Source: Antrihabitans stalagmiti (lineage in GTDB: Bacteria; Actinomycetota; Actinomycetes; Mycobacteriales; Mycobacteriaceae). Taken from it: a stretch of 64,000 bases of DNA. Where the stretch lies: the NCBI RefSeq assembly GCF_016482825.1, contig NZ_JAEMNV010000004.1:124001-188000 (forward strand), read 5' to 3'. Made by a program: the position numbers and the translations under genes. The notes beneath the pieces are model-generated. The model searched no databases and was not told the origin of the DNA. It worked only from the letters and a program-made list of their open reading frames with translations. How positions within the stretch are numbered: the stretch's first letter is position 1; every line of letters begins with the position of its first letter. Below, piece after piece: positions 1 through 64,000 of this stretch.

Positions 1-1
1 T

Positions 2-292
2 TCGGGCTTGAAGTTCGATCCGGACGACAGCTCGGAACAGCTCGTCGTCGTCGCCGAACGTGGACCGGGCGCTGGCAAAGCCGATCCGCAGCCGATCGCG
101 GACACCGTCCGCGCGGCCATTGCGACTCGGCACGGTGTCACCGTTCGTGACGTTCTGTTGGTGCCCGCGGGAAGCATTCCTCGCACATCCAGCGGAAAGA
201 TTGCGCGTCGCGCATGCAAATCGGCGTACCTCGAAGGAACTCTCCGCGGTGGATACACCCAGACAGCCTTCCCGGACGCCGCTAACGATTAG
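2..292 (+). CDS. fadD32: FadD32 (FAAL32) long-chain fatty acyl-AMP ligase, C-terminal fragment
   Basis: Only the C-terminal ~96 residues lie in the window; the frame is open to the left edge. FadD32 activates the meromycolic acid as acyl-AMP and loads it on the N-terminal carrier domain of Pks13. The end carries [13 protein letters not shown], the A10-type motif of ANL enzymes whose lysine contacts the adenylate. It stops about 30 bp before pks13, the usual fadD32-pks13-accD4 order of mycolate producers. The family assignment comes mainly from this motif plus the neighbour, because the fragment is too short to separate FAAL from FACL enzymes by itself. Confidence 0.88.
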
Positions 293-322
293 CTTCTACG
301 GGCGGGTAACTTGGTGGATCTG

Positions 323-3300
323 ATGACTGAACAAGAACACACGCCCTCAGACAGTGTTGGCGCTAGCTCGGACGGCGCGGTTGCGAAAGGCTCGGCTGCA
401 CAGAGCCTGGAAGTACACGGTTCGGACGGCGCAGAGCTGACCGTCGCCGAACTGCGCACCTGGCTACGCAACTGGGTCGCACAGGCGACCGGGCAACCAG
501 CGGAGAACATTGCCGACGACCGGCCGATGGAAGAATTCGGCCTGTCCTCGCGTGACGCCATCGCGTTGGGTGGTGAAGTCGAAGACCTGACCGGTGTGAT
601 GCTCACCGCGACGGTTGTGTACCAGCACCCGACGATCGCGTCGCTCGCGTCGCGCATCATCGAGGGCGAGCCGGATGCGCCGGAAGAGTCGAACGACGAC
701 TCCTTCTACACGTCTGCGGTCCCGGCCGGAGAGTCGCACGATATCGCGATCGTCGGCCTGTCGACCCGCTTCCCACACGCGGGCACGACGCCCGAGCAGA
801 CGTGGGAGTTTTTGATCAACGGCGGTGACGCGATCACCGAACTGCCGGAGGGTCGGTGGCAGGAGTTCACGTCCGATCCCGAGGTCGCGGCGCAGGTTGC
901 GAAGGCGAACACCCGCGGCGGCTACCTCGACGACATCAAGGGCTTCGATGCGGAGTTCTTCGCCATGTCGCCCACCGAGGTCGAGAAGGTCGATCCGCAG
1001 CAACGCCTCGCGCTCGAACTGACGTGGGAGGCCTTGGAGCACGCGCGGATTCCCGCAAGCAGCCTCAAGGGCACACCCGTCGGTGTGTTCATCGGCAGTT
1101 CGTCGCACGACTTCACGATGCTTGCCGCGATCGACCCCAACAACGGGTCGACGCCGTACGGACTGACCGGCGCAGCGTCGTCGATCATCGCGAACCGTGT
1201 CTCCTATTTTTACGACTTCCGCGGCCCGTCCGTCGCGGTCGACACCGCTTGCTCGTCGACGCTGGTTGCCGTTCATCAGGCGGTCCGTGCGTTGCGCAGC
1301 GGTGACGCCGATCTCGCGCTCGCGGGCGGCACCAACACTCTGCTCGCCCCGCTCGTCACCCTCGGGTTCGATTCGGTCGGCGCGGTCGCCAAAGACGGCA
1401 AGATCAAGGCCTTCTCGTCGGACGCCGACGGCATGGTTCGCTCCGAAGGTGGCGGACTCGTCGTACTCAAACGGCTCGAAGACGCCGAGCGTGACGGCGA
1501 CCCGATTCTCGCGGTCATTGCAGGTTCCGCGGTCAACTCCGACGGCCGCTCCAACGGCCTGCTCGCGCCGAACCCGGACGCCCAGGCCGATGTGCTGCGC
1601 CGCGCCTACCGTGATGCCGGCATCGCGCCGTCGGGCGTCGACTATGTCGATGCGCACGGCACCGGCACCATCCTCGGCGACCCGATCGAGGCGGACGCCC
1701 TTGCACGCGTCGTCGGTCGTGGTCGTGACAACGACAAGCCGATGTTGCTCGGCTCGGCGAAGACCAATTTCGGGCACCTCGAGTCCGCAGCCGGCGCCGC
1801 AAGCCTGACGAAGGTTGTCATGGCGATGCAGGAGAACAAGATTCCTGCCTCGATCAACTACGCGGGTCCGAACCCGTACATCCCGTTCGAGAAGGCCCAC
1901 CTCGAGGTTGTCGCCGAACCGACCGATTGGCCGCGCTACACGGGCACTGCCGTCGCAGGGGTATCGGGCTTCGGGTTCGGTGGCACCAACGCGCACGTCG
2001 TGCTCAAGGAGTACATCCCGGCTGTCGTGGACGCCGAGGTCTCGGACGAGGGTGCCCCCGACGCCATCGAGCAGGGTCAAGGTGCCCCCGACGCCGCGGT
2101 CGATGACGCTCGCGAGCCGTTGCCGGTCGTTCTCGTGCTGTCCGCCTACCTGCCGTCACGTCGCCGTCGCGCGGCTGCCGACCTTGCCGACTGGCTCGAA
2201 TCCGACGCAGGTGCGAACACCCCGCTCGAAGATGTCGGCCGCGCGCTCGCAAAACGTAATCACGGTCGTACCAGGGCCGTTGTGCTCGCGCGGACCCACG
2301 CCGAGGCGGTCACGGGCTTCCGGGCAGTCGCTGCTGGCAAGCTCGCGCAGGGCGTCTACTCGGCCGACTCACCCGCGACACAGGGTGCGGTCTGGGTGCT
2401 GTCCGGCTTCGGCGCACAGCACCGCAAGATGGCCAAGGACCTCTACCTCGCCAACGCCGTGTTCGCGAAGGCCATCGACGAGGTCGACGAACTGATCCTC
2501 GACGAGGCCGGCTACTCCGTGAAGGAGATGTACCTCGACGACGCGCAGGACTGGGATGTCGGCACGTCGCAGGTCGGCATCTTCGGCATCCAGATCGGCC
2601 TCGCCGCACTGCTTCGCCACCACGGTGCCGAGCCGTCCGCGGTCGTCGGGCATTCGCTCGGTGAGGTCGCGGGCGCGTACATCGCCGGTGGACTCGCGCT
2701 CGAGGACGCCGTTCGCGTGATCTGTGCGCGGTCGCGGCTGATGGGCGAAGGCGAGTCGATGCTGTCTGGCGACGCAATTCGCCGAATGGCTCTGGTCGAA
2801 TACAGCGCCGAGGAAATCGTCGGCGTGCTCAGCGAGTACCCGGACCTCGAGGTCGCCGTCTACGCCGCCCCGACGCACACGGTCATCGGAGGTCCGGAGC
2901 CGCAGGTCGAGGCGATCATGGCCCAGGCCGAGGCCGCAGGAAAGATGAACCGTCTGCTGCAGACGAAGGGCGCGGGCCACACGTCGCAGATGGACCCGCT
3001 GCTCGGTGAGCTCGCCGCCGAACTGGCAGGCATCGAGCCGACCAAACTGAAGCACGGCGTCTACTCGACCGTCGACAAAGAGACGTACTACCGTCCCGGT
3101 CACGAGGCGATTCACGGTGTCGACTACTGGGTCAAGAACATGCGCCACAGCGTGTACTTCACCAACGCTGTGAAGCAGGCCGTCGATACCGGCCACACCA
3201 CGTTCCTCGAGCTTGCGCCCAATCCTGTTGCGCTGATGCAGGTTGCCGCAACGACGTTCGCCGCCGGCCTGCACAATCCGCAATTGATCGGCACCCTCAA

Positions 3301-5431
3301 GCGCAAGGAAGACGAGCAACTCGGTGTGCTTATGGCGCTTGCTCAGCTCTACGTACACGGGCACAACGTCGACATCGACACGCTGTTCACGCCCGGCGAC
3401 TACGCAGACATCCCGCGGACGGCGTTCATCCGCAAGCCGTACTGGATCGATGCGCGCCTGAACAGCAGTGGCAACTCTCGGATCCCTGGTGCGCACGTCG
3501 CGCTGCCCGATGGTCGCCACGTCTGGGAGATCGACGCGACTGCCGCGACCGACCTCGCCGCGCTGGTGACAGCCGCTGCGACACAGGTACTTTCGGACGT
3601 GGCACTCGGTGCCTCGATCGCGCACGGTGTCGTCCCGACCGTGGGAACCCTGACGACGACGCTCAACCCGCACCCCGGTGGCGCATCGGTTCAGGTGCAC
3701 GCCAAGCAGGGTTCGGCGTTCACGCTGCTGTTCGACGCGGTCGTCACCTCCGGCGCGGAGTTGCCGCAGCCGGTTGTCGCCGCACCCGTTGCCGTTGTGG
3801 AAGAGGCAGACCCGGAAGCTCTGCCCGAGGTCGTCGAAACCTTCGGTGAGCGTTGGGATCCCAACGGCACCCAGACGTTGGAAGACCGACTTGCGTTCAT
3901 CGTCGCGGAGTCGATGGGCTATGCGCCCGAAGACATTCCGGTCGAGATTCCGCTGATCGAGCTCGGCCTCGACTCCCTGATGGGTGTTCGCATCAAGAAC
4001 CGCGTCGAGTACGAATTCGACATCCCGCAGTTGCAACTGCAGGTGGTCCGCGACGCGAACCTCATGGAGGTCGCGAAGTACCTGCGTTACGCGGTCGACA
4101 ACCGCGAAGAGGTCCAGGCGCTCGCCGACAAGCAGGCAGCGGAGAAGGCGGCTGCGGATGCTGCAGCCGAGGGTGCCGTGGTCGAGGGACCAGCGGTCGA
4201 GAGCCCAGCGGTCGAGGGACCGGTAGTTCTGGATACAGCGGGCGAACCAGTGCTCGCCGTCGAAGACACGACGGTGCTCGCCGAAGCCGAAGCGATCGTC
4301 AAGGAATCGGCACCGGAACCTGCGGCAGTGCTCGGTGGCAAGCAGGCGACGGCGGACGCAGCGGGTTCCGACGTGCCGCCGCGGGATGCTGCCGAGCGGT
4401 TGGCTTACGCGACCTGGGCTGTTGTCACGGGCGAGTCCGCCAAGGGCATCTTCAACACCCTGCCTGTGCTCGACGACGAAACGGGCGAGAAGCTCGCAGC
4501 TCGGTTGTCCGAGCGGGCGAAGGGCGAGATCACCCTCGACGACGTGCTCGACGCCGAGAACATCGAAGCACTTGCCGACGTGATTCGACCGCACCTCGAA
4601 GGTGGCATCGACGGGATCGTGCGCACACTTCGGGCTCGTCCCGAAGGCGCGACGACCACACCGGTGTTTGTGTTCCACCCGTCCGGCGGATCGACGGTTG
4701 CCTACGAGCCATTGCTCAAGCGGTTGCCTGCCGACACCCCGATGTACGGCTTCGAACGTGTCGAAGGTGAGATCGAAGACCGTGCGCGGCAGTACATTCC
4801 GGAGCTGCGCAAGATTCAGGGTGACGGTCCGTACGTGCTGTACGGCTGGTCGCTCGGAGCCGTGCTGGCCTTCGCGGTCGCCAAGCTGCTGCGTGCCGAA
4901 GGTGCCGACGTCCGCTTGGTCGGCATGATCGACCTCGCGCTGCCCGCCAACCCGCCTGCCGACGGTCCCGAGGAGGCGAAAGCGCGGCTGGAGCGGTACA
5001 CGGCATTCGCGAAGACGACCTACGGCGTCGACGCTCCGTTGCCGATGGACAAACTCGCCGGTGCCAGCGAAGAAGAGCAGATCCGGATAGTCATGGACCT
5101 GGTCAAGGTCAGCGGCGTCAAGATTCCTGGCGGCGTGATCGAACATCAGCGGACGTCGTTCATCGACAGCCGAGCACTCGCCAACGCGCAACCGTCGAAC
5201 TACGAGGGCGACGTCGTCCTCTACCTCGCCGAGCGCTACCACGACGGCATGATCGAGCTAGAGCCCGCCTACAAGCACCGTGCACCTCAGGGCGGTTGGG
5301 GTCCGTACTTGCCGAAGCTGGAGATCGTCGAGGTCGGAGGCGATCACATCCAGATCATCGACGAGCCGTACATCGCGAAAATCGGTAAGCACCTCACCGA
5401 CAAGCTCGTCACCATCTCGAAGGGGAACTGA
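323..5431 (+). CDS. pks13: Pks13 polyketide synthase, mycolic acid condensing enzyme
   Basis: Type I PKS of about 1702 aa that condenses the meromycoloyl chain with the AccD4-dependent carboxyacyl-CoA, giving the alpha-alkyl beta-ketoacid precursor of mycolates. Visible domains in order: N-terminal ACP (EFGLSSRD, phosphopantetheine Ser about 76); ketosynthase with DTACSS (Cys about 310), DAHGTGT (His about 445) and NFGHLE (His about 485); acyltransferase with GHSLGE (Ser about 778); second ACP with LGLDSLMG (Ser about 1218); an Ala/Glu/Val-rich linker; thioesterase with YGWSLGA (Ser about 1510) and GGDH (His about 1675). All catalytic residues are present. I chose ATG 323 because GGTGGA lies 5 nt upstream; TTG 311 and GTG 314 are in frame. 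accD4 follows after 4 nt. Confidence 0.97.
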
Positions 5432-5435
5432 CTCA

Positions 5436-6980
5436 GTGAGCACTACGGCCGAGAAGCTCGCCGAACTGCGTAGGCGGATGGCTCTCTCCCAGGAGCCCGC
5501 CGGCGAAGCCGGTGCAGCGAAGCGCGCCAAAAAGGGTATCCCCAGCGCGCGCGAGCGCATCAACATGCTGATGGATCCGGGCTCGTTCGTCGAGATCGGC
5601 GCACTGGTCCGGCAGTCGAGCGACCCGAAGGCACTGTACGGCGACGGAGTTGTCACCGGTCATGGGCTTGTCGAAGGTCGTCCGGTCGCTGTCTTCTCCC
5701 ACGATCAGACGGTCTTCGGCGGTTCGGTCGGCGAGATGTTCGGTCGCAAGGTGTCCGCGATCCTCGAGTTCGCCGCGAAGATCGGTTGCCCTGTTGTCGG
5801 GATCAACGACTCCGGCGGTGCGCGCATCCAGGACGCGGTGACATCGCTCGCGTGGTACGCCGAGATGAGTCGCAGGCACGAACCGCTGCTCGGCGTGGTT
5901 CCGCAGGTCTCGATGATTCTCGGTAAATGCGCAGGTGGCGCCGTGTATGCGCCCATCACGGGCACCGAGACGCTCGTCGCGACCGAAGACTCCTACATGT
6001 TCGTGACCGGCCCCAACGTCATTCGTGACGTCATGGGTGAGGACGTCACGCTCGAAGAACTCGGCGGCGCGCGAAATCAGATGGAGTACGGCAACCTGCA
6101 CCACGTTGCCGTCGACGAGAAGGCTGCGTTCGAGTGGGTTCGCGCCTACCTCGGCTTCCTGCCGTCCAGCTGCCAGGAGCAGCCCCCGATCGTCAATCCA
6201 GGTCTGGAGCCGGAGGTGACGGCGAGCGACCTCGAACTCGACTCGATCATCCCGGACGCCGACAACGCCGGCTACGACATGCACGACATCCTGCTCCGCA
6301 TCTTCGACGACGGCGACTTCCACGAGGTCGGCGCAGACGTTGCGCGGAACATGATCACCGGTTTCTCGCGGGTGGACGGTCGGACGGTCGGCGTAGTTGC
6401 GAGCCAGCCCCTCGTGCTCAGTGGTGCGATCGACGCGCGGTGCTCCGACAAGGCTGCTCGATTCGTCCGCATCTGCGATGCCTACGAGATTCCGCTTGTG
6501 TTCGTCGTCGATACGCCCGGTGTGTTGCCCGGCGTCGAAGAGGAGAAGATCGGCGTCATCCGGCGCGGCGGTCGCTTCTTCTTCGCCGTCGTCGAGGCGA
6601 CTGTGCCGAAGGTGACGATCATCGTGCGCAAGGCCTACGGCGGCGCGTATGCGGTGATGGGGTCCAAGCAACTCGGCACCGACCTCAACTTCGCCTGGCC
6701 GACTGCCCGCATCGCGGTGATGGGCGCAGAGAGTGCGGTCAGCATCCTGTTCCGTCGCCAGGTCCAGGAGGCGGGCGAAAACGGTCCGACCGTGCGCAAG
6801 AACTTGATCGACTACTACAACGCCACCATCCCGACCCCATGGGTTGCGGCGGAGCGTGGCTACATCGATGCCGTCATCGAGCCGTCGCAGACCCGCCTGG
6901 AGCTACGCAAGGCGATGAAACTGCTGCGCGACAAGCAGGTGAGCCGGATGCCGCGCAAGCATCGCTTGATGCCGATCTAG
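5436..6980 (+). CDS. accD4: AccD4 acyl-CoA carboxylase carboxyltransferase (beta) subunit
   Basis: Carboxyltransferase subunit of about 514 aa. With a biotinylated alpha subunit (AccA3 in mycobacteria, not in this window) it makes the long-chain 2-carboxyacyl-CoA used by Pks13. The protein shows the two-lobed carboxyl_trans fold, with [14 protein letters not shown] in the N lobe and [15 protein letters not shown] plus GAESAVSI in the C lobe. The frame is open further upstream inside pks13, but GTG 5436, four nt after the pks13 stop with AGGGG just upstream, gives the expected N-terminus ([14 protein letters not shown]). Together these suggest translational coupling to pks13. Confidence 0.95.
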
Positions 6981-6992
6981 CAGCAACCCCTC

Positions 6993-7043
6993 GAGCGAAT
7001 GTGACATCCGTCCCGCATAGCGGTACCGCTGTCACATTCGCTC
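6993..7043. repeat. Palindromic intergenic repeat, family 1, copy 1
   Basis: Arms GAGCGAATGTGACA (6993-7006) and TGTCACATTCGCTC (7030-7043) are perfect reverse complements. The asymmetric centre contains CCCGCATAGCGGTACCG. The same element occurs at 8069-8121 and 10139-10190 in the same orientation. It lies between convergent accD4 and the AbiEi-like gene and holds that gene's stop codon (TCA on the + strand at 7032-7034). It may act as a bidirectional terminator or a REP-like element. Confidence 0.9.
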
Positions 7044-8006
7044 TGCGCTTTTGATGTGAACGTTCGGCCGAGGCCGCCCGCAGGCTCGTTCGTAGCCGGC
7101 TCGAAGCTGTGCTTCGACGAGGAGCGGCTCGTCCGACAGCTGCGTCGGCAAGTGCGTCACGACCTCGATTCCGCAGGCCAACATACGTTCTCGACGACGA
7201 ACAGTCGCCACATGGTCGCGAACGGACATGTGGTGGGCAAGCGAATCGATCTCCCACGCCATCGCGACACTGTCGATCCAGCCGTCCGGGCGCGCTATGA
7301 ACTCGCCTGTGCCGGAGACGATGTCGGGATTGTGGACCATCGTGGGAAGTCGAAAACCGCGATAGAGCTTGCGTGCGCGCAACTCTGCGATGGAGTGCGC
7401 GTTCGCGCTGAGTTCGCCGAGAACGGTGCGAGGTAAGGCACTCCCGCGATCGCTGCCGGCGGCCAACTCGTCGACCAAGGCTTGCAAGGAGGTGTCGCCG
7501 CGCTGTAGAACTCTGGTCAGGGCCGTACGGCATAAATCGGCGGATGTCATCCGTCTACAGGCGTCCAGTACTGCCCGCTCGATCGGCGCGCACCGCAACG
7601 AACCGCGCTTTGCACCGTTCGGCATGCGCCATGTCCGCTCGATGTGAACGAACGCGGTCGGTGTTCGCGACCGGGTGTGCGGGATCAGGACATGAGCGTT
7701 GCTTCCCGCTATTTCGAAGCCGTATGCGGCGAGAGCGCTCGTACCTGTCAGCAGAGCGTCGTCACCGCCGTACAGCAGCGCCGCGATACTGCGTTGTCGC
7801 TGCGACGGATGGCCGTTGTGCAGCACGACAACGCCGGGCAGGATACGTTGCCAGACGCCGCCGTTGCCACACCGGCGCGCGATCGAGCTACGCGCCATTC
7901 CCAGCTGCTGCAATGTGGTCGACAGGACGACTCCATCGCAGCTGGCATTCACTAGTCGATCGAGTTCGCCCCCGCGCATGTGCCGATCATGCCCGAGGTG
8001 GATCAT
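7032..8006 (-). CDS. AbiEi-antitoxin-like / DUF559-like protein
   Basis: A 324-aa cytoplasmic protein. The N-terminal ~100 residues resemble the winged-helix region of type IV AbiEi antitoxin-like proteins (TTLQQLGMARSSIARRCG, then WQRILPGVVVLHNG). The C-terminal part (IARPDGWIDSVAMAWEIDS and later RRRERMLACGIEVV) resembles the Vsr/DUF559 nuclease-like fold, with acidic residues around D/E-x-D. No AbiEii-type toxin gene is adjacent, so this is probably a stand-alone actinobacterial family rather than a proven toxin-antitoxin unit. The last codons and stop lie inside the palindromic repeat. Start ATG 8006 is uncertain; an in-frame ATG ten codons later is the alternative. The family call is from remembered sequence character, not a search. 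Confidence 0.6.
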   Translation of the reverse strand: MIHLGHDRHMRGGELDRLVNASCDGVVLSTTLQQLGMARSSIARRCGNGGVWQRILPGVVVLHNGHPSQRQRSIAALLYGGDDALLTGTSALAAYGFEIAGSNAHVLIPHTRSRTPTAFVHIERTWRMPNGAKRGSLRCAPIERAVLDACRRMTSADLCRTALTRVLQRGDTSLQALVDELAAGSDRGSALPRTVLGELSANAHSIAELRARKLYRGFRLPTMVHNPDIVSGTGEFIARPDGWIDSVAMAWEIDSLAHHMSVRDHVATVRRRERMLACGIEVVTHLPTQLSDEPLLVEAQLRAGYERACGRPRPNVHIKSAERM

Positions 8007-8068
8007 CGCGCTCGGCAGCTGACCTGGGGAAATGGTAAGCCTGTGGATAACTTTCGTGCCAAAATCGC

Positions 8069-8121
8069 GGAGCGAATGTGACAGTGGACCCGCATAGCGG
8101 TACCGATGTCACATTGGCTCC
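8069..8121. repeat. Palindromic intergenic repeat, family 1, copy 2
   Basis: Arms GGAGCGAATGTGACA (8069-8083) and TGTCACATTGGCTCC (8107-8121), one mismatch. The centre GGACCCGCATAGCGGTACCGA is identical with copy 3. It lies between two genes on the - strand and encodes the last three codons and stop of the tetR gene (TCA at 8109-8111). Confidence 0.9.
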
Positions 8122-8768
8122 GCCAGAATTCCACTACACAGCGAATTGCCCAGCCAACCTTCGTAGTCTGCGGTCGACCACCCCCGGCGACCGGTCAGCA
8201 GTTCCCATACCTCGACGCTGTTGAGGGTCCAGACGATGTCCGCCGCCCGCTCGACGCTCAGTTCGCTGCGTAGCGCTCCCAACTCGTTCGCGCGCCGGGC
8301 GACCATCGTTGCGCCGACGAGCCGTTCGCCGTCGATGGTCCTCAGGTGTGCGACGAGGTCGGCGTCTCCCGCGCCGGCACCGGCTGTCACGGCGACCAGC
8401 AGCGGACCCAAGCGCTCCATCAACTCGACGCCGAGTCGCGCGTAGGCCTGGAGAAAGCGCGCGGCATCGGGGTCGGCGTACATAGCGACGACGTGTGGAC
8501 GCTTGGCGAGCGGGATCGGTAGATCGTCGCCGACGAGACGAACGTCGTAGATCCGCTTGAGCAACGCGGCCTTCGAGCCGAACGTGTTGTAGACGGTCTG
8601 CGTCGATACCTGCGCCGTCTTCGCGATCTCTGCCATTGTCGTTGCGCCGTAACCACGTTCGATGAACAGCACATACCCCGCTTCGATGATTCGGTGCTGC
8701 GTCAATGCCGTTTGTTCGGCGCGCAGTGGGCTGACGTAGGAGCGGGCGTCGGACGCGGACGAATTCAT
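8109..8768 (-). CDS. TetR-family transcriptional regulator
   Basis: A 219-aa regulator with an N-terminal TetR DNA-binding domain. The helix-turn-helix is visible as TTMAEIAKTAQVSTQTVYNT followed by FGSKAALLKRIYD at about residues 45-80; the ligand-binding C-terminal half has no recognisable specificity. It is divergent from the glycosyltransferase at 8835, so it probably represses that gene and itself. ATG 8768 was chosen as the only start just before the HTH-containing region that leaves the divergent intergenic space free; the frame stays open upstream. Its final residues and stop codon come from the palindromic repeat. Confidence 0.85.
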   Translation of the reverse strand: MNSSASDARSYVSPLRAEQTALTQHRIIEAGYVLFIERGYGATTMAEIAKTAQVSTQTVYNTFGSKAALLKRIYDVRLVGDDLPIPLAKRPHVVAMYADPDAARFLQAYARLGVELMERLGPLLVAVTAGAGAGDADLVAHLRTIDGERLVGATMVARRANELGALRSELSVERAADIVWTLNSVEVWELLTGRRGWSTADYEGWLGNSLCSGILAEPM

Positions 8769-8792
8769 TTGAACCACACTCAATCGATTTGC

Positions 8793-8812
8793 GTATGTCT
8801 CCAAGAGAGTAC
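8793..8812. promoter_or_regulatory. Candidate TetR operator
   Basis: Imperfect palindrome GTATGTCTCCAAGAGAGTAC centred between the divergent tetR (start 8768) and glycosyltransferase (start 8835). The arms TCTC/GAGA and GTA/TAC match. The position is right for an operator controlling both genes, but this is inference from symmetry only. Confidence 0.4.
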
Positions 8813-8834
8813 GAGCCCCAGAGGAGACAGCACA

Positions 8835-10136
8835 ATGGCAACCTTCCTGTTCGCATCCATAGCCGTCCAGGCCCACACGACGAATCCACTTCCGATAGCC
8901 GCGCGTTTGGTCGAACGCGGGCATCGAGTGCTGTGGTATTCCGGCAAGGCGTTCCACGATCGCATCGCCGCAATCGGGGCCACGCCGCTGCCGTACGTCG
9001 ACGCGCCGGACTTCAGCGGCCACGACATCTTCGAGTTCTTTCCCGAGTTCAAGGGGATGTCAGGGCCGAAGCAGATCGGCCTCGCATTCGACCGGATCTT
9101 CGTCGGGCACGCACCGCACCGCGTCGCCGACCTGCGAGCGATCATCGCAGCGGAACGAACCGAAGGACGATCGGTCGACGCGATGCTGACCGAGGGTCTG
9201 AGCTATGGCGTCGGCATGGTGTCCGAACTCGAAGGGGTCCCGTGGGCCACCTTCGCCGACGGACCCCTTCCGTACGCCGACGCGGACACGCCTCCGTTCG
9301 GGCCCGGGATGATGCCGATGGCTGGGCCGATAGGACGACTACGCAATCGACTCGTGCGTACGATCGCCGCGAAGGTGATCTTCAAGAACGCCGAGCGGAC
9401 CTACGACGCCATTCGCGCCGACCTCGGCCTGCCTCGTGACCCCAATTCCGCGTTGGACTCGGTCGCATCACCGATGCTGCACATGCAGGGCTGCACACCG
9501 GCGTTCGAGTACCCACACGCCGACCTGCCCTCGCATATCAACTGGATCGGCGCACTGAAGCCGGACCCGACCACAGGCTGGGTCGAACCCGCATGGTGGT
9601 CCGACCTCGGGACCGACCGCAAACCAGTCGTGCACGTGACCCAGGGCAGTCTCCGACCCGATATGACCGAGCTGGTTGTCCCTGCCATCCGTGCGCTCGC
9701 CGACGAGAACGCGCGGGTTATCGTGACGACGGGTGGACCGAGCCGGTCGGCAGTCGAGACCGCCTACGGCCAAGCGTTGCCATCCAATTGCATTGTCGAG
9801 CAATGGATTCCGTACGACGAGATCCTTAACAAGGCCGACGTCTTCGTCACCAACGGTGGCTACACGGGTGTCACGTTGGCGTTGTCGCACGGTGTCCCGA
9901 TCGTGCAGGCGGGCACAACGGAGGAGAAGGCGGAGATCGCTGCCCGCATCCAGTGGTCCGGCGTCGGGCTACGCCTCGGCAAGACGGGGCCGGCACCCGA
10001 TAAGGTCCGCGCCGCGGTCCGCAGAGTGCTCGACGAGCCAGGCTTCCGGGTAGCCGCCCGAAAAGTGCAGGCCGAGATGGCAACCCACGATTCGAGCAGA
10101 GAAGCCGCGGACCTGCTGGAGAAGCTGGCGAGCTGA
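8835..10136 (+). CDS. UGT/MGT-type glycosyltransferase (GT1, GT-B fold)
   Basis: A 433-aa protein of the macrolide/UDP-glucuronosyl-type glycosyltransferase family. It begins MATFLFASIAVQAHTTNPLP, typical of the GT1 acceptor domain. The C-terminal donor domain has VVHVTQGSLRP, IVTTGG, VEQWIPYDEILNKADVFVTN and GGYTGVTLALSHGVPIVQAG, matching the GT1 signature region. It probably sugar-tags a small molecule such as a xenobiotic, lipid or antibiotic; donor and acceptor cannot be read. ATG 8835 has AGGAGA 7 nt upstream. The divergent TetR gene suggests inducible expression and a detoxification role. It ends three bases before repeat copy 3. Confidence 0.85.
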   Translation: MATFLFASIAVQAHTTNPLPIAARLVERGHRVLWYSGKAFHDRIAAIGATPLPYVDAPDFSGHDIFEFFPEFKGMSGPKQIGLAFDRIFVGHAPHRVADLRAIIAAERTEGRSVDAMLTEGLSYGVGMVSELEGVPWATFADGPLPYADADTPPFGPGMMPMAGPIGRLRNRLVRTIAAKVIFKNAERTYDAIRADLGLPRDPNSALDSVASPMLHMQGCTPAFEYPHADLPSHINWIGALKPDPTTGWVEPAWWSDLGTDRKPVVHVTQGSLRPDMTELVVPAIRALADENARVIVTTGGPSRSAVETAYGQALPSNCIVEQWIPYDEILNKADVFVTNGGYTGVTLALSHGVPIVQAGTTEEKAEIAARIQWSGVGLRLGKTGPAPDKVRAAVRRVLDEPGFRVAARKVQAEMATHDSSREAADLLEKLAS

Positions 10137-10138
10137 AC

Positions 10139-10190
10139 GGAGCGAATGTGACACCGGACCCGCATAGCGGTACCGATGTCACATTCGCTC
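10139..10190. repeat. Palindromic intergenic repeat, family 1, copy 3
   Basis: Arms GGAGCGAATGTGACA (10139-10153) and TGTCACATTCGCTC (10177-10190), with the same centre as copy 2. It occupies almost the whole gap between the convergent glycosyltransferase and emb genes, consistent with a bidirectional terminator. Confidence 0.9.
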
Positions 10191-10199
10191 AGCGCAAAC

Positions 10200-13100
10200 T
10201 CAGAACACCCGCAACCGACCCGGCGACCAGAACCCCGACCGTGTCGCCTCACCCGTATCGAGTTGGGCGGGTTGCGATGTCGGGTAGTAGCGGTCGTAGC
10301 GCTCCAGTGAGCCCCAGTCCCTGCTCCAGTCGTCGCGCAGATACGTCGGCACGGTCACGGCCATGGCCAACATCTCGGTGAACCCGAGCGGACCGCCGTT
10401 CTCCGCGGCCTGCCAGGTGTCGGTCGAACTGACCGCCAACGGACGGTCGGGCAGGATGCGATATCCGGGGACCTCCGCGACGCCGTTCTTGTGATAGAAC
10501 GGCCGCTGGCACGGGAACTGCAGACCGACCGCCCAGTCGAGCAGTACGGGCTGCTCGGACCCGATGACGTCGTTGAGCGAAGCCAACTTCGGCACTCGCG
10601 GCGGCGTGAATGCCAGCCATTGGTCGCCGATCAGGATCGGGTCGTTCGCGACGATGCGGACCACGTCGGCGTCGGCTGGCAGTTCGTCGAGCGGGACCCG
10701 CAGGTTACGCCACGACGGTGCCGGACCGATGTCTTTCGGTAGGTACTCGCCCTGCAGCTGAACCGTTCCGTCCGGCAACCGGTGACCGTATTCGACCTTC
10801 AGCGACTGGCCGTAATTCATGGCGCCGGTCGCGTCGATGGAGAAAATGCGACCCGCGGCGGAGATGACGACGAGCGGAGCGTCGTCCGAGCGTGCCGGTA
10901 GTTGGTACCAGCTGGAGACGACGGACGCAGGCTCCTGCACGCCGGCCTGGTAGCTACCGAGTACCGGTGTGGTCGCTGGGTCGAGGCCGAACGGCAGCTT
11001 CGCCGTACTGCCGTTGACGCCGCGAGCACCCGTACCACCGCCGGTGCCTGCACCTTCGCCGGTTTCGAACGCCGGACCCACACTTTGGGTGTCCGTGTTA
11101 CCCATGCCGGGCTTGACCTCGACGAAGTCGGCGGAGAGGTCCTCGGGAATGCCGTTGGGCGAGAAGCCGACCGGGAGTCCGCCCGCGAGTGGATCGTTCG
11201 GATCCTTCGGTGGATTGGCAGGGTCGACGAGCGGGGTGAGGTTGCCGGAATTGGGGTCGGATTCGACGAGGACGTCGTTGGCGAGTCCGCAGGAGTTGCC
11301 GGTGATCGCGTCGTAGTTGGATCGGGCGATCGAGTACGCCGGGTATTGCGCGAGCGCACCTTTCGCGAGCGAGAGCACTTCGAACAGCACCATCGCACCG
11401 GCGAGAACGGTCAGCGGAGCGGCCGCGAACTTCCTGATCCGCCGACCACGTGCGGTAGCGGCCGACGCTTGCGGTTTCGCGAAGCCTTCCCGCAGGTAGT
11501 GCCAGGCGACGAGGACCAAGGCGAGACCGAACAGTCCGAGGAACACGGTGTTGGATTCTTGCCCGCCGAGCTGGACGCGTTTGTCGAACCACGGGACGCC
11601 ATAGGACGACACGTACCAGTAGGCATTCCAGCCGGAGAACGACAGCGCCATCACGAACAGCAGCCCTGCGGCGAACACAGTGCGATTTCTGCGCGAGCGA
11701 AGCGCACTCGCCCCGACCGCGACCGCGGTCAGCGCGGCAAGCGAACCGGCAATTCCCGCGTAGGCACCGAAGTGGTGGGTCCACTTGGTCGGGTTGAACA
11801 TCATGAAGAAGATGGTTCCGAAGACGACGCCCATCAGACGCCACGCCGGACCGTTCGCTACGCCGGGGATTCGCTTGCGCCGCAACAGGATGAACAGCGT
11901 CGTGAAGAGGCAGAGCAGCATGACGAGGAACGCGAAGCGCCGCGACAACGAGCCGTCTGCTGTTTCGACGAAGAGGTAGTAGTAGCGAAGGAAGTCCTTG
12001 TACCACTCGAGGTTCGGGCCGATGGCCTGGCGAACCCGGTTGGCTTCCTGAATTCCTGCGAAGGTCTGGTCGTTGTAGACCACGGTGAGCACGAGTAGAC
12101 CGGCGGCGGCCATCGGCGCGAGCAGCGGCAGCGTGCCGACCTGCCTGTGTCGTTTGACGATGATCCGGGTGATCGGGCGAATACCTGCGATGAGTGCAGC
12201 CACACACATCAGACCGGTCGGGGCGGCGGCCAAGGTGAAGGCGCCGACGAGGCAGGCGACAGCCGCGGGCAGCAATCGTCCCGTCGCGATCGCACGTTCG
12301 ACCGAGCACCACGTCAGGAGCGCGCCGAGGGCGACGATCGGCTCCGACCGCAGACCGTTGTCGTAGGGCAGCCAGAAGGCGAGGAAGACGAAACCGCCGG
12401 TCCACAGCGCGACCCGGTTTTGCCTGACCGCACGACCGAGGCGGGGGACGACCTCGCGGCTGATCACGAGCCAGCACAGGATGGCTGCGATCAGGGCAGG
12501 TAACCGCATCCACGGGCTGGCGGTCGACACCTTTGCGAACACTTCGAGAACGTCGTAGTACCAGCCGAAGGGTGCTTCCGGGACGCCGAACCAGCGGAAG
12601 TAGTTGGCCATGTAACCGGCGTGTTCGGCGACGCGGGCCATGTTGAGCAAATAGCCGTCGTCGGAGGTGTTCGCGCCGATGAAGTGCCAGACCAGCAAAA
12701 CGCCGACGACGACGCCATCGACAGGGGTCGGGCGCAACCAGTGCGACGGGAAGAGTCGGCGATGGCCGCGACCGTCGGTGCCGTCGAGTCGGGCGAGCGC
12801 GCCGAGTGCGATCAACGTCAGCAACGCCGCCGCGATCATCGCGAAGATCTTGAGGAACGTCGGGGTGGAGGAGTAGCGCGAGTCGACGGTCATCGTGAAC
12901 GACAACCCCTCCGGCGCAGCACCCGAGCGCAGGTCGGAGTAGACGCCGACCACCTGCGGCCGGAGGTCGCCCTTCAGTTCACCCTTCACCGGATCGCCTG
13001 TCGGGGTCGTCAGCCCGACGAATTCGGCCGACGTGACGTCGATGTTCGACGAGATGGTGATGGTCGAGCATTTCGACATGTCGGAACGCAGGGCGGACGC

Positions 13101-13505
13101 GACCACCGCATTTCGATCGAGCACGTCGACGGTCGCTTCGTTGACGCGCACGAACATCGCGTTGAGCGCGGCGCCGTCACCCTGCGGAGGTGCGGTCGCC
13201 AGCAGGAACCCACCACGTTCGGGCAGTTGCGCGACCGTCGAGCACGGCAGCGACGCTTCGATGTCGATCGGCACCTGCGCCATCAGAGGTGCGTCGACGT
13301 TGCCGATGACACCGTCCTGCGGCCAGTTCAGTACTGCTGTCGTCTGAGTGACCGGCAGAAACGGTGTGGCAAGGGCGAACAGAGCGCCGAGTAGACCGGT
13401 CACCAGAGCGATCAGACGCGCGGTCCGGAAGTCGGACCGCACGTCCGTCCCCCTGGAAATGGGGGCTGGTTTTTCGGCCTGCGGGGCTTTCACGAGGTCG
13501 GGCAC
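10200..13505 (-). CDS. Emb-family arabinosyltransferase (downstream paralogue)
   Basis: A 1101-aa polytopic membrane GT-C enzyme (GT53) that transfers arabinofuranose from decaprenyl-phosphoryl-arabinose to arabinogalactan or lipoarabinomannan; the family is the target of ethambutol. It has an N-terminal TM segment (ALVTGLLGALFALATPFLP), the GT-C acidic pair in NTSDDGYLLNMARV (Asp about 282-283), about a dozen TM helices, and a large C-terminal extracytoplasmic domain. Length fits EmbA/B/C (about 1100 aa). It begins at GTG 13505, 22 nt after the upstream emb gene, so the two are probably co-transcribed. Assignment to EmbA, EmbB or EmbC needs a tree. Confidence 0.93.
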   Translation of the reverse strand: MPDLVKAPQAEKPAPISRGTDVRSDFRTARLIALVTGLLGALFALATPFLPVTQTTAVLNWPQDGVIGNVDAPLMAQVPIDIEASLPCSTVAQLPERGGFLLATAPPQGDGAALNAMFVRVNEATVDVLDRNAVVASALRSDMSKCSTITISSNIDVTSAEFVGLTTPTGDPVKGELKGDLRPQVVGVYSDLRSGAAPEGLSFTMTVDSRYSSTPTFLKIFAMIAAALLTLIALGALARLDGTDGRGHRRLFPSHWLRPTPVDGVVVGVLLVWHFIGANTSDDGYLLNMARVAEHAGYMANYFRWFGVPEAPFGWYYDVLEVFAKVSTASPWMRLPALIAAILCWLVISREVVPRLGRAVRQNRVALWTGGFVFLAFWLPYDNGLRSEPIVALGALLTWCSVERAIATGRLLPAAVACLVGAFTLAAAPTGLMCVAALIAGIRPITRIIVKRHRQVGTLPLLAPMAAAGLLVLTVVYNDQTFAGIQEANRVRQAIGPNLEWYKDFLRYYYLFVETADGSLSRRFAFLVMLLCLFTTLFILLRRKRIPGVANGPAWRLMGVVFGTIFFMMFNPTKWTHHFGAYAGIAGSLAALTAVAVGASALRSRRNRTVFAAGLLFVMALSFSGWNAYWYVSSYGVPWFDKRVQLGGQESNTVFLGLFGLALVLVAWHYLREGFAKPQASAATARGRRIRKFAAAPLTVLAGAMVLFEVLSLAKGALAQYPAYSIARSNYDAITGNSCGLANDVLVESDPNSGNLTPLVDPANPPKDPNDPLAGGLPVGFSPNGIPEDLSADFVEVKPGMGNTDTQSVGPAFETGEGAGTGGGTGARGVNGSTAKLPFGLDPATTPVLGSYQAGVQEPASVVSSWYQLPARSDDAPLVVISAAGRIFSIDATGAMNYGQSLKVEYGHRLPDGTVQLQGEYLPKDIGPAPSWRNLRVPLDELPADADVVRIVANDPILIGDQWLAFTPPRVPKLASLNDVIGSEQPVLLDWAVGLQFPCQRPFYHKNGVAEVPGYRILPDRPLAVSSTDTWQAAENGGPLGFTEMLAMAVTVPTYLRDDWSRDWGSLERYDRYYPTSQPAQLDTGEATRSGFWSPGRLRVF

Positions 13506-13527
13506 GGTTGCAAATGCTATACGGGCA

Positions 13528-16500
13528 TCAGCGAACTCGGATCGGTCCCGGCGTCCAGGTCCCGCTTCGCGTTGTCACCGTCACGCCGACCTGCGCGGGT
13601 ACCGCGTTCTTGTCGAGCGGCGTCAACCGTTCCAGCGATCCCCAGTCCCGTCGCCAGTCGTCGTCCAGGTACGTCGGCACCGATTCGGCGGCGAGCAGCA
13701 ACCCGGTCCAGCCGAGTGGTCCGCCGCCGATGTTGTCCTGCCACGCGTTGGTCGAGTCGGCGCCGATTCGGTCGGGCAGGATGCGGTAGTCGGGTACCTC
13801 GGCGACGCCGTCGTGGTGGTCGAACGGTCGCTGGCAGGGGAACGCCAACCCGACCGACCAGTCCAGCAGGACCGGCTGCGACCGTCCGACGACCTCGTCC
13901 AGCGTCTGCAGATGCGGGATTCGCGGCGGGGTGACCGCAAGCCACTGGTCGCTGGTGATGTCGTTGTCGACTGCGACGATCCGAACGACGTTCGCCGCGT
14001 CCGGGATTTCTGCGAGCGGTACCCGCAGGTTTCGCCACGACGGGGACGGACCGATGTCCAGCGGCGTGAGCATTCCCGTGTCGGTGACCTGACCGTCGGG
14101 GCTCCTCGTACCGAACTCGACCAGCAAGGTTTGCCCGTAGGTCAGCACGCCGTCGGCATCGAACGACAGAATTCGGCCCGCTGCGGTGATGACGAGAATC
14201 TTGTCGAGACTGTTCTCCGGTGCTGGTCGGTCGAGTCCGTACCACTGCGACGTCAGCGTCGACGGCTTCTGTTCCCCGGTCTGGTAGCTACCGAGGACCG
14301 GCGTCTTCTTCGGGTCGAGGCCGAACGGCAGGCTCACACTGCTTCCGTTGATGCCTGCGTTCTCCTCGGTACCGCCACCGGTACCTGCTGCGGTCGTGTC
14401 GGTCGTCCTGCCGGGGTCGTCGGTGCGGATCGAGTTGGCAGAGCCGACCGCTTTTTCCTCTTCGTCGGCGGTGAGGTCGGAGGCGACGCCGTTCGGGGTG
14501 AAACCGTCACCGGTGGCACGCAGACCGTCGGCGACCGAACCGGTGACGGGGGTGAGCATCGAGGAGTTCGGATCGTTTTCGACGAGCACATCGTCGGCTA
14601 GTCCGCACGTGTTGCCTGCGAGCGAATCGAGGTTGGACTGTGCAATGGAGTACGCGGGGTACTGCGAGACCGCACCCTTCGCGAACGACGCAACCTCGAA
14701 CAGGACCACGAAACCGGCGGCGATCGTCAACGGTGCCGGAGCGAATCGACGGGTCCGAGTCGTCGATGCGGTCACATACGGCTCGCGGAAGTGATGCCAG
14801 ATCGCCAGCAGCAGTAGCAGGATCGTCAGGCCAAGCATGACCGTCGCAAAACCCTTGCCCGCGATGGACGGTGGCTTGTCCCACCACGGGATGCCGTAGC
14901 TCGACACGTACCACCAGCCGTTGGAGCTGGTGAAGGCTAGCGCGGTCACGAACATGACGGCAGCGGCGAACAGCGACCTGTTGCGCGGTGAGCGCATGTT
15001 CTGCGCACCGACGGCTATCGCTGCCAATGCTGCGAGCGAACCGGCAAGACCGGCGTAGACGCCGAAATGGTGGGTCCACTTGGTGGGGGTGAACATCATC
15101 AGGAGCAGCGCGCCGAAGATGATGCCGAGGACCCGCGTCGCAGGTCCGCGTGCGGTACCCGGAATGCGGCCGCCCTTACGTAGAACCTGCATGACGCAGA
15201 CGATCAGGCAGAGCAGCATCACGAACATGCCGAAGCGGCGGGCGAGCGATCCGTCGGGGGAGATCGCCAGCAGGGAATCCCAGCGGTAGTGTTCGTCGAA
15301 CCATTTGACGTTCGGGCCGACGGCAGTGCGCACGCTCGTCGATTCGAGGACCGAGGCGAGCGTCTGATCGGCGAACATCGCGACCAGCACTAGCGTGCCG
15401 GCAGCGAGACCAGGCGCGAGCAGGGACGCGTAGCTGCGCAGCTTGCCGATGTCGGTTGCCGCACCGGCTCGTTTGACGATAATCTGCAGCACCGGCCGTG
15501 ACCCCGCGATCAGAGCGGCAATACAGATGAGTCCCGACGGACCCGCCGCGAGCGAGAAGGCCGCGATCAGGACGGCGAACGCGCCAGGAAGCAGACGTCC
15601 GGTCGCGATGGCGCGTTCGATCGAGCACCACGTGAGCAGCGCGCCCAGCGCGATGATCGGTTCTGGACGGAGACCGTTGTTGTAGGGCAGCCAGAACGCG
15701 AGGAATACAAGCCCTGCGGTCCACAATGCGACCTGGCTGCGACGCACGAGGCGACCCAGTCGCGGCAGGACCTCACGGCTGATCACCATCCAGCACAGAA
15801 CACCCGCGATCAGGGCTGGCAAACGCATCCATGGACTCGCGGTCGACACTTTCGCGAACGTCGCGAGGACGTCGTAGTACCAGCCGAAGGGTGCCTCGGG
15901 GACACCGAACCAGCGGAAGTAGTTGGCCATGTAGCCCGAGTTGTCGGACACCCTTGCCATGTTGAGCAGGTAGCCGTCGTCGGAGGTGTTGGCGCCGATG
16001 AAGTGCCACAGGCCCAGCGTGCCGATGACGACGAGGTCGACCGGCGAGATCTTCCACCACGACGAAGGCAGGAAGCGACGTGGTTTGCGGCGGTCGGTGC
16101 CGTCGAGAACGTGCAGCGCGATCAGGGATGCGATCGTCGCGAGCACGGCGACGATCATCGCAGCGAACTTGAGCGGCGACGGGCTGGAGGAGAACCGGGA
16201 ATCGAGGTCGAGATGAACGCCGAGGCCTGCCGGTGCGCTCGCTGCGCTGCGGACCGAATCCGGATCGAGATCGGTGAAGATGCCGACCACCTGCGGCCGG
16301 ATGTCACGTCGGACATCGGCTTTGATCGGTGGCTCGATGTTGGATACCTCGGCGATCGCACCCGCTGGATCCGCGCTGATGCTGATCGTCGACGAGTCGG
16401 GCAGTTCGGCTACGGGCAGCGAGACCAAGGGGTTGTCGCGCAACAAGACTTCGAGCAGTGGTTCCGCACCCTGCTCGCCTTTGACCACCTTGACGACGAG

Positions 16501-16836
16501 ACCTTCGGCAGCAGCCCGACTCGACTCGGTGGGGATGGTCGAGACGACCGTTCCGCCCTCCGCGCCGAGATCCTTGACTGCGGCAGCGGGAATGGTGGCT
16601 GCGAACCCGAGCGGTGTGTACGAAATGAGCGGCGCGTCAACGCTTTCCGCGCTGGCCTGGGGCCAGTCGATGCTCGCGGTGTCTTGCTCGACCGGGAGCA
16701 GGGGAGTGGCTAGGGCAAGCAGAAAGCCCAGCAGACCCGTCACGATTGCAATCAGACGGGCTGTACGAAGGCGCTTGGCATCAGGTGGCACAGGTTCAGA
16801 TGGTATCGGCGGACCCTGTGCGAGCACGCAGCCCAC
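13528..16836 (-). CDS. Emb-family arabinosyltransferase (upstream paralogue)
   Basis: A 1102-aa paralogue of the downstream emb gene with the same plan: N-terminal TM helix (IAIVTGLLGFLLALATPLLP), GT-C motif NTSDDGYLLNMARV (Asp about 286-287), multiple TM helices, and a C-terminal domain containing LPFGLDPKKTPVLGSY. It is first in the two-gene operon. The start is poorly defined: GTG 16836, GTG three codons later and a third GTG at about codon 17 are all possible, and none has a clear Shine-Dalgarno sequence. aftA, normally next to emb genes in mycobacteria, is 11.5 kb away at 28330-30240. Confidence 0.92.
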   Translation of the reverse strand: MGCVLAQGPPIPSEPVPPDAKRLRTARLIAIVTGLLGFLLALATPLLPVEQDTASIDWPQASAESVDAPLISYTPLGFAATIPAAAVKDLGAEGGTVVSTIPTESSRAAAEGLVVKVVKGEQGAEPLLEVLLRDNPLVSLPVAELPDSSTISISADPAGAIAEVSNIEPPIKADVRRDIRPQVVGIFTDLDPDSVRSAASAPAGLGVHLDLDSRFSSSPSPLKFAAMIVAVLATIASLIALHVLDGTDRRKPRRFLPSSWWKISPVDLVVIGTLGLWHFIGANTSDDGYLLNMARVSDNSGYMANYFRWFGVPEAPFGWYYDVLATFAKVSTASPWMRLPALIAGVLCWMVISREVLPRLGRLVRRSQVALWTAGLVFLAFWLPYNNGLRPEPIIALGALLTWCSIERAIATGRLLPGAFAVLIAAFSLAAGPSGLICIAALIAGSRPVLQIIVKRAGAATDIGKLRSYASLLAPGLAAGTLVLVAMFADQTLASVLESTSVRTAVGPNVKWFDEHYRWDSLLAISPDGSLARRFGMFVMLLCLIVCVMQVLRKGGRIPGTARGPATRVLGIIFGALLLMMFTPTKWTHHFGVYAGLAGSLAALAAIAVGAQNMRSPRNRSLFAAAVMFVTALAFTSSNGWWYVSSYGIPWWDKPPSIAGKGFATVMLGLTILLLLLAIWHHFREPYVTASTTRTRRFAPAPLTIAAGFVVLFEVASFAKGAVSQYPAYSIAQSNLDSLAGNTCGLADDVLVENDPNSSMLTPVTGSVADGLRATGDGFTPNGVASDLTADEEEKAVGSANSIRTDDPGRTTDTTAAGTGGGTEENAGINGSSVSLPFGLDPKKTPVLGSYQTGEQKPSTLTSQWYGLDRPAPENSLDKILVITAAGRILSFDADGVLTYGQTLLVEFGTRSPDGQVTDTGMLTPLDIGPSPSWRNLRVPLAEIPDAANVVRIVAVDNDITSDQWLAVTPPRIPHLQTLDEVVGRSQPVLLDWSVGLAFPCQRPFDHHDGVAEVPDYRILPDRIGADSTNAWQDNIGGGPLGWTGLLLAAESVPTYLDDDWRRDWGSLERLTPLDKNAVPAQVGVTVTTRSGTWTPGPIRVR

Positions 16837-16885
16837 GCGGGCAAGCCCGTGCTGGCACCGCAGCGGATCTCCGTGTTAGCACGGA
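16836..16885 (-). other. Paired hairpins at the emb operon start
   Basis: Two inverted repeats lie at the 5' end of the emb operon: TCCGTG-TTAG-CACGGA (16870-16885) and CGGG-CAAG-CCCG (16838-16849), the latter touching the proposed GTG start. They could form RNA hairpins that influence translation, or mean that the true start is further downstream. Inference from symmetry only. Confidence 0.3.
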
Positions 16886-16998
16886 AGCGCCTGGCGGGGG
16901 CATGTGCAGCCAGGTGTTCGACCGATCCAGCGACACGGGTTTCGTCAGTGGCAGCACGGTAGCGGTGACGGGGTTGCGACGAGGATGCTGAACTCCAC

Positions 16999-17060
16999 AC
17001 CAGGACAAATCGTCACCAGGACAAATCGAAACCAGGACGAATAGACACCAGGACAGGAGG
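16999..17060 (+). repeat. Four tandem 16-bp repeats before the sensor kinase
   Basis: Copies of ACCAGGACAAATCG start at 16999, 17015, 17031 and 17047, exactly 16 bp apart. The first two are identical over 14 bp, the third reads ACCAGGACGAATAG, and the fourth (ACCAGGACAGGAGG) merges into the AGGAGG ribosome binding site of the kinase gene at 17068. Candidate regulatory array or slippage repeat. Confidence 0.85.
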
Positions 17061-17067
17061 TCGGGCC

Positions 17068-18807
17068 GTGAGTCGGCTGAGCATTGTCGCGGTCGCTCTT
17101 GCCACCGCCGGATTGACCGCCGCGATGGTTGTCGCCGTCGATTGGGACGCATTCCGGGCGGTGAAGAATCCACTCGAACTGGTGATGTTCGTCCTGGTCG
17201 GGTGGGCGTTCGTCGGAGCGGGCATCGCGAGCTGGCGGATCCGCCCGCACGACAACACCGGCAAGCTGATGATCGGAGCCGGATTGCTCTGGCTCGCTCG
17301 CGGGTTCAACTTCTCCAGCCAGCCGATGCTGTTCACCATCGGCTGGGCGCTGATCGTCGCGTACTTCGCAGTGCTCATCCAGGTGGTGCTCGGCTTTCCG
17401 CTCGGTCGGCTGCGTAAATCGTGGGAACGGTGGTTCGTTGCCGGTTGCTACACCTATTACCTCGGCTCCGCGATGCTGGAGTTGGCGTTCGCCGATCCGG
17501 GTCGTGTCGCCGGTCAGACCTCTGGCGAACCGATCAACCTACTGTTGATACGCGACGACCCCGACGTATTCGATGCCTTGCAGCTTGTCTTCGGCCTCAT
17601 CGACGTGTCCATCGCGATCGTCATGATCGTCGTGCTGTACCGCCGCTGGCGGCGCGGGTCCGCGGCATACCGGTCCGCGTTCGCGCCGCTGTGGATCGTG
17701 GCGTTGATCGGAACGGCCGTCGTCTTGACGCTGTACGCGATCGACGCGACGTCGCCAGGTGCACTCGACGAAGCCGGTGCAATCATCGGGTATGCCGCGA
17801 CCATCCTGTCGCCGCTGTCGATCGCGTTGGGGCTGTGGCGCTTCCGAGTTGCGCGCGGTGCCGTCAGCGACGTGATGGTCGAGGTCGGTGCCGCGCCACT
17901 CGGCGAAGACTTCTCGAGGGCACTGCGACGCGCGGTCCGTGATCCGAGCTTGGTGCTGTGGTCCTGGTCGGCCGATCGGCGTTGTTACGTCGATGCGGAG
18001 GGCCTCGGGCATCGACTGCCCGACGACGACGGTCCGCGAGCGGCGACGGTCCTCGAACGCGACGGGGTGCCCGTCGGTGCTCTCGTCTACGACCAGTCAC
18101 TTCGTGATCAGCCGCAACTGATCGCAGCGGTCCGCAGCGCCGCAACCGTTGCGCTGGACAATCATCGGCTGCAAGCCGAACTCGAGGCGCAGCTCGAGGA
18201 GGTCCGGCAATCCCGCGGTCGGATCGTCGCTGCCGGTGACCAGCAACGCCGCAGGCTCGAACGCGATCTACACGACGGTGCCCAGCAGCGGCTTGTCGCC
18301 GCGTCGATCCTGCTGCGCCGCGCACAACGGTCGCAGCACGACCCACAGATGCGCGACCTGCTCGTTCAGGGTGCGGCAGAACTGGATTCGGCGTTGAAGG
18401 AGCTGCGTGATCTCGCCCGCGGTGTCTATCCGCCGGTGCTGCAGGAGCGTGGGCTCGGAGCCGCGCTGGACGGACTCGCCGAGCGGTCACCGCTGCCGCT
18501 GGAGATAGTCGACGACCTGGCCGAGCGCCCAGCGGCGGCCGTCGAACTCGCCGCCTACTTCATCGCGGCCGAAGCGGTGACGAACGCGATCAAACACAGC
18601 GCGGCCACCCACGTCGAGATCGCGATGAGCGCTGCGAACGGCGAACTGAAGCTCGTTGTCGCCGACGACGGCTGTGGCGGCGCGACATTCGGCCCGGGTG
18701 GCGGTTTGAGTGGACTGCTCGATCGCGCCTCGGCGCTCGGCGGGCGGCTGGCGGTGCTCAGCCCCGAGGGTGGCGGAACGAAAGTGACGGTCCACCTGCC
18801 GCTCTAG
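17068..18807 (+). CDS. NarL-family membrane sensor histidine kinase
   Basis: A 579-aa sensor kinase. The N-terminal ~270 residues hold about six to seven TM helices with no recognisable extracellular domain. A GAF-like segment follows (about 290-370), then a coiled region, then the HisKA_3 box ERDLHDGAQQRL (phospho-acceptor His about 402). The HATPase domain has EAVTNAIKHS (N box), VADDGCGG (G1) and GGLSGLLDRASALGG (G2). GTG 17068 has AGGAGG 7 nt upstream. Its stop is 77 nt before the ATG of the kinase/receiver fusion, which carries a NarL-type receiver and output domain and is the obvious partner. Confidence 0.9.
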   Translation: MSRLSIVAVALATAGLTAAMVVAVDWDAFRAVKNPLELVMFVLVGWAFVGAGIASWRIRPHDNTGKLMIGAGLLWLARGFNFSSQPMLFTIGWALIVAYFAVLIQVVLGFPLGRLRKSWERWFVAGCYTYYLGSAMLELAFADPGRVAGQTSGEPINLLLIRDDPDVFDALQLVFGLIDVSIAIVMIVVLYRRWRRGSAAYRSAFAPLWIVALIGTAVVLTLYAIDATSPGALDEAGAIIGYAATILSPLSIALGLWRFRVARGAVSDVMVEVGAAPLGEDFSRALRRAVRDPSLVLWSWSADRRCYVDAEGLGHRLPDDDGPRAATVLERDGVPVGALVYDQSLRDQPQLIAAVRSAATVALDNHRLQAELEAQLEEVRQSRGRIVAAGDQQRRRLERDLHDGAQQRLVAASILLRRAQRSQHDPQMRDLLVQGAAELDSALKELRDLARGVYPPVLQERGLGAALDGLAERSPLPLEIVDDLAERPAAAVELAAYFIAAEAVTNAIKHSAATHVEIAMSAANGELKLVVADDGCGGATFGPGGGLSGLLDRASALGGRLAVLSPEGGGTKVTVHLPL

Positions 18808-18884
18808 TGCGGGCTGGGGTTGAATGGGTGTCTCGGGCTTTCTCGGGGGCTGATAGCCAGGACGCCAGCGAAACAGGTGGAGAC

Positions 18885-20516
18885 ATGGGTGGATACGACC
18901 TCTCACCGGGTGCCGTGTTCGCCGGCTACACGATCGAAAACGGCATCGGTGTCGGCGGAATGGGATCGGTCTACGTCGCGCGCCATCCGAACCTGCCGCG
19001 CCGCGTCGCATTGAAGTTGCTGCACAAGAATCTGACGTCGGACGACTACGTCCGTGCGCGGTTCGAATTCGAAGCCGACCACGCCGCCAGGCTCGAACAT
19101 CCCAACATCGTCGCAGTCTACGACCGCGGCAGGCACCGCAATCAGTTGTGGATCTCGATGCAGTACGTCGCGGGAACCGATGTCGCACAATTGGTTCGGG
19201 ATCAAGTGCTGCCGCCGGATCGGGCGTTGCACATCGCCTACGAGGTCGCCCGCGGACTCGACTACGCCCACAGCGCCGGAGTCTTTCACCGTGACGTGAA
19301 GCCCGCCAACATCCTGCTTGCCGATGCGCCGTACCCGGGCGAGTCCGAGCGAGTGTTGTTGACCGACTTCGGTATTGCTAAGGCACTCGACGACACCGTG
19401 CACCTCACCGAGACCGGGATGTTGGTCGCGACACTGCGATACGCAGCGCCGGAGCAGATCGACGGTGCCGAGGTCGATCATCGGACCGACCAATACTCGT
19501 TGGCGTGCACACTGTTTCATCTGGTGACGGGCGCACCGCCCTATCCGGGACCAAACCCGTCGGCAATCATGAACGGACACTTGAACGCTCCGGTGCCGCG
19601 GGCGAGTGCTTTCCGACCTGGGCTGCCCGCAGCGTTCGATCAGGTGCTTGCCAAAGGTTTGGCCAAGAAGCGGGCCGACCGCTACGACTCGTGTGTGGAC
19701 ATGGTCGACGCGGCGAGGGCGGCGTTGGCTGCTGCCGAGCCGGATCAGACCGTGCCACATAGGGTCCCGCGCACATTCGACTTGGACGCCACGGACCCCG
19801 ACGTCACCGCATTCGCCCCGAACTCACAGGCGTTGCGAGTGGTGCTGACCGACGATTCGGTGTTGCTTCGCGAAGGAATCGCTCGGCTGCTGCAAGACGA
19901 GGGCATCGATGTGGTCGGGCAAGCGGGCGATGCGACCGCTCTGCTCGAACTGGTGGCCGAACACCGTCCCGATGTTGCCGTCGTCGACATTCGGATGCCA
20001 CCGACGCACACTGTCGAAGGTATCGAGGCGGCGATCACGATCCGTCGTGACTATCCGGACACCGGGGTGCTGTTGCTGTCTCAGTACGTCGAGACAGAGA
20101 ACGTGATGAACCTGCTCGACGGGGGAGCGGGCAGTCTCGGCTACCTGCTCAAGGACCGTGTTGCCGATGTCGACGAGTTCGTCGACGCCCTCAACCGCGT
20201 CGCTGACGGCGGGTCCGCTATCGATCCGGATCTGGTCGGCAGGCTCGTTTCCCGACCGCACCGGGGGCATCGACCGCTCGACGAACTGTCGGCCCGCGAG
20301 CGAGAAGTGTTGCAGCTTATGGCCGAAGGTCGTTCCAACAAGGCGATCAGTGCGTCGTTGTTTCTCGGCGAGCGGACCGTGGAAGCCCATGTTCGGAGCA
20401 TCTTCGTCAAACTCGAACTTGCTCCCGAACCGGAGGATCACCGGCGGGTCCTTGCCGTGCTGACACATCTGCGGGCAGCGCCACCACCGGTCAGTCGTCC
20501 CCACCCGGATCTGTGA
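18885..20516 (+). CDS. Ser/Thr protein kinase fused to a NarL-type response regulator
   Basis: A 543-aa soluble protein with three parts. Residues ~10-275 are a eukaryotic-like Ser/Thr kinase with all key motifs: GIGVGGMGSVYVA, VALKLL (Lys), HRDVKPANILL (Asp about 137), LTDFGIAK and AAPEQ. Residues ~320-440 are a receiver domain with LTDDS, VVDIRMPP (phospho-Asp about 368) and YLLKD (Lys). Residues ~465-525 are a LuxR HTH (LSAREREVLQLMAEGRSNKA). No TM segment or PASTA domain is present. ATG 18885 follows GGTGG by 4 nt; an in-frame GTG at 18807 overlaps the preceding kinase stop. It may integrate Ser/Thr phosphorylation with the phosphorelay from the upstream histidine kinase. Confidence 0.9.
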   Translation: MGGYDLSPGAVFAGYTIENGIGVGGMGSVYVARHPNLPRRVALKLLHKNLTSDDYVRARFEFEADHAARLEHPNIVAVYDRGRHRNQLWISMQYVAGTDVAQLVRDQVLPPDRALHIAYEVARGLDYAHSAGVFHRDVKPANILLADAPYPGESERVLLTDFGIAKALDDTVHLTETGMLVATLRYAAPEQIDGAEVDHRTDQYSLACTLFHLVTGAPPYPGPNPSAIMNGHLNAPVPRASAFRPGLPAAFDQVLAKGLAKKRADRYDSCVDMVDAARAALAAAEPDQTVPHRVPRTFDLDATDPDVTAFAPNSQALRVVLTDDSVLLREGIARLLQDEGIDVVGQAGDATALLELVAEHRPDVAVVDIRMPPTHTVEGIEAAITIRRDYPDTGVLLLSQYVETENVMNLLDGGAGSLGYLLKDRVADVDEFVDALNRVADGGSAIDPDLVGRLVSRPHRGHRPLDELSAREREVLQLMAEGRSNKAISASLFLGERTVEAHVRSIFVKLELAPEPEDHRRVLAVLTHLRAAPPPVSRPHPDL

Positions 20517-21465
20517 CACCTTCGGTTTCGTCGCGTTCGGCCCACTCCAACAGCCGTGAAATGTCGAAAACCGCGTCGTCCATTCCGGCGTGGAGGTCGC
20601 CGAGTTCGGCGAAACGTGCTGGGACGGTTTGCATCGTGAAGTCCTGCGGGTCGGCGTCGTCGATCTCGTCCCACGCGATCGGCGTCGAGACAGTTCCGCG
20701 TGGATTGCCTCGCACGGAGTAGGCGCTGGCGATCGTATGATCGCGCGCGTTCTGGTTGTAATCGACGAACAATGCGGCGGGGTCGCGATCTTTGCGCCAC
20801 CACGTCGTCGTCACCTCGGACGGTGCCCGGCGCTCGACTTCACGCGCGAACGCGAGCGCCGCCCGGCGGACGTCTTTGAAGCCGTAGTCGGGAGCGATGC
20901 GGACATAGATGTGTAAACCCTTGCCGCCGCTGGTCTTCGGCCAGCCGATCGCTCCGAGGTCGTCGAGCACCTCGTGTGCGACGTGCGCAACACGACGCAC
21001 GCGGTCGAAACTGCAGTCCGGCATCGGATCGAGATCGATGCGCCACTCGTCGGGGAATTCGACGGCTGCACTGTGTGTGTTCCACGGATGAAATTCCACG
21101 GTCGACATCTGGACCGCCCAGATCACGTGCGCCAACTCGGTCACACACAGCTCGTCGGCGTTGCGGTTGTAGCGAGGGAAGTGCACCCGAACCGTGTTCA
21201 ACCAGGGCGGAGCCCCGTTCGGTACGCGTTTCTGGTGCACTTTCTCGCCGCTCAAGCCTGTCGGAAAGCGATGCAGCATGCACGGCCGCTCGTAGAGCGC
21301 ATTGACGATGCCGTCGCCGACCGATAGGTAGTACTCGACGAGATCGAGTTTGGTGGCACCGGTCTCCGGAAAATAGATGCGATCCGGATTGCTGATCCGC
21401 ACCACCTTGTCGTCGATCTCGAGCTCGACGGCAGGAGATTTCGACTTACCGGAACTGGTGGCCAT
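20491..21465 (-). CDS. LigD-type primase-polymerase domain protein (stand-alone PolDom)
   Basis: A 324-aa protein matching the polymerase/primase domain of bacterial LigD (AEP superfamily), which fills in and extends ends during non-homologous end joining. Visible features: ISNPDRIYFPETGATKLDLV at the N-terminus, WRIDLDPMP with the metal-binding D-x-D, TSGGKGLHIYV, and FVDYNQNARDHTIASAYSVR. Neither ligase nor nuclease domain is present and no ku gene is in the window, so it resembles the separate PolD proteins of mycobacteria. ATG 21465 was chosen because the upstream open frame lacks family character. It overlaps the 3' end of the kinase/receiver fusion by 26 bp, convergently. Confidence 0.88.
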   Translation of the reverse strand: MATSSGKSKSPAVELEIDDKVVRISNPDRIYFPETGATKLDLVEYYLSVGDGIVNALYERPCMLHRFPTGLSGEKVHQKRVPNGAPPWLNTVRVHFPRYNRNADELCVTELAHVIWAVQMSTVEFHPWNTHSAAVEFPDEWRIDLDPMPDCSFDRVRRVAHVAHEVLDDLGAIGWPKTSGGKGLHIYVRIAPDYGFKDVRRAALAFAREVERRAPSEVTTTWWRKDRDPAALFVDYNQNARDHTIASAYSVRGNPRGTVSTPIAWDEIDDADPQDFTMQTVPARFAELGDLHAGMDDAVFDISRLLEWAERDETEGVTDPGGDD

Positions 21466-21493
21466 ACCTGCCAAGATAGCTGTCCGGCGCGGA

Positions 21494-21766
21494 TCAGTCG
21501 GCGGTTGTCGGATCGATGACGGTCCCGATGCGGCTGATCCTGTTCGCCGGAAAGCCGGACAGTTCAGCATGTTCGCGCACGGCGTCCTCGTCGTCGGCGA
21601 CGTAGACACAGTAGATCTTGTCGTCGGTCACGTAACTCTGCTGCCACTGTGCGCGGCCTTCCATCGTGGCCAACGCGGCGTTCGAGGTCTGGGCTGCGCC
21701 CTGCAGTTCTGCCTGCGTGAGATTGCCAACGCTTGGCATGTCGCGTTCGATTACGTACTTCGGCAT
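21494..21766 (-). CDS. DUF4242 (SCO4226-type nickel-binding family) protein
   Basis: A 90-aa protein that begins MPKYVIERDMPSVGNLT and ends GFPANRISRIGTVIDPTTAD, the pattern of the DUF4242 family. In Streptomyces a member (SCO4226) binds nickel; others are unstudied. The core WQQSYVTDDKIYCVYVADDE is well conserved. GAAGGAG lies 6-8 nt before ATG 21766. It lies downstream of the LuxR-TPR regulator on the same strand, 132 nt away. No enzyme activity can be assigned. Confidence 0.88.
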   Translation of the reverse strand: MPKYVIERDMPSVGNLTQAELQGAAQTSNAALATMEGRAQWQQSYVTDDKIYCVYVADDEDAVREHAELSGFPANRISRIGTVIDPTTAD

Positions 21767-21898
21767 CGGATTTCTCCTTCGAGGGTGTCCCCGGGTGTTG
21801 GGGTTGCGATACCAAAATTACGGTCGGCGGCCTGTGTCGGACATCGGCATCGGCCGTCGTTGTCGGACTGTCCGGGTGGGCATTTCTACCCACAGCGG

Positions 21899-23626
21899 TC
21901 AGCGGCGACGCGGGTCCACGATGCCGTTTTCGAACGCGTAAGCCGTTGCGGCGGAGCGGGATGTGACCCCGAGCTTGGTGAAGACGTTCGCGACGTGCCG
22001 GTGTACGGTCCGCTCACTGAGGAACAGCGCTGTCGCGATCTCACGGTTGCTGTTGCCTGCAGCGATGAGGCGCAGCACCTCGATTTCGCGGGTGCTCAGC
22101 CCTCCCGGCGCGGTCGATGCGCCCCGTAGTGCTGCAACCCTCTGGATGTCCGGGAGTGCGCCGAGCCGTTCGAAAACCGTTGCTGCTGCGTCGAGTTCGA
22201 GTGCGACGGCGTCGTCGTCACCCAACCCGCGGTAGGTTTCGGCCAGCAGAAGACGGGTCCGGGCCGTCTCGTACGGCGCTTCCAGTTGCTGCCACTGTCT
22301 GCAGGCCGTACGCAACACCGGAAGTGCCGTGACCGCCTTGCCTTCGGCGAGCAGCACCGCACCGCGCGCACGAGTGGCTGCTGCGGCGAGCCCGGAGCCG
22401 GAATGCGTCTGCGCGGCCTCGGTCAGCGCAGCCGATGCCCGCCTAGCGGTGTCGAGATCGCCAGCCGCAAAGGCGATTTCGAGCTGTGCGAGATGAAGTC
22501 GGCTCCGTGCGGATCGGCTCAGGTGCTCGTCGGCAAGCGCCGTACGGATCGAGGACGCGGCAGCCTCGGTGTTGCCTTGCGCCAGCCGAATCAGAGCGAG
22601 ACCGGGCTGGGGATCGGCACCGAGTTCGTGGGCGGCGCGCAGGGATTCCTCCGCGCCTGCCAGGTCGCCGCGTAACCGAAGGATCTCTGCGACTTCGTAA
22701 CGCGCGTCCGAGGCGACGCCGGAGTTGACGTTCACGGTGTCGGCGTGTGCGCGCAGCGCTTCCGTCATGGCGTCGTCCCAGCTGCCGTGCAACTGCAGTA
22801 CCTGAGCGCGATGGACGCGGCAGATGCCGGGGTAGAGGTTCGCGTCGGGCAGTGGGCTGCACCATTGCGTCGCGGATTTCGTGACTTCGCTTGCCCGTCG
22901 AAGGTCGGTCAGTTCGTGACAGACCGACATCACGTGGCAGTAGATCGCCCCCGACCAGAACGGGGTGACCTCTCCCGTCGACACCATCAACATCGCCTCG
23001 TCGAGTAACGCGAGGCCTTCGTCGAGCTGTCCGAGAGCGACAAGCGTTTTGCCTTCGCAGAGAACACCGACCGCGACGAGATCGGTGTTTGCAAGGGTCC
23101 GGCCGAGCGTATGCATCCGCGTCGCCGACGCCATCGCCGTGTCGGTGTCTCCGCGCCCGAGCGCCTGAGCCGTTTCGAGGTAGAGAGGGAAGCCGTGGGC
23201 GGCACATTCGGGGATCTCGTCGAGCAGGTGGTAGCAGCGGCGCATCCAGCCGGCGCCCTTCGACACATCTCCACGCAGGCCCGTGTGCAGGCCCAGGTAG
23301 AAGGCCGCCATCGCCGCATCGGCCGTCTGCCCGACGTCGACGAAAATGCGATGAGCGCGAGTGAACGCATCGAGTGATTCGTCGATCTTGCCGAGCCACC
23401 ACGCGGCCTCGGCCAACGCAACGAGGTCCGCGCCGGACAGTTCCCCATTGGTTTTGCCCGCAACGAACCAGTCGTACGTCGCCTGCCAGTCGCCGACGGC
23501 ATGCACATCGAGCGGTTTGTCGACCAACGCCCGATCCGGAGGGGTTTGGTCGACGATCTCCACCATCGTCCCAGGGTAATCCCGCAAAACAACTCGCTCT
23601 ACATTGTCGAGCCGATGTGTCAGCAT
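21899..23626 (-). CDS. LuxR-family regulator with TPR-like helical repeats
   Basis: A protein of about 575 aa. Most of the length is alpha-helical repeat sequence (for example LAEAAWWLGKIDESLDAFTR), as in TPR/MalT-type sensor regions. The C-terminus is a LuxR/GerE HTH: LSTREIEVLRLIAAGNSN, then ERTVHRHVANVFTKLGV (about 510-565). No P-loop ATPase motif is visible, so it is not a full LAL regulator. The start is uncertain: ATG 23626 is used, with GTG 23650 upstream and an ATG 20 codons downstream possible. Divergent from the short ORF/HNH genes; the DUF4242 gene is the nearest downstream candidate target. Confidence 0.82.
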   Translation of the reverse strand: MLTHRLDNVERVVLRDYPGTMVEIVDQTPPDRALVDKPLDVHAVGDWQATYDWFVAGKTNGELSGADLVALAEAAWWLGKIDESLDAFTRAHRIFVDVGQTADAAMAAFYLGLHTGLRGDVSKGAGWMRRCYHLLDEIPECAAHGFPLYLETAQALGRGDTDTAMASATRMHTLGRTLANTDLVAVGVLCEGKTLVALGQLDEGLALLDEAMLMVSTGEVTPFWSGAIYCHVMSVCHELTDLRRASEVTKSATQWCSPLPDANLYPGICRVHRAQVLQLHGSWDDAMTEALRAHADTVNVNSGVASDARYEVAEILRLRGDLAGAEESLRAAHELGADPQPGLALIRLAQGNTEAAASSIRTALADEHLSRSARSRLHLAQLEIAFAAGDLDTARRASAALTEAAQTHSGSGLAAAATRARGAVLLAEGKAVTALPVLRTACRQWQQLEAPYETARTRLLLAETYRGLGDDDAVALELDAAATVFERLGALPDIQRVAALRGASTAPGGLSTREIEVLRLIAAGNSNREIATALFLSERTVHRHVANVFTKLGVTSRSAATAYAFENGIVDPRRR

Positions 23627-23691
23627 TGTCTTCGATATACGTTGCCGCACGGGTAATGGTTCACGCGAGGAAAGAGCAGAAGGGAGTAGCA

Positions 23692-23790
23692 GTGCGCACG
23701 CCGAACAGTGTCGAAGTTCGATTTATGTGGCAGGCCGACGCCGGTCCGTTGCGCTGCTGCCTGGATTCAGCGCAACCGATCCAGTCCTGA
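23692..23790 (+). CDS. Possible 32-aa leader peptide upstream of the HNH gene
   Basis: GTG 23692 is preceded by AAGGGAG at ideal spacing and opens a 32-codon frame ending 43 nt before the HNH gene. The peptide contains RFMWQADAGPLRCCLD, with two adjacent cysteines. Third positions are mostly G/C, as in real genes here. Short cysteine-containing upstream ORFs act as attenuators in some mycobacteria; whether this is one is inference. Confidence 0.35.
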   Translation: MRTPNSVEVRFMWQADAGPLRCCLDSAQPIQS

Positions 23791-23833
23791 TTCCTGCATT
23801 CCCGCACTACCTTTCTCGAGACGGTGATGTCCC

Positions 23834-24385
23834 ATGCGCTTTCGCAACCAACCCGCAGTACTGACTGCCGACAACTGGATACGCACGTCCGTACTCGTGT
23901 TGAACGTGACGTTCGAGGCTCTCACCGAGATCCCCGCCGACCGCGCGGTGGTTTTGGTGAGCGTGGGTGCCGCCGAGTCGGTCGCCGACCGCGATCCGGT
24001 CTTCCCGATCCGGTCGCATTACACGGAAATGGCTCTGCCGCAGACGATTCGGCTGCTTCGCTACGTCTACATCGAACACTACGTGCTCGTCTACGACGGA
24101 AGCCGAGCAACATTTGCGGGTGTGCTCCGGCGTGACAGGTACAGGTGCGGCTACTGCGATGCGTCGTTCGCGGGCACGGTCGACCACATCCTGCCGCGCA
24201 GCCGTGGTGGACCTGACACCTGGGGGAATTTGATCGCCTGCTGCGCCGAGTGCAACTGCTACAAGAGCGACCGCACGCCGGAGGAAGCAGGCATGCGTCT
24301 GCTCTGGGAGCCGAAAGCCCCTCGGCACGAAGAGAAGACGCAGCAGCGGATCTGGAAGGAAATGAGGGCGCTCCGCGCCTCGTGA
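23834..24385 (+). CDS. HNH endonuclease
   Basis: A 183-aa protein with an HNH nuclease fold in its C-terminal half: two zinc-binding cysteine pairs (RCGYC and CCAEC) flanking VDHILPRSRGGPDTWGNLIA, with the catalytic His in VDH and the Asn in WGNL. The N-terminal ~90 residues are a conserved extension seen in actinobacterial HNH proteins of unknown biological role. It is followed by a WhiB gene 66 nt downstream. Its stop codon TGA lies inside the left arm of a palindromic repeat. No toxin, restriction or phage gene is adjacent, so a mobile or defence role is not supported here. Confidence 0.88.
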   Translation: MRFRNQPAVLTADNWIRTSVLVLNVTFEALTEIPADRAVVLVSVGAAESVADRDPVFPIRSHYTEMALPQTIRLLRYVYIEHYVLVYDGSRATFAGVLRRDRYRCGYCDASFAGTVDHILPRSRGGPDTWGNLIACCAECNCYKSDRTPEEAGMRLLWEPKAPRHEEKTQQRIWKEMRALRAS

Positions 24386-24424
24386 GTCCTTCCGGAGGGC
24401 CCGACCTCCGAAAAGACTCACGAG
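24379..24424. repeat. Palindromic repeat, family 2, copy 1
   Basis: Outer arms CTCGTGAGTC (24379-24388) and GACTCACGAG (24415-24424) are perfect, and inner arms CGGAGG/CCTCCG (24393-24398/24405-24410) extend the stem. The HNH stop codon (TGA 24383-24385) is within the left arm. A second copy lies at 28269-28320. Probable transcription terminator or REP-like element. Confidence 0.88.
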
Positions 24425-24451
24425 CGGCGTAGCCGCCTGGAAAGGAATTCG

Positions 24452-24706
24452 ATGACCGAAGTACTGGATATCAGGACGCTCGCCGACCTGCTGCCGATCT
24501 CGGACGCGCCCGATTGGCTCCGGGCTGCGTGCCGCGGTGACACCAACCCCGAAGCCTGGTTTCCTTTCCCGACGCAGGACTACGGCTACGCACTTTCGGT
24601 GTGTGCGAATTGCCCGATCATGCTGCAGTGCGGCGAGTTCGGGCGGGCAACAGGCCAGTCCGGGGTGTGGGGCGGCCGCAACCTCGACCGAGGTCGCGTG
24701 CAGTAG
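24452..24706 (+). CDS. WhiB-family iron-sulfur transcriptional regulator
   Basis: An 84-aa Wbl protein. The four cluster cysteines are in AACRGDTNP and VCANCPIMLQC (C-x2-C-x5-C), followed by the G[VI]WGG turn (GVWGGRNLDRG). Wbl proteins bind a [4Fe-4S] cluster and usually act with the primary sigma factor. The short C-terminal tail after GVWGG lacks the extended basic region of WhiB1/WhiB7, so a sub-class cannot be set. GGAAAGG precedes ATG 24452 by 5 nt. It sits between the HNH and DUF1905 genes and is followed by a strong hairpin. Confidence 0.93.
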   Translation: MTEVLDIRTLADLLPISDAPDWLRAACRGDTNPEAWFPFPTQDYGYALSVCANCPIMLQCGEFGRATGQSGVWGGRNLDRGRVQ

Positions 24707-24716
24707 CGATGATTCC

Positions 24717-24752
24717 GGGACGGTTCGACAGTCATAGCTGTCGAACCGTCCC
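24717..24752 (+). terminator. Perfect 15-bp hairpin after whiB
   Basis: GGGACGGTTCGACAG (24717-24731) and CTGTCGAACCGTCCC (24738-24752) are perfect reverse complements around a 6-nt loop. There is no T-tract after the stem, so it is a non-canonical (I-shaped) terminator, common in actinobacteria, or an operator for DUF1905, which starts 20 nt later. Confidence 0.65.
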
Positions 24753-24772
24753 AGCCTCGAAAGCGAGTTGCC

Positions 24773-25063
24773 ATGTCGACTGCCAAGACCGCACATCCGA
24801 TCGACCTCGAATTCACCGCCCCGATCGAAAAGAACGGAGCCTTCGCCACCTTCCTGACCGTGCCGAATTCCGCGGAGTATTTCGGCACGCGACGTGCGAT
24901 CAAAGTGTCCGGCACCGTCGACGGGCACCCGTTCGACGCGACGCTGATGCCATCCGGTTCGGGTCCGCACTGGATGCCGATGCGAGCCGCGATGTGCAAA
25001 CAAATCGGCAAAGCAGAGGCCGGCGTGGAGGTGACCGTTCGGTTGCAGCAGCGACTCAGCTGA
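24773..25063 (+). CDS. DUF1905 family protein
   Basis: A 96-aa beta-rich protein with the DUF1905 pattern: DLEFTAPIEKNGAFATFLTV at the start, IKVSGTVDGHPFDATLMPSG in the middle and a C-terminal VEVTVRLQQ. Members are small and of unknown function, sometimes fused to YdeI-type domains. It is translated toward the MMPL gene, and the two 3' ends overlap by 8 bp. No ligand or catalytic residue can be assigned. Confidence 0.85.
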   Translation: MSTAKTAHPIDLEFTAPIEKNGAFATFLTVPNSAEYFGTRRAIKVSGTVDGHPFDATLMPSGSGPHWMPMRAAMCKQIGKAEAGVEVTVRLQQRLS

Positions 25064-27257
25064 GCGCAGCCACGTCGGCGCCGTGTTCCGCTGCGAGCCG
25101 CTGCTCCAACTTCTCACCCTCGATATCGGGATCGGGGACGTGTTTGGCGAACCACAACGGGTGGTACCAGAGCGTGCCCTTGACGATCGCCATCACAGCG
25201 GGCACCAACGTCAGTCGGACGACGAAGGCATCGAGGAAGACGCCGACCGCGAAACTGAAACCGATCGCCTTGATCGTCGGGTCGTCGTTGACCATAAACG
25301 CCAGGAAGATCGAGAACATGATCAGCGCGGCGGCGGTGACAACACGCGCCGACAGTCCGGTGCCGCGTTCGACGGCGCCACGTGCGTCGCCGGTCTTGGT
25401 GTAGTCCTCCTTGATGCGCGACACGACGAACACTTCGTAATCGCTCGAGAGGCCGAAGATGATGGCCAGCATGATGATCGGCAGGAAGCTGACGGTTTCG
25501 CTCGGTGTGATGCCGAGCAATTCCTGGCCCCAGCCCCACTGGAACACCGCTACCTGTGCGCCGAACGCCGCGGATACAGACAGCAGGAAACCGATGATCG
25601 ACTTGATCGGGACGAGGATCGTCCGGAACGCGAAGGTCAGCAGCAGGAACGCAAGGCCGATGACGACGAAGAGGAACACTGGCAGTGCGTCCGAAAGCTT
25701 CTTGGAGACATCGATATTGGACGCCGTGCCACCTCCGACGAGTAGCGTCGCGCCCGTCGTCCCTTCGATGCGAGTGCGGTCGCTGCGGATGCGGTCCACC
25801 AGTTTCGCTGTCTCAGGGTCGTTCGGTCCGGTGGTCGGTATGACGCTGATGATGACGACACCGTTGTCGGCGCCTGCCAATGTCGCAGCAGCGACACCTT
25901 CTTCCTTGCTCAAGGCTTCGACGATCGGCGCCGCGGCAGCCGGGTCGGCGAGATTCTCCGCGACGACGAGCAGCGGGCCGTTGAAGCCGACACCGAAGCC
26001 TTCGGTGGTGAGGTCGTAGGCGATGCGCGCGGTATCGCCCTCCGGCTTGGATGCGCCGGTCGGCAGGCCGAGCTTCATCTGAGTCGCGGGAATCGCTAGC
26101 ACGATCAACGTCAGGACCCCGATGACAAGCACCGGTACCCGGAATCTGACTACGAACCGCGCCCACGCAGCGCCAGCCGTCTTCTCGGGCGTGTACGCGG
26201 CTTCGAGCGCGATCTTTTCGTGGTGTCCCGGCCGAAGTGGGGTCGCGAGGAACTTCGCGACCTTGCCACCGGCGAATCCCATCATCGCGGGCAGCAACGT
26301 CAACGCGATCAACAGGGCTACGAAAACCGCAGCGGCAGCGGCCAATCCCATGACGGTCAGGAACGGTATGCCGACGACGGCGAGTCCGCACAACGCCACG
26401 ATCACCGTAAGTCCAGCGAACACAACCGAACTCCCGGCCGTGCCGACGGACAGCGCGACGGACTCTTCGGTGTCCATCCCCTGCAGCAGGTTGTTTCGAT
26501 GCCGCGACAGGATGAACAGCCCGTAGTCGATGCCGCACGAGAGGCCGAGCATCAGCGCAACGGTCGTCGATGCCGAGGCGATGTCGACGACCGACGCAAG
26601 CGCGGTGACACCCATCAGGGTGGTGACGACACCGATGATCGCAGTCACGATCGGCAGACCCGCTGCGACGAACGCGCCGAACGTGATCAGCAGAATGACG
26701 AAAGCCATTATCAGGCCGACGATCTCGGGCAGTTCGGACACTTCGGTCAGCCAACCGGGATAGACGCTGCCCGAGTAGGCGACGTCGACGCCGACGTCTT
26801 CGGCAGGCACGACCGCAGCTTGGATCGCTGCCAACGTCGATTCGGGAACATCGACTGGGGAGGCAAGGAATTGAACCGAGGCGATGGCTACATCGGAGTT
26901 CGGCGCGATCGATCCCGGCGCGAACGGATCGGAAGCCGACACCACGCCGGGAAGCGTCTTCAGCTTGGCGACCGACGACTCGATCGCGGCCTTCGCGGCC
27001 GAATCCGTCAGCTTCGCAGCACCGTTGGTTGCAAACACAACTTGGGTTTGCCCGCCGTTGATCGCAGGCATTTTCGATGCGAGCAGGTCAGCGGTCTCCT
27101 GGGATTCGGTCCCTGGGATGGTGAAGTTGTCGTTTGTCTTGCCGCCGCTGGCATTTGCCAGCACGATCATTCCGATAGCGAGCGCCAACCACACCGCAAG
27201 AACCCAGCGGCGTTGCCGAAAGGTGAACCGCGCCAGCCGATACAGATAGGTCGACAT
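25056..27257 (-). CDS. MMPL/RND-type membrane transporter
   Basis: A 733-aa MMPL-domain protein: two repeats of one TM helix, a periplasmic-side domain and a five-TM block. The first block has GLSCGIDYGLFILSRHR and the second GLSSDYEVFVVSRIKEDY, the proton-relay/Asp motifs of the family. It probably exports a lipid or hydrophobic compound by proton antiport; substrate is unknown. At 733 aa it is the short YdfJ-like type rather than a lipid-exporting MmpL3/L8 (about 950-1000 aa). ATG 27257 has GGAGG about 7 nt upstream; 27 codons of open frame lie ahead of it. No adjacent MmpS gene or repressor. Confidence 0.9.
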   Translation of the reverse strand: MSTYLYRLARFTFRQRRWVLAVWLALAIGMIVLANASGGKTNDNFTIPGTESQETADLLASKMPAINGGQTQVVFATNGAAKLTDSAAKAAIESSVAKLKTLPGVVSASDPFAPGSIAPNSDVAIASVQFLASPVDVPESTLAAIQAAVVPAEDVGVDVAYSGSVYPGWLTEVSELPEIVGLIMAFVILLITFGAFVAAGLPIVTAIIGVVTTLMGVTALASVVDIASASTTVALMLGLSCGIDYGLFILSRHRNNLLQGMDTEESVALSVGTAGSSVVFAGLTVIVALCGLAVVGIPFLTVMGLAAAAAVFVALLIALTLLPAMMGFAGGKVAKFLATPLRPGHHEKIALEAAYTPEKTAGAAWARFVVRFRVPVLVIGVLTLIVLAIPATQMKLGLPTGASKPEGDTARIAYDLTTEGFGVGFNGPLLVVAENLADPAAAAPIVEALSKEEGVAAATLAGADNGVVIISVIPTTGPNDPETAKLVDRIRSDRTRIEGTTGATLLVGGGTASNIDVSKKLSDALPVFLFVVIGLAFLLLTFAFRTILVPIKSIIGFLLSVSAAFGAQVAVFQWGWGQELLGITPSETVSFLPIIMLAIIFGLSSDYEVFVVSRIKEDYTKTGDARGAVERGTGLSARVVTAAALIMFSIFLAFMVNDDPTIKAIGFSFAVGVFLDAFVVRLTLVPAVMAIVKGTLWYHPLWFAKHVPDPDIEGEKLEQRLAAEHGADVAALS

Positions 27258-27375
27258 TGCAGAGCCTCCGATGTTCGGCGGAACCGACGAGGAGCAATTT
27301 GGTGCAGTGTGACACAGCGGGCTGTGCAGCGAGGGCACAACGAAGGCGGTGAACGGGCTTTCGCTGCGGCAACGA

Positions 27376-27407
27376 GCGAGTGGCGATCACGCTGTGAGCC
27401 CACTCGC
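27376..27407. repeat. Palindromic repeat, family 3, copy 1
   Basis: GCGAGTGG (27376-27383) pairs with CCACTCGC (27400-27407). The right half, GTGAGCCCACTCG, is nearly the reverse complement of the left half of the palindrome after rmlB (54898-54955). It lies between the divergent MMPL and SGNH genes, just upstream of the SGNH -10 element. Confidence 0.55.
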
Positions 27408-27413
27408 CGCGGG

Positions 27414-27419
27414 TAAGGT
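27414..27419 (+). promoter_or_regulatory. -10 element for a leaderless SGNH transcript
   Basis: TAAGGT ends 7 nt before ATG 27427, which would place the transcription start on the start codon. No ribosome binding site other than this AAGG is visible. Inference from the TANNNT rule. Confidence 0.45.
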
Positions 27420-27426
27420 CTGCACG

Positions 27427-28278
27427 ATGATGCTGGCATGGCGTTTACGAGCAATCGCGGTCACCGCAAGCCTGCTGTGCGCGACTGTGTTTGCGGGCGG
27501 TGTCGCTGCAGCGGCGCCAGGACACAACACCATCGCAGACGGCCAGTACTACGTCGCCCTGGGTGATTCGGGTGCTGCGACAACGGGTGTGCAGAGCTTC
27601 GATGTCGAGGCGCCGCTGCGGTGCGCGCAATCGACCGCCAACACCCCGAAGCTGCTCGCCCGCACCCTCGGCGTCCAGCTCGACGACCGAACCTGCAGCT
27701 CGGCGAAGATTCCGGACCTCTACGGTTCGCAGGGTCCCGGGGTCGCACCGCAGTTCGATGCGCTCGGCCCCAACACGAAGCTCGTGACTCTCCACATCGG
27801 CGCGAACGATGCGCGGTTCAGCGATTTCATCCTTTCCTGCGTCGCGGAGAATCTCGTTGGCCGCACCTGCGCGCGCGGCGAGGAGTGGAGCGCGGCGATC
27901 CAAGCCATTCGTCCGGCCTATGCAGCCGCGCTGGAGGAGATCCACCGCCGTTCACCTGACGCCAACGTCGTCGTCGACGGTTGGCCGATCTACTTGCGTC
28001 CGCAAGGGTGCGCCGATGCTCTGTTGACCGGGCCGAATGCCGCTTACGTGCAGTCGAAGTTCGACGAGCTGAACTCCGTTGTCTCGAGCGTAGCCGCTGC
28101 TCACGGTGCCGTCTACGTAGAAACTCGGACTGCGGGCCTAGGTCACGATGCGTGCGCGCCACGTAGTGAACGCTGGATCGAACCGGTCCTCGCAGATCAG
28201 ACGCTGCTGCCCTTCCATCTGACGCTGCGGGGGATGAGCGGCATCGCCGCCGAACTAAAGGCCGCAAGCGGCTCGTGA
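27427..28278 (+). CDS. Secreted SGNH/GDSL-type hydrolase
   Basis: A 283-aa protein with an N-terminal signal peptide (basic MMLAWRLRAIAV, hydrophobic core, AAAAPG cleavage region about residue 30). Block I is VALGDSG with the nucleophile Ser about 48, and block III is LHIGANDARF with the Asn typical of SGNH esterases. Several cysteines suggest disulphides outside the cell. It is likely a lipase or esterase acting on envelope or external lipids. Its stop codon lies in the left arm of repeat family 2 copy 2. ATG 27427 is preferred because of the -10 at 27414; a second ATG follows directly. Confidence 0.83.
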   Translation: MMLAWRLRAIAVTASLLCATVFAGGVAAAAPGHNTIADGQYYVALGDSGAATTGVQSFDVEAPLRCAQSTANTPKLLARTLGVQLDDRTCSSAKIPDLYGSQGPGVAPQFDALGPNTKLVTLHIGANDARFSDFILSCVAENLVGRTCARGEEWSAAIQAIRPAYAAALEEIHRRSPDANVVVDGWPIYLRPQGCADALLTGPNAAYVQSKFDELNSVVSSVAAAHGAVYVETRTAGLGHDACAPRSERWIEPVLADQTLLPFHLTLRGMSGIAAELKAASGS

Positions 28279-28320
28279 GCACTTTCGGAGGGCGGAACCA
28301 CCAAAAGGACTCACGAGCCG
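28269..28320. repeat. Palindromic repeat, family 2, copy 2
   Basis: Arms CGGCTCGTGAG (28269-28279) and CTCACGAGCCG (28310-28320) are perfect. The SGNH stop codon TGA (28276-28278) is in the left arm, as for the HNH gene in copy 1. It separates the convergent SGNH and aftA genes. Confidence 0.88.
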
Positions 28321-28329
28321 CGGAGCGGC

Positions 28330-30240
28330 CTAGGTCCTGACAACGAGTACGAAGGGCCCGATCTCGGTCACCTGGAAGCGAGGATCGGCGAACAGTTCCT
28401 CGGGAAAACTGACCGTGTAGCGGCGAACGTTCGGATCGTTCGGGTACACGTCCTCGGCCAGACGCAGGCTGTAGCCGTCGGGTCCGTAGCGGAACAGGAT
28501 CGCGTCCGGCGCGCGCCACGGTGCCGCGTCCATTGCCGCAATCAGCTGGTCGGGGGTTTCGAGTTTGCTCCACTCGGCGATCGCCGCAGCCCGACCGTCG
28601 AAGTCGGCGAGCGGGTTCGCATAATGCGAGGTCAGCGCCTGGAAACCGAAGTACGGGTAGTAGCTGAGGAAGCTCGTGTCTGCCGTCAAGACAACCGTGT
28701 CGGCGCGCGGCCGTTGCAGTTGCGTCGAAAGAGCGTCGTCGATCTCGCGGTAGTACGCGGCACCGCCGGGCGGCCGCTTGTCGGCGCGGACGCCGTTGCC
28801 GTCGGTGTCGCTGTAGGCGGTGTTGATCTCGGGCTCCAGGTGTTGTGGGATGTCCTGCGCGAACGACATCGCACCGGCGAGACCAACGGCGAGCACGGCA
28901 TAGCGAAAACCAGCTGGGCTCCCGATGTTGTCGTAGGCCGAGCGGGTCGCTTCTAGAAATCCGAAAACCCCCGCCGCAGCCAGCAAGCCGATCAAGATCG
29001 GTTCCAAGCGGAACGACAGCAACGTGCTGCCGAGGGCAGTGAACGCCATCGACGCAAGCGACCAGACGTAGATCGCGAGAACACCACAGCCGAGCGCGCG
29101 GGCCCGACGCGACGAACCGAACCGCACCGCGAGCCAGATCGTGCCGATCAGGCAGAGACCGCCGATAGCGGAGAAATGCAGCATCGGAAAGGCCAGCCGA
29201 GCCCCACCCTCTGGCAGGTAATGAAACGCCGTCCCCGATCCGGCCGGCCGGCCGTGGCGAAGTTCCAGCAGATAGGGCGCCCACACGATGAGTGCGATCA
29301 CGATCGCGATGGCGCCGCAGACTCCCAAGCGAACAACGACTGGTACCGCGGCACGCCACGTATTGCCCGCCCGCACTGCGAGCACGGCTGCCAGGACGGC
29401 CATCGCTGTCACTGCAAACGCCGCGAGGCCGAGATAGAGCGTGTAGAACGTTGCGGCGACACCGAGGAACAATCCCGTCCCGATGACCGCGCCCCAACCG
29501 CCCGTGCCGGTGCTGTCGGGACGATGCAAACCTCCCCACGCGAGGATGAGCACCGGCGGAATCAGGACGGCGATGGTCGCGCCGTACGGTTCGGGAGAGG
29601 CGTAGGCAACGGTGACCGCAGCGACCGCCAGCCCGACCACTACCGCCCAGTCACCGCGAATCAGCTTGCTCCACAACACAAGTGCGACGACGGATGCTAC
29701 AGCCAGCGAGGCGATCGCATACGGCTTGTATGCCTCCCAGCCGGCCATGCCGGTCAGGTTCGCGACACGACCGCCGATCCAGAACCAGCCTGCCGGGTAG
29801 AACGGCGGGACGTCGGCATAGGTCATGTCGCGCAGTGCAGCGGAATCGGTCAGTCGCGTGAGGTATTCGGTTCGAAACTCTTGATCGACCGAAATGCCGA
29901 ACAGGTAGAGCTTGGTAGCACCTAGCGGCATGCCGAGTGTGACGGTGACGAATGCCGAAAGTCCGCCCCAGGAAAGCGCTTTCGCGACCAGCGGCCAGCG
30001 CTGGACCCGCAGCATCCAGATCGAGACGCCGAGCACCGCGATCGAGGCCACCTGCCCGACGGTCGTGAGCGCGCGCGTCACGTTCGACGAACTGAACGCG
30101 GGCCACTGAACCTGGGCGAACGCGAACAACCCGATTGCTGAGACGAGGGCAGCGACAACGATCGCCGCCGCCATCTCGGCGAGTGTCGACAGTGCGCGTC
30201 GCGCCGGGGCGGTGCCTGGCGCGATTTCGTCCACCGTCAT
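28330..30240 (-). CDS. aftA: AftA galactan 5-O-arabinofuranosyltransferase
   Basis: A 636-aa polytopic GT-C protein (Mycobacterium AftA is about 640 aa). AftA adds the first arabinofuranose to galactan from decaprenyl-phosphoryl-arabinose. About 11-13 TM helices are followed by a C-terminal extracytoplasmic domain from about residue 470. The first external loop carries the acidic stretch SVDQEFRTEYLTRLTDS followed by YADVPPFYPAGWFWIGGR, characteristic of this family. It is 4 nt downstream of dprE2 in the conserved dprE1-dprE2-aftA order. In mycobacteria embC would follow; here aftA ends at a convergent SGNH gene instead. Confidence 0.92.
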   Translation of the reverse strand: MTVDEIAPGTAPARRALSTLAEMAAAIVVAALVSAIGLFAFAQVQWPAFSSSNVTRALTTVGQVASIAVLGVSIWMLRVQRWPLVAKALSWGGLSAFVTVTLGMPLGATKLYLFGISVDQEFRTEYLTRLTDSAALRDMTYADVPPFYPAGWFWIGGRVANLTGMAGWEAYKPYAIASLAVASVVALVLWSKLIRGDWAVVVGLAVAAVTVAYASPEPYGATIAVLIPPVLILAWGGLHRPDSTGTGGWGAVIGTGLFLGVAATFYTLYLGLAAFAVTAMAVLAAVLAVRAGNTWRAAVPVVVRLGVCGAIAIVIALIVWAPYLLELRHGRPAGSGTAFHYLPEGGARLAFPMLHFSAIGGLCLIGTIWLAVRFGSSRRARALGCGVLAIYVWSLASMAFTALGSTLLSFRLEPILIGLLAAAGVFGFLEATRSAYDNIGSPAGFRYAVLAVGLAGAMSFAQDIPQHLEPEINTAYSDTDGNGVRADKRPPGGAAYYREIDDALSTQLQRPRADTVVLTADTSFLSYYPYFGFQALTSHYANPLADFDGRAAAIAEWSKLETPDQLIAAMDAAPWRAPDAILFRYGPDGYSLRLAEDVYPNDPNVRRYTVSFPEELFADPRFQVTEIGPFVLVVRT

Positions 30241-30244
30241 CGAA

Positions 30245-31006
30245 CTAGATCGGCAGCTTGCGGAAGATCGGCCGCGGAATGTGACGCAGGATCATCATCA
30301 CGTAGCGGAACTGCCCGGGCGCCCAGACGAGCTCCTTGCCCTTGTCCGAGGCCCGAACAGCAAGTGCCGCAACAAATTCCTTGTCGACGGTCAGCGGTGC
30401 TTCCTTCACGTGCGCGCTGAACTTGGTCCGGACCATGCCGGGACGGATCACCAGAACGCGGACGCCGTACTCGCGAAGCGCTTCGCCGAGGCCGAGGTAG
30501 AAGCCGTCGAGTCCTGCCTTGGTGGAGCCGTAGACGAAGTTGGTGCGCTTGACACGCTCACCTGCGGCCGACGACATGGCGATGATCCGACCGAAGCCCT
30601 GACCGCGCATCTTCTCGCCGACGAGCACGCCGACCGACACCGCTGCGGTGTAGTTGACCTCGGCTATCTGCACGGCTTTGCGCTGGTTCTGCCAGAGTTC
30701 CTCGGGATCACCGTCGAGACCGAATGCGACGATCGCGACGTCCACATCACCGCCTGACCAGGCCTGATCGATCACGGCGGGATGGCTCGCTGTGTCGATG
30801 CCGTCGAAGTCGATGACATCGACCTTGGATGCACCGGCAGCCTGCACCTGCGCGACGGCTGCGTCGCGACCCGGATCGTTGGGCAGCGCAGCGAGGACGA
30901 CGCGCGCAGGCCCCTTCTTCAGGTATTCCTCGACGATCGCGAGCCCGATCTCGGACGTGCCACCGAGAAGTAGCAGCGCCTGCGGATTGCCAACGGCATT
31001 GATCAA
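30245..31006 (-). CDS. dprE2: DprE2 decaprenylphosphoryl-2-keto-ribose reductase
   Basis: A 253-aa short-chain dehydrogenase/reductase. With DprE1 it converts decaprenyl-phosphoryl-ribose to decaprenyl-phosphoryl-arabinose, the sole arabinan donor. It shows the nucleotide-binding GGTSEIG near the N-terminus, a Ser in [10 protein letters not shown] and the catalytic YGSTK (Y-x3-K). Length matches mycobacterial DprE2 (254 aa). It lies 15 nt after dprE1 and 4 nt before aftA, a tight operon. Confidence 0.94.
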
Positions 31007-31021
31007 TTTAGTAGCTCCAAC

Positions 31022-32461
31022 TCACTGTAGTTCTAGCCTGCGAGCCATATCCGACATGAATACGCCTGTTGGATCGACCGTGCGGCGGACCTTGATCCAC
31101 TCGTCGATCCGTGGGTACATCGCATGGAAAGTATCGGCGGTCGTCCGCGAATCCTTGGCTGTGTAGAGCCTGCCACCGAACTCGAGGACCCGACGGTCCA
31201 GCTCGGTGACGAACTCGTTGAGTCCGGCCTTGATCGGGAAGTCGACGCAGATGTTCCAGCCCGGGATCGGGAAGCTCAGCGGCGCTTGGTTGCCCGGCCC
31301 GAACAGCTTGAACACGTTGAGGAAGGAGTAGTGCCCGCTGGACTGGATGTCGACGATGATGCGTTTGAACTCCTCGACCGCTTCCGGCGGAACGACGAAC
31401 TGGTACTGCAGAAACCCGTTCGAGCCGTAGGCCCGGTTCCACTCGCTCATCATGTCGAGTGGGTGGTAGAACGCCGTCAAACTCTGTGGCTGGTTCCGGT
31501 AGCTCTTCGCCTTGCGGTACCAAACTTCGGTCGCGAGGGTGAAGCTCGCCTTGTTCAGCAACCCGTTCGGGAAGAGGTCGGGGAAGGTGAACAGCGGCTT
31601 CGCGTCGAAGCGCAGCGGGTCCTTCTGCAGCTTCGCGGGCAGCTGATCGAACGTCGCGAGCGAGCCTCGCGATATTGCGGCACGACCGAGCTTCGGCGGC
31701 GCGCTGATCGCGTCGAACCAGCCGGAACTGTAGGTGTAGTTCTCTTCGCTGCCGTCGCTGTGAATGGCGATGGTCTCGTCGAGGCTGGACGTCACGTCGC
31801 CGTCGGCGATGAAGTACGCCGTCTCTGTCGGTGTCATCTCGATCGCCGCGCGCAGGATGATGCCGGTGAGGCCGTTGCCGCCGACAGTCGCCCAGAACAG
31901 CTTGGACGTCGGACCCTTCGGTGTCAGATGCCGAACCTTGCCATCGGCGGTCAGTAACTCCATCGAGCGAACGTGGTTACCGAAACTGCCTGCGCTGTGG
32001 TGGTTCTTGCCGTGAATGTCACACCCGATCGCGCCACCGATGGTGACCTGACGCGTGCCCGGAAGCACCGGAACCCACAGGCCGAACGGCAGAGCTGCCC
32101 GCATCAGCTGATCGAGGGTGACGCCACCGTCCACGTCGACGAGCCGAGTGTCGGCGTCGATCTTGTGGATACGTCGCAGCGGCGTCATATCGACGACGAG
32201 CCCGCCGCCGTTCTGAGCGTTGTCACCGTACGAACGACCGAGACCGCGAGCGACGACGCCACGCTTGAGGTGGCTTGGCTTGCTGTCGTTCTGCTCGGCG
32301 ACCTGCGCGACCGCCTTCGCGATCAGCTCGATATCGGGGGTCGAAAGCACCTGCGCCGTCGTGGGGGCGGTGCGGCCCCAACCGGTGAGCGTGCGGGGCT
32401 GCGTGGGCAACGGCTGGGCTTCGTCGGGCGCCGCTGCCGTCTCCGTTGTTGTGGTGGACAT
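31022..32461 (-). CDS. dprE1: DprE1 decaprenylphosphoryl-beta-D-ribose oxidase
   Basis: A 479-aa FAD-dependent oxidase that oxidises decaprenyl-phosphoryl-ribose at C2', the first half of the epimerisation to the arabinan donor. FAD-binding motifs: [36 protein letters not shown]. The benzothiazinone-reactive cysteine is conserved in [10 protein letters not shown] (Cys about 405 here, equivalent to Cys387 of M. tuberculosis). ATG 32461 is preferred: a TAGCCT hexamer lies 8 nt upstream and the gtrA gene starts divergently only 39 nt away. The open frame continues 22 codons upstream but would overlap gtrA. No Shine-Dalgarno is seen, so the transcript is probably leaderless. Confidence 0.95.
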
Positions 32462-32469
32462 CGGAGTAG

Positions 32470-32493
32470 AGGCTACCTGGCGCCGGATAGGCT
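32470..32493. promoter_or_regulatory. Back-to-back -10 elements for dprE1 and gtrA
   Basis: On the - strand TAGCCT (32475-32470) lies 8 nt before the dprE1 ATG. On the + strand TAGGCT (32488-32493) lies 7 nt before the gtrA GTG. Both fit TANNNT -10 boxes of leaderless mRNAs, with only 12 bp between the hexamers. The -35 regions would lie inside the opposite promoter or gene. Confidence 0.55.
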
Positions 32494-32500
32494 CGTCAGC

Positions 32501-32962
32501 GTGTCCGGAACCGACCCGCAGCCCCATCTGCCTTTGCCCGTCGAGTTACCACTCGTCGACGAGCCCGGCGGTACCGACGTCGACCTCAAGACGCAGATCA
32601 TCCGATTCGGGTTGACCGGCGGGCTCTCTGCGATCGTCGACTTCGGGCTCTACGTGCTCGGGTTGGCGATCGGGCTGCCCGTTAACGTTGCGAAATCGAT
32701 CAGTTTCATCGCAGGCACAACCACTGCGTACCTGATCAACCGACGTTGGACGTTCAAAGCGCCGCCGAGTCGTGCGCGCTTCGTGGCAGTGGTCGCCTTG
32801 TATGCCGTGACGTTCGCGGTTCAGGTCGGTATCAACTGGGCGATCTACCACGCGCTCGACGACGAGTGGTGGCGTGTTCCTGTTGCCTTCGTCATCGCGC
32901 AGGGAACCGCGACGGTGATCAACTTCATCGTCCAGCGGGTCGTGATCTTCAAGATCAGCTGA
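32501..32962 (+). CDS. GtrA-family membrane protein (Rv3789-like)
   Basis: A 153-aa protein with four TM helices and the GtrA signature: [40 protein letters not shown], and a C-terminal [12 protein letters not shown]. In M. tuberculosis the equivalent Rv3789 sits beside dprE1 and has been linked to decaprenyl-phosphoryl-arabinose translocation or anchoring of AftA. Here it is divergent from dprE1, 39 nt apart. GTG 32501 is chosen because TAGGCT lies 7 nt upstream and earlier in-frame codons run back through dprE1. Its 3' end overlaps the FMN-binding protein gene by 8 bp. Confidence 0.9.
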
Positions 32963-33575
32963 GTTTGACGGGACGTGGCTCGGCCTTCGCGCCGAAGTAG
33001 TCGCCACCCTTGGATCGCATGTTGTCGGTACCCCACGCCCGCACCCGGGACTCGGGGACCATTCGCGGAATGTGTTTGCGGCAATGGATGTAGGCCTCTT
33101 CGACATCGACGACGACCCAGCGTTCCGGCAGCCGCCCCTTCGCACGTTCGGTGGGTAGGCCGCGGACCGTTGCGCGAATCACGTCGTCAGCGACGATCCG
33201 GGCGCTGCCGTTGATGTGGAGACCGATGAGATCTTCGACGAAGTCGATCAGCAAGATGCCGATGTGCGGGTTCTCGGAAATGTTGCCGAGACTTGCCAGC
33301 ACACCGTTGCCTCGAAACTCCGGGTAGGCGACCGTGCGTTCGTCGATCACGTGGATGAAGCCGGGGGTGCCCGCCCGGAAACTCGAGTCACACTCGCCGT
33401 TGGCGTCGGACGTTGCGATGAAGGCCATGTCCATCCGACCGACGAACTCGATCATCGTCTCGTTGAGACGGTCGAGTACCTGATCGGAGTAGAACTTGTC
33501 GGCGCGATCCTGGGTGCCGAAGCGCTCCTGCAGCCGGTGCTCGCCGTTACTGCCAGGCCGGTTATCGTCGGACAT
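32955..33575 (-). CDS. Pyridoxamine 5'-phosphate oxidase-type flavoprotein (MSMEG_1061-like)
   Basis: A 206-aa split-barrel FMN/F420-binding fold protein. Features: MDMAFIATSDANGECDSSFR, FRGNGVLASLGNISENPHIG and IHCRKHIPRMV, typical of PPOX-class actinobacterial flavoproteins annotated as pyridoxamine 5'-phosphate oxidase family. True PNP oxidase activity is unlikely; a flavin-linked reductase role is more plausible. GGAGAGGATCCG precedes ATG 33575. It is last in the - strand cluster after oxidoreductase, cyclase and crp genes, 45 nt after crp. Confidence 0.85.
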   Translation of the reverse strand: MSDDNRPGSNGEHRLQERFGTQDRADKFYSDQVLDRLNETMIEFVGRMDMAFIATSDANGECDSSFRAGTPGFIHVIDERTVAYPEFRGNGVLASLGNISENPHIGILLIDFVEDLIGLHINGSARIVADDVIRATVRGLPTERAKGRLPERWVVVDVEEAYIHCRKHIPRMVPESRVRAWGTDNMRSKGGDYFGAKAEPRPVKLS

Positions 33576-33620
33576 CGGATCCTCTCCACAATTTCGAGCA
33601 ATCGTATCCGGTTTAAGCCC

Positions 33621-34277
33621 TCAGCGTGCGGCTCTGTCGAGACCCGCACGGTCGATCACAGTGATCGTCCCCCGGCCGAGCGTCACTATTCGCTTGTCCT
33701 CCAATTCACGCAGAACCTTGTTCGCAGTCGCGCGTGTTGTTCCCGCCATCGAGGCAAGATCATCCTGCGTCAAGCGGATCTCCGCTAACGCATTTGCACC
33801 GCCGTAGACCCGCGCGAGATGGGCAAGCCGTCGTACCACCCGCTCGTCGACCGGCAGATACAACGCCTCGAGCACCATCGCCGACAATCGTCGCACCTGA
33901 GCGGCCAGGGTGTCGGTGAGAAATCGGTCGATCTGTGGCTGCTGTCGCCGCAGCCGGGCAAGTTGCTCGCGGCTCAGCGTCAGAGTCTCGGTGTCCTCGA
34001 TCGCCACGACGGTCGCAGTTCGCCTCGCATGTGGACTCAGCAAAGCCTGTTCACCCCACGAGTCGCCGGGCCCGAGCAGCGACAACGTCGCCGTGTGACC
34101 GAGCGGTGTCGTCACCCGAACGATCTGCCTGCCGGACTGGATCAGATGAACGCAATCGCCCGGATCGCCTTCGTGACAGAGGATGTCGCGCCTGCGAAAC
34201 CGGCGTCGAGTGCAGGTCGAGAGCACGTGTCTGCGCTCGTCGTCCGAGAGGCTGCGAAGCAGATCGAAGTCGGTCAT
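33621..34277 (-). CDS. Crp/Fnr-family cyclic-nucleotide-responsive regulator
   Basis: A 218-aa regulator: N-terminal cNMP-binding beta roll (residues ~10-120, with ILCHEGDPGDCVHLIQSG and GDSWGEQALLSPHARRTATV in the phosphate-binding cassette region) and a C-terminal winged helix (IRLTQDDLASMAGTTRATAN, recognition helix TRATANKVLREL). It starts within the stop of the cyclase gene (ATGA overlap at 34274-34277), so cyclase and receptor are translationally coupled. The cassette GEQALL with a following Arg supports cAMP binding, but binding is not proven. Confidence 0.92.
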   Translation of the reverse strand: MTDFDLLRSLSDDERRHVLSTCTRRRFRRRDILCHEGDPGDCVHLIQSGRQIVRVTTPLGHTATLSLLGPGDSWGEQALLSPHARRTATVVAIEDTETLTLSREQLARLRRQQPQIDRFLTDTLAAQVRRLSAMVLEALYLPVDERVVRRLAHLARVYGGANALAEIRLTQDDLASMAGTTRATANKVLRELEDKRIVTLGRGTITVIDRAGLDRAAR

Positions 34278-36262
34278 CGCATACCTTCGAGGACGTAGAC
34301 CGCGACAGGCTCGCGGCGACCTTTGACCTGCAATTCACCTCGGCTGCTCACCACCGCATTGTCGCCGAGTTGGGCCCTCGTCAGTGGCCCAATGACAACA
34401 GTCCCAGGCTCGGCCAATCCTTCGAGCCGCGCTGCGAGGTTCGTCGTGTCGCCGATCGCGGTGAAGTTGCGCATTTGTGCAGCCCCCACATTGCCAACCA
34501 GTGCGGGTCCGGTGTTCACCCCGACGCGAAACCGTGGCCAATCAGGACGGCCGTCAGCAACGCCCTCGATCGCGCGGTGCAAGTTCAGCCCGGCTCGCGC
34601 CGCGCGATGGGCATGGTCGGGTTGGCGGGTCGGCGCATTGAACAGTGCCATGACGGCGTCGCCGACGAATTGCACGACGGTCCCGCCCTCGTCCAGGATG
34701 ACCGGCACGATCGCGCCGTAGTAGGTGTTGAGCATGTCAACCACCTGATCGGGTGACGACTGCTCCGAGAACGGCGTGAAGCCCCGCAGGTCGGCGAACA
34801 ACACACTCACCTCGGCGATTTCGCCACCGAGACCAGCCTGCGTCGGATCCGCGATGAGTGCCGTCGCGACCGCAGGGGACATGTACGAGCGGAACAGTCC
34901 GTCGAGTTGCTGATACAACCGCGCATTCTCCAGGGCGACCGAGGTCTGCGATGCGAACGAGCGCAGCAGTGCGATATCGGAGTCGGAGAACTCGCCATCG
35001 CGGGCAACCTCGAGAACGCCTGCCGGTGTCCCCTTCACTGTCAGCGGCAGGGTCAACGCGGTTGAGTCCGCGCTGCCACCGTCCGCGAACTGCAGCTGCC
35101 CGCCGCGAATCAGGCCGAGCCGCAACCTGTCTCGATCGAACGCCGAGGCCGCGAGGCCGACCACCTCGTCCAGCAGTTCGGCCTCGCTTCTGATCACGCT
35201 GGAGCGCTCACCGACAGCTGCAAGCGCGCCGAGCCTGCGGACCTGCTCACGTTCGTTGCCGAGCGCGTGCGCGCCCTGTTGCAGGACGGCGATCTGACGT
35301 TCGGTCAGGCCGAAGCGACGCGACAGTTCCACTCCGACCGACCCGAGGGGTTCGGTCGCCGCGACGCCGCCGTCGGCGCGTTGGCGTAGCGCATTCACCA
35401 TCTCCTCGAGCGCTCGCGCGTAGTCGCGTTCCATCGCCGCCATCGTCTGGCGCAGCGTGACCGAGTCGAACAACCCGTGCGCCGACCCCTCGCGCCGAAA
35501 CTGCAGATGAGCGCTGAACACGATGAGCACAAACGCCGCGACCATCAGCAGGTGCCATTCCCACCACGATGCTCGCCAGCTGCGCCCGAACCCGACGGCG
35601 AACAGTGCCTCCGACAGCAGCACGAACGCGGTCAGGACACTGAGCAGCACAACTCCGCGAGTGCGCAGATATTTCAGGAGGTACCGGATCGCTGCGGTGA
35701 GGTAGAACGCCGAACCCACGAACGCCGCGGCGACCAGTGGACCGTGCGCCTCGGACGGGTCGGGCGCCCGATCCAGCGGTGGTAACCCGGCAAGCGACAC
35801 GATGGCCCAGACGGCGAGCAGGACGAGTGGCAACGCGGCGAGCAGCGGTTCGAAACGTCTGATTCGCGCTGCGCCCGACGGTCCGTAGTCGATCGACGAC
35901 GCCAACGCTGCCACCCCGCCGAGAACGAGGCCCACCGGGGTCGCGGCAACGAAACCCGCGTTGGGACTCGACAGGATGACGCCAGGCGTCGCGAGCGCGT
36001 GCAGGCCGAGAAAGCCTGCGTTGAACTGGAATACGAGCGACACCAGAATCAAACGCGCGTCACTGCGCTGTCGCGCCGCGCGAAGCAACACGAACCCGAG
36101 TGCCATCGCAGTCGACGCAGTCGCAAGGACGAGCCAGAAATGTACGCCGTGATGTTCGTAGTGAACGTCGAGGTGCGGCTTCGATACCAGCAACCACAAC
36201 CCGAACGCGGGTATGGAGACGTGGATCAGCCACACGGCGACCCGAACGGGCGACGGCACCAT
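34274..36262 (-). CDS. Membrane-bound class III adenylate/guanylate cyclase with GAF domain
   Basis: A 662-aa signalling enzyme. About eight TM helices occupy residues 1-275. A coiled linker and GAF-like domain follow (about 340-450), then a class III cyclase domain (about 465-640). The metal-binding Asp residues are in LFADLRGFTPFSE and QFVGDAVMALFNAP, and the transition-state Asn/Arg in IGDTTNLAARLEG. Both metal aspartates are present, so it should be active; the usual substrate-Lys position is Gln (VVQFVGD), seen in many bacterial cyclases. The gene is 6 nt after the molybdopterin oxidoreductase and overlaps crp by 4 nt. Confidence 0.92.
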   Translation of the reverse strand: MVPSPVRVAVWLIHVSIPAFGLWLLVSKPHLDVHYEHHGVHFWLVLATASTAMALGFVLLRAARQRSDARLILVSLVFQFNAGFLGLHALATPGVILSSPNAGFVAATPVGLVLGGVAALASSIDYGPSGAARIRRFEPLLAALPLVLLAVWAIVSLAGLPPLDRAPDPSEAHGPLVAAAFVGSAFYLTAAIRYLLKYLRTRGVVLLSVLTAFVLLSEALFAVGFGRSWRASWWEWHLLMVAAFVLIVFSAHLQFRREGSAHGLFDSVTLRQTMAAMERDYARALEEMVNALRQRADGGVAATEPLGSVGVELSRRFGLTERQIAVLQQGAHALGNEREQVRRLGALAAVGERSSVIRSEAELLDEVVGLAASAFDRDRLRLGLIRGGQLQFADGGSADSTALTLPLTVKGTPAGVLEVARDGEFSDSDIALLRSFASQTSVALENARLYQQLDGLFRSYMSPAVATALIADPTQAGLGGEIAEVSVLFADLRGFTPFSEQSSPDQVVDMLNTYYGAIVPVILDEGGTVVQFVGDAVMALFNAPTRQPDHAHRAARAGLNLHRAIEGVADGRPDWPRFRVGVNTGPALVGNVGAAQMRNFTAIGDTTNLAARLEGLAEPGTVVIGPLTRAQLGDNAVVSSRGELQVKGRREPVAVYVLEGMR

Positions 36263-36268
36263 TCGGGC

Positions 36269-38449
36269 CTAGCCGACCGGCGAAACTGTCACGGGCACAC
36301 CGTTGAACACCGCGTTGCCCGATGGGACGTCGACCACAGCGTCGTCGGTCAGTGCGTTTGCATTGACGCCCGCATGAGCTGCCGCCACTCGCTGGGTACT
36401 GCCGCTGTGGCCCCAGCCGTGCGGGAGGCTCACGACCCCCGGCATGATCGTGTCCGTCGGTTCCAACGGCACGATCAGTTCGCCCGCCGCGGATTTGATC
36501 GTCGCCGAGTCCGTCAGTCCGAGGCGTTCCATATCGAACGGGTTGATCTGCAGCGTGCACTTGTTGGAGCCGCCGACCAGCGTCGACACGTTGTGCATCC
36601 AACTGTTGTTCGACCGCAGTTGCCGCCGCCCGATGAGAACGATGTCGGCAGGTGCTCGTTCGAGACTTTCCCGAAGGCGCGTGACGTCGTCGAGCATCTT
36701 GGCCGGGGCCAACTCGACCTTGCCCGATTCGGTGAGGAGCCGGCCGGGTAGTTGCGATTCCAGCGGACCCAGATCGAGTCCGTGTGGGTTGTCGAGCAGG
36801 GTCTGCAACGACAGGTTGCCGCCGCCCGACCACTCGCCGTACGGTCCGAGCCGCAGCATCATGTCCAGCCGCAGTTCGACGCCGGAGTTGCCCTGCAGGT
36901 CGGCGCGTAGATCGCCGACCTCCCGACCTTCCACGCCCGAGCCTTTGGCGCCTACCGCCGCGCGCAACGTCTGATCGATGATCATCTCGTCGAGGAGCAT
37001 CGGGTCGCCATCTTGCCCTGCGGCGATCATCGAGAGTCGAGCGAGGATCTCCGCCTCCGACGGTCGATCGCCGAGCGGCAACATCGGCGGCGAGTAGCGC
37101 GCGTAGTTGCGGACCGCGAAGCCGAGCAGAGCGAAGTCGTAGTGGCTCGACTGCGTCGACGGCGGCGGCGGAAGTATCACGTTGGCATGTTCGGTGGTTT
37201 CGTTGAGGTACCTGTCGACGCTGACCATAAATTCGACGTTCGACAGCGCTGCCCCGATCCGTGGACCACTCGGTGCCGAGAGCACGGGATTGCCTGCGAC
37301 GGTGACCAATCCGCGAACCTGGCCGTCGCCGGGGGTCTCCAATTCGTCGGCGAGGGTCGCGACCGGCAGTTCGCCGAACGCCTCCGGTAGTTGTCTGGCC
37401 CGGCTCGTCCAGCGACCGGTCGTGAATGCGCGGGTTCTGCGGGGCCCGGGTGCCGCGGGATTGGCGAACATCACTCCGCCGGGGCGGTCCAGGTTGCCGG
37501 TGAGAACGTTGATCACGTCGACTAGCCACTGAGCGAGTGTGCCGAATTCGGCTGTGCACGTACCGATTCTGGCGTACACAGCGGCGGTGGGAGCGGCAGC
37601 GAGTTCGTGGGCGATCCGCACGATGACGTCCGCTGGCACACCGGTGCGCGCGGCGACCGCCTCGGGTGTGAAAGGTGTTGCAGCGCTGCGTACCTCGTCG
37701 AGACCGTTACTTTCGACATCGACGGCGGTGAGGCCTTCGGTGAACAACGTGTGCACGATCGCGAACAGCAGATAGGCGTCGGTGCCCGGCTTGACGAAGA
37801 TGTGTTCGTCAGCGAGTTTCGCCGTTCGAGTCAGGCGCGGGTCGACGACAACGACCTTGCCGCCGCGTTTGCGAATCGCCTTCAACCGGCCCGGAAAGTC
37901 AGGAGCGGTGCACAGCGAACCGTTCGATTCGAGCGGATTCGCGCCCAGCATCAGCAGATAGTCGGTCCGATCCAGGTCGGGTACCGGGATGGCGACGGGA
38001 TCACCGAACATCAAGCCGCTCGACACGTGCTTGGGCATCTGATCCGCAGTGCTCGCAGAGAAGATGTTGCGAGTTCCGAGTGCCCGAATGAGCGGCGTGT
38101 TGTACAGCGCACCAGCGACGGTGTGCGCGTTCGGATTGCCGACGTAGAGGGCAAGCGACTTGCGTCCATGCTCGGCAATGACTTTGCCCAATCCTGCTGC
38201 CACTGCGGCGAAGGCTTCGTCCCAGCTCACCGTCACCCATTCGTCGCCGCGGCGAATCAGGGGAGCGGAGAGCCGATCCGGGTCCTCGTCGAGGTGGCCG
38301 AAGCTGGCACCTTTCGGGCAGATGAACCCTTTGCTGAATGGATCGTCACGATCTCCTTTGACGGAGGTGATGTGGTTGTCGTCGTCCAGGGTCAGCGTCA
38401 GACCACACACTGCTTCACATAGCGGACACGTTCGTAGCGCTGTCTTCAT
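36269..38449 (-). CDS. Molybdopterin-dependent oxidoreductase (BisC/formate dehydrogenase-like)
   Basis: A 726-aa protein of the Mo-bisPGD oxidoreductase family. The N-terminal [4Fe-4S] motif is CPLCEAVC plus FICPKG. Mo-cofactor binding regions include MLGANPLESNGSLCTAPDFP, KVVVVDPRLTRTAKLADEH and the C-terminal LPHGWGHSGS. No Tat signal is visible, so it is likely cytoplasmic; substrate is unknown (a Rv0197-type enzyme is possible). ATG 38449 gives the CPLCE motif at residue 8, as usual; the long upstream open frame is spurious. It heads the cluster with cyclase, crp and PPOX genes. Confidence 0.9.
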   Translation of the reverse strand: MKTALRTCPLCEAVCGLTLTLDDDNHITSVKGDRDDPFSKGFICPKGASFGHLDEDPDRLSAPLIRRGDEWVTVSWDEAFAAVAAGLGKVIAEHGRKSLALYVGNPNAHTVAGALYNTPLIRALGTRNIFSASTADQMPKHVSSGLMFGDPVAIPVPDLDRTDYLLMLGANPLESNGSLCTAPDFPGRLKAIRKRGGKVVVVDPRLTRTAKLADEHIFVKPGTDAYLLFAIVHTLFTEGLTAVDVESNGLDEVRSAATPFTPEAVAARTGVPADVIVRIAHELAAAPTAAVYARIGTCTAEFGTLAQWLVDVINVLTGNLDRPGGVMFANPAAPGPRRTRAFTTGRWTSRARQLPEAFGELPVATLADELETPGDGQVRGLVTVAGNPVLSAPSGPRIGAALSNVEFMVSVDRYLNETTEHANVILPPPPSTQSSHYDFALLGFAVRNYARYSPPMLPLGDRPSEAEILARLSMIAAGQDGDPMLLDEMIIDQTLRAAVGAKGSGVEGREVGDLRADLQGNSGVELRLDMMLRLGPYGEWSGGGNLSLQTLLDNPHGLDLGPLESQLPGRLLTESGKVELAPAKMLDDVTRLRESLERAPADIVLIGRRQLRSNNSWMHNVSTLVGGSNKCTLQINPFDMERLGLTDSATIKSAAGELIVPLEPTDTIMPGVVSLPHGWGHSGSTQRVAAAHAGVNANALTDDAVVDVPSGNAVFNGVPVTVSPVG

Positions 38450-38493
38450 CGTCTCATCTTGTCCTCTGCGGATCGTCGTGGAAACCCTCGAAC

Positions 38494-38509
38494 TGTCGGC
38501 AGGCCGACA
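38494..38509. promoter_or_regulatory. Candidate operator between oxidoreductase and LAL regulator
   Basis: Perfect inverted repeat TGTCGG-CAGG-CCGACA in the 184-bp gap between divergent genes starting at 38449 and 38634. Short dyads of this size can occur by chance. Confidence 0.3.
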
Positions 38510-38633
38510 CTGGCAGCGTCGCGTCCGCGACAGACGGGTGCAGCGCGTTCCGGCACTCTTGTCCAAGTCAGATAAAAGTTGCGCCGAACTGCATGAACGA
38601 GTTCGATTGACCCGACAAGGATGCGAGCCGCAC

Positions 38634-41249
38634 GTGACCGAACCGACGACCCGACCGAGCAGATTGCTGGAGAGAACGCAGATCCTCGGCGCGCTCGCGA
38701 GCAAGTGGCAGGATGCCGTGCGCGGCAACGGGTCCGTCGTATTGGTAACGGGTGAGGCAGGAATCGGCAAGACCAGCGTGGTTCGCGCGTTTCGGGAGTC
38801 GCTGGGAGCGGTACGAATTCTGTCCGGCGCCTGTGACGATCTGCAGACCGCGCGTGCTTTCGGACCGTTGCGTGACGCTGCGGCAGCGTCGTGCGGGCCG
38901 CTCGAAGACGCCCTTGCAAGTGGGGCGGGCGAGGAAGTCTTCGACGGCGCTCTCACCGAACTCCGAACCCAGCCGCCGACCCTGCTCATCGTCGAAGACC
39001 TGCACTGGTCGGACGACGCCACCCTCGACGTCCTCGCTTTTCTCGCGCGTCGGATCGACTCTGTCGCCGCGATGGTGCTGGTCACGATCCGAGACGGTGG
39101 CGCCGCTCCGGGTCATCCGCTGCATCGGTGGCTCGGCTCGCTCGCAGGCCTGCCTGTGCAGCGAATTGTGTTGCCGTCGTTGTCCGCCGGCGCAGTTGCC
39201 GAGTTGGCCGACCAAACCGATTGGGACGCAGCAACGCTGCACGAACTGACCGGCGGCAATCCGTTCTACGTCACCGAAGCACTGGCAGCTCCTCCCGACG
39301 ACGCTGTCCCCGCAACCGTCGCCGACGCCGTGCTGGCGAGAGTGCGGCAGCTGGACAGTACGTCCATCGACGCGGTCGAACGCTTGTCGGTCGTACCGAC
39401 GCTTGTCGAGTTCGAACTCGCCGACGTACTGCTCGGAGACCGCATCGATCACCTCACGAGTGCCGAGGACAGCGGAATCGTGCAGGTTCGCAGCGACGGC
39501 ATCGCGTTTCGACACGAGCTCGCGCGCAGAGCGGTCGAAGCGAGCCTGTCGGGTCTGCGGCGCCGCACGTTGCACCGCAACGTGATCGGGGCGCTCGGCG
39601 CGATGCCGCGTCCCGATCTCGCCAGGTTGGTCCACCATGGTTTGGCCGCCAACGATTCCATCACCGTGATCCGCTTTGCCGCTCGCGCTGGAAGGGAATC
39701 TGCCGCAGTGGGTTCGCACCGGCAGGCGCTCGCGCATTTCGAGGCAGCGCTGCGCTATGCGGACACGTTGTCGACGGTCGATCTTGCGCGACTGCTCGAC
39801 GACTACGCATGGGAGTTGTACAACGCGCACCGATTCTCCGATGCCGTCGACGTGGGTGAGCGCGCCGTCGCGCGTTACCTCGACGTCGGCGACCCGGTGC
39901 TGCTCGGCGAGGCCCGCGTGCGGTTGTCGCGGCACTACTACATGATCGGTGACACTCGTCGTGCGGTCGAAACCTCGCGAGCAGCGTTGGAAGGCTTGGA
40001 ACAGACCTCCTCGCTCGGGGCGACGGCCTACGCGGCGACCTCGCACGGCGCTGTTCTCGCGCTCGCCGGCGACACCGACGAAGCCGCTCCCATCCTCGAT
40101 CGCGCGCTCCAACTCGCTACGGAATCCGAACGGGTCGACCTGATCGAGCTTTGCCTCAACTATCAGAGTCTCGTCCGTCGCGACGTCGACCAGGACGGGC
40201 GGATCGCCTTGCTCCGAAAGAGTTTGGCGCTTGCGCTCGAACACGGCCATCACGAACACGCTGCGAGGGCGTACACCAATCTCGGTGAAATCCTCTACCG
40301 CAGCGCCAAGTTCGATGAATTGGACGTGTGCTTGCGTAGCGCGCTGCGCTTCACCGCCGAGCGTGGCTTCGGTTCGCACGCATTCAATCTCGAGGTCCAT
40401 CAAGCGCTGCTGCGGATACGGCGGGGCGATTGGCAGGCAGGCGAGGACGCACTGGCGGCCATCATCGATCGCGCAGAGGACCCGGGGATGTTGCGTGTCT
40501 ACAGCGTCCCGACCTACGCACGTCTGCTCGCTCGCAAAAACCCCGACACCGACCTCGCAGCAACGCTTCTCGGCGCCTGGCACACCGCGGTCGAACAAGG
40601 TTCGCTGCTTGCTCTCTCGTTCGCCGGGCCGGCATTGGCCGAGTACGCCTGGATCAGCGGCCGCGCCGACCTGGCGGCCATGGTGTTCGAACAGTGGCAG
40701 AGCGTCTGCGACCGGCCCGGCGCCGGACCGGTGTGGGGTGAAGTTCTCCGCTACTGCACCCGAGCGGGCGTCGACATCGGCGCCGCAGCTCTCGACGACA
40801 TACCCGAGCGCTGGGCCGCCGGCCTGCAAGGTGATGCGGCGGCTGCCGTCGCACAATGGGAGACGATCGGCGATCCATACGAGCGCGCCCTCGAGCTCGT
40901 CGAAGCCGGTACTCCTGAGCAGACTAGAGAGGCGTTGTCGATACTTGACGGACTCGGTGCTGCGGCCGCCGCGGCGGCGGTACGCCGACAGCTGAAAACT
41001 CATGGCATGCAAGTAGTTCCACGTGGACCACACTCGTCCACCAAAGCCCACCCAGCAGGCCTCACCGCGCGCCAGGCCGACGTCCTCGATCTCGTCGCAC
41101 AGGGACTGACAAACGCCGAGATCGCCGACCGACTCTTTCTCTCCGTGCGTACCGTCGACCATCACGTCTCCTCGATTCTCGGCAAACTCGGAGTCTCGAC
41201 ACGCCGCGACGCCGGTGCAGTCGCGCGATCGATGGCGGCTGTGCCCTGA
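38634..41249 (+). CDS. LAL-type LuxR regulator (P-loop ATPase + TPR + HTH)
   Basis: An 871-aa regulator of the large ATP-binding LuxR type. Walker A is GEAGIGKTS (residues ~40-48) and Walker B is LIVEDLHWSDDATL. A long helical TPR-like middle (about 330-780) follows, then a C-terminal GerE HTH (LTARQADVLDLVAQGLTNAE, then VRTVDHHVSSILGKLGV). Such proteins are ATP-dependent, effector-sensing activators; the target is unknown. GTG 38634 is used, with AAGGA about 12 nt upstream. It is divergent from the oxidoreductase operon. The stop codon TGA is the first three bases of the tandem repeat array. Confidence 0.9.
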   Translation: MTEPTTRPSRLLERTQILGALASKWQDAVRGNGSVVLVTGEAGIGKTSVVRAFRESLGAVRILSGACDDLQTARAFGPLRDAAAASCGPLEDALASGAGEEVFDGALTELRTQPPTLLIVEDLHWSDDATLDVLAFLARRIDSVAAMVLVTIRDGGAAPGHPLHRWLGSLAGLPVQRIVLPSLSAGAVAELADQTDWDAATLHELTGGNPFYVTEALAAPPDDAVPATVADAVLARVRQLDSTSIDAVERLSVVPTLVEFELADVLLGDRIDHLTSAEDSGIVQVRSDGIAFRHELARRAVEASLSGLRRRTLHRNVIGALGAMPRPDLARLVHHGLAANDSITVIRFAARAGRESAAVGSHRQALAHFEAALRYADTLSTVDLARLLDDYAWELYNAHRFSDAVDVGERAVARYLDVGDPVLLGEARVRLSRHYYMIGDTRRAVETSRAALEGLEQTSSLGATAYAATSHGAVLALAGDTDEAAPILDRALQLATESERVDLIELCLNYQSLVRRDVDQDGRIALLRKSLALALEHGHHEHAARAYTNLGEILYRSAKFDELDVCLRSALRFTAERGFGSHAFNLEVHQALLRIRRGDWQAGEDALAAIIDRAEDPGMLRVYSVPTYARLLARKNPDTDLAATLLGAWHTAVEQGSLLALSFAGPALAEYAWISGRADLAAMVFEQWQSVCDRPGAGPVWGEVLRYCTRAGVDIGAAALDDIPERWAAGLQGDAAAAVAQWETIGDPYERALELVEAGTPEQTREALSILDGLGAAAAAAAVRRQLKTHGMQVVPRGPHSSTKAHPAGLTARQADVLDLVAQGLTNAEIADRLFLSVRTVDHHVSSILGKLGVSTRRDAGAVARSMAAVP

Positions 41250-41459
41250 CACTGCCGTCGCTGCGCTCCGGGGCGTGAGCGGCCCCATAGACACGGCCTT
41301 CCCTCCTCGACTCGCTGTGACATTGCCGTCGCTGCGCTCCGGCTGTTCGCGGCCCTTTCAGGCACGGCGTTCCCTCCTCGACTCGCTGTGACATTGCCGT
41401 CGCTTCGCTCCGGGTGTGAGCGGCCCTTTTAGGCACGGCCTTCCCTCCTCGACTCGCTG
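41247..41459. repeat. Tandem array A: three 71-bp repeats
   Basis: Units start at 41247, 41318 and 41389, exactly 71 bp apart, each beginning TGACA(C/T)TGCCGTCGCT and ending CCTCCTCGACTCGCTG. Units 1-2 and 2-3 differ at scattered positions. Each contains a GTGAGCGGCC...CACGGC core that is the reverse complement of the core of array B. The first TGA is the LAL stop codon. Confidence 0.93.
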
Positions 41460-41615
41460 CGCTCGCTCGTCAGTCCAGGCCGTGCCGGGCCGCTCACGCG
41501 CTCGCTCGTCAGTCCACGCTGTGCCTGGCCGCTCACGCGCTCGCTCGTCAGTCCACGCCGTGCCTGGCCGCTCACGCGCTCGTTCGTCAGTCCACGCCGT
41601 GCCTGGCCGCTCACG
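41460..41615. repeat. Tandem array B: four 39-bp repeats
   Basis: Units of CGCTCGCTCGTCAGTCCACG plus a 19-nt GC-rich half start at 41460, 41499, 41538 and 41577. Units 3 and 4 differ by one base. The half-unit GCCGTGCCTGGCCGCTCACG can pair with the core of array A. With array A this fills the convergent gap between LAL and M50 genes (41250-41649); no gene is seen there. Confidence 0.93.
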
Positions 41616-41649
41616 GGACACTCCCGTCTAGCAGATCACCGAACCCCGC

Positions 41650-42303
41650 TTATTGCCCTTGCATCTCCCACACGGCCAATCCGCAGAACGACGTGACGCC
41701 GAACATCCCGAGAATCCAAAAGATTCGTGGAATGTGAGTGAGCCAACGGAGCTGATCGATATCTGTCCGGCCGGATCGATTTCGCGAGACCTCGACGAGC
41801 GTGCGGAAATTGCCGAAAACCAGTACCCACGCGCCGACGAAGAACAGGTGCTGACGTATCTCGACGGGACTGTGCCGATCGAGATACACCAGAATCACGC
41901 CGGTGAAGATGAGCATCGCGGCACCGAACAGGTTCCGGATGTAGAGCAGCATCGCGGCCACCACCGCGAGTGTCGCCCAGCCCAGGACTGCCAGTTGGCC
42001 GCCGGTCAGCAGAATTGCCGCGAGAACAGCGACGAGGGGCGGTGTCAGATATCCCGCGGCAGTAGTCGCAATCATGCCTGGACCGCGCGGCTTTCCCCGC
42101 GACACCGTCAATCCCGACGTATCGGTGTGCAGTCGAATTCCCACCAGTTTGCGTCCGGTCAGGAGCGCCACGATCGCGTGCCCAGCCTCGTGAACAAGTG
42201 TCACGAGGTGTCGATTGAGCGACCACAAGGGACGAAAGAGCACGAGCAGACCCGCGACGAAGATTGGCGCATAGGCGCCGAGCTCGTCCCAGATGCGGTT
42301 CAC
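41650..42303 (-). CDS. M50-family membrane metallopeptidase
   Basis: A 217-aa polytopic protein with about five TM helices. The zinc motif HEAGH lies at residues ~38-42 (LVTLVHEAGHAIVALLTGR). No PDZ domain is visible; the later Asp ligand motif is not clear. This is the small M50B-like peptidase type of actinobacteria, of unknown substrate. GTG 42303 is the start, with no clear ribosome binding site. It follows the transporter genes on the - strand after 62 nt and may be transcribed with them. Confidence 0.85.
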   Translation of the reverse strand: MNRIWDELGAYAPIFVAGLLVLFRPLWSLNRHLVTLVHEAGHAIVALLTGRKLVGIRLHTDTSGLTVSRGKPRGPGMIATTAAGYLTPPLVAVLAAILLTGGQLAVLGWATLAVVAAMLLYIRNLFGAAMLIFTGVILVYLDRHSPVEIRQHLFFVGAWVLVFGNFRTLVEVSRNRSGRTDIDQLRWLTHIPRIFWILGMFGVTSFCGLAVWEMQGQ

Positions 42304-42365
42304 CGGATCCAGTATCCGGATCCGAGGCGAGCAATCCGCTGACCGGGACCTACATCACACCTGGC

Positions 42366-42470
42366 TCAGTCCTGTCCGGGATGCCGCAACAGGTTCAAGA
42401 TCGCGAGTGCAAGTCCTCCCCACACCGTCACCATGGCAACGATCATCATGACTACTGCTGCGGTGCTCAC
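42366..42470 (-). CDS. metS: MetS-type NSS transporter small subunit (34 aa)
   Basis: A gene too short for standard ORF cut-offs. GTG 42470 overlaps the transporter stop (GTGA, 42467-42470) and encodes a single-TM peptide: VSTAAVVMMIVAMVTVWG followed by GLALAILNLLRHPGQD. This is the pattern of the methionine/alanine importer small subunit MetS found after MetP in corynebacteria, with the MMIVAM...WGGL core and a basic RHP tail. The overlap indicates translational coupling and supports a methionine/alanine importer role for the large subunit. Confidence 0.88.
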   Translation of the reverse strand: MSTAAVVMMIVAMVTVWGGLALAILNLLRHPGQD

Positions 42471-44035
42471 GACTCAGCCTCCTTGTCACTGTTCGTTTCG
42501 TCGTCATAGCCTGGTTCCTCGATGGGCGTGTGGCGACTCCATGGCAAGAACGACAAGCCGATCGCCACGACGATGAGGGCGACCACCATTCCCCAGCCGA
42601 AGATGTTGATGAAGGTCGACGGATATCCTTCATACGGCGCTTCGAGTTCTGACATGAAGTCTCGGAACAGGATGAAGGCCAATGCGGCAGGTGCCAGACC
42701 GCCAACTAGGAACTGCCACCATCGTCCAAGGCGGATCGTTCCAAACTTGTTCATATGCGCCATCAGCACCGGGAGCTTGCGGAACACGAAAGTCAACGCA
42801 ACCATGCTCGCGACAGCGGCCGCCAAGATTCCGAAGCTGTTGACGAAGTGGTCCATGGTGTCGAGTACATAGACACCCGTGGTCGTCGAGAACAGGCCGA
42901 TCGACAGCACCGCTGCGGGCAGTCCCACCCAGAGAGCAGCCGAAACGCGCGAGAGTCCGATCTTTTCCCGCACCGCGGACACAACCACCTCGAGCACGCT
43001 CACCAACGAGGTGAGTCCAGCGACTACCAGAGACGCAAAGAACAACACGCCAAGGAGGCCACCTCCCGGGGCTTCCGAGACGATCGTCGGGAAGGCCACG
43101 AATGCGAGCCCGAGTCCGGAAGTGGCAACCTCGTCGACCGGCACCGCTGCAGCAGTGGCCATGAAGCCGAGCGCTGCAAAGACTCCGATTCCGGCAAGCA
43201 GCTCGAAGCCCGAGTTGGAGAAGCCGACCACGGCTCCCGAGCCAGTCATATCGGTGCGACGTCTGACATACGACGCATAGGTGATCATGATGCCGAAGCC
43301 GACCGACAGTGAGAAGAAGATCTGTCCGAACGCGGCTACCCATACACTCGTTTCGGTCAACGCCGCCCAGTTCGGGCTGAACAGTGCATCGAGTCCGACA
43401 CCCGCACCATCAAGGAACAGCGCCCGCACGACGAGCGCTGCGAAGACCAGCAGAAGCAGTGGCATGAAGATGATCGCCATCCGCCCGATGCCCTTCTGGA
43501 CGCCGAGAACCATGATTCCTACGACGACAATCCACAAAAGCAGGAGCGGCCAGAACACCCCCGGCACCAGGTCCAGCGATGCCCCCGGCGTATCTGCAGC
43601 CTGCAGGAATTCGCCGAAGAAGAAGGCGTTCGGATCGTCTCCCCACCGCTCTTCGATCGAGAAGAACGTGTAACGGATCGCCCACGCGATGATCGCCGCG
43701 TAATAGATCGCGATCACTGCGCAGATTCCGGTCATCCACCAGCCGATGGGTTCGGCGCCGCGAGCGATCCGCCGAAAAGACAACGGCGCCGATCCGCGGT
43801 AACGATGACCGACGGCGTAGTCGAGGAACAGAAACGGAATTCCAGCCGTCAGCAACGCAACGAGGTAAGGGATGATGAACGCCCCACCGCCGTTTTCGTA
43901 CGCGACGTAGGGAAACCGCCAGATATTGCCGAGACCGACGGCCGAGCCGATGGCAGCGAGTATGAAGACTCGTCGCGTGCCGAATGAGTCCCGACCGTGT
44001 TTCGTCCCCGACTTGTCAACCGCCTGTGTGGACAT
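42467..44035 (-). CDS. Neurotransmitter:sodium symporter (MetP-like amino acid importer)
   Basis: A 522-aa SNF-family transporter with 12 TM helices. The N-terminal signature is IGSAVGLGNIWRFPYVAYENGGGAF, with Na+ and substrate-site residues of TM1; TM6 carries FFSLSVGFGIMITYASY and TM8 FFASLVVAGLTSLVSVLE. The presence of a MetS-type subunit overlapping its stop suggests sodium-coupled uptake of methionine or alanine, as for MetPS of Corynebacterium glutamicum. The C-terminal tail is acidic (DDETNSDKEAES). ATG 44035 has no strong Shine-Dalgarno. Confidence 0.92.
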   Translation of the reverse strand: MSTQAVDKSGTKHGRDSFGTRRVFILAAIGSAVGLGNIWRFPYVAYENGGGAFIIPYLVALLTAGIPFLFLDYAVGHRYRGSAPLSFRRIARGAEPIGWWMTGICAVIAIYYAAIIAWAIRYTFFSIEERWGDDPNAFFFGEFLQAADTPGASLDLVPGVFWPLLLLWIVVVGIMVLGVQKGIGRMAIIFMPLLLLVFAALVVRALFLDGAGVGLDALFSPNWAALTETSVWVAAFGQIFFSLSVGFGIMITYASYVRRRTDMTGSGAVVGFSNSGFELLAGIGVFAALGFMATAAAVPVDEVATSGLGLAFVAFPTIVSEAPGGGLLGVLFFASLVVAGLTSLVSVLEVVVSAVREKIGLSRVSAALWVGLPAAVLSIGLFSTTTGVYVLDTMDHFVNSFGILAAAVASMVALTFVFRKLPVLMAHMNKFGTIRLGRWWQFLVGGLAPAALAFILFRDFMSELEAPYEGYPSTFINIFGWGMVVALIVVAIGLSFLPWSRHTPIEEPGYDDETNSDKEAES

Positions 44036-44212
44036 TCATCGAGTCTGGCATCAAACCGATGCGGCCGTTGATGTTTCGTGTGATCGCGGCCGTTGGCGCT
44101 CTAACCATTGCGCTCTTGATGCGGTACCACGACGACGCCGAGATTTCGGAGGCTAGGTTTTGGCGGATGGAGACCTGGCCGAGGCGAATGCGAACCCAGC
44201 GACAATGACCCC

Positions 44213-44860
44213 ATGACCCTGTCGGTGCGCGAACGAATCGGTGCTGTCGCGTGGATCCTCATTGCCGGCTACTTCGTTGCTGAGGCGGTCGTCGTTGCCG
44301 CGCTGCCGAAGACCTACAACGCTGCCACCAGTTCCATCAGCAGCCTCGGGGAAATCCACTGCACGGGCGACATCTGTTCCCCGCTGCCTGATCTCATGAA
44401 CTGGGCGTTTATGGTGACCGGCATTCTGGTCGCGGTCGGAGCGTTCGGCCTCAAAAACCTGCTTCCGCCGGGTAGACGGAGCAACATCGTTCTCGCACTA
44501 CTTGCCGTAACCGCAATAAGTTGCACCGCAACAGGTTTCGTCCCGATCGATACCGACGAATCGCTGCATCAAATCGTCGCGATACCAACCTTCATCGCAC
44601 GCAACGCTGCACTCGCTCTGCTGATCCGACCGATCTACACACAATGGCGACACTTCGGCATACTCACCGCAGCAGCCTGTGTAACAGGCACTCTCGGCAC
44701 GCTGGCGATCGTCGTCACCGACCTACCGTTCGGCGTTGTCGAGCGAGTTGCCTTGTATCCGTTCAGCGTGTGGGCGGTCGTGGCCGGCGTTGCTGCATCG
44801 GTTATGTCGAGCAGCGCCAGACCTCTCACTCCGGCGCGACAGCCAACGGCACCAGGATGA
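44213..44860 (+). CDS. DUF998 membrane protein
   Basis: A 215-aa protein with six TM helices. The first helix is followed by YNAATSSISSLGEIHC, matching the conserved S-x-LG of DUF998, and later by FVPIDTDESLHQIVAIPTF. Two cysteines (HCTGDICS) in the first external loop could form a disulphide. Function of the family is unknown. ATG 44213 has no ribosome binding site; GACAAT 6 nt upstream could be a -10. Its 3' end overlaps the convergent 55-aa gene by 35 bp. Confidence 0.82.
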   Translation: MTLSVRERIGAVAWILIAGYFVAEAVVVAALPKTYNAATSSISSLGEIHCTGDICSPLPDLMNWAFMVTGILVAVGAFGLKNLLPPGRRSNIVLALLAVTAISCTATGFVPIDTDESLHQIVAIPTFIARNAALALLIRPIYTQWRHFGILTAAACVTGTLGTLAIVVTDLPFGVVERVALYPFSVWAVVAGVAASVMSSSARPLTPARQPTAPG

Positions 44861-44993
44861 GAGCAAGCACCCATGCTTGCGGCGCCGTCACGTGCAGCAG
44901 GATCAGGGCGGAGAAGGTCGCGCTGACCAGTGCGAGAGCAGGCCAGCTCACCCGGTAGCGGTGGGAGGCGATCGAAAGTTGATTGTGCGGCAC
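44826..44993 (-). CDS. Small two-TM membrane protein (55 aa), coupled to the LppU-like gene
   Basis: GTG 44993 is preceded by GGAGG at proper spacing, within TAGGAGG, where TAG is the stop of the upstream lipoprotein gene. The 55-aa product has two hydrophobic segments: VSWPALALVSATFSALILLH and WVLALILVPLAVAP. This is strong evidence for coupling, and it is a real gene despite its size. I know no named family. It may be a membrane partner of the lipoprotein. Confidence 0.72.
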   Translation of the reverse strand: MPHNQLSIASHRYRVSWPALALVSATFSALILLHVTAPQAWVLALILVPLAVAPE

Positions 44994-45005
44994 GATGTTC
45001 GCCTC

Positions 45006-45590
45006 CTACAGCCGCTCAGCGCAGACGACGGTCTTGCGAACCGTGTACGCGAAGCCTTGCCCTGCCCCGCATTCTGCAGGATCGTCGGAGCCGCTGATAA
45101 TCCGGAGCAGCCGCACATCGCCAGGAGTTACTGCGGCGCAGTCGATCTTGCCGATGACGTCGCCGGCCGTCGAATAGCACTGTCCGACAACCCAGTCGAC
45201 GTCCATGCACAGCGCACTGGTCTCGACCCCGCCGCGCGTCGACGCGTACCACTGATCGATATCGGCAGCACATTCATCATGTTTGGCGACTGTGGCCACA
45301 ACTTTGAACCCGGCGGCGGGCGTGCCGCAGGGCGCAAGCGCGATCACAGGGGCCGTATCGGATCCGGTGAGGCTCACGCAGTCGCCCACTTCGGCGGTGA
45401 ATACCGGCTCGTCGGCCTTGGGGGTGGGGGTTCGTTTCGGGGTCGTCGGCTTCGGTGCGTCCGGCGCCTTCTCGGACGCAGGTTCGGCGACCGCCCGTGG
45501 GGTGATGTCGGAACCGCAGCCGCTGAGCAGCGCTGCACCGACGGCGACACCCAACAGCAGTGCAGCGGCATTGCGACGTGTTTTCGGCAT
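45006..45590 (-). CDS. LppU/SCO3897-like lipoprotein
   Basis: A 194-aa secreted lipoprotein. The signal peptide ends in LLSGC (lipobox, Cys about 25), followed by a Pro/Thr/Lys-rich linker (about 38-60) and a C-terminal domain with GDCVSLTG, APCG, CMDVDW and CAAV. The conserved Cys pattern fits the LppU/SCO3897 family of actinobacteria, function unknown. AGGAG lies 8 nt before ATG 45590. It is coupled to the 55-aa membrane gene by overlap of stop codon and ribosome binding site. Confidence 0.82.
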   Translation of the reverse strand: MPKTRRNAAALLLGVAVGAALLSGCGSDITPRAVAEPASEKAPDAPKPTTPKRTPTPKADEPVFTAEVGDCVSLTGSDTAPVIALAPCGTPAAGFKVVATVAKHDECAADIDQWYASTRGGVETSALCMDVDWVVGQCYSTAGDVIGKIDCAAVTPGDVRLLRIISGSDDPAECGAGQGFAYTVRKTVVCAERL

Positions 45591-45681
45591 CTGAGCAAAC
45601 TCCTACGGACGATCCGACCTGGTGTAACAACTGTCGGTTCGAACCGCGTCAGGAGCTAGACACCCTGGGGGTCGAAGGCGC

Positions 45682-46569
45682 TCACCCCGTCGGTTTGCGA
45701 ATGCTGGAGAAGATCGTCTTCGCATCGTCGGTGGTCAGTTCGCCCGATACTCCGCGATCGGCGACGATCACCATCAGGTCGGTGTCGGGCCCGTTCGGCA
45801 CGGCGAATGTGAACACCGAGAATCTCGGCGGCGCACACGACTCGGTCGAGGTCAGGGACCCGGAGGTCTCGACGAAGACACCAGTGGACTGGCCGTCGCG
45901 AGATTGGAACGGAACCGCGGGAGACGACTTGATGTCGGGGGAGTTGTAGCCGCTCGACGCTCTCCGGCCAACCTCGATCGCCGCCGCGGTCGGGTCGGGT
46001 TGACCTGCTGTAATGAGAACCGACATAGCTTTCACCCAGTTGCCGCAGTAGCCGTCGTCGTAGTCGGCAACGCCCTTGCCGATGACACCGTTGGTGCCAC
46101 CGATCGTGCCTTGCGAGGCGACGTCCCAGTCCGCGGGGACGTCGTAGGCCACCCCGCGGCTCGGCACGAAAACAGACTGATAGCCGTCGATCACCGGAGC
46201 GGGTGCGGGCAAATCGCCCTCGTGTGTGGTCTTCGGCGCAGCGCGAGTTGTGGCAGCCGAGGACTCTGCCGACGACACCTCGGCAGTTGTCGGCGTGCCA
46301 CTGTCCGAACTGCCGCGGGTGACGATCACCAGCACGAGGACCGCGGTCAGCAAGGCGACGACGGCAACTCCGCCCGCGATGAGGGCAGTGTTTCGCCGGG
46401 GCGGCGGGGGTGGTGGTGGGAAGTACTGCGCCCGCGGGGGCATGCCGTTCGGGTACACGGTTGTCGGGTTGGTCGCAGGGCCCATGGGAGGTTCGTGAAC
46501 CCAAGCCGGCGGCGGACCCCACGCATTTTCGGGCGAGCCCGACGCTCGATCGTCCTCGGTGCCGCTCAT
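45682..46569 (-). CDS. Membrane-anchored extracellular protein with proline-rich cytoplasmic N-terminus
   Basis: A 295-aa protein. Residues 1-59 are Pro-rich (FPPPPPPPRRN just before the membrane), then one TM helix (TALIAGGVAVVALLTAVLVL), a Ser/Thr/Ala linker, and a C-terminal domain of about 170 aa with two cysteines (DGYCGNW, STESCAPP). The layout is that of many actinobacterial envelope proteins of unknown function. GGGGGA precedes ATG 46569 by 6 nt. It is 91 nt upstream of the LppU-like gene and may share its transcript. Confidence 0.72.
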   Translation of the reverse strand: MSGTEDDRASGSPENAWGPPPAWVHEPPMGPATNPTTVYPNGMPPRAQYFPPPPPPPRRNTALIAGGVAVVALLTAVLVLVIVTRGSSDSGTPTTAEVSSAESSAATTRAAPKTTHEGDLPAPAPVIDGYQSVFVPSRGVAYDVPADWDVASQGTIGGTNGVIGKGVADYDDGYCGNWVKAMSVLITAGQPDPTAAAIEVGRRASSGYNSPDIKSSPAVPFQSRDGQSTGVFVETSGSLTSTESCAPPRFSVFTFAVPNGPDTDLMVIVADRGVSGELTTDDAKTIFSSIRKPTG

Positions 46570-46643
46570 TCGAATCCCCCAAAAAGTGTTGTTGCCAGGC
46601 GCGCCCGCCGATGCTTACCGTACCGATCCCAGACGTGAGCTTC

Positions 46644-47128
46644 TCAGGACGCCAACGCCGATACCGCGCCGTGCCAGCGCGGTGACGCGACCGCACGCAA
46701 CGCGGCCGACACAGCAACGAGGGGCGGCAGGGTGGTCCGTGACGACGGTGCCGTGAACCAGCGCACGGGGCCGGTCAGCAGATAGGTCGGCGGCAACGGA
46801 ATACGAGCGCCGCCCGTGTGCACGATCAAGCCGTGGTCGCGGATCGTGGCCATCGCGTTGTGCGAGACCCCTGTCGTCGCGGCGAGAACGATGTGGCGCC
46901 GTGGGACGGTCGGCAGTTCGATGACCGGCCCGGCTAGCAGGTGCACGCGAAGGAACTTGTGGATATCCAGCGCGAGGTCGGCGGGCAACTCGATGCCGCA
47001 GAGCGTCGGACCGGTCACGAGTTCGAGTCCGATCGCAGAGGATCGTACGGTCCAGCCGCGTGCGCTGTACTCGACCGCAAGGCGTCGAGGATGTTCGTGA
47101 CCGTCGGGGTGGTGTGTGCGTCTCGCAT
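46644..47128 (-). pseudogene. Frameshifted paralogue of the 47388-47873 gene
   Basis: ATG 47128 with GGAGG at 4-nt spacing opens MRDAHTTPTVTNILDAL, then the frame is lost. The continuing homologous sequence (AVEYSARGWTVRS...) is in another frame from about 47080. Restoring one base at about 47077-47080 gives a protein that aligns with the intact paralogue with identical distance from start to RGW (26 residues). Alternatives are a sequencing error or programmed shifting. The C-terminal half has GPVIELP, RIPLPPTYLLTGPVRW and PPLVAVSAALRAV. It resembles small actinobacterial proteins related to the N-terminal region of bifunctional primase-polymerases, a weak similarity. Confidence 0.62.
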
Positions 47129-47306
47129 GGTGCCTCCAGAGTGGGAACGTGTCCTCCGAATGGTGGAGTTTGCGAGGCATCTCGGTCTGTCGCCGAGGTG
47201 ACATGAGGAGTGTGTCCGAGCCGACACAACGAATTGGTAACTTTTCAGCTACCGCTAGGGCCTGAGTGGCGAGATTCTGATTCCGCAAAAATGTGGTTTA
47301 CGACAC

Positions 47307-47340
47307 AAAACTGCCTCTCGCTGTAATCAGCGAGAGGCAG
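47307..47340 (-). terminator. Intrinsic terminator for the 47388-47873 gene
   Basis: On the - strand a perfect 13-bp stem (CTGCCTCTCGCTG and its complement, loop of 4 nt, 47311-47340) is followed by TTTTGTGT. It ends about 48 nt after the gene's stop, a classic rho-independent terminator, which is rare in this window. Confidence 0.85.
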
Positions 47341-47387
47341 TGAGGGTCCAGCAGTAGTTGGGATCTCTCGATCGTGGGTCGGACAGC

Positions 47388-47873
47388 TCAGCAGGCGACG
47401 CGGGCGTTGCGTCGAGCCCAGCTGCTCGACTTCACCGAGCGGACAGCTGCTGCGACCGCAACGAGCGGCGGAACCCAGCGCGATTCCTCGGGGGATACGG
47501 CCCAGCGGGCAGAACCGGCGATCATCTGGGTTGGCGGCAACGCGATGGTGTCGCCGTCCATGTAGACGATGGCACCCAGTTCACGCAGCGCTGCGATGGC
47601 CAGTGCGGCCTTCGCTACACCTGTGACGAGGTGGATCTGCCGGGTCTCGGACCCTGGAAGTTCGATAACGGGACCGAGGAGCATGTTCGCCTGCATGAAT
47701 GCGTGAACGCCATCGGTGTACTCGGCTGGGACCTCGATGCCGCAAACATTGGCATCGGTGATGAGCGAGATTCCGTTGGCGGTCGTCGTTACCATCCATC
47801 CACGCTTGGTGTACTCGTCTGCAGATGCAGCCAGGGCGCTTGGGGAGACGGATGTTCCGGCGGTGGTGCGCAC
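47388..47873 (-). CDS. Small protein of a Rhodococcus-type family (intact paralogue)
   Basis: A 161-aa protein beginning at GTG 47873, with GAAGGAG 7 nt upstream. Core segments: YTKRGWMVTTTANGISLITD, CGIEVPAEYTDGV, GPVIELPGSE, IALPPTQMIAGSARW and WVPPLVAVAAAVRSV. It is clearly paralogous to the frameshifted gene downstream. The pattern (CG.E.P...GPV...LPP...RW..P) recalls small proteins related to the primase-polymerase N-terminal region, but catalytic aspartates are not evident. No function can be given. It has its own terminator. Confidence 0.72.
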   Translation of the reverse strand: MRTTAGTSVSPSALAASADEYTKRGWMVTTTANGISLITDANVCGIEVPAEYTDGVHAFMQANMLLGPVIELPGSETRQIHLVTGVAKAALAIAALRELGAIVYMDGDTIALPPTQMIAGSARWAVSPEESRWVPPLVAVAAAVRSVKSSSWARRNARVAC

Positions 47874-48143
47874 TCTTTTCTCCTTCGTGAAACTTGCTTG
47901 CTCGGTGCTTCAGAAGGGGTATCGGAGGCAGCGCACAAAAAGTTACTGAGAATTTCGTGAGAGGAGCCCAAAAACTTCTCGGCGAGCCCGCGGGGGCTCT
48001 AAAGCGGGCTTTCCTGGGCTTTCGACCCTCCCGAAATCGGCGAAAAGAGCGATCGCGTGCTTCTCGTAGCTGGTCTGCGCGGCCGAAATTTTCCACCCCG
48101 CGAGCCTGAGCAACTTTCTGGCAACCGTAAAAGGCTGCCAAAC
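47874..48143. other. 270-bp intergenic region upstream of the small protein gene
   Basis: No ORF of merit. It contains a GAGCCC-GCGG-GGGCTC hairpin (47984-47999) and AT-richer stretches (AAAAAGTTACTGAGAATTTC around 47937) that may hold the promoter of the - strand gene. The alpha/beta hydrolase stops at 48144. Confidence 0.5.
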
Positions 48144-48908
48144 CTAGTTGTCGCCGAGCCCGGTTACCCACGCAGAGATCGTCTCGACCCACTCGGTGCC
48201 TGCTTCGGGGATCAGGCTGTTGTGGCCGACCCGCTCGATGATGTGCAGCTCTTTGGGCTCGGGCGCGGCGGCGAAGAGTCGATGCGCATGCGAGACGGGC
48301 ACGATTTCGTCCAGCGTTCCGTGCACCATCAACAGCGGCGACCGCAGAGTCCGTATTCGTCGCAAGCTGGGATAGGCGTCGGGTACCAACCGTGTCGGAA
48401 TGAAGCCGAAGTGAACCTTCGCGACATCGCGGACGCTGGTGAACGTCGACGTGAGAATCAGGCCTGCGGGAGGATAAGCCGTCGCCAACTCGATCATCAC
48501 CGCGCCGCCGAGCGATTCGCCGAGGTAGAGAACCCTGTCCGGGTCGACCTCGTCCTGTTCGAGCAGGGCTGTCCTGGCAGCGCGTGCGTCGAAGTAGGTG
48601 CCTTTTTCGGTCGGCCGGCCTTCGCTGTGCCCGTAGCCGCGATAGTCGAAGAGCATGACGTCGAACCCTGCGGCGACCAGCAATGCGGCAGGCAGGATCC
48701 AGTCGCCGATGTTTGCGCCGTTGCCGTGTGCGAACAGGATGTGGCCGCGCGACGGGGCGATCGGCGTCGGCAGCCACCAGCCGTTGACGGTGACGCCGTC
48801 CTCGGTGACAAAGCGCAAGTCCGTGTACACCAGGTCGACATCCGCCGGCGTCGTGAGGATCACTCGCGACGGGAAGTAGAGGAGGGCCTCGAGAAGTCGA
48901 TTGAGCAT
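48144..48908 (-). CDS. Alpha/beta hydrolase (BEM46/DUF1749-like)
   Basis: A 254-aa alpha/beta hydrolase. Visible: oxyanion region ILFAHGNGANIGDW, nucleophile elbow LYLGESLGGAV, acid in VHGTLDEIVP and catalytic His in ERVGHNSLIP. An N-terminal hydrophobic segment (MLNRLLEALLYFPSRVIL) may act as an anchor. The family resembles BEM46-type serine hydrolases of unknown substrate. ATG 48908 is chosen because upstream codons lack conservation; TAACTT lies 10 nt upstream and could be a -10. Confidence 0.85.
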   Translation of the reverse strand: MLNRLLEALLYFPSRVILTTPADVDLVYTDLRFVTEDGVTVNGWWLPTPIAPSRGHILFAHGNGANIGDWILPAALLVAAGFDVMLFDYRGYGHSEGRPTEKGTYFDARAARTALLEQDEVDPDRVLYLGESLGGAVMIELATAYPPAGLILTSTFTSVRDVAKVHFGFIPTRLVPDAYPSLRRIRTLRSPLLMVHGTLDEIVPVSHAHRLFAAAPEPKELHIIERVGHNSLIPEAGTEWVETISAWVTGLGDN

Positions 48909-48990
48909 GATGGCAGTCAAGTTACCTGCACATGCCGGGCGACTCGCCGCAGTATTCGCGAATCCCACTCTGGCAGGGGAAGATCGAAGC

Positions 48991-49551
48991 ATGAGTGAGG
49001 AGTCGCGACAGTACGAGGACGTCGACCTGGCCACGTGGGCAGTCGACTCCGACGAGTACTGGGAACCAGATGCTCCCGAACCTGAGCCGACGCCTGCGAC
49101 GTGGCCGAACCGCGTCGTTGCCTTCGGTCACTGGGCCACCTCTGTCGCGCGTGGGCTGCTCGACATCCGTTTCACCCGGGTAGCGACGCGGGATCTGCTG
49201 CCTGCGGTTTACGCCCTCGGTTTGGTGCTTGCCGTTGCAATCCCGATCGCCCTGACTGTGCTGGTGTTCCAGTGGTCGATTTTCGCGGGAGTGCTGTTCC
49301 TCCTCGTCGTCGCACCTGTGATGGGCGTGACCATCGCCGCGACGATCCGGCTGTGTCTAGAGCTTGTGCTGAGCCTGATCGAATTGGCAGGCATGGTCGA
49401 CGACATTTCGACAATGGGCGCCGAGCTGCAGAACTCACTCGGCGATCTGTCCGGTCCGGTACATCAGATGGCGTCGAGTGTTCGCGCTGTGCAGTTCTGG
49501 CGCTTCAAAGAACGCAGGCAGTCGGCGAAGGTCCGCGAGATGCGGCGTTAG
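48991..49551 (+). CDS. DUF4282 membrane protein
   Basis: A 186-aa protein: an acidic, Pro/Glu-rich N-terminus (EPDAPEPEPTPATWP) followed by the DUF4282 pattern LLDIRFTRVATRDLLPAVYA, two TM helices and the conserved RLCLELVLSLIELAG. Function is unknown. ATG 48991 is preceded by AGGGGAAG. It ends one base before the marR gene's stop, converging with it. Confidence 0.82.
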   Translation: MSEESRQYEDVDLATWAVDSDEYWEPDAPEPEPTPATWPNRVVAFGHWATSVARGLLDIRFTRVATRDLLPAVYALGLVLAVAIPIALTVLVFQWSIFAGVLFLLVVAPVMGVTIAATIRLCLELVLSLIELAGMVDDISTMGAELQNSLGDLSGPVHQMASSVRAVQFWRFKERRQSAKVREMRR

Positions 49552-49552
49552 T

Positions 49553-49963
49553 TCAGACCAACGTTGAAGCGAGCACGGCTCGGTGCGTCTTGCGGGCGTC
49601 GGCGTGCAGGGCGCGGCCGGTATCGGTGAGGCAGACGAAGATCGATCGACGATCGCTTGTACACATGTTTCGTTCGACGAGGTGATCGCGTTCGAGCCGC
49701 GCAACCGTGCGTGACAGCGCACTCTGGCTCAGATAGATGTCCTGGGACAGATCACTCATCCGGTAGCTGCCGCTTGCTTCGTCGACGAGGCGGTCCAACG
49801 TCTCGAATTCGCTGACGCCGATGTTGTGCCCGTCCTGCAAGGCCTTTTCGAGCGCGCACGACACCGCCGAATGTTTGGCGAGTAGAAGCCGCCACTGGTC
49901 TACAAGTTCGCTGTCGGCGTCCGGTGTGGTGGTGAGCCGGCTCGCCGTCGAGTGCTCTGCCAT
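49553..49963 (-). CDS. MarR-family transcriptional regulator
   Basis: A 136-aa winged-helix protein. The HTH is SYRMSDLSQDIYLSQSALSR, followed by the wing HLVERNMCTSDRRSIFVCLT with the typical DxR. MarR repressors act as dimers and often control divergent exporters, as here (MFS gene at 50051). ATG 49963 is chosen: TAGTGT lies 7 nt upstream, the leaderless pattern, and upstream in-frame codons run through the operator. The divergent gap holds four 15-bp boxes. Confidence 0.88.
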   Translation of the reverse strand: MAEHSTASRLTTTPDADSELVDQWRLLLAKHSAVSCALEKALQDGHNIGVSEFETLDRLVDEASGSYRMSDLSQDIYLSQSALSRTVARLERDHLVERNMCTSDRRSIFVCLTDTGRALHADARKTHRAVLASTLV

Positions 49964-49986
49964 GGCCGCGACACTAGCATGCACAC

Positions 49987-50042
49987 GCATTGAATGCAAT
50001 CGCATTTATTGCTGTTGCATTTAATGCATACGCATGTAATGT
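49987..50042. promoter_or_regulatory. Four 15-bp spaced MarR operator boxes and MFS -10 element
   Basis: GCATTGAATGC (49987), GCATTTATTGC (50002), GCATTTAATGC (50017) and GCATGTAATGT (50032) start exactly 15 bp apart; the first and third are palindromic, and the third extends to TGCATTTAATGCA. The last box overlaps TAATGT (50037-50042), a -10 element 8 nt before the MFS ATG. Likely MarR operators that block both promoters. Confidence 0.7.
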
Positions 50043-50050
50043 CTCATCCC

Positions 50051-51523
50051 ATGACCTCCACTGCCACGATTCCGAACGCGGAGCACGCGCCCGCCGACAA
50101 CGATTCGAACTGGTCACTTCGCCTCTGGGGAATTCTCATCACCCTCTGCGTCGTGTTGTTCCTCGATGGACTCGACGTCTCGATGGTCGGCGTCGCTCTC
50201 CCGTCCATCGGCGACGAACTGAACCTGTCGACCTCCACACTCCAATGGCTGATCAGCGGCTACATCCTCGGCTACGGCGGACTGCTGCTGCTCGGCGGCC
50301 GCACAGCCGACCTCCTCGGTCGCCGCAAGGTGTTCCTCATCGCACTGAGCGTCTTCGCGGTGGCGTCGCTGCTCGGTGGCGTCGTCGACTCGGGACCGCT
50401 GCTGATCGCAACCCGCTTCATCAAGGGTCTTGCCGCCGCGTTCACCGCCCCGACCGGACTCTCCATCATCACAACGACCTTCGCCGAAGGAAAAGCACGC
50501 AACAAGGCGCTGTCGATCTACACCCTGTTCGGCGCGAGCGGCTTCTCGTCCGGGTTGGTGTTCGGCGGTCTGATGACAGGTATCGGCTGGCGCTGGACCT
50601 TCCTGCTTCCGGTCCCGATCGCAATCGGCGCACTGATCGCAGCATTCATCCTCATCCCGCGCGACAAGGCGGACACCTCGGGCGGCTACGACATCGCAGG
50701 CGCGATCCTGTCCACCTCCGCGATGCTGCTTCTCGTCTACACCGTGGTCTCGGCGCCCGAAGCAGGCTGGGGATCGGCTCGCACGATCGGATCGTTCGTC
50801 GCCGTTGTTGCCCTCGGTGCGGCGTTCGTCAGCGTCGAGCAACGGGTCGCACATCCGTTGCTTCGCCTCGGAATATTGCGTCGCGGCAGCCTCGTTCGTG
50901 CCAATGTCGCCATCATCGCGATGGCAGGCTCGTACTTCAGCTTCCAGTTCATCGTGACGATCTACTTGCAGAAGACGCTCGGTTGGTCGCCGTTGGCGCT
51001 GGCCATGGCGTTGCTACCCGCAGGCTTGCTTGTCGCGTTCAGCGCGCCTTTCGCTGACCGCATCATCGACCGCTTCGGCACACCACGTCTGATCATCGTC
51101 AGCCTGGTAGCCATGGCAATCGGCTACTTCCTGTTCCTCCGTGTCGATACCCATCCCGCCTACGTCGCATTGCTGCTGCCGACGGTGCTGCTGCTCGGCC
51201 TCGGCTTCGCGCTCGGATTCCCGTCGATCAACATTCAGGCGACCAACGGGATCGACGATCACGAACAGGGCCTCGCCGCCGGTTTGGTACAGACGTCGAT
51301 GCAGGTCGGGGCGGCGGTCGTCCTGGCGATCACCACCGCGATCATCACGACCGACGCGACCGCGCCGGACGAGGTGCTCGACGCCTACAGGCCGGGCCTG
51401 GTGTTCGTGGGAATTGTCGCAGTGGTCGGGGTGCTGGTAGCGGCGACCCACTTCATCGGCCGGACCGACAAGACACCCGCGGTGTCGAGCGAACCGAAGG
51501 ATCGGGTAACTGTAGTGCCATGA
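50051..51523 (+). CDS. MFS drug exporter, DHA2 (14-TM) family
   Basis: A 490-aa transporter with about 14 TM helices. It contains LDGLDVSMVGVALPSIGDEL (motif D1), LLLLGGRTADLLGRRKVFLI (motif A) and a motif C-like region (FTAPTGLSIITTTFAEGKA). Probably proton-coupled efflux of a hydrophobic compound. ATG 50051 is preferred because a TANNNT hexamer sits 8 nt upstream; two upstream in-frame ATGs would lie inside the operator. It overlaps DUF72 by 4 nt. Confidence 0.9.
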   Translation: MTSTATIPNAEHAPADNDSNWSLRLWGILITLCVVLFLDGLDVSMVGVALPSIGDELNLSTSTLQWLISGYILGYGGLLLLGGRTADLLGRRKVFLIALSVFAVASLLGGVVDSGPLLIATRFIKGLAAAFTAPTGLSIITTTFAEGKARNKALSIYTLFGASGFSSGLVFGGLMTGIGWRWTFLLPVPIAIGALIAAFILIPRDKADTSGGYDIAGAILSTSAMLLLVYTVVSAPEAGWGSARTIGSFVAVVALGAAFVSVEQRVAHPLLRLGILRRGSLVRANVAIIAMAGSYFSFQFIVTIYLQKTLGWSPLALAMALLPAGLLVAFSAPFADRIIDRFGTPRLIIVSLVAMAIGYFLFLRVDTHPAYVALLLPTVLLLGLGFALGFPSINIQATNGIDDHEQGLAAGLVQTSMQVGAAVVLAITTAIITTDATAPDEVLDAYRPGLVFVGIVAVVGVLVAATHFIGRTDKTPAVSSEPKDRVTVVP

Positions 51524-52338
51524 TTCGCGTTGGCACCTCCGGATGGGTCTATCCGCCTTGGCGTGGACAGTTCTATCCGGAGGGCCTCGCGCATCGTCGT
51601 GAACTCGAGTACATGTCCGAGCGAGTCGACTCCATCGAGATCAACGGGTCGTTCTACGCATTGCAACGACCGAGCAGCTATCAGAAATGGGCGGAGCAGA
51701 CCCCCGACGACTTCGTCTTCGCGGTCAAGGCTCCACGCTTCATCACACACATGAAGAGGTTGGTCGACGTCGAAGAGCCGTTGGCCAACTTCTTCGCGTC
51801 GGGGATCCTCGCGCTCGGCCGGAAGCTCGGTCCGGTGCTGTGGCAGCTTCCGCCGAATCTGACGTTCGACGTAAAGGTCCTCGCCGCCTTCGCCCAACGA
51901 CTGCCACGCACGACGAACGAAGCCGTCGAATTTGCCAAAGGCCACGGCGACAAGGTCGAGGGCCGCGCCTGGACGAGCACCGACGCCGACCGACCCTTTC
52001 GTCACGCTGTCGAAATACGCAACCCGAGTTTCGCTGTACCGGAGGCTGCGGACATATTGCGCGACAACGGGATTGCGCTCGTGATCGCCGACAGCGCAGG
52101 AAAATTCCCCGCCCCCGAAGAACTGACCGCCGACTTCGTCTACGCCCGACTGCACGGCGACGAGGAGCTCTACGTCAGTGGATACACCGACGACGCGCTG
52201 GACCGCTGGGCCGAGAAGCTCCGCAGCTGGACCACCGATCGCGACGCATTCGTCTACTTCGACAACGACGCGAAGGTGCGCTCCCCACATGATGCGATGG
52301 GTCTGCGGGCTCGGCTGTCACGCCCCGAAGGTGGGTAG
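51520..52338 (+). CDS. DUF72 (YecE-like) protein
   Basis: A 272-aa protein of the DUF72 family, a TIM-barrel fold of unknown function. Characteristic segments: IRVGTSGWVYPPWRGQFYPEG, SIEINGSFYALQRPSSYQKW, FVFAVKAPRFITHMKRL and FVYARLHGDEELYVSGYTDD. Its ATG overlaps the MFS stop (ATGA), so the two are translationally coupled. Its 3' end overlaps rmlC by 21 bp, convergently. Confidence 0.92.
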   Translation: MIRVGTSGWVYPPWRGQFYPEGLAHRRELEYMSERVDSIEINGSFYALQRPSSYQKWAEQTPDDFVFAVKAPRFITHMKRLVDVEEPLANFFASGILALGRKLGPVLWQLPPNLTFDVKVLAAFAQRLPRTTNEAVEFAKGHGDKVEGRAWTSTDADRPFRHAVEIRNPSFAVPEAADILRDNGIALVIADSAGKFPAPEELTADFVYARLHGDEELYVSGYTDDALDRWAEKLRSWTTDRDAFVYFDNDAKVRSPHDAMGLRARLSRPEGG

Positions 52339-52905
52339 CAGTCCGTCGGCTCGAGCCTGCGCGAAGCTCCGTGCGACGGAGTCCTTCGCAGACAGTGAGT
52401 AGTCGAGCGGCTCGCCGTTGCGGCCGACGGTCGGCCAGTCGATTCGCAGATCCGGATCGAGTGGGCTGACGTCGTGATCGAGTTCTGGGCTGTATTCGAG
52501 CGAGCACAGGTAGATGACCGTCGAGTTGTCCTCCAACGACAGGATGGCGTGGCCGAGGCCTGCGGACAGGTAGACCGCGCGCCGATCGACGTCGTCGATG
52601 AGCACCGAATCCCACTGCCCGAACGTCGGCGAACCGACCCGCAGGTCGACGACCACATCGAGAAAGGCGCCTCGTGCGCAGGTCACGTACTTCGCCTGGC
52701 CCGGCGGGTTGTCCGTGTAGTGAATGCCGCGCAGTACGCCGGCCGCCGACACGGAACAGTTCGCCTGCGCAAGCATGACCGGCGCACCGACCGCGGCAGT
52801 GAATTCCGTGGCCTTGTACCACTCGAGGAAGACGCCACGGTCGTCGCCGAACTGCTTCGGCGTCAACTCCCAGGCACCGGAAATAGCCAGTTCACGTATC
52901 TGCAT
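52318..52905 (-). CDS. rmlC: RmlC dTDP-4-dehydrorhamnose 3,5-epimerase
   Basis: A 195-aa cupin enzyme for step three of dTDP-L-rhamnose synthesis; rhamnose links peptidoglycan to arabinogalactan. It shows FGDDRGVFLEWYKATEF, the substrate-site LRGIHYTDNPPGQAKYVTC (catalytic His in GIHY), VDLRVGSPTFGQW and VYLSAGLGHAILSLEDNS. The start lies 6 nt after rmlA; the pair is an operon. Confidence 0.95.
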   Translation of the reverse strand: MQIRELAISGAWELTPKQFGDDRGVFLEWYKATEFTAAVGAPVMLAQANCSVSAAGVLRGIHYTDNPPGQAKYVTCARGAFLDVVVDLRVGSPTFGQWDSVLIDDVDRRAVYLSAGLGHAILSLEDNSTVIYLCSLEYSPELDHDVSPLDPDLRIDWPTVGRNGEPLDYSLSAKDSVARSFAQARADGLLPTFGA

Positions 52906-52911
52906 CGACAG

Positions 52912-54897
<1,986 letters not shown>

Positions 54898-54955
54898 CGA
54901 GTGGGCTCTCACTGCGGGAATCTTCGAGGTGAATCCCGCGCTGAAAGCCCACTCG
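54898..54955. repeat. Palindromic repeat, family 3, copy 2
   Basis: Outer arms CGAGTGGGCT (54898-54907) and AGCCCACTCG (54946-54955) are perfect, with inner arms GCGGGA/TCCCGC (54914-54919/54934-54939). It begins right after the rmlB stop and fills most of the gap to the convergent MMPL gene; a probable bidirectional terminator. Confidence 0.85.
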
Positions 54956-54963
54956 GCGAGGGT

Positions 54964-57114
54964 CTAGGCGTTGACCGATTCCCGCTCTTCCGACACTCCG
55001 ACCCGATCGTGGATCTTGCGTAGTGGCGCGGGCGCCCACCATGCCGATCTGCCGAGCACTCGCATCGCTGCCGGAACGAGGACGCCGCGGATCAGCGTCG
55101 CATCGATGAGAACGGCAAGGCCGGCGCCGATTCCGAACATCTGGATGAAGCTGACCGACGAGGTTCCGAACGAGAAGAAGCTCACCGCGAGGATCACTGC
55201 GGCCATCGAGACGATGCGGCCGGTGCGTGACAGACCGTCGGCGACGGCGTCTTCGTCCGATGCACCGTTGTCGTGCATTTCCTTGATGCGGCTCATGACG
55301 AAAACCTCGTAGTCCATCGACAAGCCGAAGGTGATGCAGAACATCAGCACCAGCATCGACGTGTCGAGCGGCAGCGGGGTGAAGCCGAGCAATCCCGACA
55401 GCCAGCCTTCCTGGAAGATCAGCACCAGCACGCCGATCGTCGCGGACAGACCGATCACGTTGAGTACGAGGGCTCGAAGTGGTTGCAGCACACTGCCGGT
55501 GAAGAGGAACAGCAGAACGAAGGTCGACAGCACTATCAACCCGATCGCAAGCGGCAGCCGCGACGCGATTGCGTCCTGACTGTCGATGATCTCTGCTGTC
55601 TCGCCACCGACGAGCACGTCGGCGCCTGCGGTATCGGACCGTACAGCGGTGACCAGTTCCTTCGCCGCATCCGAGCGCGGATCGATGTCGGTGACGATCG
55701 ACAACCGTTGCGCATCCCCGGCTGCGAAGCGAGAGTCCATCGGCGACGTGGCGACGAGACCACCGTCGACGAAGGTGCCTGCGCTTGTGTCGACCCGCTC
55801 GACGTCGTCGAGTTGTGAGAGGCGACCGGCAAGACCTTGCAGATCCACGACCGCCCCGGTGCTCACCACGTCGATTGCGGAGGTGTCGTCGGCGGTGAAC
55901 TTGTCGCGCAATGCATCACCCGCCTCCCGGCTCGATGCAGAGGTCGGCAGCACGCGGTCGTCCGGAGTGCCGAATTCGACATGCAGCAACGGTGCTGCGA
56001 GCAGGACCATAAGCGCGACGACTGGTAGCGCGGTGACGAGCGGCCGTCGCATCACCAGTCGGGCGAGCGTGCCCCAGAACGGGACGACCGTGCTCGGCAG
56101 ATGCTTTGCCCATGGCAGCTTGCCCGCATTCACCCGAGGGCCCAGCACCGTCAGCATCGCGGGCAGAACGATCAGCCCGCCGAGCATCGCGATGACGATT
56201 ACGCCGATCCCCGCGTAGGCGAACGACCGCAGGAAGTACATCGGGAAGACGGTCAGCACTGCGAGGGCAGCTGCTACGGCTGTCGAGCTGAACAGGATTG
56301 TGCGGCCTGCAGTTTCGATGGTTCGGACAACGGCGGCGTCGACGTTGCCTGACTTCGCGTACTCCTCCCGGAAGCGACTGACCATCAGTAGGGCGTAGTC
56401 GATGGCGAGGCCGAGGCCGAGGCTGGTCGTGAGGTTGATCGCGTAGATGGACACATCCGTCGTGGACCCGAGTATCGCGAGTTCGGCGAACGTCCCGAAG
56501 ATTGCGAACACCCCGATGGCAAGGGGCAGCAGGGCGGCGACGATGCTGCCGAACGCAAGTCCGAGCAGCACGAGCATCAGCGGAATGGCGATCATCTCCG
56601 CTCGGATGAGATCGGTGCCGATCTGTTCGCCGACGTCGTGCATCACGCCTTCTTTGCCGCCGATCGAGATGTCGAACCCGTCGACCGAACCGGAGAAGTT
56701 GTCGATGATGCTTTTCGCGGATTCGTCTGCGGGAGCTTTCAGTGTCACAGCGACAATCGCCATCGTCGCGTCGTCCGATCGCATGGTCGGTGCGTTGGTC
56801 TGCCAGTAGGAGATGACGCCGGCGACCGCCGGATCTGCTGCCAGCCGGTCGGTGAGCTGTGTGCCTGCGGCGCGGGTGTCGTCGACGTTGCGGTGTGCAT
56901 CTGCGACGAGGATCAGGTCGGCGCCGCCGGGGAAGTTGTCGGCGAGTTGTACGGCTGCGCGACTGGATTCCGACGCTGGGTCGTCGAAGCCCTCCGACTG
57001 CAGGTTGCCGAACGCTGTCGAGCCGAGCACTGCGGCGCCGATCAGCGCGAACAGTGTCACGGCGAGGATTGCTCGTGCGTGGGAAGTGACGAAGTGGCCG
57101 AAACGAGTCAGCAT
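54964..57114 (-). CDS. MMPL-family transporter (716 aa)
   Basis: A 716-aa MMPL protein with two 6-TM blocks and two extracytoplasmic domains. TM4-type motifs are GLAIDYALLMVSRFREEY and GLSMDYEVFVMSRIKEMH, carrying the proton-relay Asp-Tyr pairs. It probably exports a lipid or hydrophobic compound. GGAG precedes ATG 57114 by 6 nt. It is divergent from a TetR gene with a candidate operator between, so it is likely induced by a ligand. No MmpS partner is next to it. Confidence 0.92.
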   Translation of the reverse strand: MLTRFGHFVTSHARAILAVTLFALIGAAVLGSTAFGNLQSEGFDDPASESSRAAVQLADNFPGGADLILVADAHRNVDDTRAAGTQLTDRLAADPAVAGVISYWQTNAPTMRSDDATMAIVAVTLKAPADESAKSIIDNFSGSVDGFDISIGGKEGVMHDVGEQIGTDLIRAEMIAIPLMLVLLGLAFGSIVAALLPLAIGVFAIFGTFAELAILGSTTDVSIYAINLTTSLGLGLAIDYALLMVSRFREEYAKSGNVDAAVVRTIETAGRTILFSSTAVAAALAVLTVFPMYFLRSFAYAGIGVIVIAMLGGLIVLPAMLTVLGPRVNAGKLPWAKHLPSTVVPFWGTLARLVMRRPLVTALPVVALMVLLAAPLLHVEFGTPDDRVLPTSASSREAGDALRDKFTADDTSAIDVVSTGAVVDLQGLAGRLSQLDDVERVDTSAGTFVDGGLVATSPMDSRFAAGDAQRLSIVTDIDPRSDAAKELVTAVRSDTAGADVLVGGETAEIIDSQDAIASRLPLAIGLIVLSTFVLLFLFTGSVLQPLRALVLNVIGLSATIGVLVLIFQEGWLSGLLGFTPLPLDTSMLVLMFCITFGLSMDYEVFVMSRIKEMHDNGASDEDAVADGLSRTGRIVSMAAVILAVSFFSFGTSSVSFIQMFGIGAGLAVLIDATLIRGVLVPAAMRVLGRSAWWAPAPLRKIHDRVGVSEERESVNA

Positions 57115-57135
57115 CGCGGACTCCAATCTTTACGG

Positions 57136-57161
57136 GTGTTAACTTGTCGAGTGTTAACTTG
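57136..57161. promoter_or_regulatory. Candidate TetR operator (GTGTTAACTTG direct repeat)
   Basis: GTGTTAACTTG occurs at 57136-57146 and 57151-57161, 15 bp apart, and forms the dyad TTAAC-N9-GTTAA (57139-57157). It sits 22 nt upstream of the MMPL ATG and 34 nt before the tetR start, fitting a shared operator. Confidence 0.6.
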
Positions 57162-57195
57162 CCACGCGATGTGTACACCTGTCAACATCTAGGTT

Positions 57196-57837
57196 GTGTC
57201 GCCGTCGACGAAGTCCCAACGCAGCAGCTACCACCATGGGGATTTGAAGAACGCGCTGACCCGAGCCGCAGAGGAACTTGCGGCCTCGGACGGGCCCGAG
57301 CAGATCACCGTGCGCGCGGTCGCGAAGAGTGTCGGCGTCACCCCGACCGCTGCGTACCGGCATTTTGCAGACCGCGACGAACTGCTCGACGCTGTCAAAC
57401 AACGTGCAATGGTGGAACTGGCGACCTCGATCGGCGGACGCCTGGCAACGATCGATCCCGACGACTCGAGTCAGGCCGCCGCCCTCGCGCGACTACGCGC
57501 ATCGGGGGAGGGCTACATCAACTTCGCCATCGCGGAGCCCGGATTGTTTCGGACCGCCTTCTCGCGTGGCGGGCAGATAACCGAACCGCCGAGCGATCCA
57601 CACACCGGTTACGAGCCGTATCAAATGTTGGTGAGCATCGTCGAGGGCCTGGTTCGGGCGGGCTTGGTAGCCGAATCGGATCGGGCGATCGTCGAATCCA
57701 CCGCGTGGTCGACCGTGCACGGTCTGTCGCTTCTACTGATCGACGGTCCGCTACGGCTGCTGCCCGAACCTGCGAAGCACCAATTAATCAGCGAGACAGT
57801 CGATTTCGTCTGTTCCCGCTATGTCAGTCCGAGCTGA
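57196..57837 (+). CDS. TetR-family transcriptional regulator
   Basis: A 213-aa repressor. The N-terminus has SYHHGDLKNALTRAAEELAA and the HTH ITVRAVAKSVGVTPTAAYRH, then FADRDELLDAV, like TetR proteins with WHG-type C-terminal domains. It most likely controls the divergent MMPL exporter through the operator at 57136. The GTG 57196 start has only a weak AGG upstream. Its stop is immediately next to the DUF2142 stop on the other strand. Confidence 0.88.
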   Translation: MSPSTKSQRSSYHHGDLKNALTRAAEELAASDGPEQITVRAVAKSVGVTPTAAYRHFADRDELLDAVKQRAMVELATSIGGRLATIDPDDSSQAAALARLRASGEGYINFAIAEPGLFRTAFSRGGQITEPPSDPHTGYEPYQMLVSIVEGLVRAGLVAESDRAIVESTAWSTVHGLSLLLIDGPLRLLPEPAKHQLISETVDFVCSRYVSPS

Positions 57838-59328
57838 CTAACCCCACACGAAGGTGTAATACCTGGTCACGGCCGCGGCGAGCGACACGACGGTTGCCGC
57901 GATGACCGCGATTGCCGGACCGCGCATGCTCAGACCGCCGGACTCGTCGGTCAACCGCAGGCGGAACCAGCGCAGCGCGACGGCGAACCCGATGACGGCA
58001 AGCGGAACGAAGTAGCGGCCCTGCACGCCGTCGATGATGAAATATCCGACAGGCGTGAACGACAGGTACAGCGTCACGTAGATCATTGCGACCGTTGCCA
58101 GTAGCGCCAGCAGCACCAACACGGTCCGGCGCTGCGTCGCGACCATCCGCTCTGCAACGCCGAGGCTGATCACGATCGCGAGCAGGCACGCGACGATCGT
58201 CGTCGCGGGGACGTTGATGTAAGCGAAGCCGAGTTCGCCGAAGAACTCCGCGAACCACTCGTGGTCGCGGCGCATCACGCTTTGACCGAAGACGCTCGCG
58301 AAGTGAATCGGGTCCGAAAGGATGCCCTTCAACTGCTCGCTCGGCACCACCGAGTACCACTGCTTTTCCGGCCGCATGCGGCCCATGCCCTCGGTCGTCG
58401 GTGCCGAAATTTTCGTCCAGATCAGGAACATAACGCCGCCGACCGCGGCGAATCCCCACGGCAACCAACGCAAACGGCCGGCTAGACCGAGTCGTTCCGG
58501 CGGCACGACCACAACGAGCATCGCAAGGAGAATGTAGGTCGGCTTGCAGAGCGGCAGCGTGAGGACCGACAGCAGCAGCGCAGCGCGTTCGACCTTGCTC
58601 AGGTTGTCGCCGACGAACAGCGCCTTCACGATCAGCACCGAGACCAGCATCGCCAACGCGTTGGTCAGGGTGTCGGCGGTGACCGTGCCAGCCTGGAACA
58701 CCGCGATCGGCAGCAGTGCGACCGTGAACGCGAGCCACTGCACCCGGCGTTCCCGCAACGCGCGTAGTGCGAACGCCACGATCAGCAGATACGCGACCAG
58801 ACCGGCGAGCCGCGTCAGCAGAATCGTCGTTCCGACGTCGGCGTCGAACACCTCCGCCGTCCAGATGCCAACCGCGGCAGGAATGTACGGGACCGGCGAG
58901 TAGGCAGCCGTGTTCGTGAACCAGATCGTCTTCTGCTCATCGGAAATCGCAGCGGATTCCAGGTCCGAGTAGCGACCCGGCTCGAAGACCATCGGCCCTG
59001 GCTCTGCGGGATTGTCCGTGTAGTCGCGGAGTGCGTAACCCATCAGATCGTCGATGCTCTTCGGCACGTCGCCGCCGTAGGCGACCCCGCGCGAGTCCTC
59101 GATCTCCTGGGGAAGGATGCCGCCGTGTGCGACCTGGTATGCGCGACCGAACTGAGTGATCTCGTCGTGGCCCCAGAACGGCGGTGTGACGACAGCGAAC
59201 GTCACGCCGAAAATGGCCGCCAGGATCGCGAACACAACAGACGCGGTGCCGAAACGTTCGATGGTCGACGAGGCTCGGTCGAACTTGGACTCCTGCCCGG
59301 AATCCTGCTCAGGAGGAGCCGTCGTCAC
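57838..59328 (-). CDS. DUF2142 polytopic membrane protein
   Basis: A 496-aa protein with about 11-12 TM helices and the DUF2142 start VTPPFWGHDEITQFGRAYQV, where the Asp-Glu pair resembles GT-C glycosyltransferases. It may transfer a polyprenyl-linked sugar to the envelope. GTG 59328 overlaps the stop of the upstream GT2 gene (GTGA), so the two are coupled; the GT2 product may make the polyprenyl-phosphate sugar it uses. Confidence 0.87.
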   Translation of the reverse strand: MTTAPPEQDSGQESKFDRASSTIERFGTASVVFAILAAIFGVTFAVVTPPFWGHDEITQFGRAYQVAHGGILPQEIEDSRGVAYGGDVPKSIDDLMGYALRDYTDNPAEPGPMVFEPGRYSDLESAAISDEQKTIWFTNTAAYSPVPYIPAAVGIWTAEVFDADVGTTILLTRLAGLVAYLLIVAFALRALRERRVQWLAFTVALLPIAVFQAGTVTADTLTNALAMLVSVLIVKALFVGDNLSKVERAALLLSVLTLPLCKPTYILLAMLVVVVPPERLGLAGRLRWLPWGFAAVGGVMFLIWTKISAPTTEGMGRMRPEKQWYSVVPSEQLKGILSDPIHFASVFGQSVMRRDHEWFAEFFGELGFAYINVPATTIVACLLAIVISLGVAERMVATQRRTVLVLLALLATVAMIYVTLYLSFTPVGYFIIDGVQGRYFVPLAVIGFAVALRWFRLRLTDESGGLSMRGPAIAVIAATVVSLAAAVTRYYTFVWG

Positions 59329-60296
59329 CGCCGCGGACCTTCCGACACGGCCGAATAGCGCAGGTAGACCAGGCGGGCCGTCTCGTGCCGTGATCTGCGG
59401 ATGCCGTCGAGGATCAGTCCGGCGGTCCAGGCGAGGCAGCCGAGCATTACGAGGGTGAACGCGAGAAACAGCGTCGGGAACCGTGGCACAAGCCCGGTCT
59501 CGTAGAACTCGATGATGATCGGCACCGACAGAATGATCGAGATCAGCAGGCTGAGCGTGCCGAACAGACCGTAGAACGCGACAGGCCGTTCGTGCCGGGC
59601 CAGCCCGACGATCAGTGAGAGAATTTTGAAACCGTCGTGGTAGGTCCGCAGTTTGGATTCGCTGCCCGCCGGACGGTCACGGAAGTCGACCTCGACCGAC
59701 GTCTGCGGCACGCGCAGGTGCAGCGAGTGGACGGTCAGTTCGGTTTCGATCTCGAATTCACGCGACACCGCTGGGAAGCTCTTGACGAAGCGTCGCGAGA
59801 AGACGCGGAATCCGCTGAGCATGTCTTGGACGTTCTCGCCGAACACCTTGCCGACGACGCCGTTCAGGATTTTGTTGCCAGTTTCGTGCCCGGCGCGGTA
59901 CGCGGTGTCGGTGCTGTCGATCTGTTTGCGGACACCGAGGACGTGATCGAAAGGGCCGTCGAGCAGGGCTTGGATCATCTCGGGCGCCGCGGCGGCCTCG
60001 TAGGTGTCGTCGCCGTCGATCATCAGGTAGACGTCGGCTTCGATGTCGGCGAACGCGCGGCGAACCACGTTGCCTTTACCTTTGGACAGTTCGCGACGAA
60101 CGATTGCGCCGGCTTCGGCAGCACGTTCCGCGGTCGCATCGGTGCTGAGGTTGTCGTAGACGTAGACGACGATTCCAGGGACTGCTGCCTTGAGATCGGC
60201 CACCACTTTCGCGACCGCTGCCTCCTCGTTGTGGCACGGGACGACTGCGGCAATGCGAAGGTCGGCGGAATCCACCCCTGGTAGTCCTCTGCTCAT
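59325..60296 (-). CDS. GT2 polyprenyl-phosphate glycosyltransferase with C-terminal membrane anchor
   Basis: A 323-aa family 2 glycosyltransferase, DPM/GtrB type. Features: IAAVVPCHNEEAAVAKVV, the D-x-D region YLMIDGDDTYE, and LSGFRVFSRRFVKSFP, followed by two C-terminal TM helices. It probably transfers a sugar to polyprenyl phosphate. ATG 60296 was chosen from the family pattern; no ribosome binding site is clear. It is divergent from a GtrA gene (60367) and translationally coupled to DUF2142, a plausible sugar-lipid module. Confidence 0.87.
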   Translation of the reverse strand: MSRGLPGVDSADLRIAAVVPCHNEEAAVAKVVADLKAAVPGIVVYVYDNLSTDATAERAAEAGAIVRRELSKGKGNVVRRAFADIEADVYLMIDGDDTYEAAAAPEMIQALLDGPFDHVLGVRKQIDSTDTAYRAGHETGNKILNGVVGKVFGENVQDMLSGFRVFSRRFVKSFPAVSREFEIETELTVHSLHLRVPQTSVEVDFRDRPAGSESKLRTYHDGFKILSLIVGLARHERPVAFYGLFGTLSLLISIILSVPIIIEFYETGLVPRFPTLFLAFTLVMLGCLAWTAGLILDGIRRSRHETARLVYLRYSAVSEGPRR

Positions 60297-60354
60297 GGTT
60301 TCTGTGCGGTCCCTATGAAGGAACAGTGTGCACGGGCAGGTTACAGGGAGTCGG

Positions 60355-60360
60355 TACCCT
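60355..60360 (+). promoter_or_regulatory. -10 element of a leaderless gtrA transcript
   Basis: TACCCT ends 6 nt before GTG 60367 and no Shine-Dalgarno is visible. Same pattern as the first gtrA gene at 32501. Confidence 0.45.
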
Positions 60361-60366
60361 CGCCGT

Positions 60367-60858
60367 GTGACGACCCCTACCGATTCGCTGCTGCAGAAGG
60401 TCAAGTTGGGTCTGCGGCAGGGGAGTGCGTTTCTCGTCGTCGGTGGCATCGGTTTTCTCGTCGACGCGGGTACCTACAACCTCCTTGTGTTCTGGGGTGG
60501 CGAAGGTCCGCTGTTCCACGCGCCGCTGCAGGCGAAGATCATCGCGATCGCTGTCGCGACGGTCGTCACCTACTTCGGCAACAAGTGGTGGACCTTCTCG
60601 CACAAGAAGACGGACAATCCGCTACGCGAATACGTGCTGTATGCGCTGTTCAACGTGGTTGCGATCGGTCTGCAGCTGGGCTGCCTCGGGTTCTCGCGGT
60701 ACGTGCTCGACCTCTCGAGTCCGCTCTCGGACAACATCTCGGGAACGCTGATCGGTCAGATCGTCGCGGTGGTGTTCAGGTACTGGGCCTACGACAAATT
60801 CGTGTTCGTCGGAGACGGCGGCAAAGGCAGCGACAAGACCGAAAATCGCCAGCCGTAA
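60367..60858 (+). CDS. GtrA-family membrane protein
   Basis: A 163-aa protein with four TM helices: FLVVGGIGFLVDAGTYNLLV, IIAIAVATVVTYFGNKWWTF, VLYALFNVVAIGLQLGCLGF and IGQIVAVVFRYWAYDKFVFV. GtrA proteins are thought to help flip or anchor polyprenyl-linked sugars. It is divergent from the GT2 gene and upstream of glfT2. A second GtrA paralogue lies next to dprE1. GTG 60367 is the start supported by the -10 element. Confidence 0.87.
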   Translation: MTTPTDSLLQKVKLGLRQGSAFLVVGGIGFLVDAGTYNLLVFWGGEGPLFHAPLQAKIIAIAVATVVTYFGNKWWTFSHKKTDNPLREYVLYALFNVVAIGLQLGCLGFSRYVLDLSSPLSDNISGTLIGQIVAVVFRYWAYDKFVFVGDGGKGSDKTENRQP

Positions 60859-60963
60859 CGGCCGCCACGTCGGGCCTTCGCACTGGGGAGGAATCGCTGA
60901 CCGGTTGGTATCCTCACGTCAGCCGCGACCCGCGCCCTCGGGTTGCCCGACGCAGAGGACTCC

Positions 60964-62862
60964 ATGGATCAGCCGGCAGCACAGGCCGTGACGAGCGAAC
61001 CCGACTCGGGGGCGGCCCCTGCCAGCCTGCTGGTGGATCACCAAGCTCCCGAGCGACTCGTCGTACAGCGCGGAATCTTCGTCGGACCCTGGCCGACCAT
61101 CAACGACGAGCTCTACGCGGTGGTCAAAGGTGGTTCGCAGCGAGAGCGCCTGTCCATCCAGCTCAACAAGGGTGCCGAGGCGAATCTCAATACCTACTTC
61201 GGTCGGTTCGCGGCGAGCTATTGGCAGCGCTGGACGACGGTCACCGAGGTTCAGGTTTCGGCGACGTTGAACGTTGCGCGTCGCGCGCGGATCAAACTGC
61301 TCGCCTCCGACATCGCGGGACATCGGCGCATCGTCGACAGCATCGAGGTCACCGAATCGGGCAGCTTCACGATGACAGCGCCACTCGACAAGTTCGTCGA
61401 CGGTGGCGCGATGTGGCTGGAATTCGCTGCGATCGGCGGTGACGTCGAAATTTCCGACCTGGCCTGGACCGTCGACGCGCCCGATCACGTGCGCCCGGTC
61501 GCGATCGCGATCTGCACCTTCAACCGTGCCGACGACTGCGCCCAGACCATCGCCGCGCTGGCTTCCGACGACACCGTCGTCGCCGCGATCGATGCCGTGT
61601 TCGTTGTCGATCAGGGCACCGACCTCGTGCAGGATCGCCAGCTCTACACCGAGACCGCGGCCAAGCTCGGCGACAAACTTCGCTACCTGCGGCAGCCGAA
61701 TCTCGGTGGGGCAGGCGGTTTTACGCGCGGTCTATACGAGGTGTCGGCGTTCAACGAGCATGCCGACGTCATCCTGATGGACGACGACATCCTGTGCGAG
61801 CCCGAAACGGTGTTGCGGCTCAACGCTTTTGCGAACCTGACCGTCGAGCCGACGCTCGTCGGCGCGCAGATGCTGTTCCTGCTCAACCCTGATTACTTGA
61901 ATGTCGGCGCTGAGGAAGTGCATCTGCACAAGCTGATGCACGGCCAGAAGGTGCCGAAGGCGCTGCGCAACGTCAGCATGCTCAACAAGCGGCAGGAGCG
62001 CAGGGTCGACGCGGGCTACAACGCCTGGTGGACCTGTTTGATCCCGGCCGAGGTGGTCGCCAGGATCGGTCTGCCAATCCCGATCTTCTTCCAATGGGAC
62101 GACGTCGAATACGGCATCCGCGCTCGCGAAGCCGGCTTCGTCACCGTCACTCTGCCCAACGCCGCGGTATGGCACGCGGACTTCTACTGGAAGGACTTCG
62201 ACGACTGGGCGCGCTACTTCAGCACGCGCAACTCGTTGATCGTCGGTGCCCTGCATACCGAACTCGACGCAAAAGCGTTGTCGCGTCAGTTCTTCCGTTC
62301 GATCTCGGAACATCTGGTCGCGATGCAGTACGGCCTCGTCTACACGACGCTGAAAGGCATCGAAGACTTCCTCGACGGCCCGAAGGGTCTGGCCGACGGC
62401 GGTATCGAAGCGATGGCCGCGATCCGCAAGGGGCGAGCCGACTACCCGGAAACGATCAAGCATCCGGCGGCGACGGCACCCGTGCAATCGTCACATCTGC
62501 ACACCCGTCGCGCATCGGGCGAGCCGAGTCACGCCAAGCTGATCCTGGTCAAGCGTGCGATCGACCAATGGTTCGGCCGTACGCAACACGGCATCATCGG
62601 GGTGACACGTGAAGATGCGCACTGGTGGCACATCTCGCTGTTCGATCACGTCGTCGTGACAGATGCGTCGCAGTCGGGGGTTCGAGTTCGCCAGCGGGAC
62701 AAGGCAAAAGCGCGTGATCTGCTGCGTCGGACGCGCAAGGTACTGCGTCGTCTGCGGCAGGAACTGCCCGCCGTGCAGAAGGACTATCGAGATGCGCTTC
62801 CGACGTTGACCAGCCGCGAAAACTGGGAACGGTTGTATGCGGCGAAGCCTCCAACGAGCTGA
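60964..62862 (+). CDS. glfT2: GlfT2 galactofuranosyltransferase
   Basis: A 632-aa GT2 enzyme that polymerises the galactan of arabinogalactan from UDP-galactofuranose (mycobacterial GlfT2 about 637 aa). It has an N-terminal beta-sandwich (about 1-170), then the GT-A domain with AICTFNRADDC, the metal motif LMDDDILCEPE (Asp about 273-275), the catalytic-site FFQWDDVEYGIRAREAG and VWHADFYWKDF. ATG 60964 has GAGGA 4 nt upstream. A TATCCT at 60909-60914 may be its promoter. glf is not within the window. Confidence 0.95.
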   Translation: MDQPAAQAVTSEPDSGAAPASLLVDHQAPERLVVQRGIFVGPWPTINDELYAVVKGGSQRERLSIQLNKGAEANLNTYFGRFAASYWQRWTTVTEVQVSATLNVARRARIKLLASDIAGHRRIVDSIEVTESGSFTMTAPLDKFVDGGAMWLEFAAIGGDVEISDLAWTVDAPDHVRPVAIAICTFNRADDCAQTIAALASDDTVVAAIDAVFVVDQGTDLVQDRQLYTETAAKLGDKLRYLRQPNLGGAGGFTRGLYEVSAFNEHADVILMDDDILCEPETVLRLNAFANLTVEPTLVGAQMLFLLNPDYLNVGAEEVHLHKLMHGQKVPKALRNVSMLNKRQERRVDAGYNAWWTCLIPAEVVARIGLPIPIFFQWDDVEYGIRAREAGFVTVTLPNAAVWHADFYWKDFDDWARYFSTRNSLIVGALHTELDAKALSRQFFRSISEHLVAMQYGLVYTTLKGIEDFLDGPKGLADGGIEAMAAIRKGRADYPETIKHPAATAPVQSSHLHTRRASGEPSHAKLILVKRAIDQWFGRTQHGIIGVTREDAHWWHISLFDHVVVTDASQSGVRVRQRDKAKARDLLRRTRKVLRRLRQELPAVQKDYRDALPTLTSRENWERLYAAKPPTS

Positions 62863-64000
62863 TTCGAGGTTCGTCGGGCCGGTTGCGGCCTTTGTGTTCG
62901 CCTTGGTTTTGGGCGTACTCGGCTCGTGGCGTCCGTCGTATTGGTACGACGAGGCCGCGACCGTCTACGTCTCGTCGCGTCCACTGCCTGACCTGCGACG
63001 CATTCTCGAACACCAGGATGCGGTGCACGGGCTCTACGACATCGGCATGCACTTCTGGTTCCGACTGTTCGGGAACTCGGAGTTCAGTGCCCGGTTTCCC
63101 AGTGCTCTAGCGGTCGGGATAGCCGCGGCCGGTGTCGTGGTTCTCGGCCGCCTACTGGTGAACGATCGGGTCGGGCTGTTCGCCGGTGTCGTCTTCGCGA
63201 TACTCCCGCGGGTTACCTGGGCTGCGGTCGAGGCAAGGTCGTACGCGCTGACCGCTGCCGCTGCGGTGTGGCTGACGGTTGTTCTTGTCGTCGCTCTGCG
63301 TGGCACGCGGTGGTCGTGGTGGGCGGGTTATGCCGCCGGGGCTGCGGTGACGATCGTGCTGTTCGTCGACACTGCGACCCTGGTCGGTGCTCATCTGCTG
63401 ACCGTTGCGATTCTGTCGCGGAAGTCGTTGCTGCGGTGGCTTTCCGCCGCTGCAGTCGGCGGATTGTTGGCCCTGCCTGCAGTCGTATTCATTCGAGGGC
63501 AATCGGGGCAGGTCGACTGGATTCCACCGCTCGATCGTCACGTCGTGCGGTCGGTGCTCGAGTATCAGTGGTTCGTGGGGGCGCCCGTTTTCGCGGTAGC
63601 AACCGTTGTCGTCGTTGCGCTCGCAGCACCTCGCATCGACAGGTCGTTGCTGGCTGTTGCCGTCCCGTGGGCGGTTGTTCCCACGGTTGCGTTGCTTCTG
63701 TTTTCTTTGCTCGCCGAGCCGATCTATCTCGATCGCTATCTGACCTTCACAACCCCTGCGGTCGCGTTGCTGGTCGGAGGAGCGATCGCGGCGGTCTCGG
63801 CTCGGGTCTGGGTAGCGCCCGCCTTGGCAGCCGTGCTGCTCGCGACGGCCGTTCCCGCATACCTCGCGCAACGGGGAACGTTTTCGAAGCCGAGCGAGAT
63901 GGACTTCAGCGCCGTCGCCGACTTCTTCGAGACACACGGTGCGCCCGGCGACTGCGTCCTGTTCACAAACGACTCCGCCTGGAATCCGACCTCGGCACGG
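62837..64000 (+). CDS. GT-C/GT39-type membrane glycosyltransferase, N-terminal part
   Basis: The frame stays open to the window edge (388 codons). ATG 62837 lies inside the end of glfT2 (26-bp overlap, other frame). The product has one TM helix, then RPSYWYDEAATVYVSSRPLP with the Asp-Glu of GT-C enzymes, then about 8-9 TM helices and the beginning of a C-terminal extracytoplasmic domain. It resembles GT39/ArnT-like family proteins that use polyprenyl-phosphate sugars. The sugar is unknown. Confidence 0.78.
   Translation, partial: MRRSLQRADSRFVGPVAAFVFALVLGVLGSWRPSYWYDEAATVYVSSRPLPDLRRILEHQDAVHGLYDIGMHFWFRLFGNSEFSARFPSALAVGIAAAGVVVLGRLLVNDRVGLFAGVVFAILPRVTWAAVEARSYALTAAAAVWLTVVLVVALRGTRWSWWAGYAAGAAVTIVLFVDTATLVGAHLLTVAILSRKSLLRWLSAAAVGGLLALPAVVFIRGQSGQVDWIPPLDRHVVRSVLEYQWFVGAPVFAVATVVVVALAAPRIDRSLLAVAVPWAVVPTVALLLFSLLAEPIYLDRYLTFTTPAVALLVGGAIAAVSARVWVAPALAAVLLATAVPAYLAQRGTFSKPSEMDFSAVADFFETHGAPGDCVLFTNDSAWNPTSAR

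What the first reader, a model, noticed from the sequence alone, without database searches (positions are those of the whole stretch)
18885..20516. Ser/Thr protein kinase fused to a complete response regulator next to its histidine kinase
One 543-aa protein holds an intact eukaryotic-like kinase, a receiver with a phosphorylatable Asp, and a LuxR DNA-binding domain, and it follows a NarL-type sensor kinase gene. Two phosphorylation chemistries therefore meet on one transcription factor. Kinase motifs (VALKLL, HRDVKP, DFG) and receiver Asp are all present, so neither part looks degenerate. A fusion of this kind is unusual in my knowledge.
Basis: partly seen in the sequence, partly recalled or inferred. 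Interest (0 to 1): 0.85.

Follow-up and report, generated by a model that had tools for sequence, protein, structure and literature searches.

The report
Ser/Thr kinase fused to response regulator
An actinobacterium and some of its relatives carry a gene regulator whose front half is a eukaryotic-type protein kinase and whose back half is a classic two-component response regulator, so two signalling systems that are normally separate are joined in one protein and their crosstalk can be tested directly.

Summary
Window 18885-20516 (+) is one 543-aa open frame with Pkinase, Response_reg and GerE domains, all over Pfam cut-offs, behind a HisKA_3 sensor kinase (HK) gene (17068-18807). It is no frameshift or misassembly: full-length relatives (61-81% identical) occur in 8 other genomes of 201 searched in the family, each with the orthologous HK nearby. 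Catalytic residues are conserved and all three domains are under purifying selection.

Outside the family, 11 of 14 loci with HK homologues have an adjacent stand-alone regulator and no kinase, so the kinase domain is most simply a later addition. Of 12 near unfused kinases checked, 7 are PknD-like (kinase plus NHL propeller). Fusions of other kinases and regulators occur in G025 and on a Rhodococcus koreensis and a Chloroflexota plasmid, each beside an HK or HATPase gene: the join arose repeatedly.

Most likely mechanism (inferred): HK phosphorylation of Asp368 dimerises the protein on DNA, bringing two kinase domains together, which then modify the dimer. No biochemistry exists. Ser/Thr-kinase crosstalk to NarL-type regulators in trans is known; I found no description of a fused form in ten paper searches. 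New variant of a known kind.

The parts
17068..18807 (+). NarL-type sensor histidine kinase gene, 579 aa, about six N-terminal hydrophobic segments, HisKA_3 + HATPase_c; H-box His at codon 402 (18271-18273)
   Evidence: Pfam over cut-off; motifs; hydropathy; near-full-length orthologs (51% identity or more) in the same 9 of 201 family genomes as the fused protein
18885..20516 (+). Fused gene: Ser/Thr kinase - linker - receiver - LuxR/GerE HTH, 543 aa (alternative GTG start at 18807)
   Evidence: open frame; Pfam; orthologs 61-81% identical over full length
18897..19748 (+). Kinase domain, residues 5-288; K44 19014-19016, D137 19293-19295, DFG 19365-19373, activation-loop T175/T177 19407-19415
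   Evidence: purifying selection, dN/dS 0.08-0.21 in five pairs
19749..19832 (+). Variable linker, residues 289-316, beginning with a T-V-P motif (T289); a T-[V/L/M]-P motif occurs in 7 of 9 ortholog linkers
   Evidence: 14 of 132 unfused kinases; 2000 rounds of shuffled linkers, mean 0.53 of 9, largest 4 of 9; noticed post hoc
19833..20204 (+). Receiver domain, residues 317-440; phospho-acceptor Asp368 at 19986-19988
   Evidence: Pfam 62 bits; D324, D368, S399, K423 identical in 10 of 10, D323 in 9 of 10
20283..20420 (+). GerE/LuxR DNA-binding HTH, residues 467-512; T498 aligns with the Thr of VraR's IKTVKTH stretch
   Evidence: Pfam 57.5 bits; alignment to VraR and DevR
18819..18825 (+). GTTGAAT, promoter-like element upstream of the fused gene; G003 has GTTCAAT, and the six orthologs of other genera have GGTTYC-N18-GTTSAAT
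   Evidence: function untested; absent upstream of the G002 gene; the pattern GGGTTSAATNG is expected 0.22 times per window by chance

Best explanation
A two-component pair in which the response regulator carries its own Ser/Thr kinase. The membrane HK (17068-18807) phosphorylates Asp368 of the receiver. Like other NarL-type regulators the protein then dimerises and binds DNA through its HTH. Because kinases of this group are switched on by dimerisation, the same step brings two N-terminal kinase domains together; they trans-phosphorylate the activation loop (T175/T177), probably the T-[VLM]-P site in the linker, and possibly the regulator half, which sets how strongly or how long the dimer holds DNA. 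In evolution a receptor-type kinase domain was put in front of the regulator of an existing HK-RR pair, without the kinase's membrane sensor. Shown: one protein, intact catalytic residues, purifying selection on all three domains, HK linkage, stand-alone RR beside HK homologues of other families, repeated origin. Inferred: dimerisation coupling, cis substrates, direction of control, order of events.
For: Open fused frame and domains. Orthologs in 9 of 201 family genomes with the HK beside the gene in 9 of 9. Catalytic residues invariant; dN/dS in five pairs: kinase 0.08-0.21, receiver 0.04-0.16, HTH 0.01-0.08. Of 14 HK-homologue loci outside the family, 11 have a directly adjacent stand-alone RR, none a kinase match in the fetched flanks of up to about 1.5 kb. 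Of 12 near unfused kinases given to Pfam, 7 carry NHL repeats; the two checked for hydrophobic segments (L036, L013) have them, five fused proteins checked have none, so the regulator half sits where the receptor's sensor was. Repeated fusions beside HK or HATPase genes: G025, Chlorohelix and R. koreensis plasmids. Precedents: PknH and PknD phosphorylate DosR in trans, and dimerisation is required for STPK activation (PMC12919924; abstract, introduction and discussion read); DNA binding activates the kinase YabT (PMC6333020, passages read).
Against: No biochemical data. The Thr pair phosphorylated in DosR is not conserved: the position that aligns with DosR T205 (T527, weakly aligned end) is Thr in only 5 of 10 fused proteins, and T498 is in a common LuxR-HTH motif, so no diagnostic cis-site stands out. 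In the three window-genus pairs kinase dN/dS is about 2.6-11 times that of receiver or HTH, so the kinase may have looser or other constraints. YabT's authors favour a face-to-face rather than back-to-back dimer, so the geometry is uncertain. The structure model was confident only for the kinase domain (mean pLDDT 67.1, pTM 0.55) and says nothing on domain contacts. One of four window-genus genomes (G001) has neither the fusion nor the HK at the thresholds used, so the system is dispensable there.
Confidence: 0.4

Rival explanations
1. The kinase is a second, independent input: it senses its own cytoplasmic signal and phosphorylates the receiver, linker or HTH to tune or veto a regulator driven by the HK, as PknH/PknD do to DosR in trans. 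The HK does not control the kinase.
For: Trans phosphorylation of NarL-type regulators by such kinases is established (PMC12919924; VraR T106/T119/T175/T178 in PMC4601284, passages). HTH has the lowest dN/dS in four of five pairs and is close to the receiver in the other, so transcription looks like the main output.
Against: Pfam finds no further sensory domain in the protein; the membrane and sensor parts seen in related receptor kinases are absent.
Confidence: 0.28
2. The receiver and HTH are an addressing device: they carry an active kinase to promoters, where it phosphorylates other proteins (RNA polymerase, other regulators).
For: Kinase catalytic residues intact while known cis-sites are poorly conserved; YabT is a DNA-activated kinase with DNA-bound substrates such as RecA (PMC6333020, passages).
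Against: No substrate known; the HK linkage in all 9 family genomes argues for an ordinary signal output as well.
Confidence: 0.15
3. A regulator with a passenger kinase: the fusion mainly keeps two co-needed activities at equal amounts, with little cross-control.
For: Linker is variable in length (32-62 aa over the stretch aligned with residues 272-318) and fast-evolving.
Against: Fusions arose repeatedly from different kinase clades, each beside an HK or HATPase gene, which a neutral join would not favour.
Confidence: 0.12
4. Assembly error or frameshift that joins two genes.
For: None found for the window gene. The G025 fusion is seen in one genome only, while G194 has the regulator alone at the same locus.
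Against: Nine genomes in 3 genus codes hold the same architecture in one frame; purifying selection on both halves.
Confidence: 0.01

Closest known systems
NarL/FixJ-family response regulators (DosR/DevR, VraR, NarL)
   Same: Receiver with phospho-Asp pocket plus GerE HTH, gene beside a HisKA_3 sensor kinase; phmmer hits VraR 98 bits, DevR 85, NarL 71
   Different: Those chains are 208-225 aa, two domains; [quoted passage not shown]
PknD/PknE-type mycobacterial receptor kinases (kinase-TM-sensor)
   Same: Kinase domain: best solved relatives are 7naa (267 bits) and PknE 2h34 (222 bits); 7 of 12 near unfused kinases checked carry NHL repeats, as PknD does (that PknD has this layout is recalled)
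   Different: No hydrophobic TM segment, no propeller; receiver and HTH in their place
STPK-to-TCS crosstalk (PknH/PknD on DosR; Stk1 on VraR)
   Same: Same two signalling classes meeting on a NarL-type regulator
   Different: There in trans between separate proteins; here joined in one polypeptide
HstK of Anabaena (Ser/Thr kinase plus His kinase in one protein; seen only as a reference title in PMC2176072)
   Same: One polypeptide combines a Ser/Thr kinase and a two-component part
   Different: HstK joins the kinase to the sensor end (HK); here it is joined to the regulator end and the HK is a separate gene
PknK-like kinase-LuxR regulators (recalled)
   Same: Kinase plus DNA-binding HTH in one protein (recalled); four frames of 1,070-1,182 aa with kinase domains like that of the G025 fusion exist in this genome
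   Different: No receiver in that family (recalled); C-termini of those frames were not scanned here
YabT of B. subtilis (PMC6333020, passages)
   Same: Hanks-type kinase whose activity depends on DNA binding
   Different: YabT binds DNA through a disordered basic stretch next to a TM helix, not an HTH, and no receiver is described in the passages read

Membership tests
NarL/FixJ response regulators | Receiver with acidic pair, phospho-Asp, Ser/Thr and Lys | tested here: met
   D324, D368, S399, K423 in 10 of 10 and D323 in 9 of 10 fused proteins
NarL/FixJ response regulators | C-terminal GerE HTH | tested here: met
   PF00196 57.5 bits over cut-off 23.5
NarL/FixJ response regulators | HisKA_3 kinase gene beside it | tested here: met
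NarL/FixJ response regulators | Phosphotransfer from HK to Asp and phospho-dependent DNA binding | not testable with these tools
   needs biochemistry
Hanks-type Ser/Thr kinase | Gly loop, VAxK Lys, alpha-C Glu, HRDxKxxN, DFG, APE | tested here: met
   invariant residues in 10 of 10 fused proteins
PknD-type receptor kinase | TM helix and NHL propeller after the kinase | tested here: not met
   no hydrophobic segment, no NHL match
HstK-type Ser/Thr-His hybrid kinase | HK transmitter in the same polypeptide | tested here: not met
   HisKA_3/HATPase only in the separate gene 17068-18807
PknK/MalT-like kinase-LuxR regulator | Kinase, large ATPase/TPR middle, LuxR HTH, no receiver (recalled) | tested here: not met
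   543 aa; Pfam shows a receiver and no ATPase/TPR match

The most novel reading that the evidence does not exclude
A phospho-Asp to phospho-Ser/Thr converter: a class of response regulators whose enzymatic output is a eukaryotic-type protein kinase, switched on by HK-driven dimerisation on DNA, so that an ordinary two-component stimulus is broadcast as Ser/Thr phosphorylation. The class arose by repeated capture of different kinase domains in front of regulators that already had an HK partner.
Probability: 0.3. Interest if true: 0.82.

Novelty: new variant of a known kind. Interest (0 to 1): 0.6.

Why it matters
How bacterial Ser/Thr kinases are switched on is called a key outstanding question in a 2026 paper (PMC12919924, discussion read), which also reports that two studies disagree on whether Ser/Thr phosphorylation raises or lowers DosR DNA binding. 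A natural protein that holds kinase and NarL-type regulator in fixed 1:1 ratio, with its HK next door and with close relatives that lack the kinase (G194 beside G025, G546, the stand-alone regulators of G185 and G195), makes both questions testable with point mutants and domain comparisons. The repeated origin is evolutionary evidence that direct kinase-regulator coupling is useful.

Tried and rejected
Frameshift or misassembly: rejected. Single origin of the nine family fusions: kinase domains of the window genus (3) and of the other two genera (6) do not form one clade (AU p = 0.003). But a larger group that adds the unfused kinases L036, L037 and L041 is not rejected (p = 0.11; that group was named after the tree was seen), and L036 and L037 share a GTTSAAT element upstream; so one fusion followed by loss, or a kinase swap, remains possible, though these three carry NHL repeats and would have had to regain a sensor. 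On regulator domains one clade of the nine is not rejected (p = 0.305). Rows dropped: the domain sets kept 147 domain sequences from 180 frames with a kinase match and 49 from 71 with a regulator match (at least 85% of the domain, duplicates out); the kinase test tree used 39 rows, picked as near the fused ones; the second regulator tree left out 7 of 49 rows, all distant or long-branched, the first used all 49; the wide kinase tree of 79 rows was a quick one. Degenerate kinase: rejected for the window gene; the R. koreensis plasmid kinase reads PRDVTPSN where HRDxKPxN is usual and may be impaired. Conserved cis-phosphosites: DosR- and VraR-type sites checked, none diagnostic. Regulator binding site: the HK upstream region of three genomes was aligned, no motif called. 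L142, L152 and L167 looked like fusions in the scan but are separate neighbouring genes. The structure model was poor outside the kinase. One search listed only matches at E <= 1e-90, and the order and class junction searches favour orthologs; independent fusions of diverged parts would be missed, so the total number of such fusions is unknown. Chloroflexota was not surveyed.

Paper notes: ten searches were answered; I saw no paper describing this architecture in their listings. I opened six papers: PMC12919924 (abstract, introduction, discussion), and passages of PMC6333020, PMC2176072, PMC4601284, PMC1796606 (the three Pfam names stand in separate rows of one table) and PMC8007912. The library lacks most subscription journals and the terms were narrow.

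Full report
1. The observation. Window 18885-20516 (+) translates to 543 aa without a stop. Pfam finds Pkinase (15-235, 149.8 bits), Response_reg (319-424, 62.0) and GerE (467-512, 57.5), all above their gathering scores; the gene before it, 17068-18807, has HisKA_3 and HATPase_c, an H-box and an N-box-like motif and six hydrophobic segments. A GTG start at 18807 would add 26 aa and overlap the HK stop by one base; orthologs can begin near the ATG. NCBIfam's best hits are below their cut-offs: kinase models for the front, the MadR and MctR regulator models for the back.

2. It is real. A whole-protein search of 201 genomes of the family (own included; matches listed to E <= 1e-90) shows ten rows that span kinase and regulator: own, G002 and G003 (81%), G185, G195, G029, G155, G049, G143 (63-68%) and, at 42%, G025. 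Each is a single frame; flagged stops are terminal. In the ten-row alignment the kinase residues K44, E63, H135-R136-D137, K139, N142, D161-F162-G163, E190 and the receiver residues D324, D368, S399, K423 are identical in all, D323 in 9 of 10, activation-loop T175 in 10 of 10 and T177 in 9 of 10. Counting estimates of dN/dS in five pairs are 0.08-0.21 for the kinase, 0.04-0.16 for the receiver, 0.01-0.08 for the HTH and 0.32-1.1 for the linker in the four pairs where synonymous sites are not saturated. Both halves are kept by selection. Three of the four window-genus genomes have the fusion; G001 has not.

3. Partner and neighbours. The HK searched in the same number of family genomes gives near-full-length matches of 51% identity or more in exactly the nine genomes with the orthologous fusion (12 places), plus matches to the sensor half only in G025 and G144 and a 35% match in G061. 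It lies beside the fused gene in 9 of 9: upstream on the same strand in 7 (two tandem HKs in G003; about 1.7 kb away in G143), divergent in G185 and G195, where the HK is followed by its own stand-alone regulator (72 and 67% identical to the window's fused one). Gene order around the locus is otherwise conserved with G002 and G003 (EmbC-like arabinosyltransferase before); the loci of the orthologs in other genera (L057-L062) share no further genes with the window in that comparison.

4. Ancestry. In 394 genomes of the class the HK at E <= 1e-80 has 16 places in 15 genomes; 14 places lie outside the family. Of these 14, 11 have a directly adjacent stand-alone regulator, two a regulator match only at the locus edge, one none; none shows a kinase match in the fetched flanks of up to about 1.5 kb. 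In G546 the pair is 47% (HK) and 69% (RR) identical, with overlapping genes; a separate kinase gene lies about 4 kb away. The regulator tree puts the nine fused, the two stand-alone of G185/G195 and that of G546 in one 12-row clade (100/99); the tree is drawn with a midpoint root. The simplest reading is that the two-domain regulator is older and the kinase was added.

5. Where the kinase came from. Of 12 near unfused kinases given to Pfam, 7 carry NHL repeats (L036, L013, L035, L037, L038, L015, L041); the other 5 carry other or no further named domains. Two (L036, L013) were checked for hydrophobic segments and have them; five fused proteins checked (window, G029, G025 and the two plasmid ones) have none. 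So a receptor kinase's membrane and sensor part seems to have been replaced by receiver plus HTH. In the kinase tree (39 rows) the fused kinases form two clades (window genus 100/99; the other six 100/98); one clade of nine is rejected (AU p = 0.003). A clade that also takes in L036, L037 and L041 is not (p = 0.11), so two captures, a domain swap, or one capture with later reversal remain open; I favour two captures or a swap.

6. Independent fusions. G025's fusion has a kinase of another clade (nearest to long kinases of roughly 1,050-1,200 aa) and a regulator of another clade. In G194, same genus code, the same locus (HK 86%, three neighbour genes 83-94%) has the regulator alone, 93% identical over 220 residues: a recent fusion, seen in one genome. 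In 72,556 plasmid records, 215 match at E <= 1e-30 and two hold one place over at least 80% of the query: Candidatus Chlorohelix (Chloroflexota), with a 1,373-aa HisKA_3 kinase gene 45 bp upstream, and Rhodococcus koreensis, with an HATPase_c gene 44 bp downstream, for which no HisKA_3 match was found, and whose own kinase motif is altered. Order- and class-level junction searches (397 and 394 genomes, partly the same genomes) show spanning matches only in the family, 4 and 2 rows (the order list was cut); they would miss diverged fusions.

7. Mechanism. Shown: architecture, integrity, selection, linkage. Inferred from trees and neighbours: history. From established knowledge: HisKA_3 kinases phosphorylate NarL-type receivers; such regulators act as dimers; STPKs need dimerisation for activation (PMC12919924, discussion; dimer types compared in PMC6333020, passages). 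Inferred: Asp368 phosphorylation and DNA binding bring the kinases together. Precedents: PknH and PknD phosphorylate DosR, with opposite effects of PknH reported by two studies (the earlier result also in PMC4601284); Stk1 phosphorylates VraR, though one study saw none; DNA activates YabT. Known cis-sites are not clearly conserved: the position aligned with DosR T205 is Thr in 5 of 10, and the Thr of VraR's IKTVKTH stretch corresponds to T498 in a common LuxR motif (residue matching is my reading of the printed alignments). A T-[VLM]-P motif near the start of the linker occurs in 7 of 9 orthologs, 14 of 132 unfused kinases and 0.53 of 9 on average in shuffled linkers; it was noticed after looking and some rows are near-duplicates, so it is a lead.

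8. Comparison and novelty. It works like STPK-TCS crosstalk but in one chain; it is not a PknD (no TM, no propeller), not an HstK (HK separate), not a PknK-type regulator (receiver present). I found no description in ten paper searches (mostly listings seen); the two plasmid records call such proteins 'protein kinase', so sequences exist in public records under a plain name. I file it as a new variant of a known kind. Interest 0.6: a specialist would be fairly surprised by the repeated origin beside HK genes, and it makes an open question testable, but function is unproven.

Noticed in passing
window 18819-18825; G185/G195/G029/G155/G049/G143 fused genes: GGTTYC-N18-GTTSAAT, a promoter-like pair, lies upstream of 6 of 6 fused genes outside the window genus; GTTSAAT alone upstream of the window and G003 genes and of unfused kinases L036 and L037 (11 of 147 kinase genes checked have GTTSAAT within 260 nt, one of them, L150, far upstream; about 1.6 expected by frequency).
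   Followed up: partly
L142 5977-8468, L152 5896-8432, L167 4474-8398: Nocardia and Nonomuraea loci with a NarL-type regulator gene directly beside a Ser/Thr kinase gene, unfused: possible pre-fusion stages.
   Followed up: partly
L193 7266-8858, L194 7465-8613: G025 and G144 have the sensor half of this HK (about 48-50% identical) in a frame that ends before the transmitter; in G025 a second frame with a weak match to the transmitter follows.
   Followed up: no
L191 8723-10867, L192 8373-10364: G195 and G185 hold a second copy of the HK elsewhere with no matching regulator in the fetched stretch.
   Followed up: no
L064 5792-7809 (own genome, contig 43): A paralogous ordinary HK-RR pair whose regulator is 56% identical to the fused one.
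   Followed up: partly
window 20491-21609 and 21899-23650: A LigD primase-polymerase domain frame converges on the fused gene and overlaps its 3' end by 26 bases; next to it a TPR-LuxR regulator.
   Followed up: no
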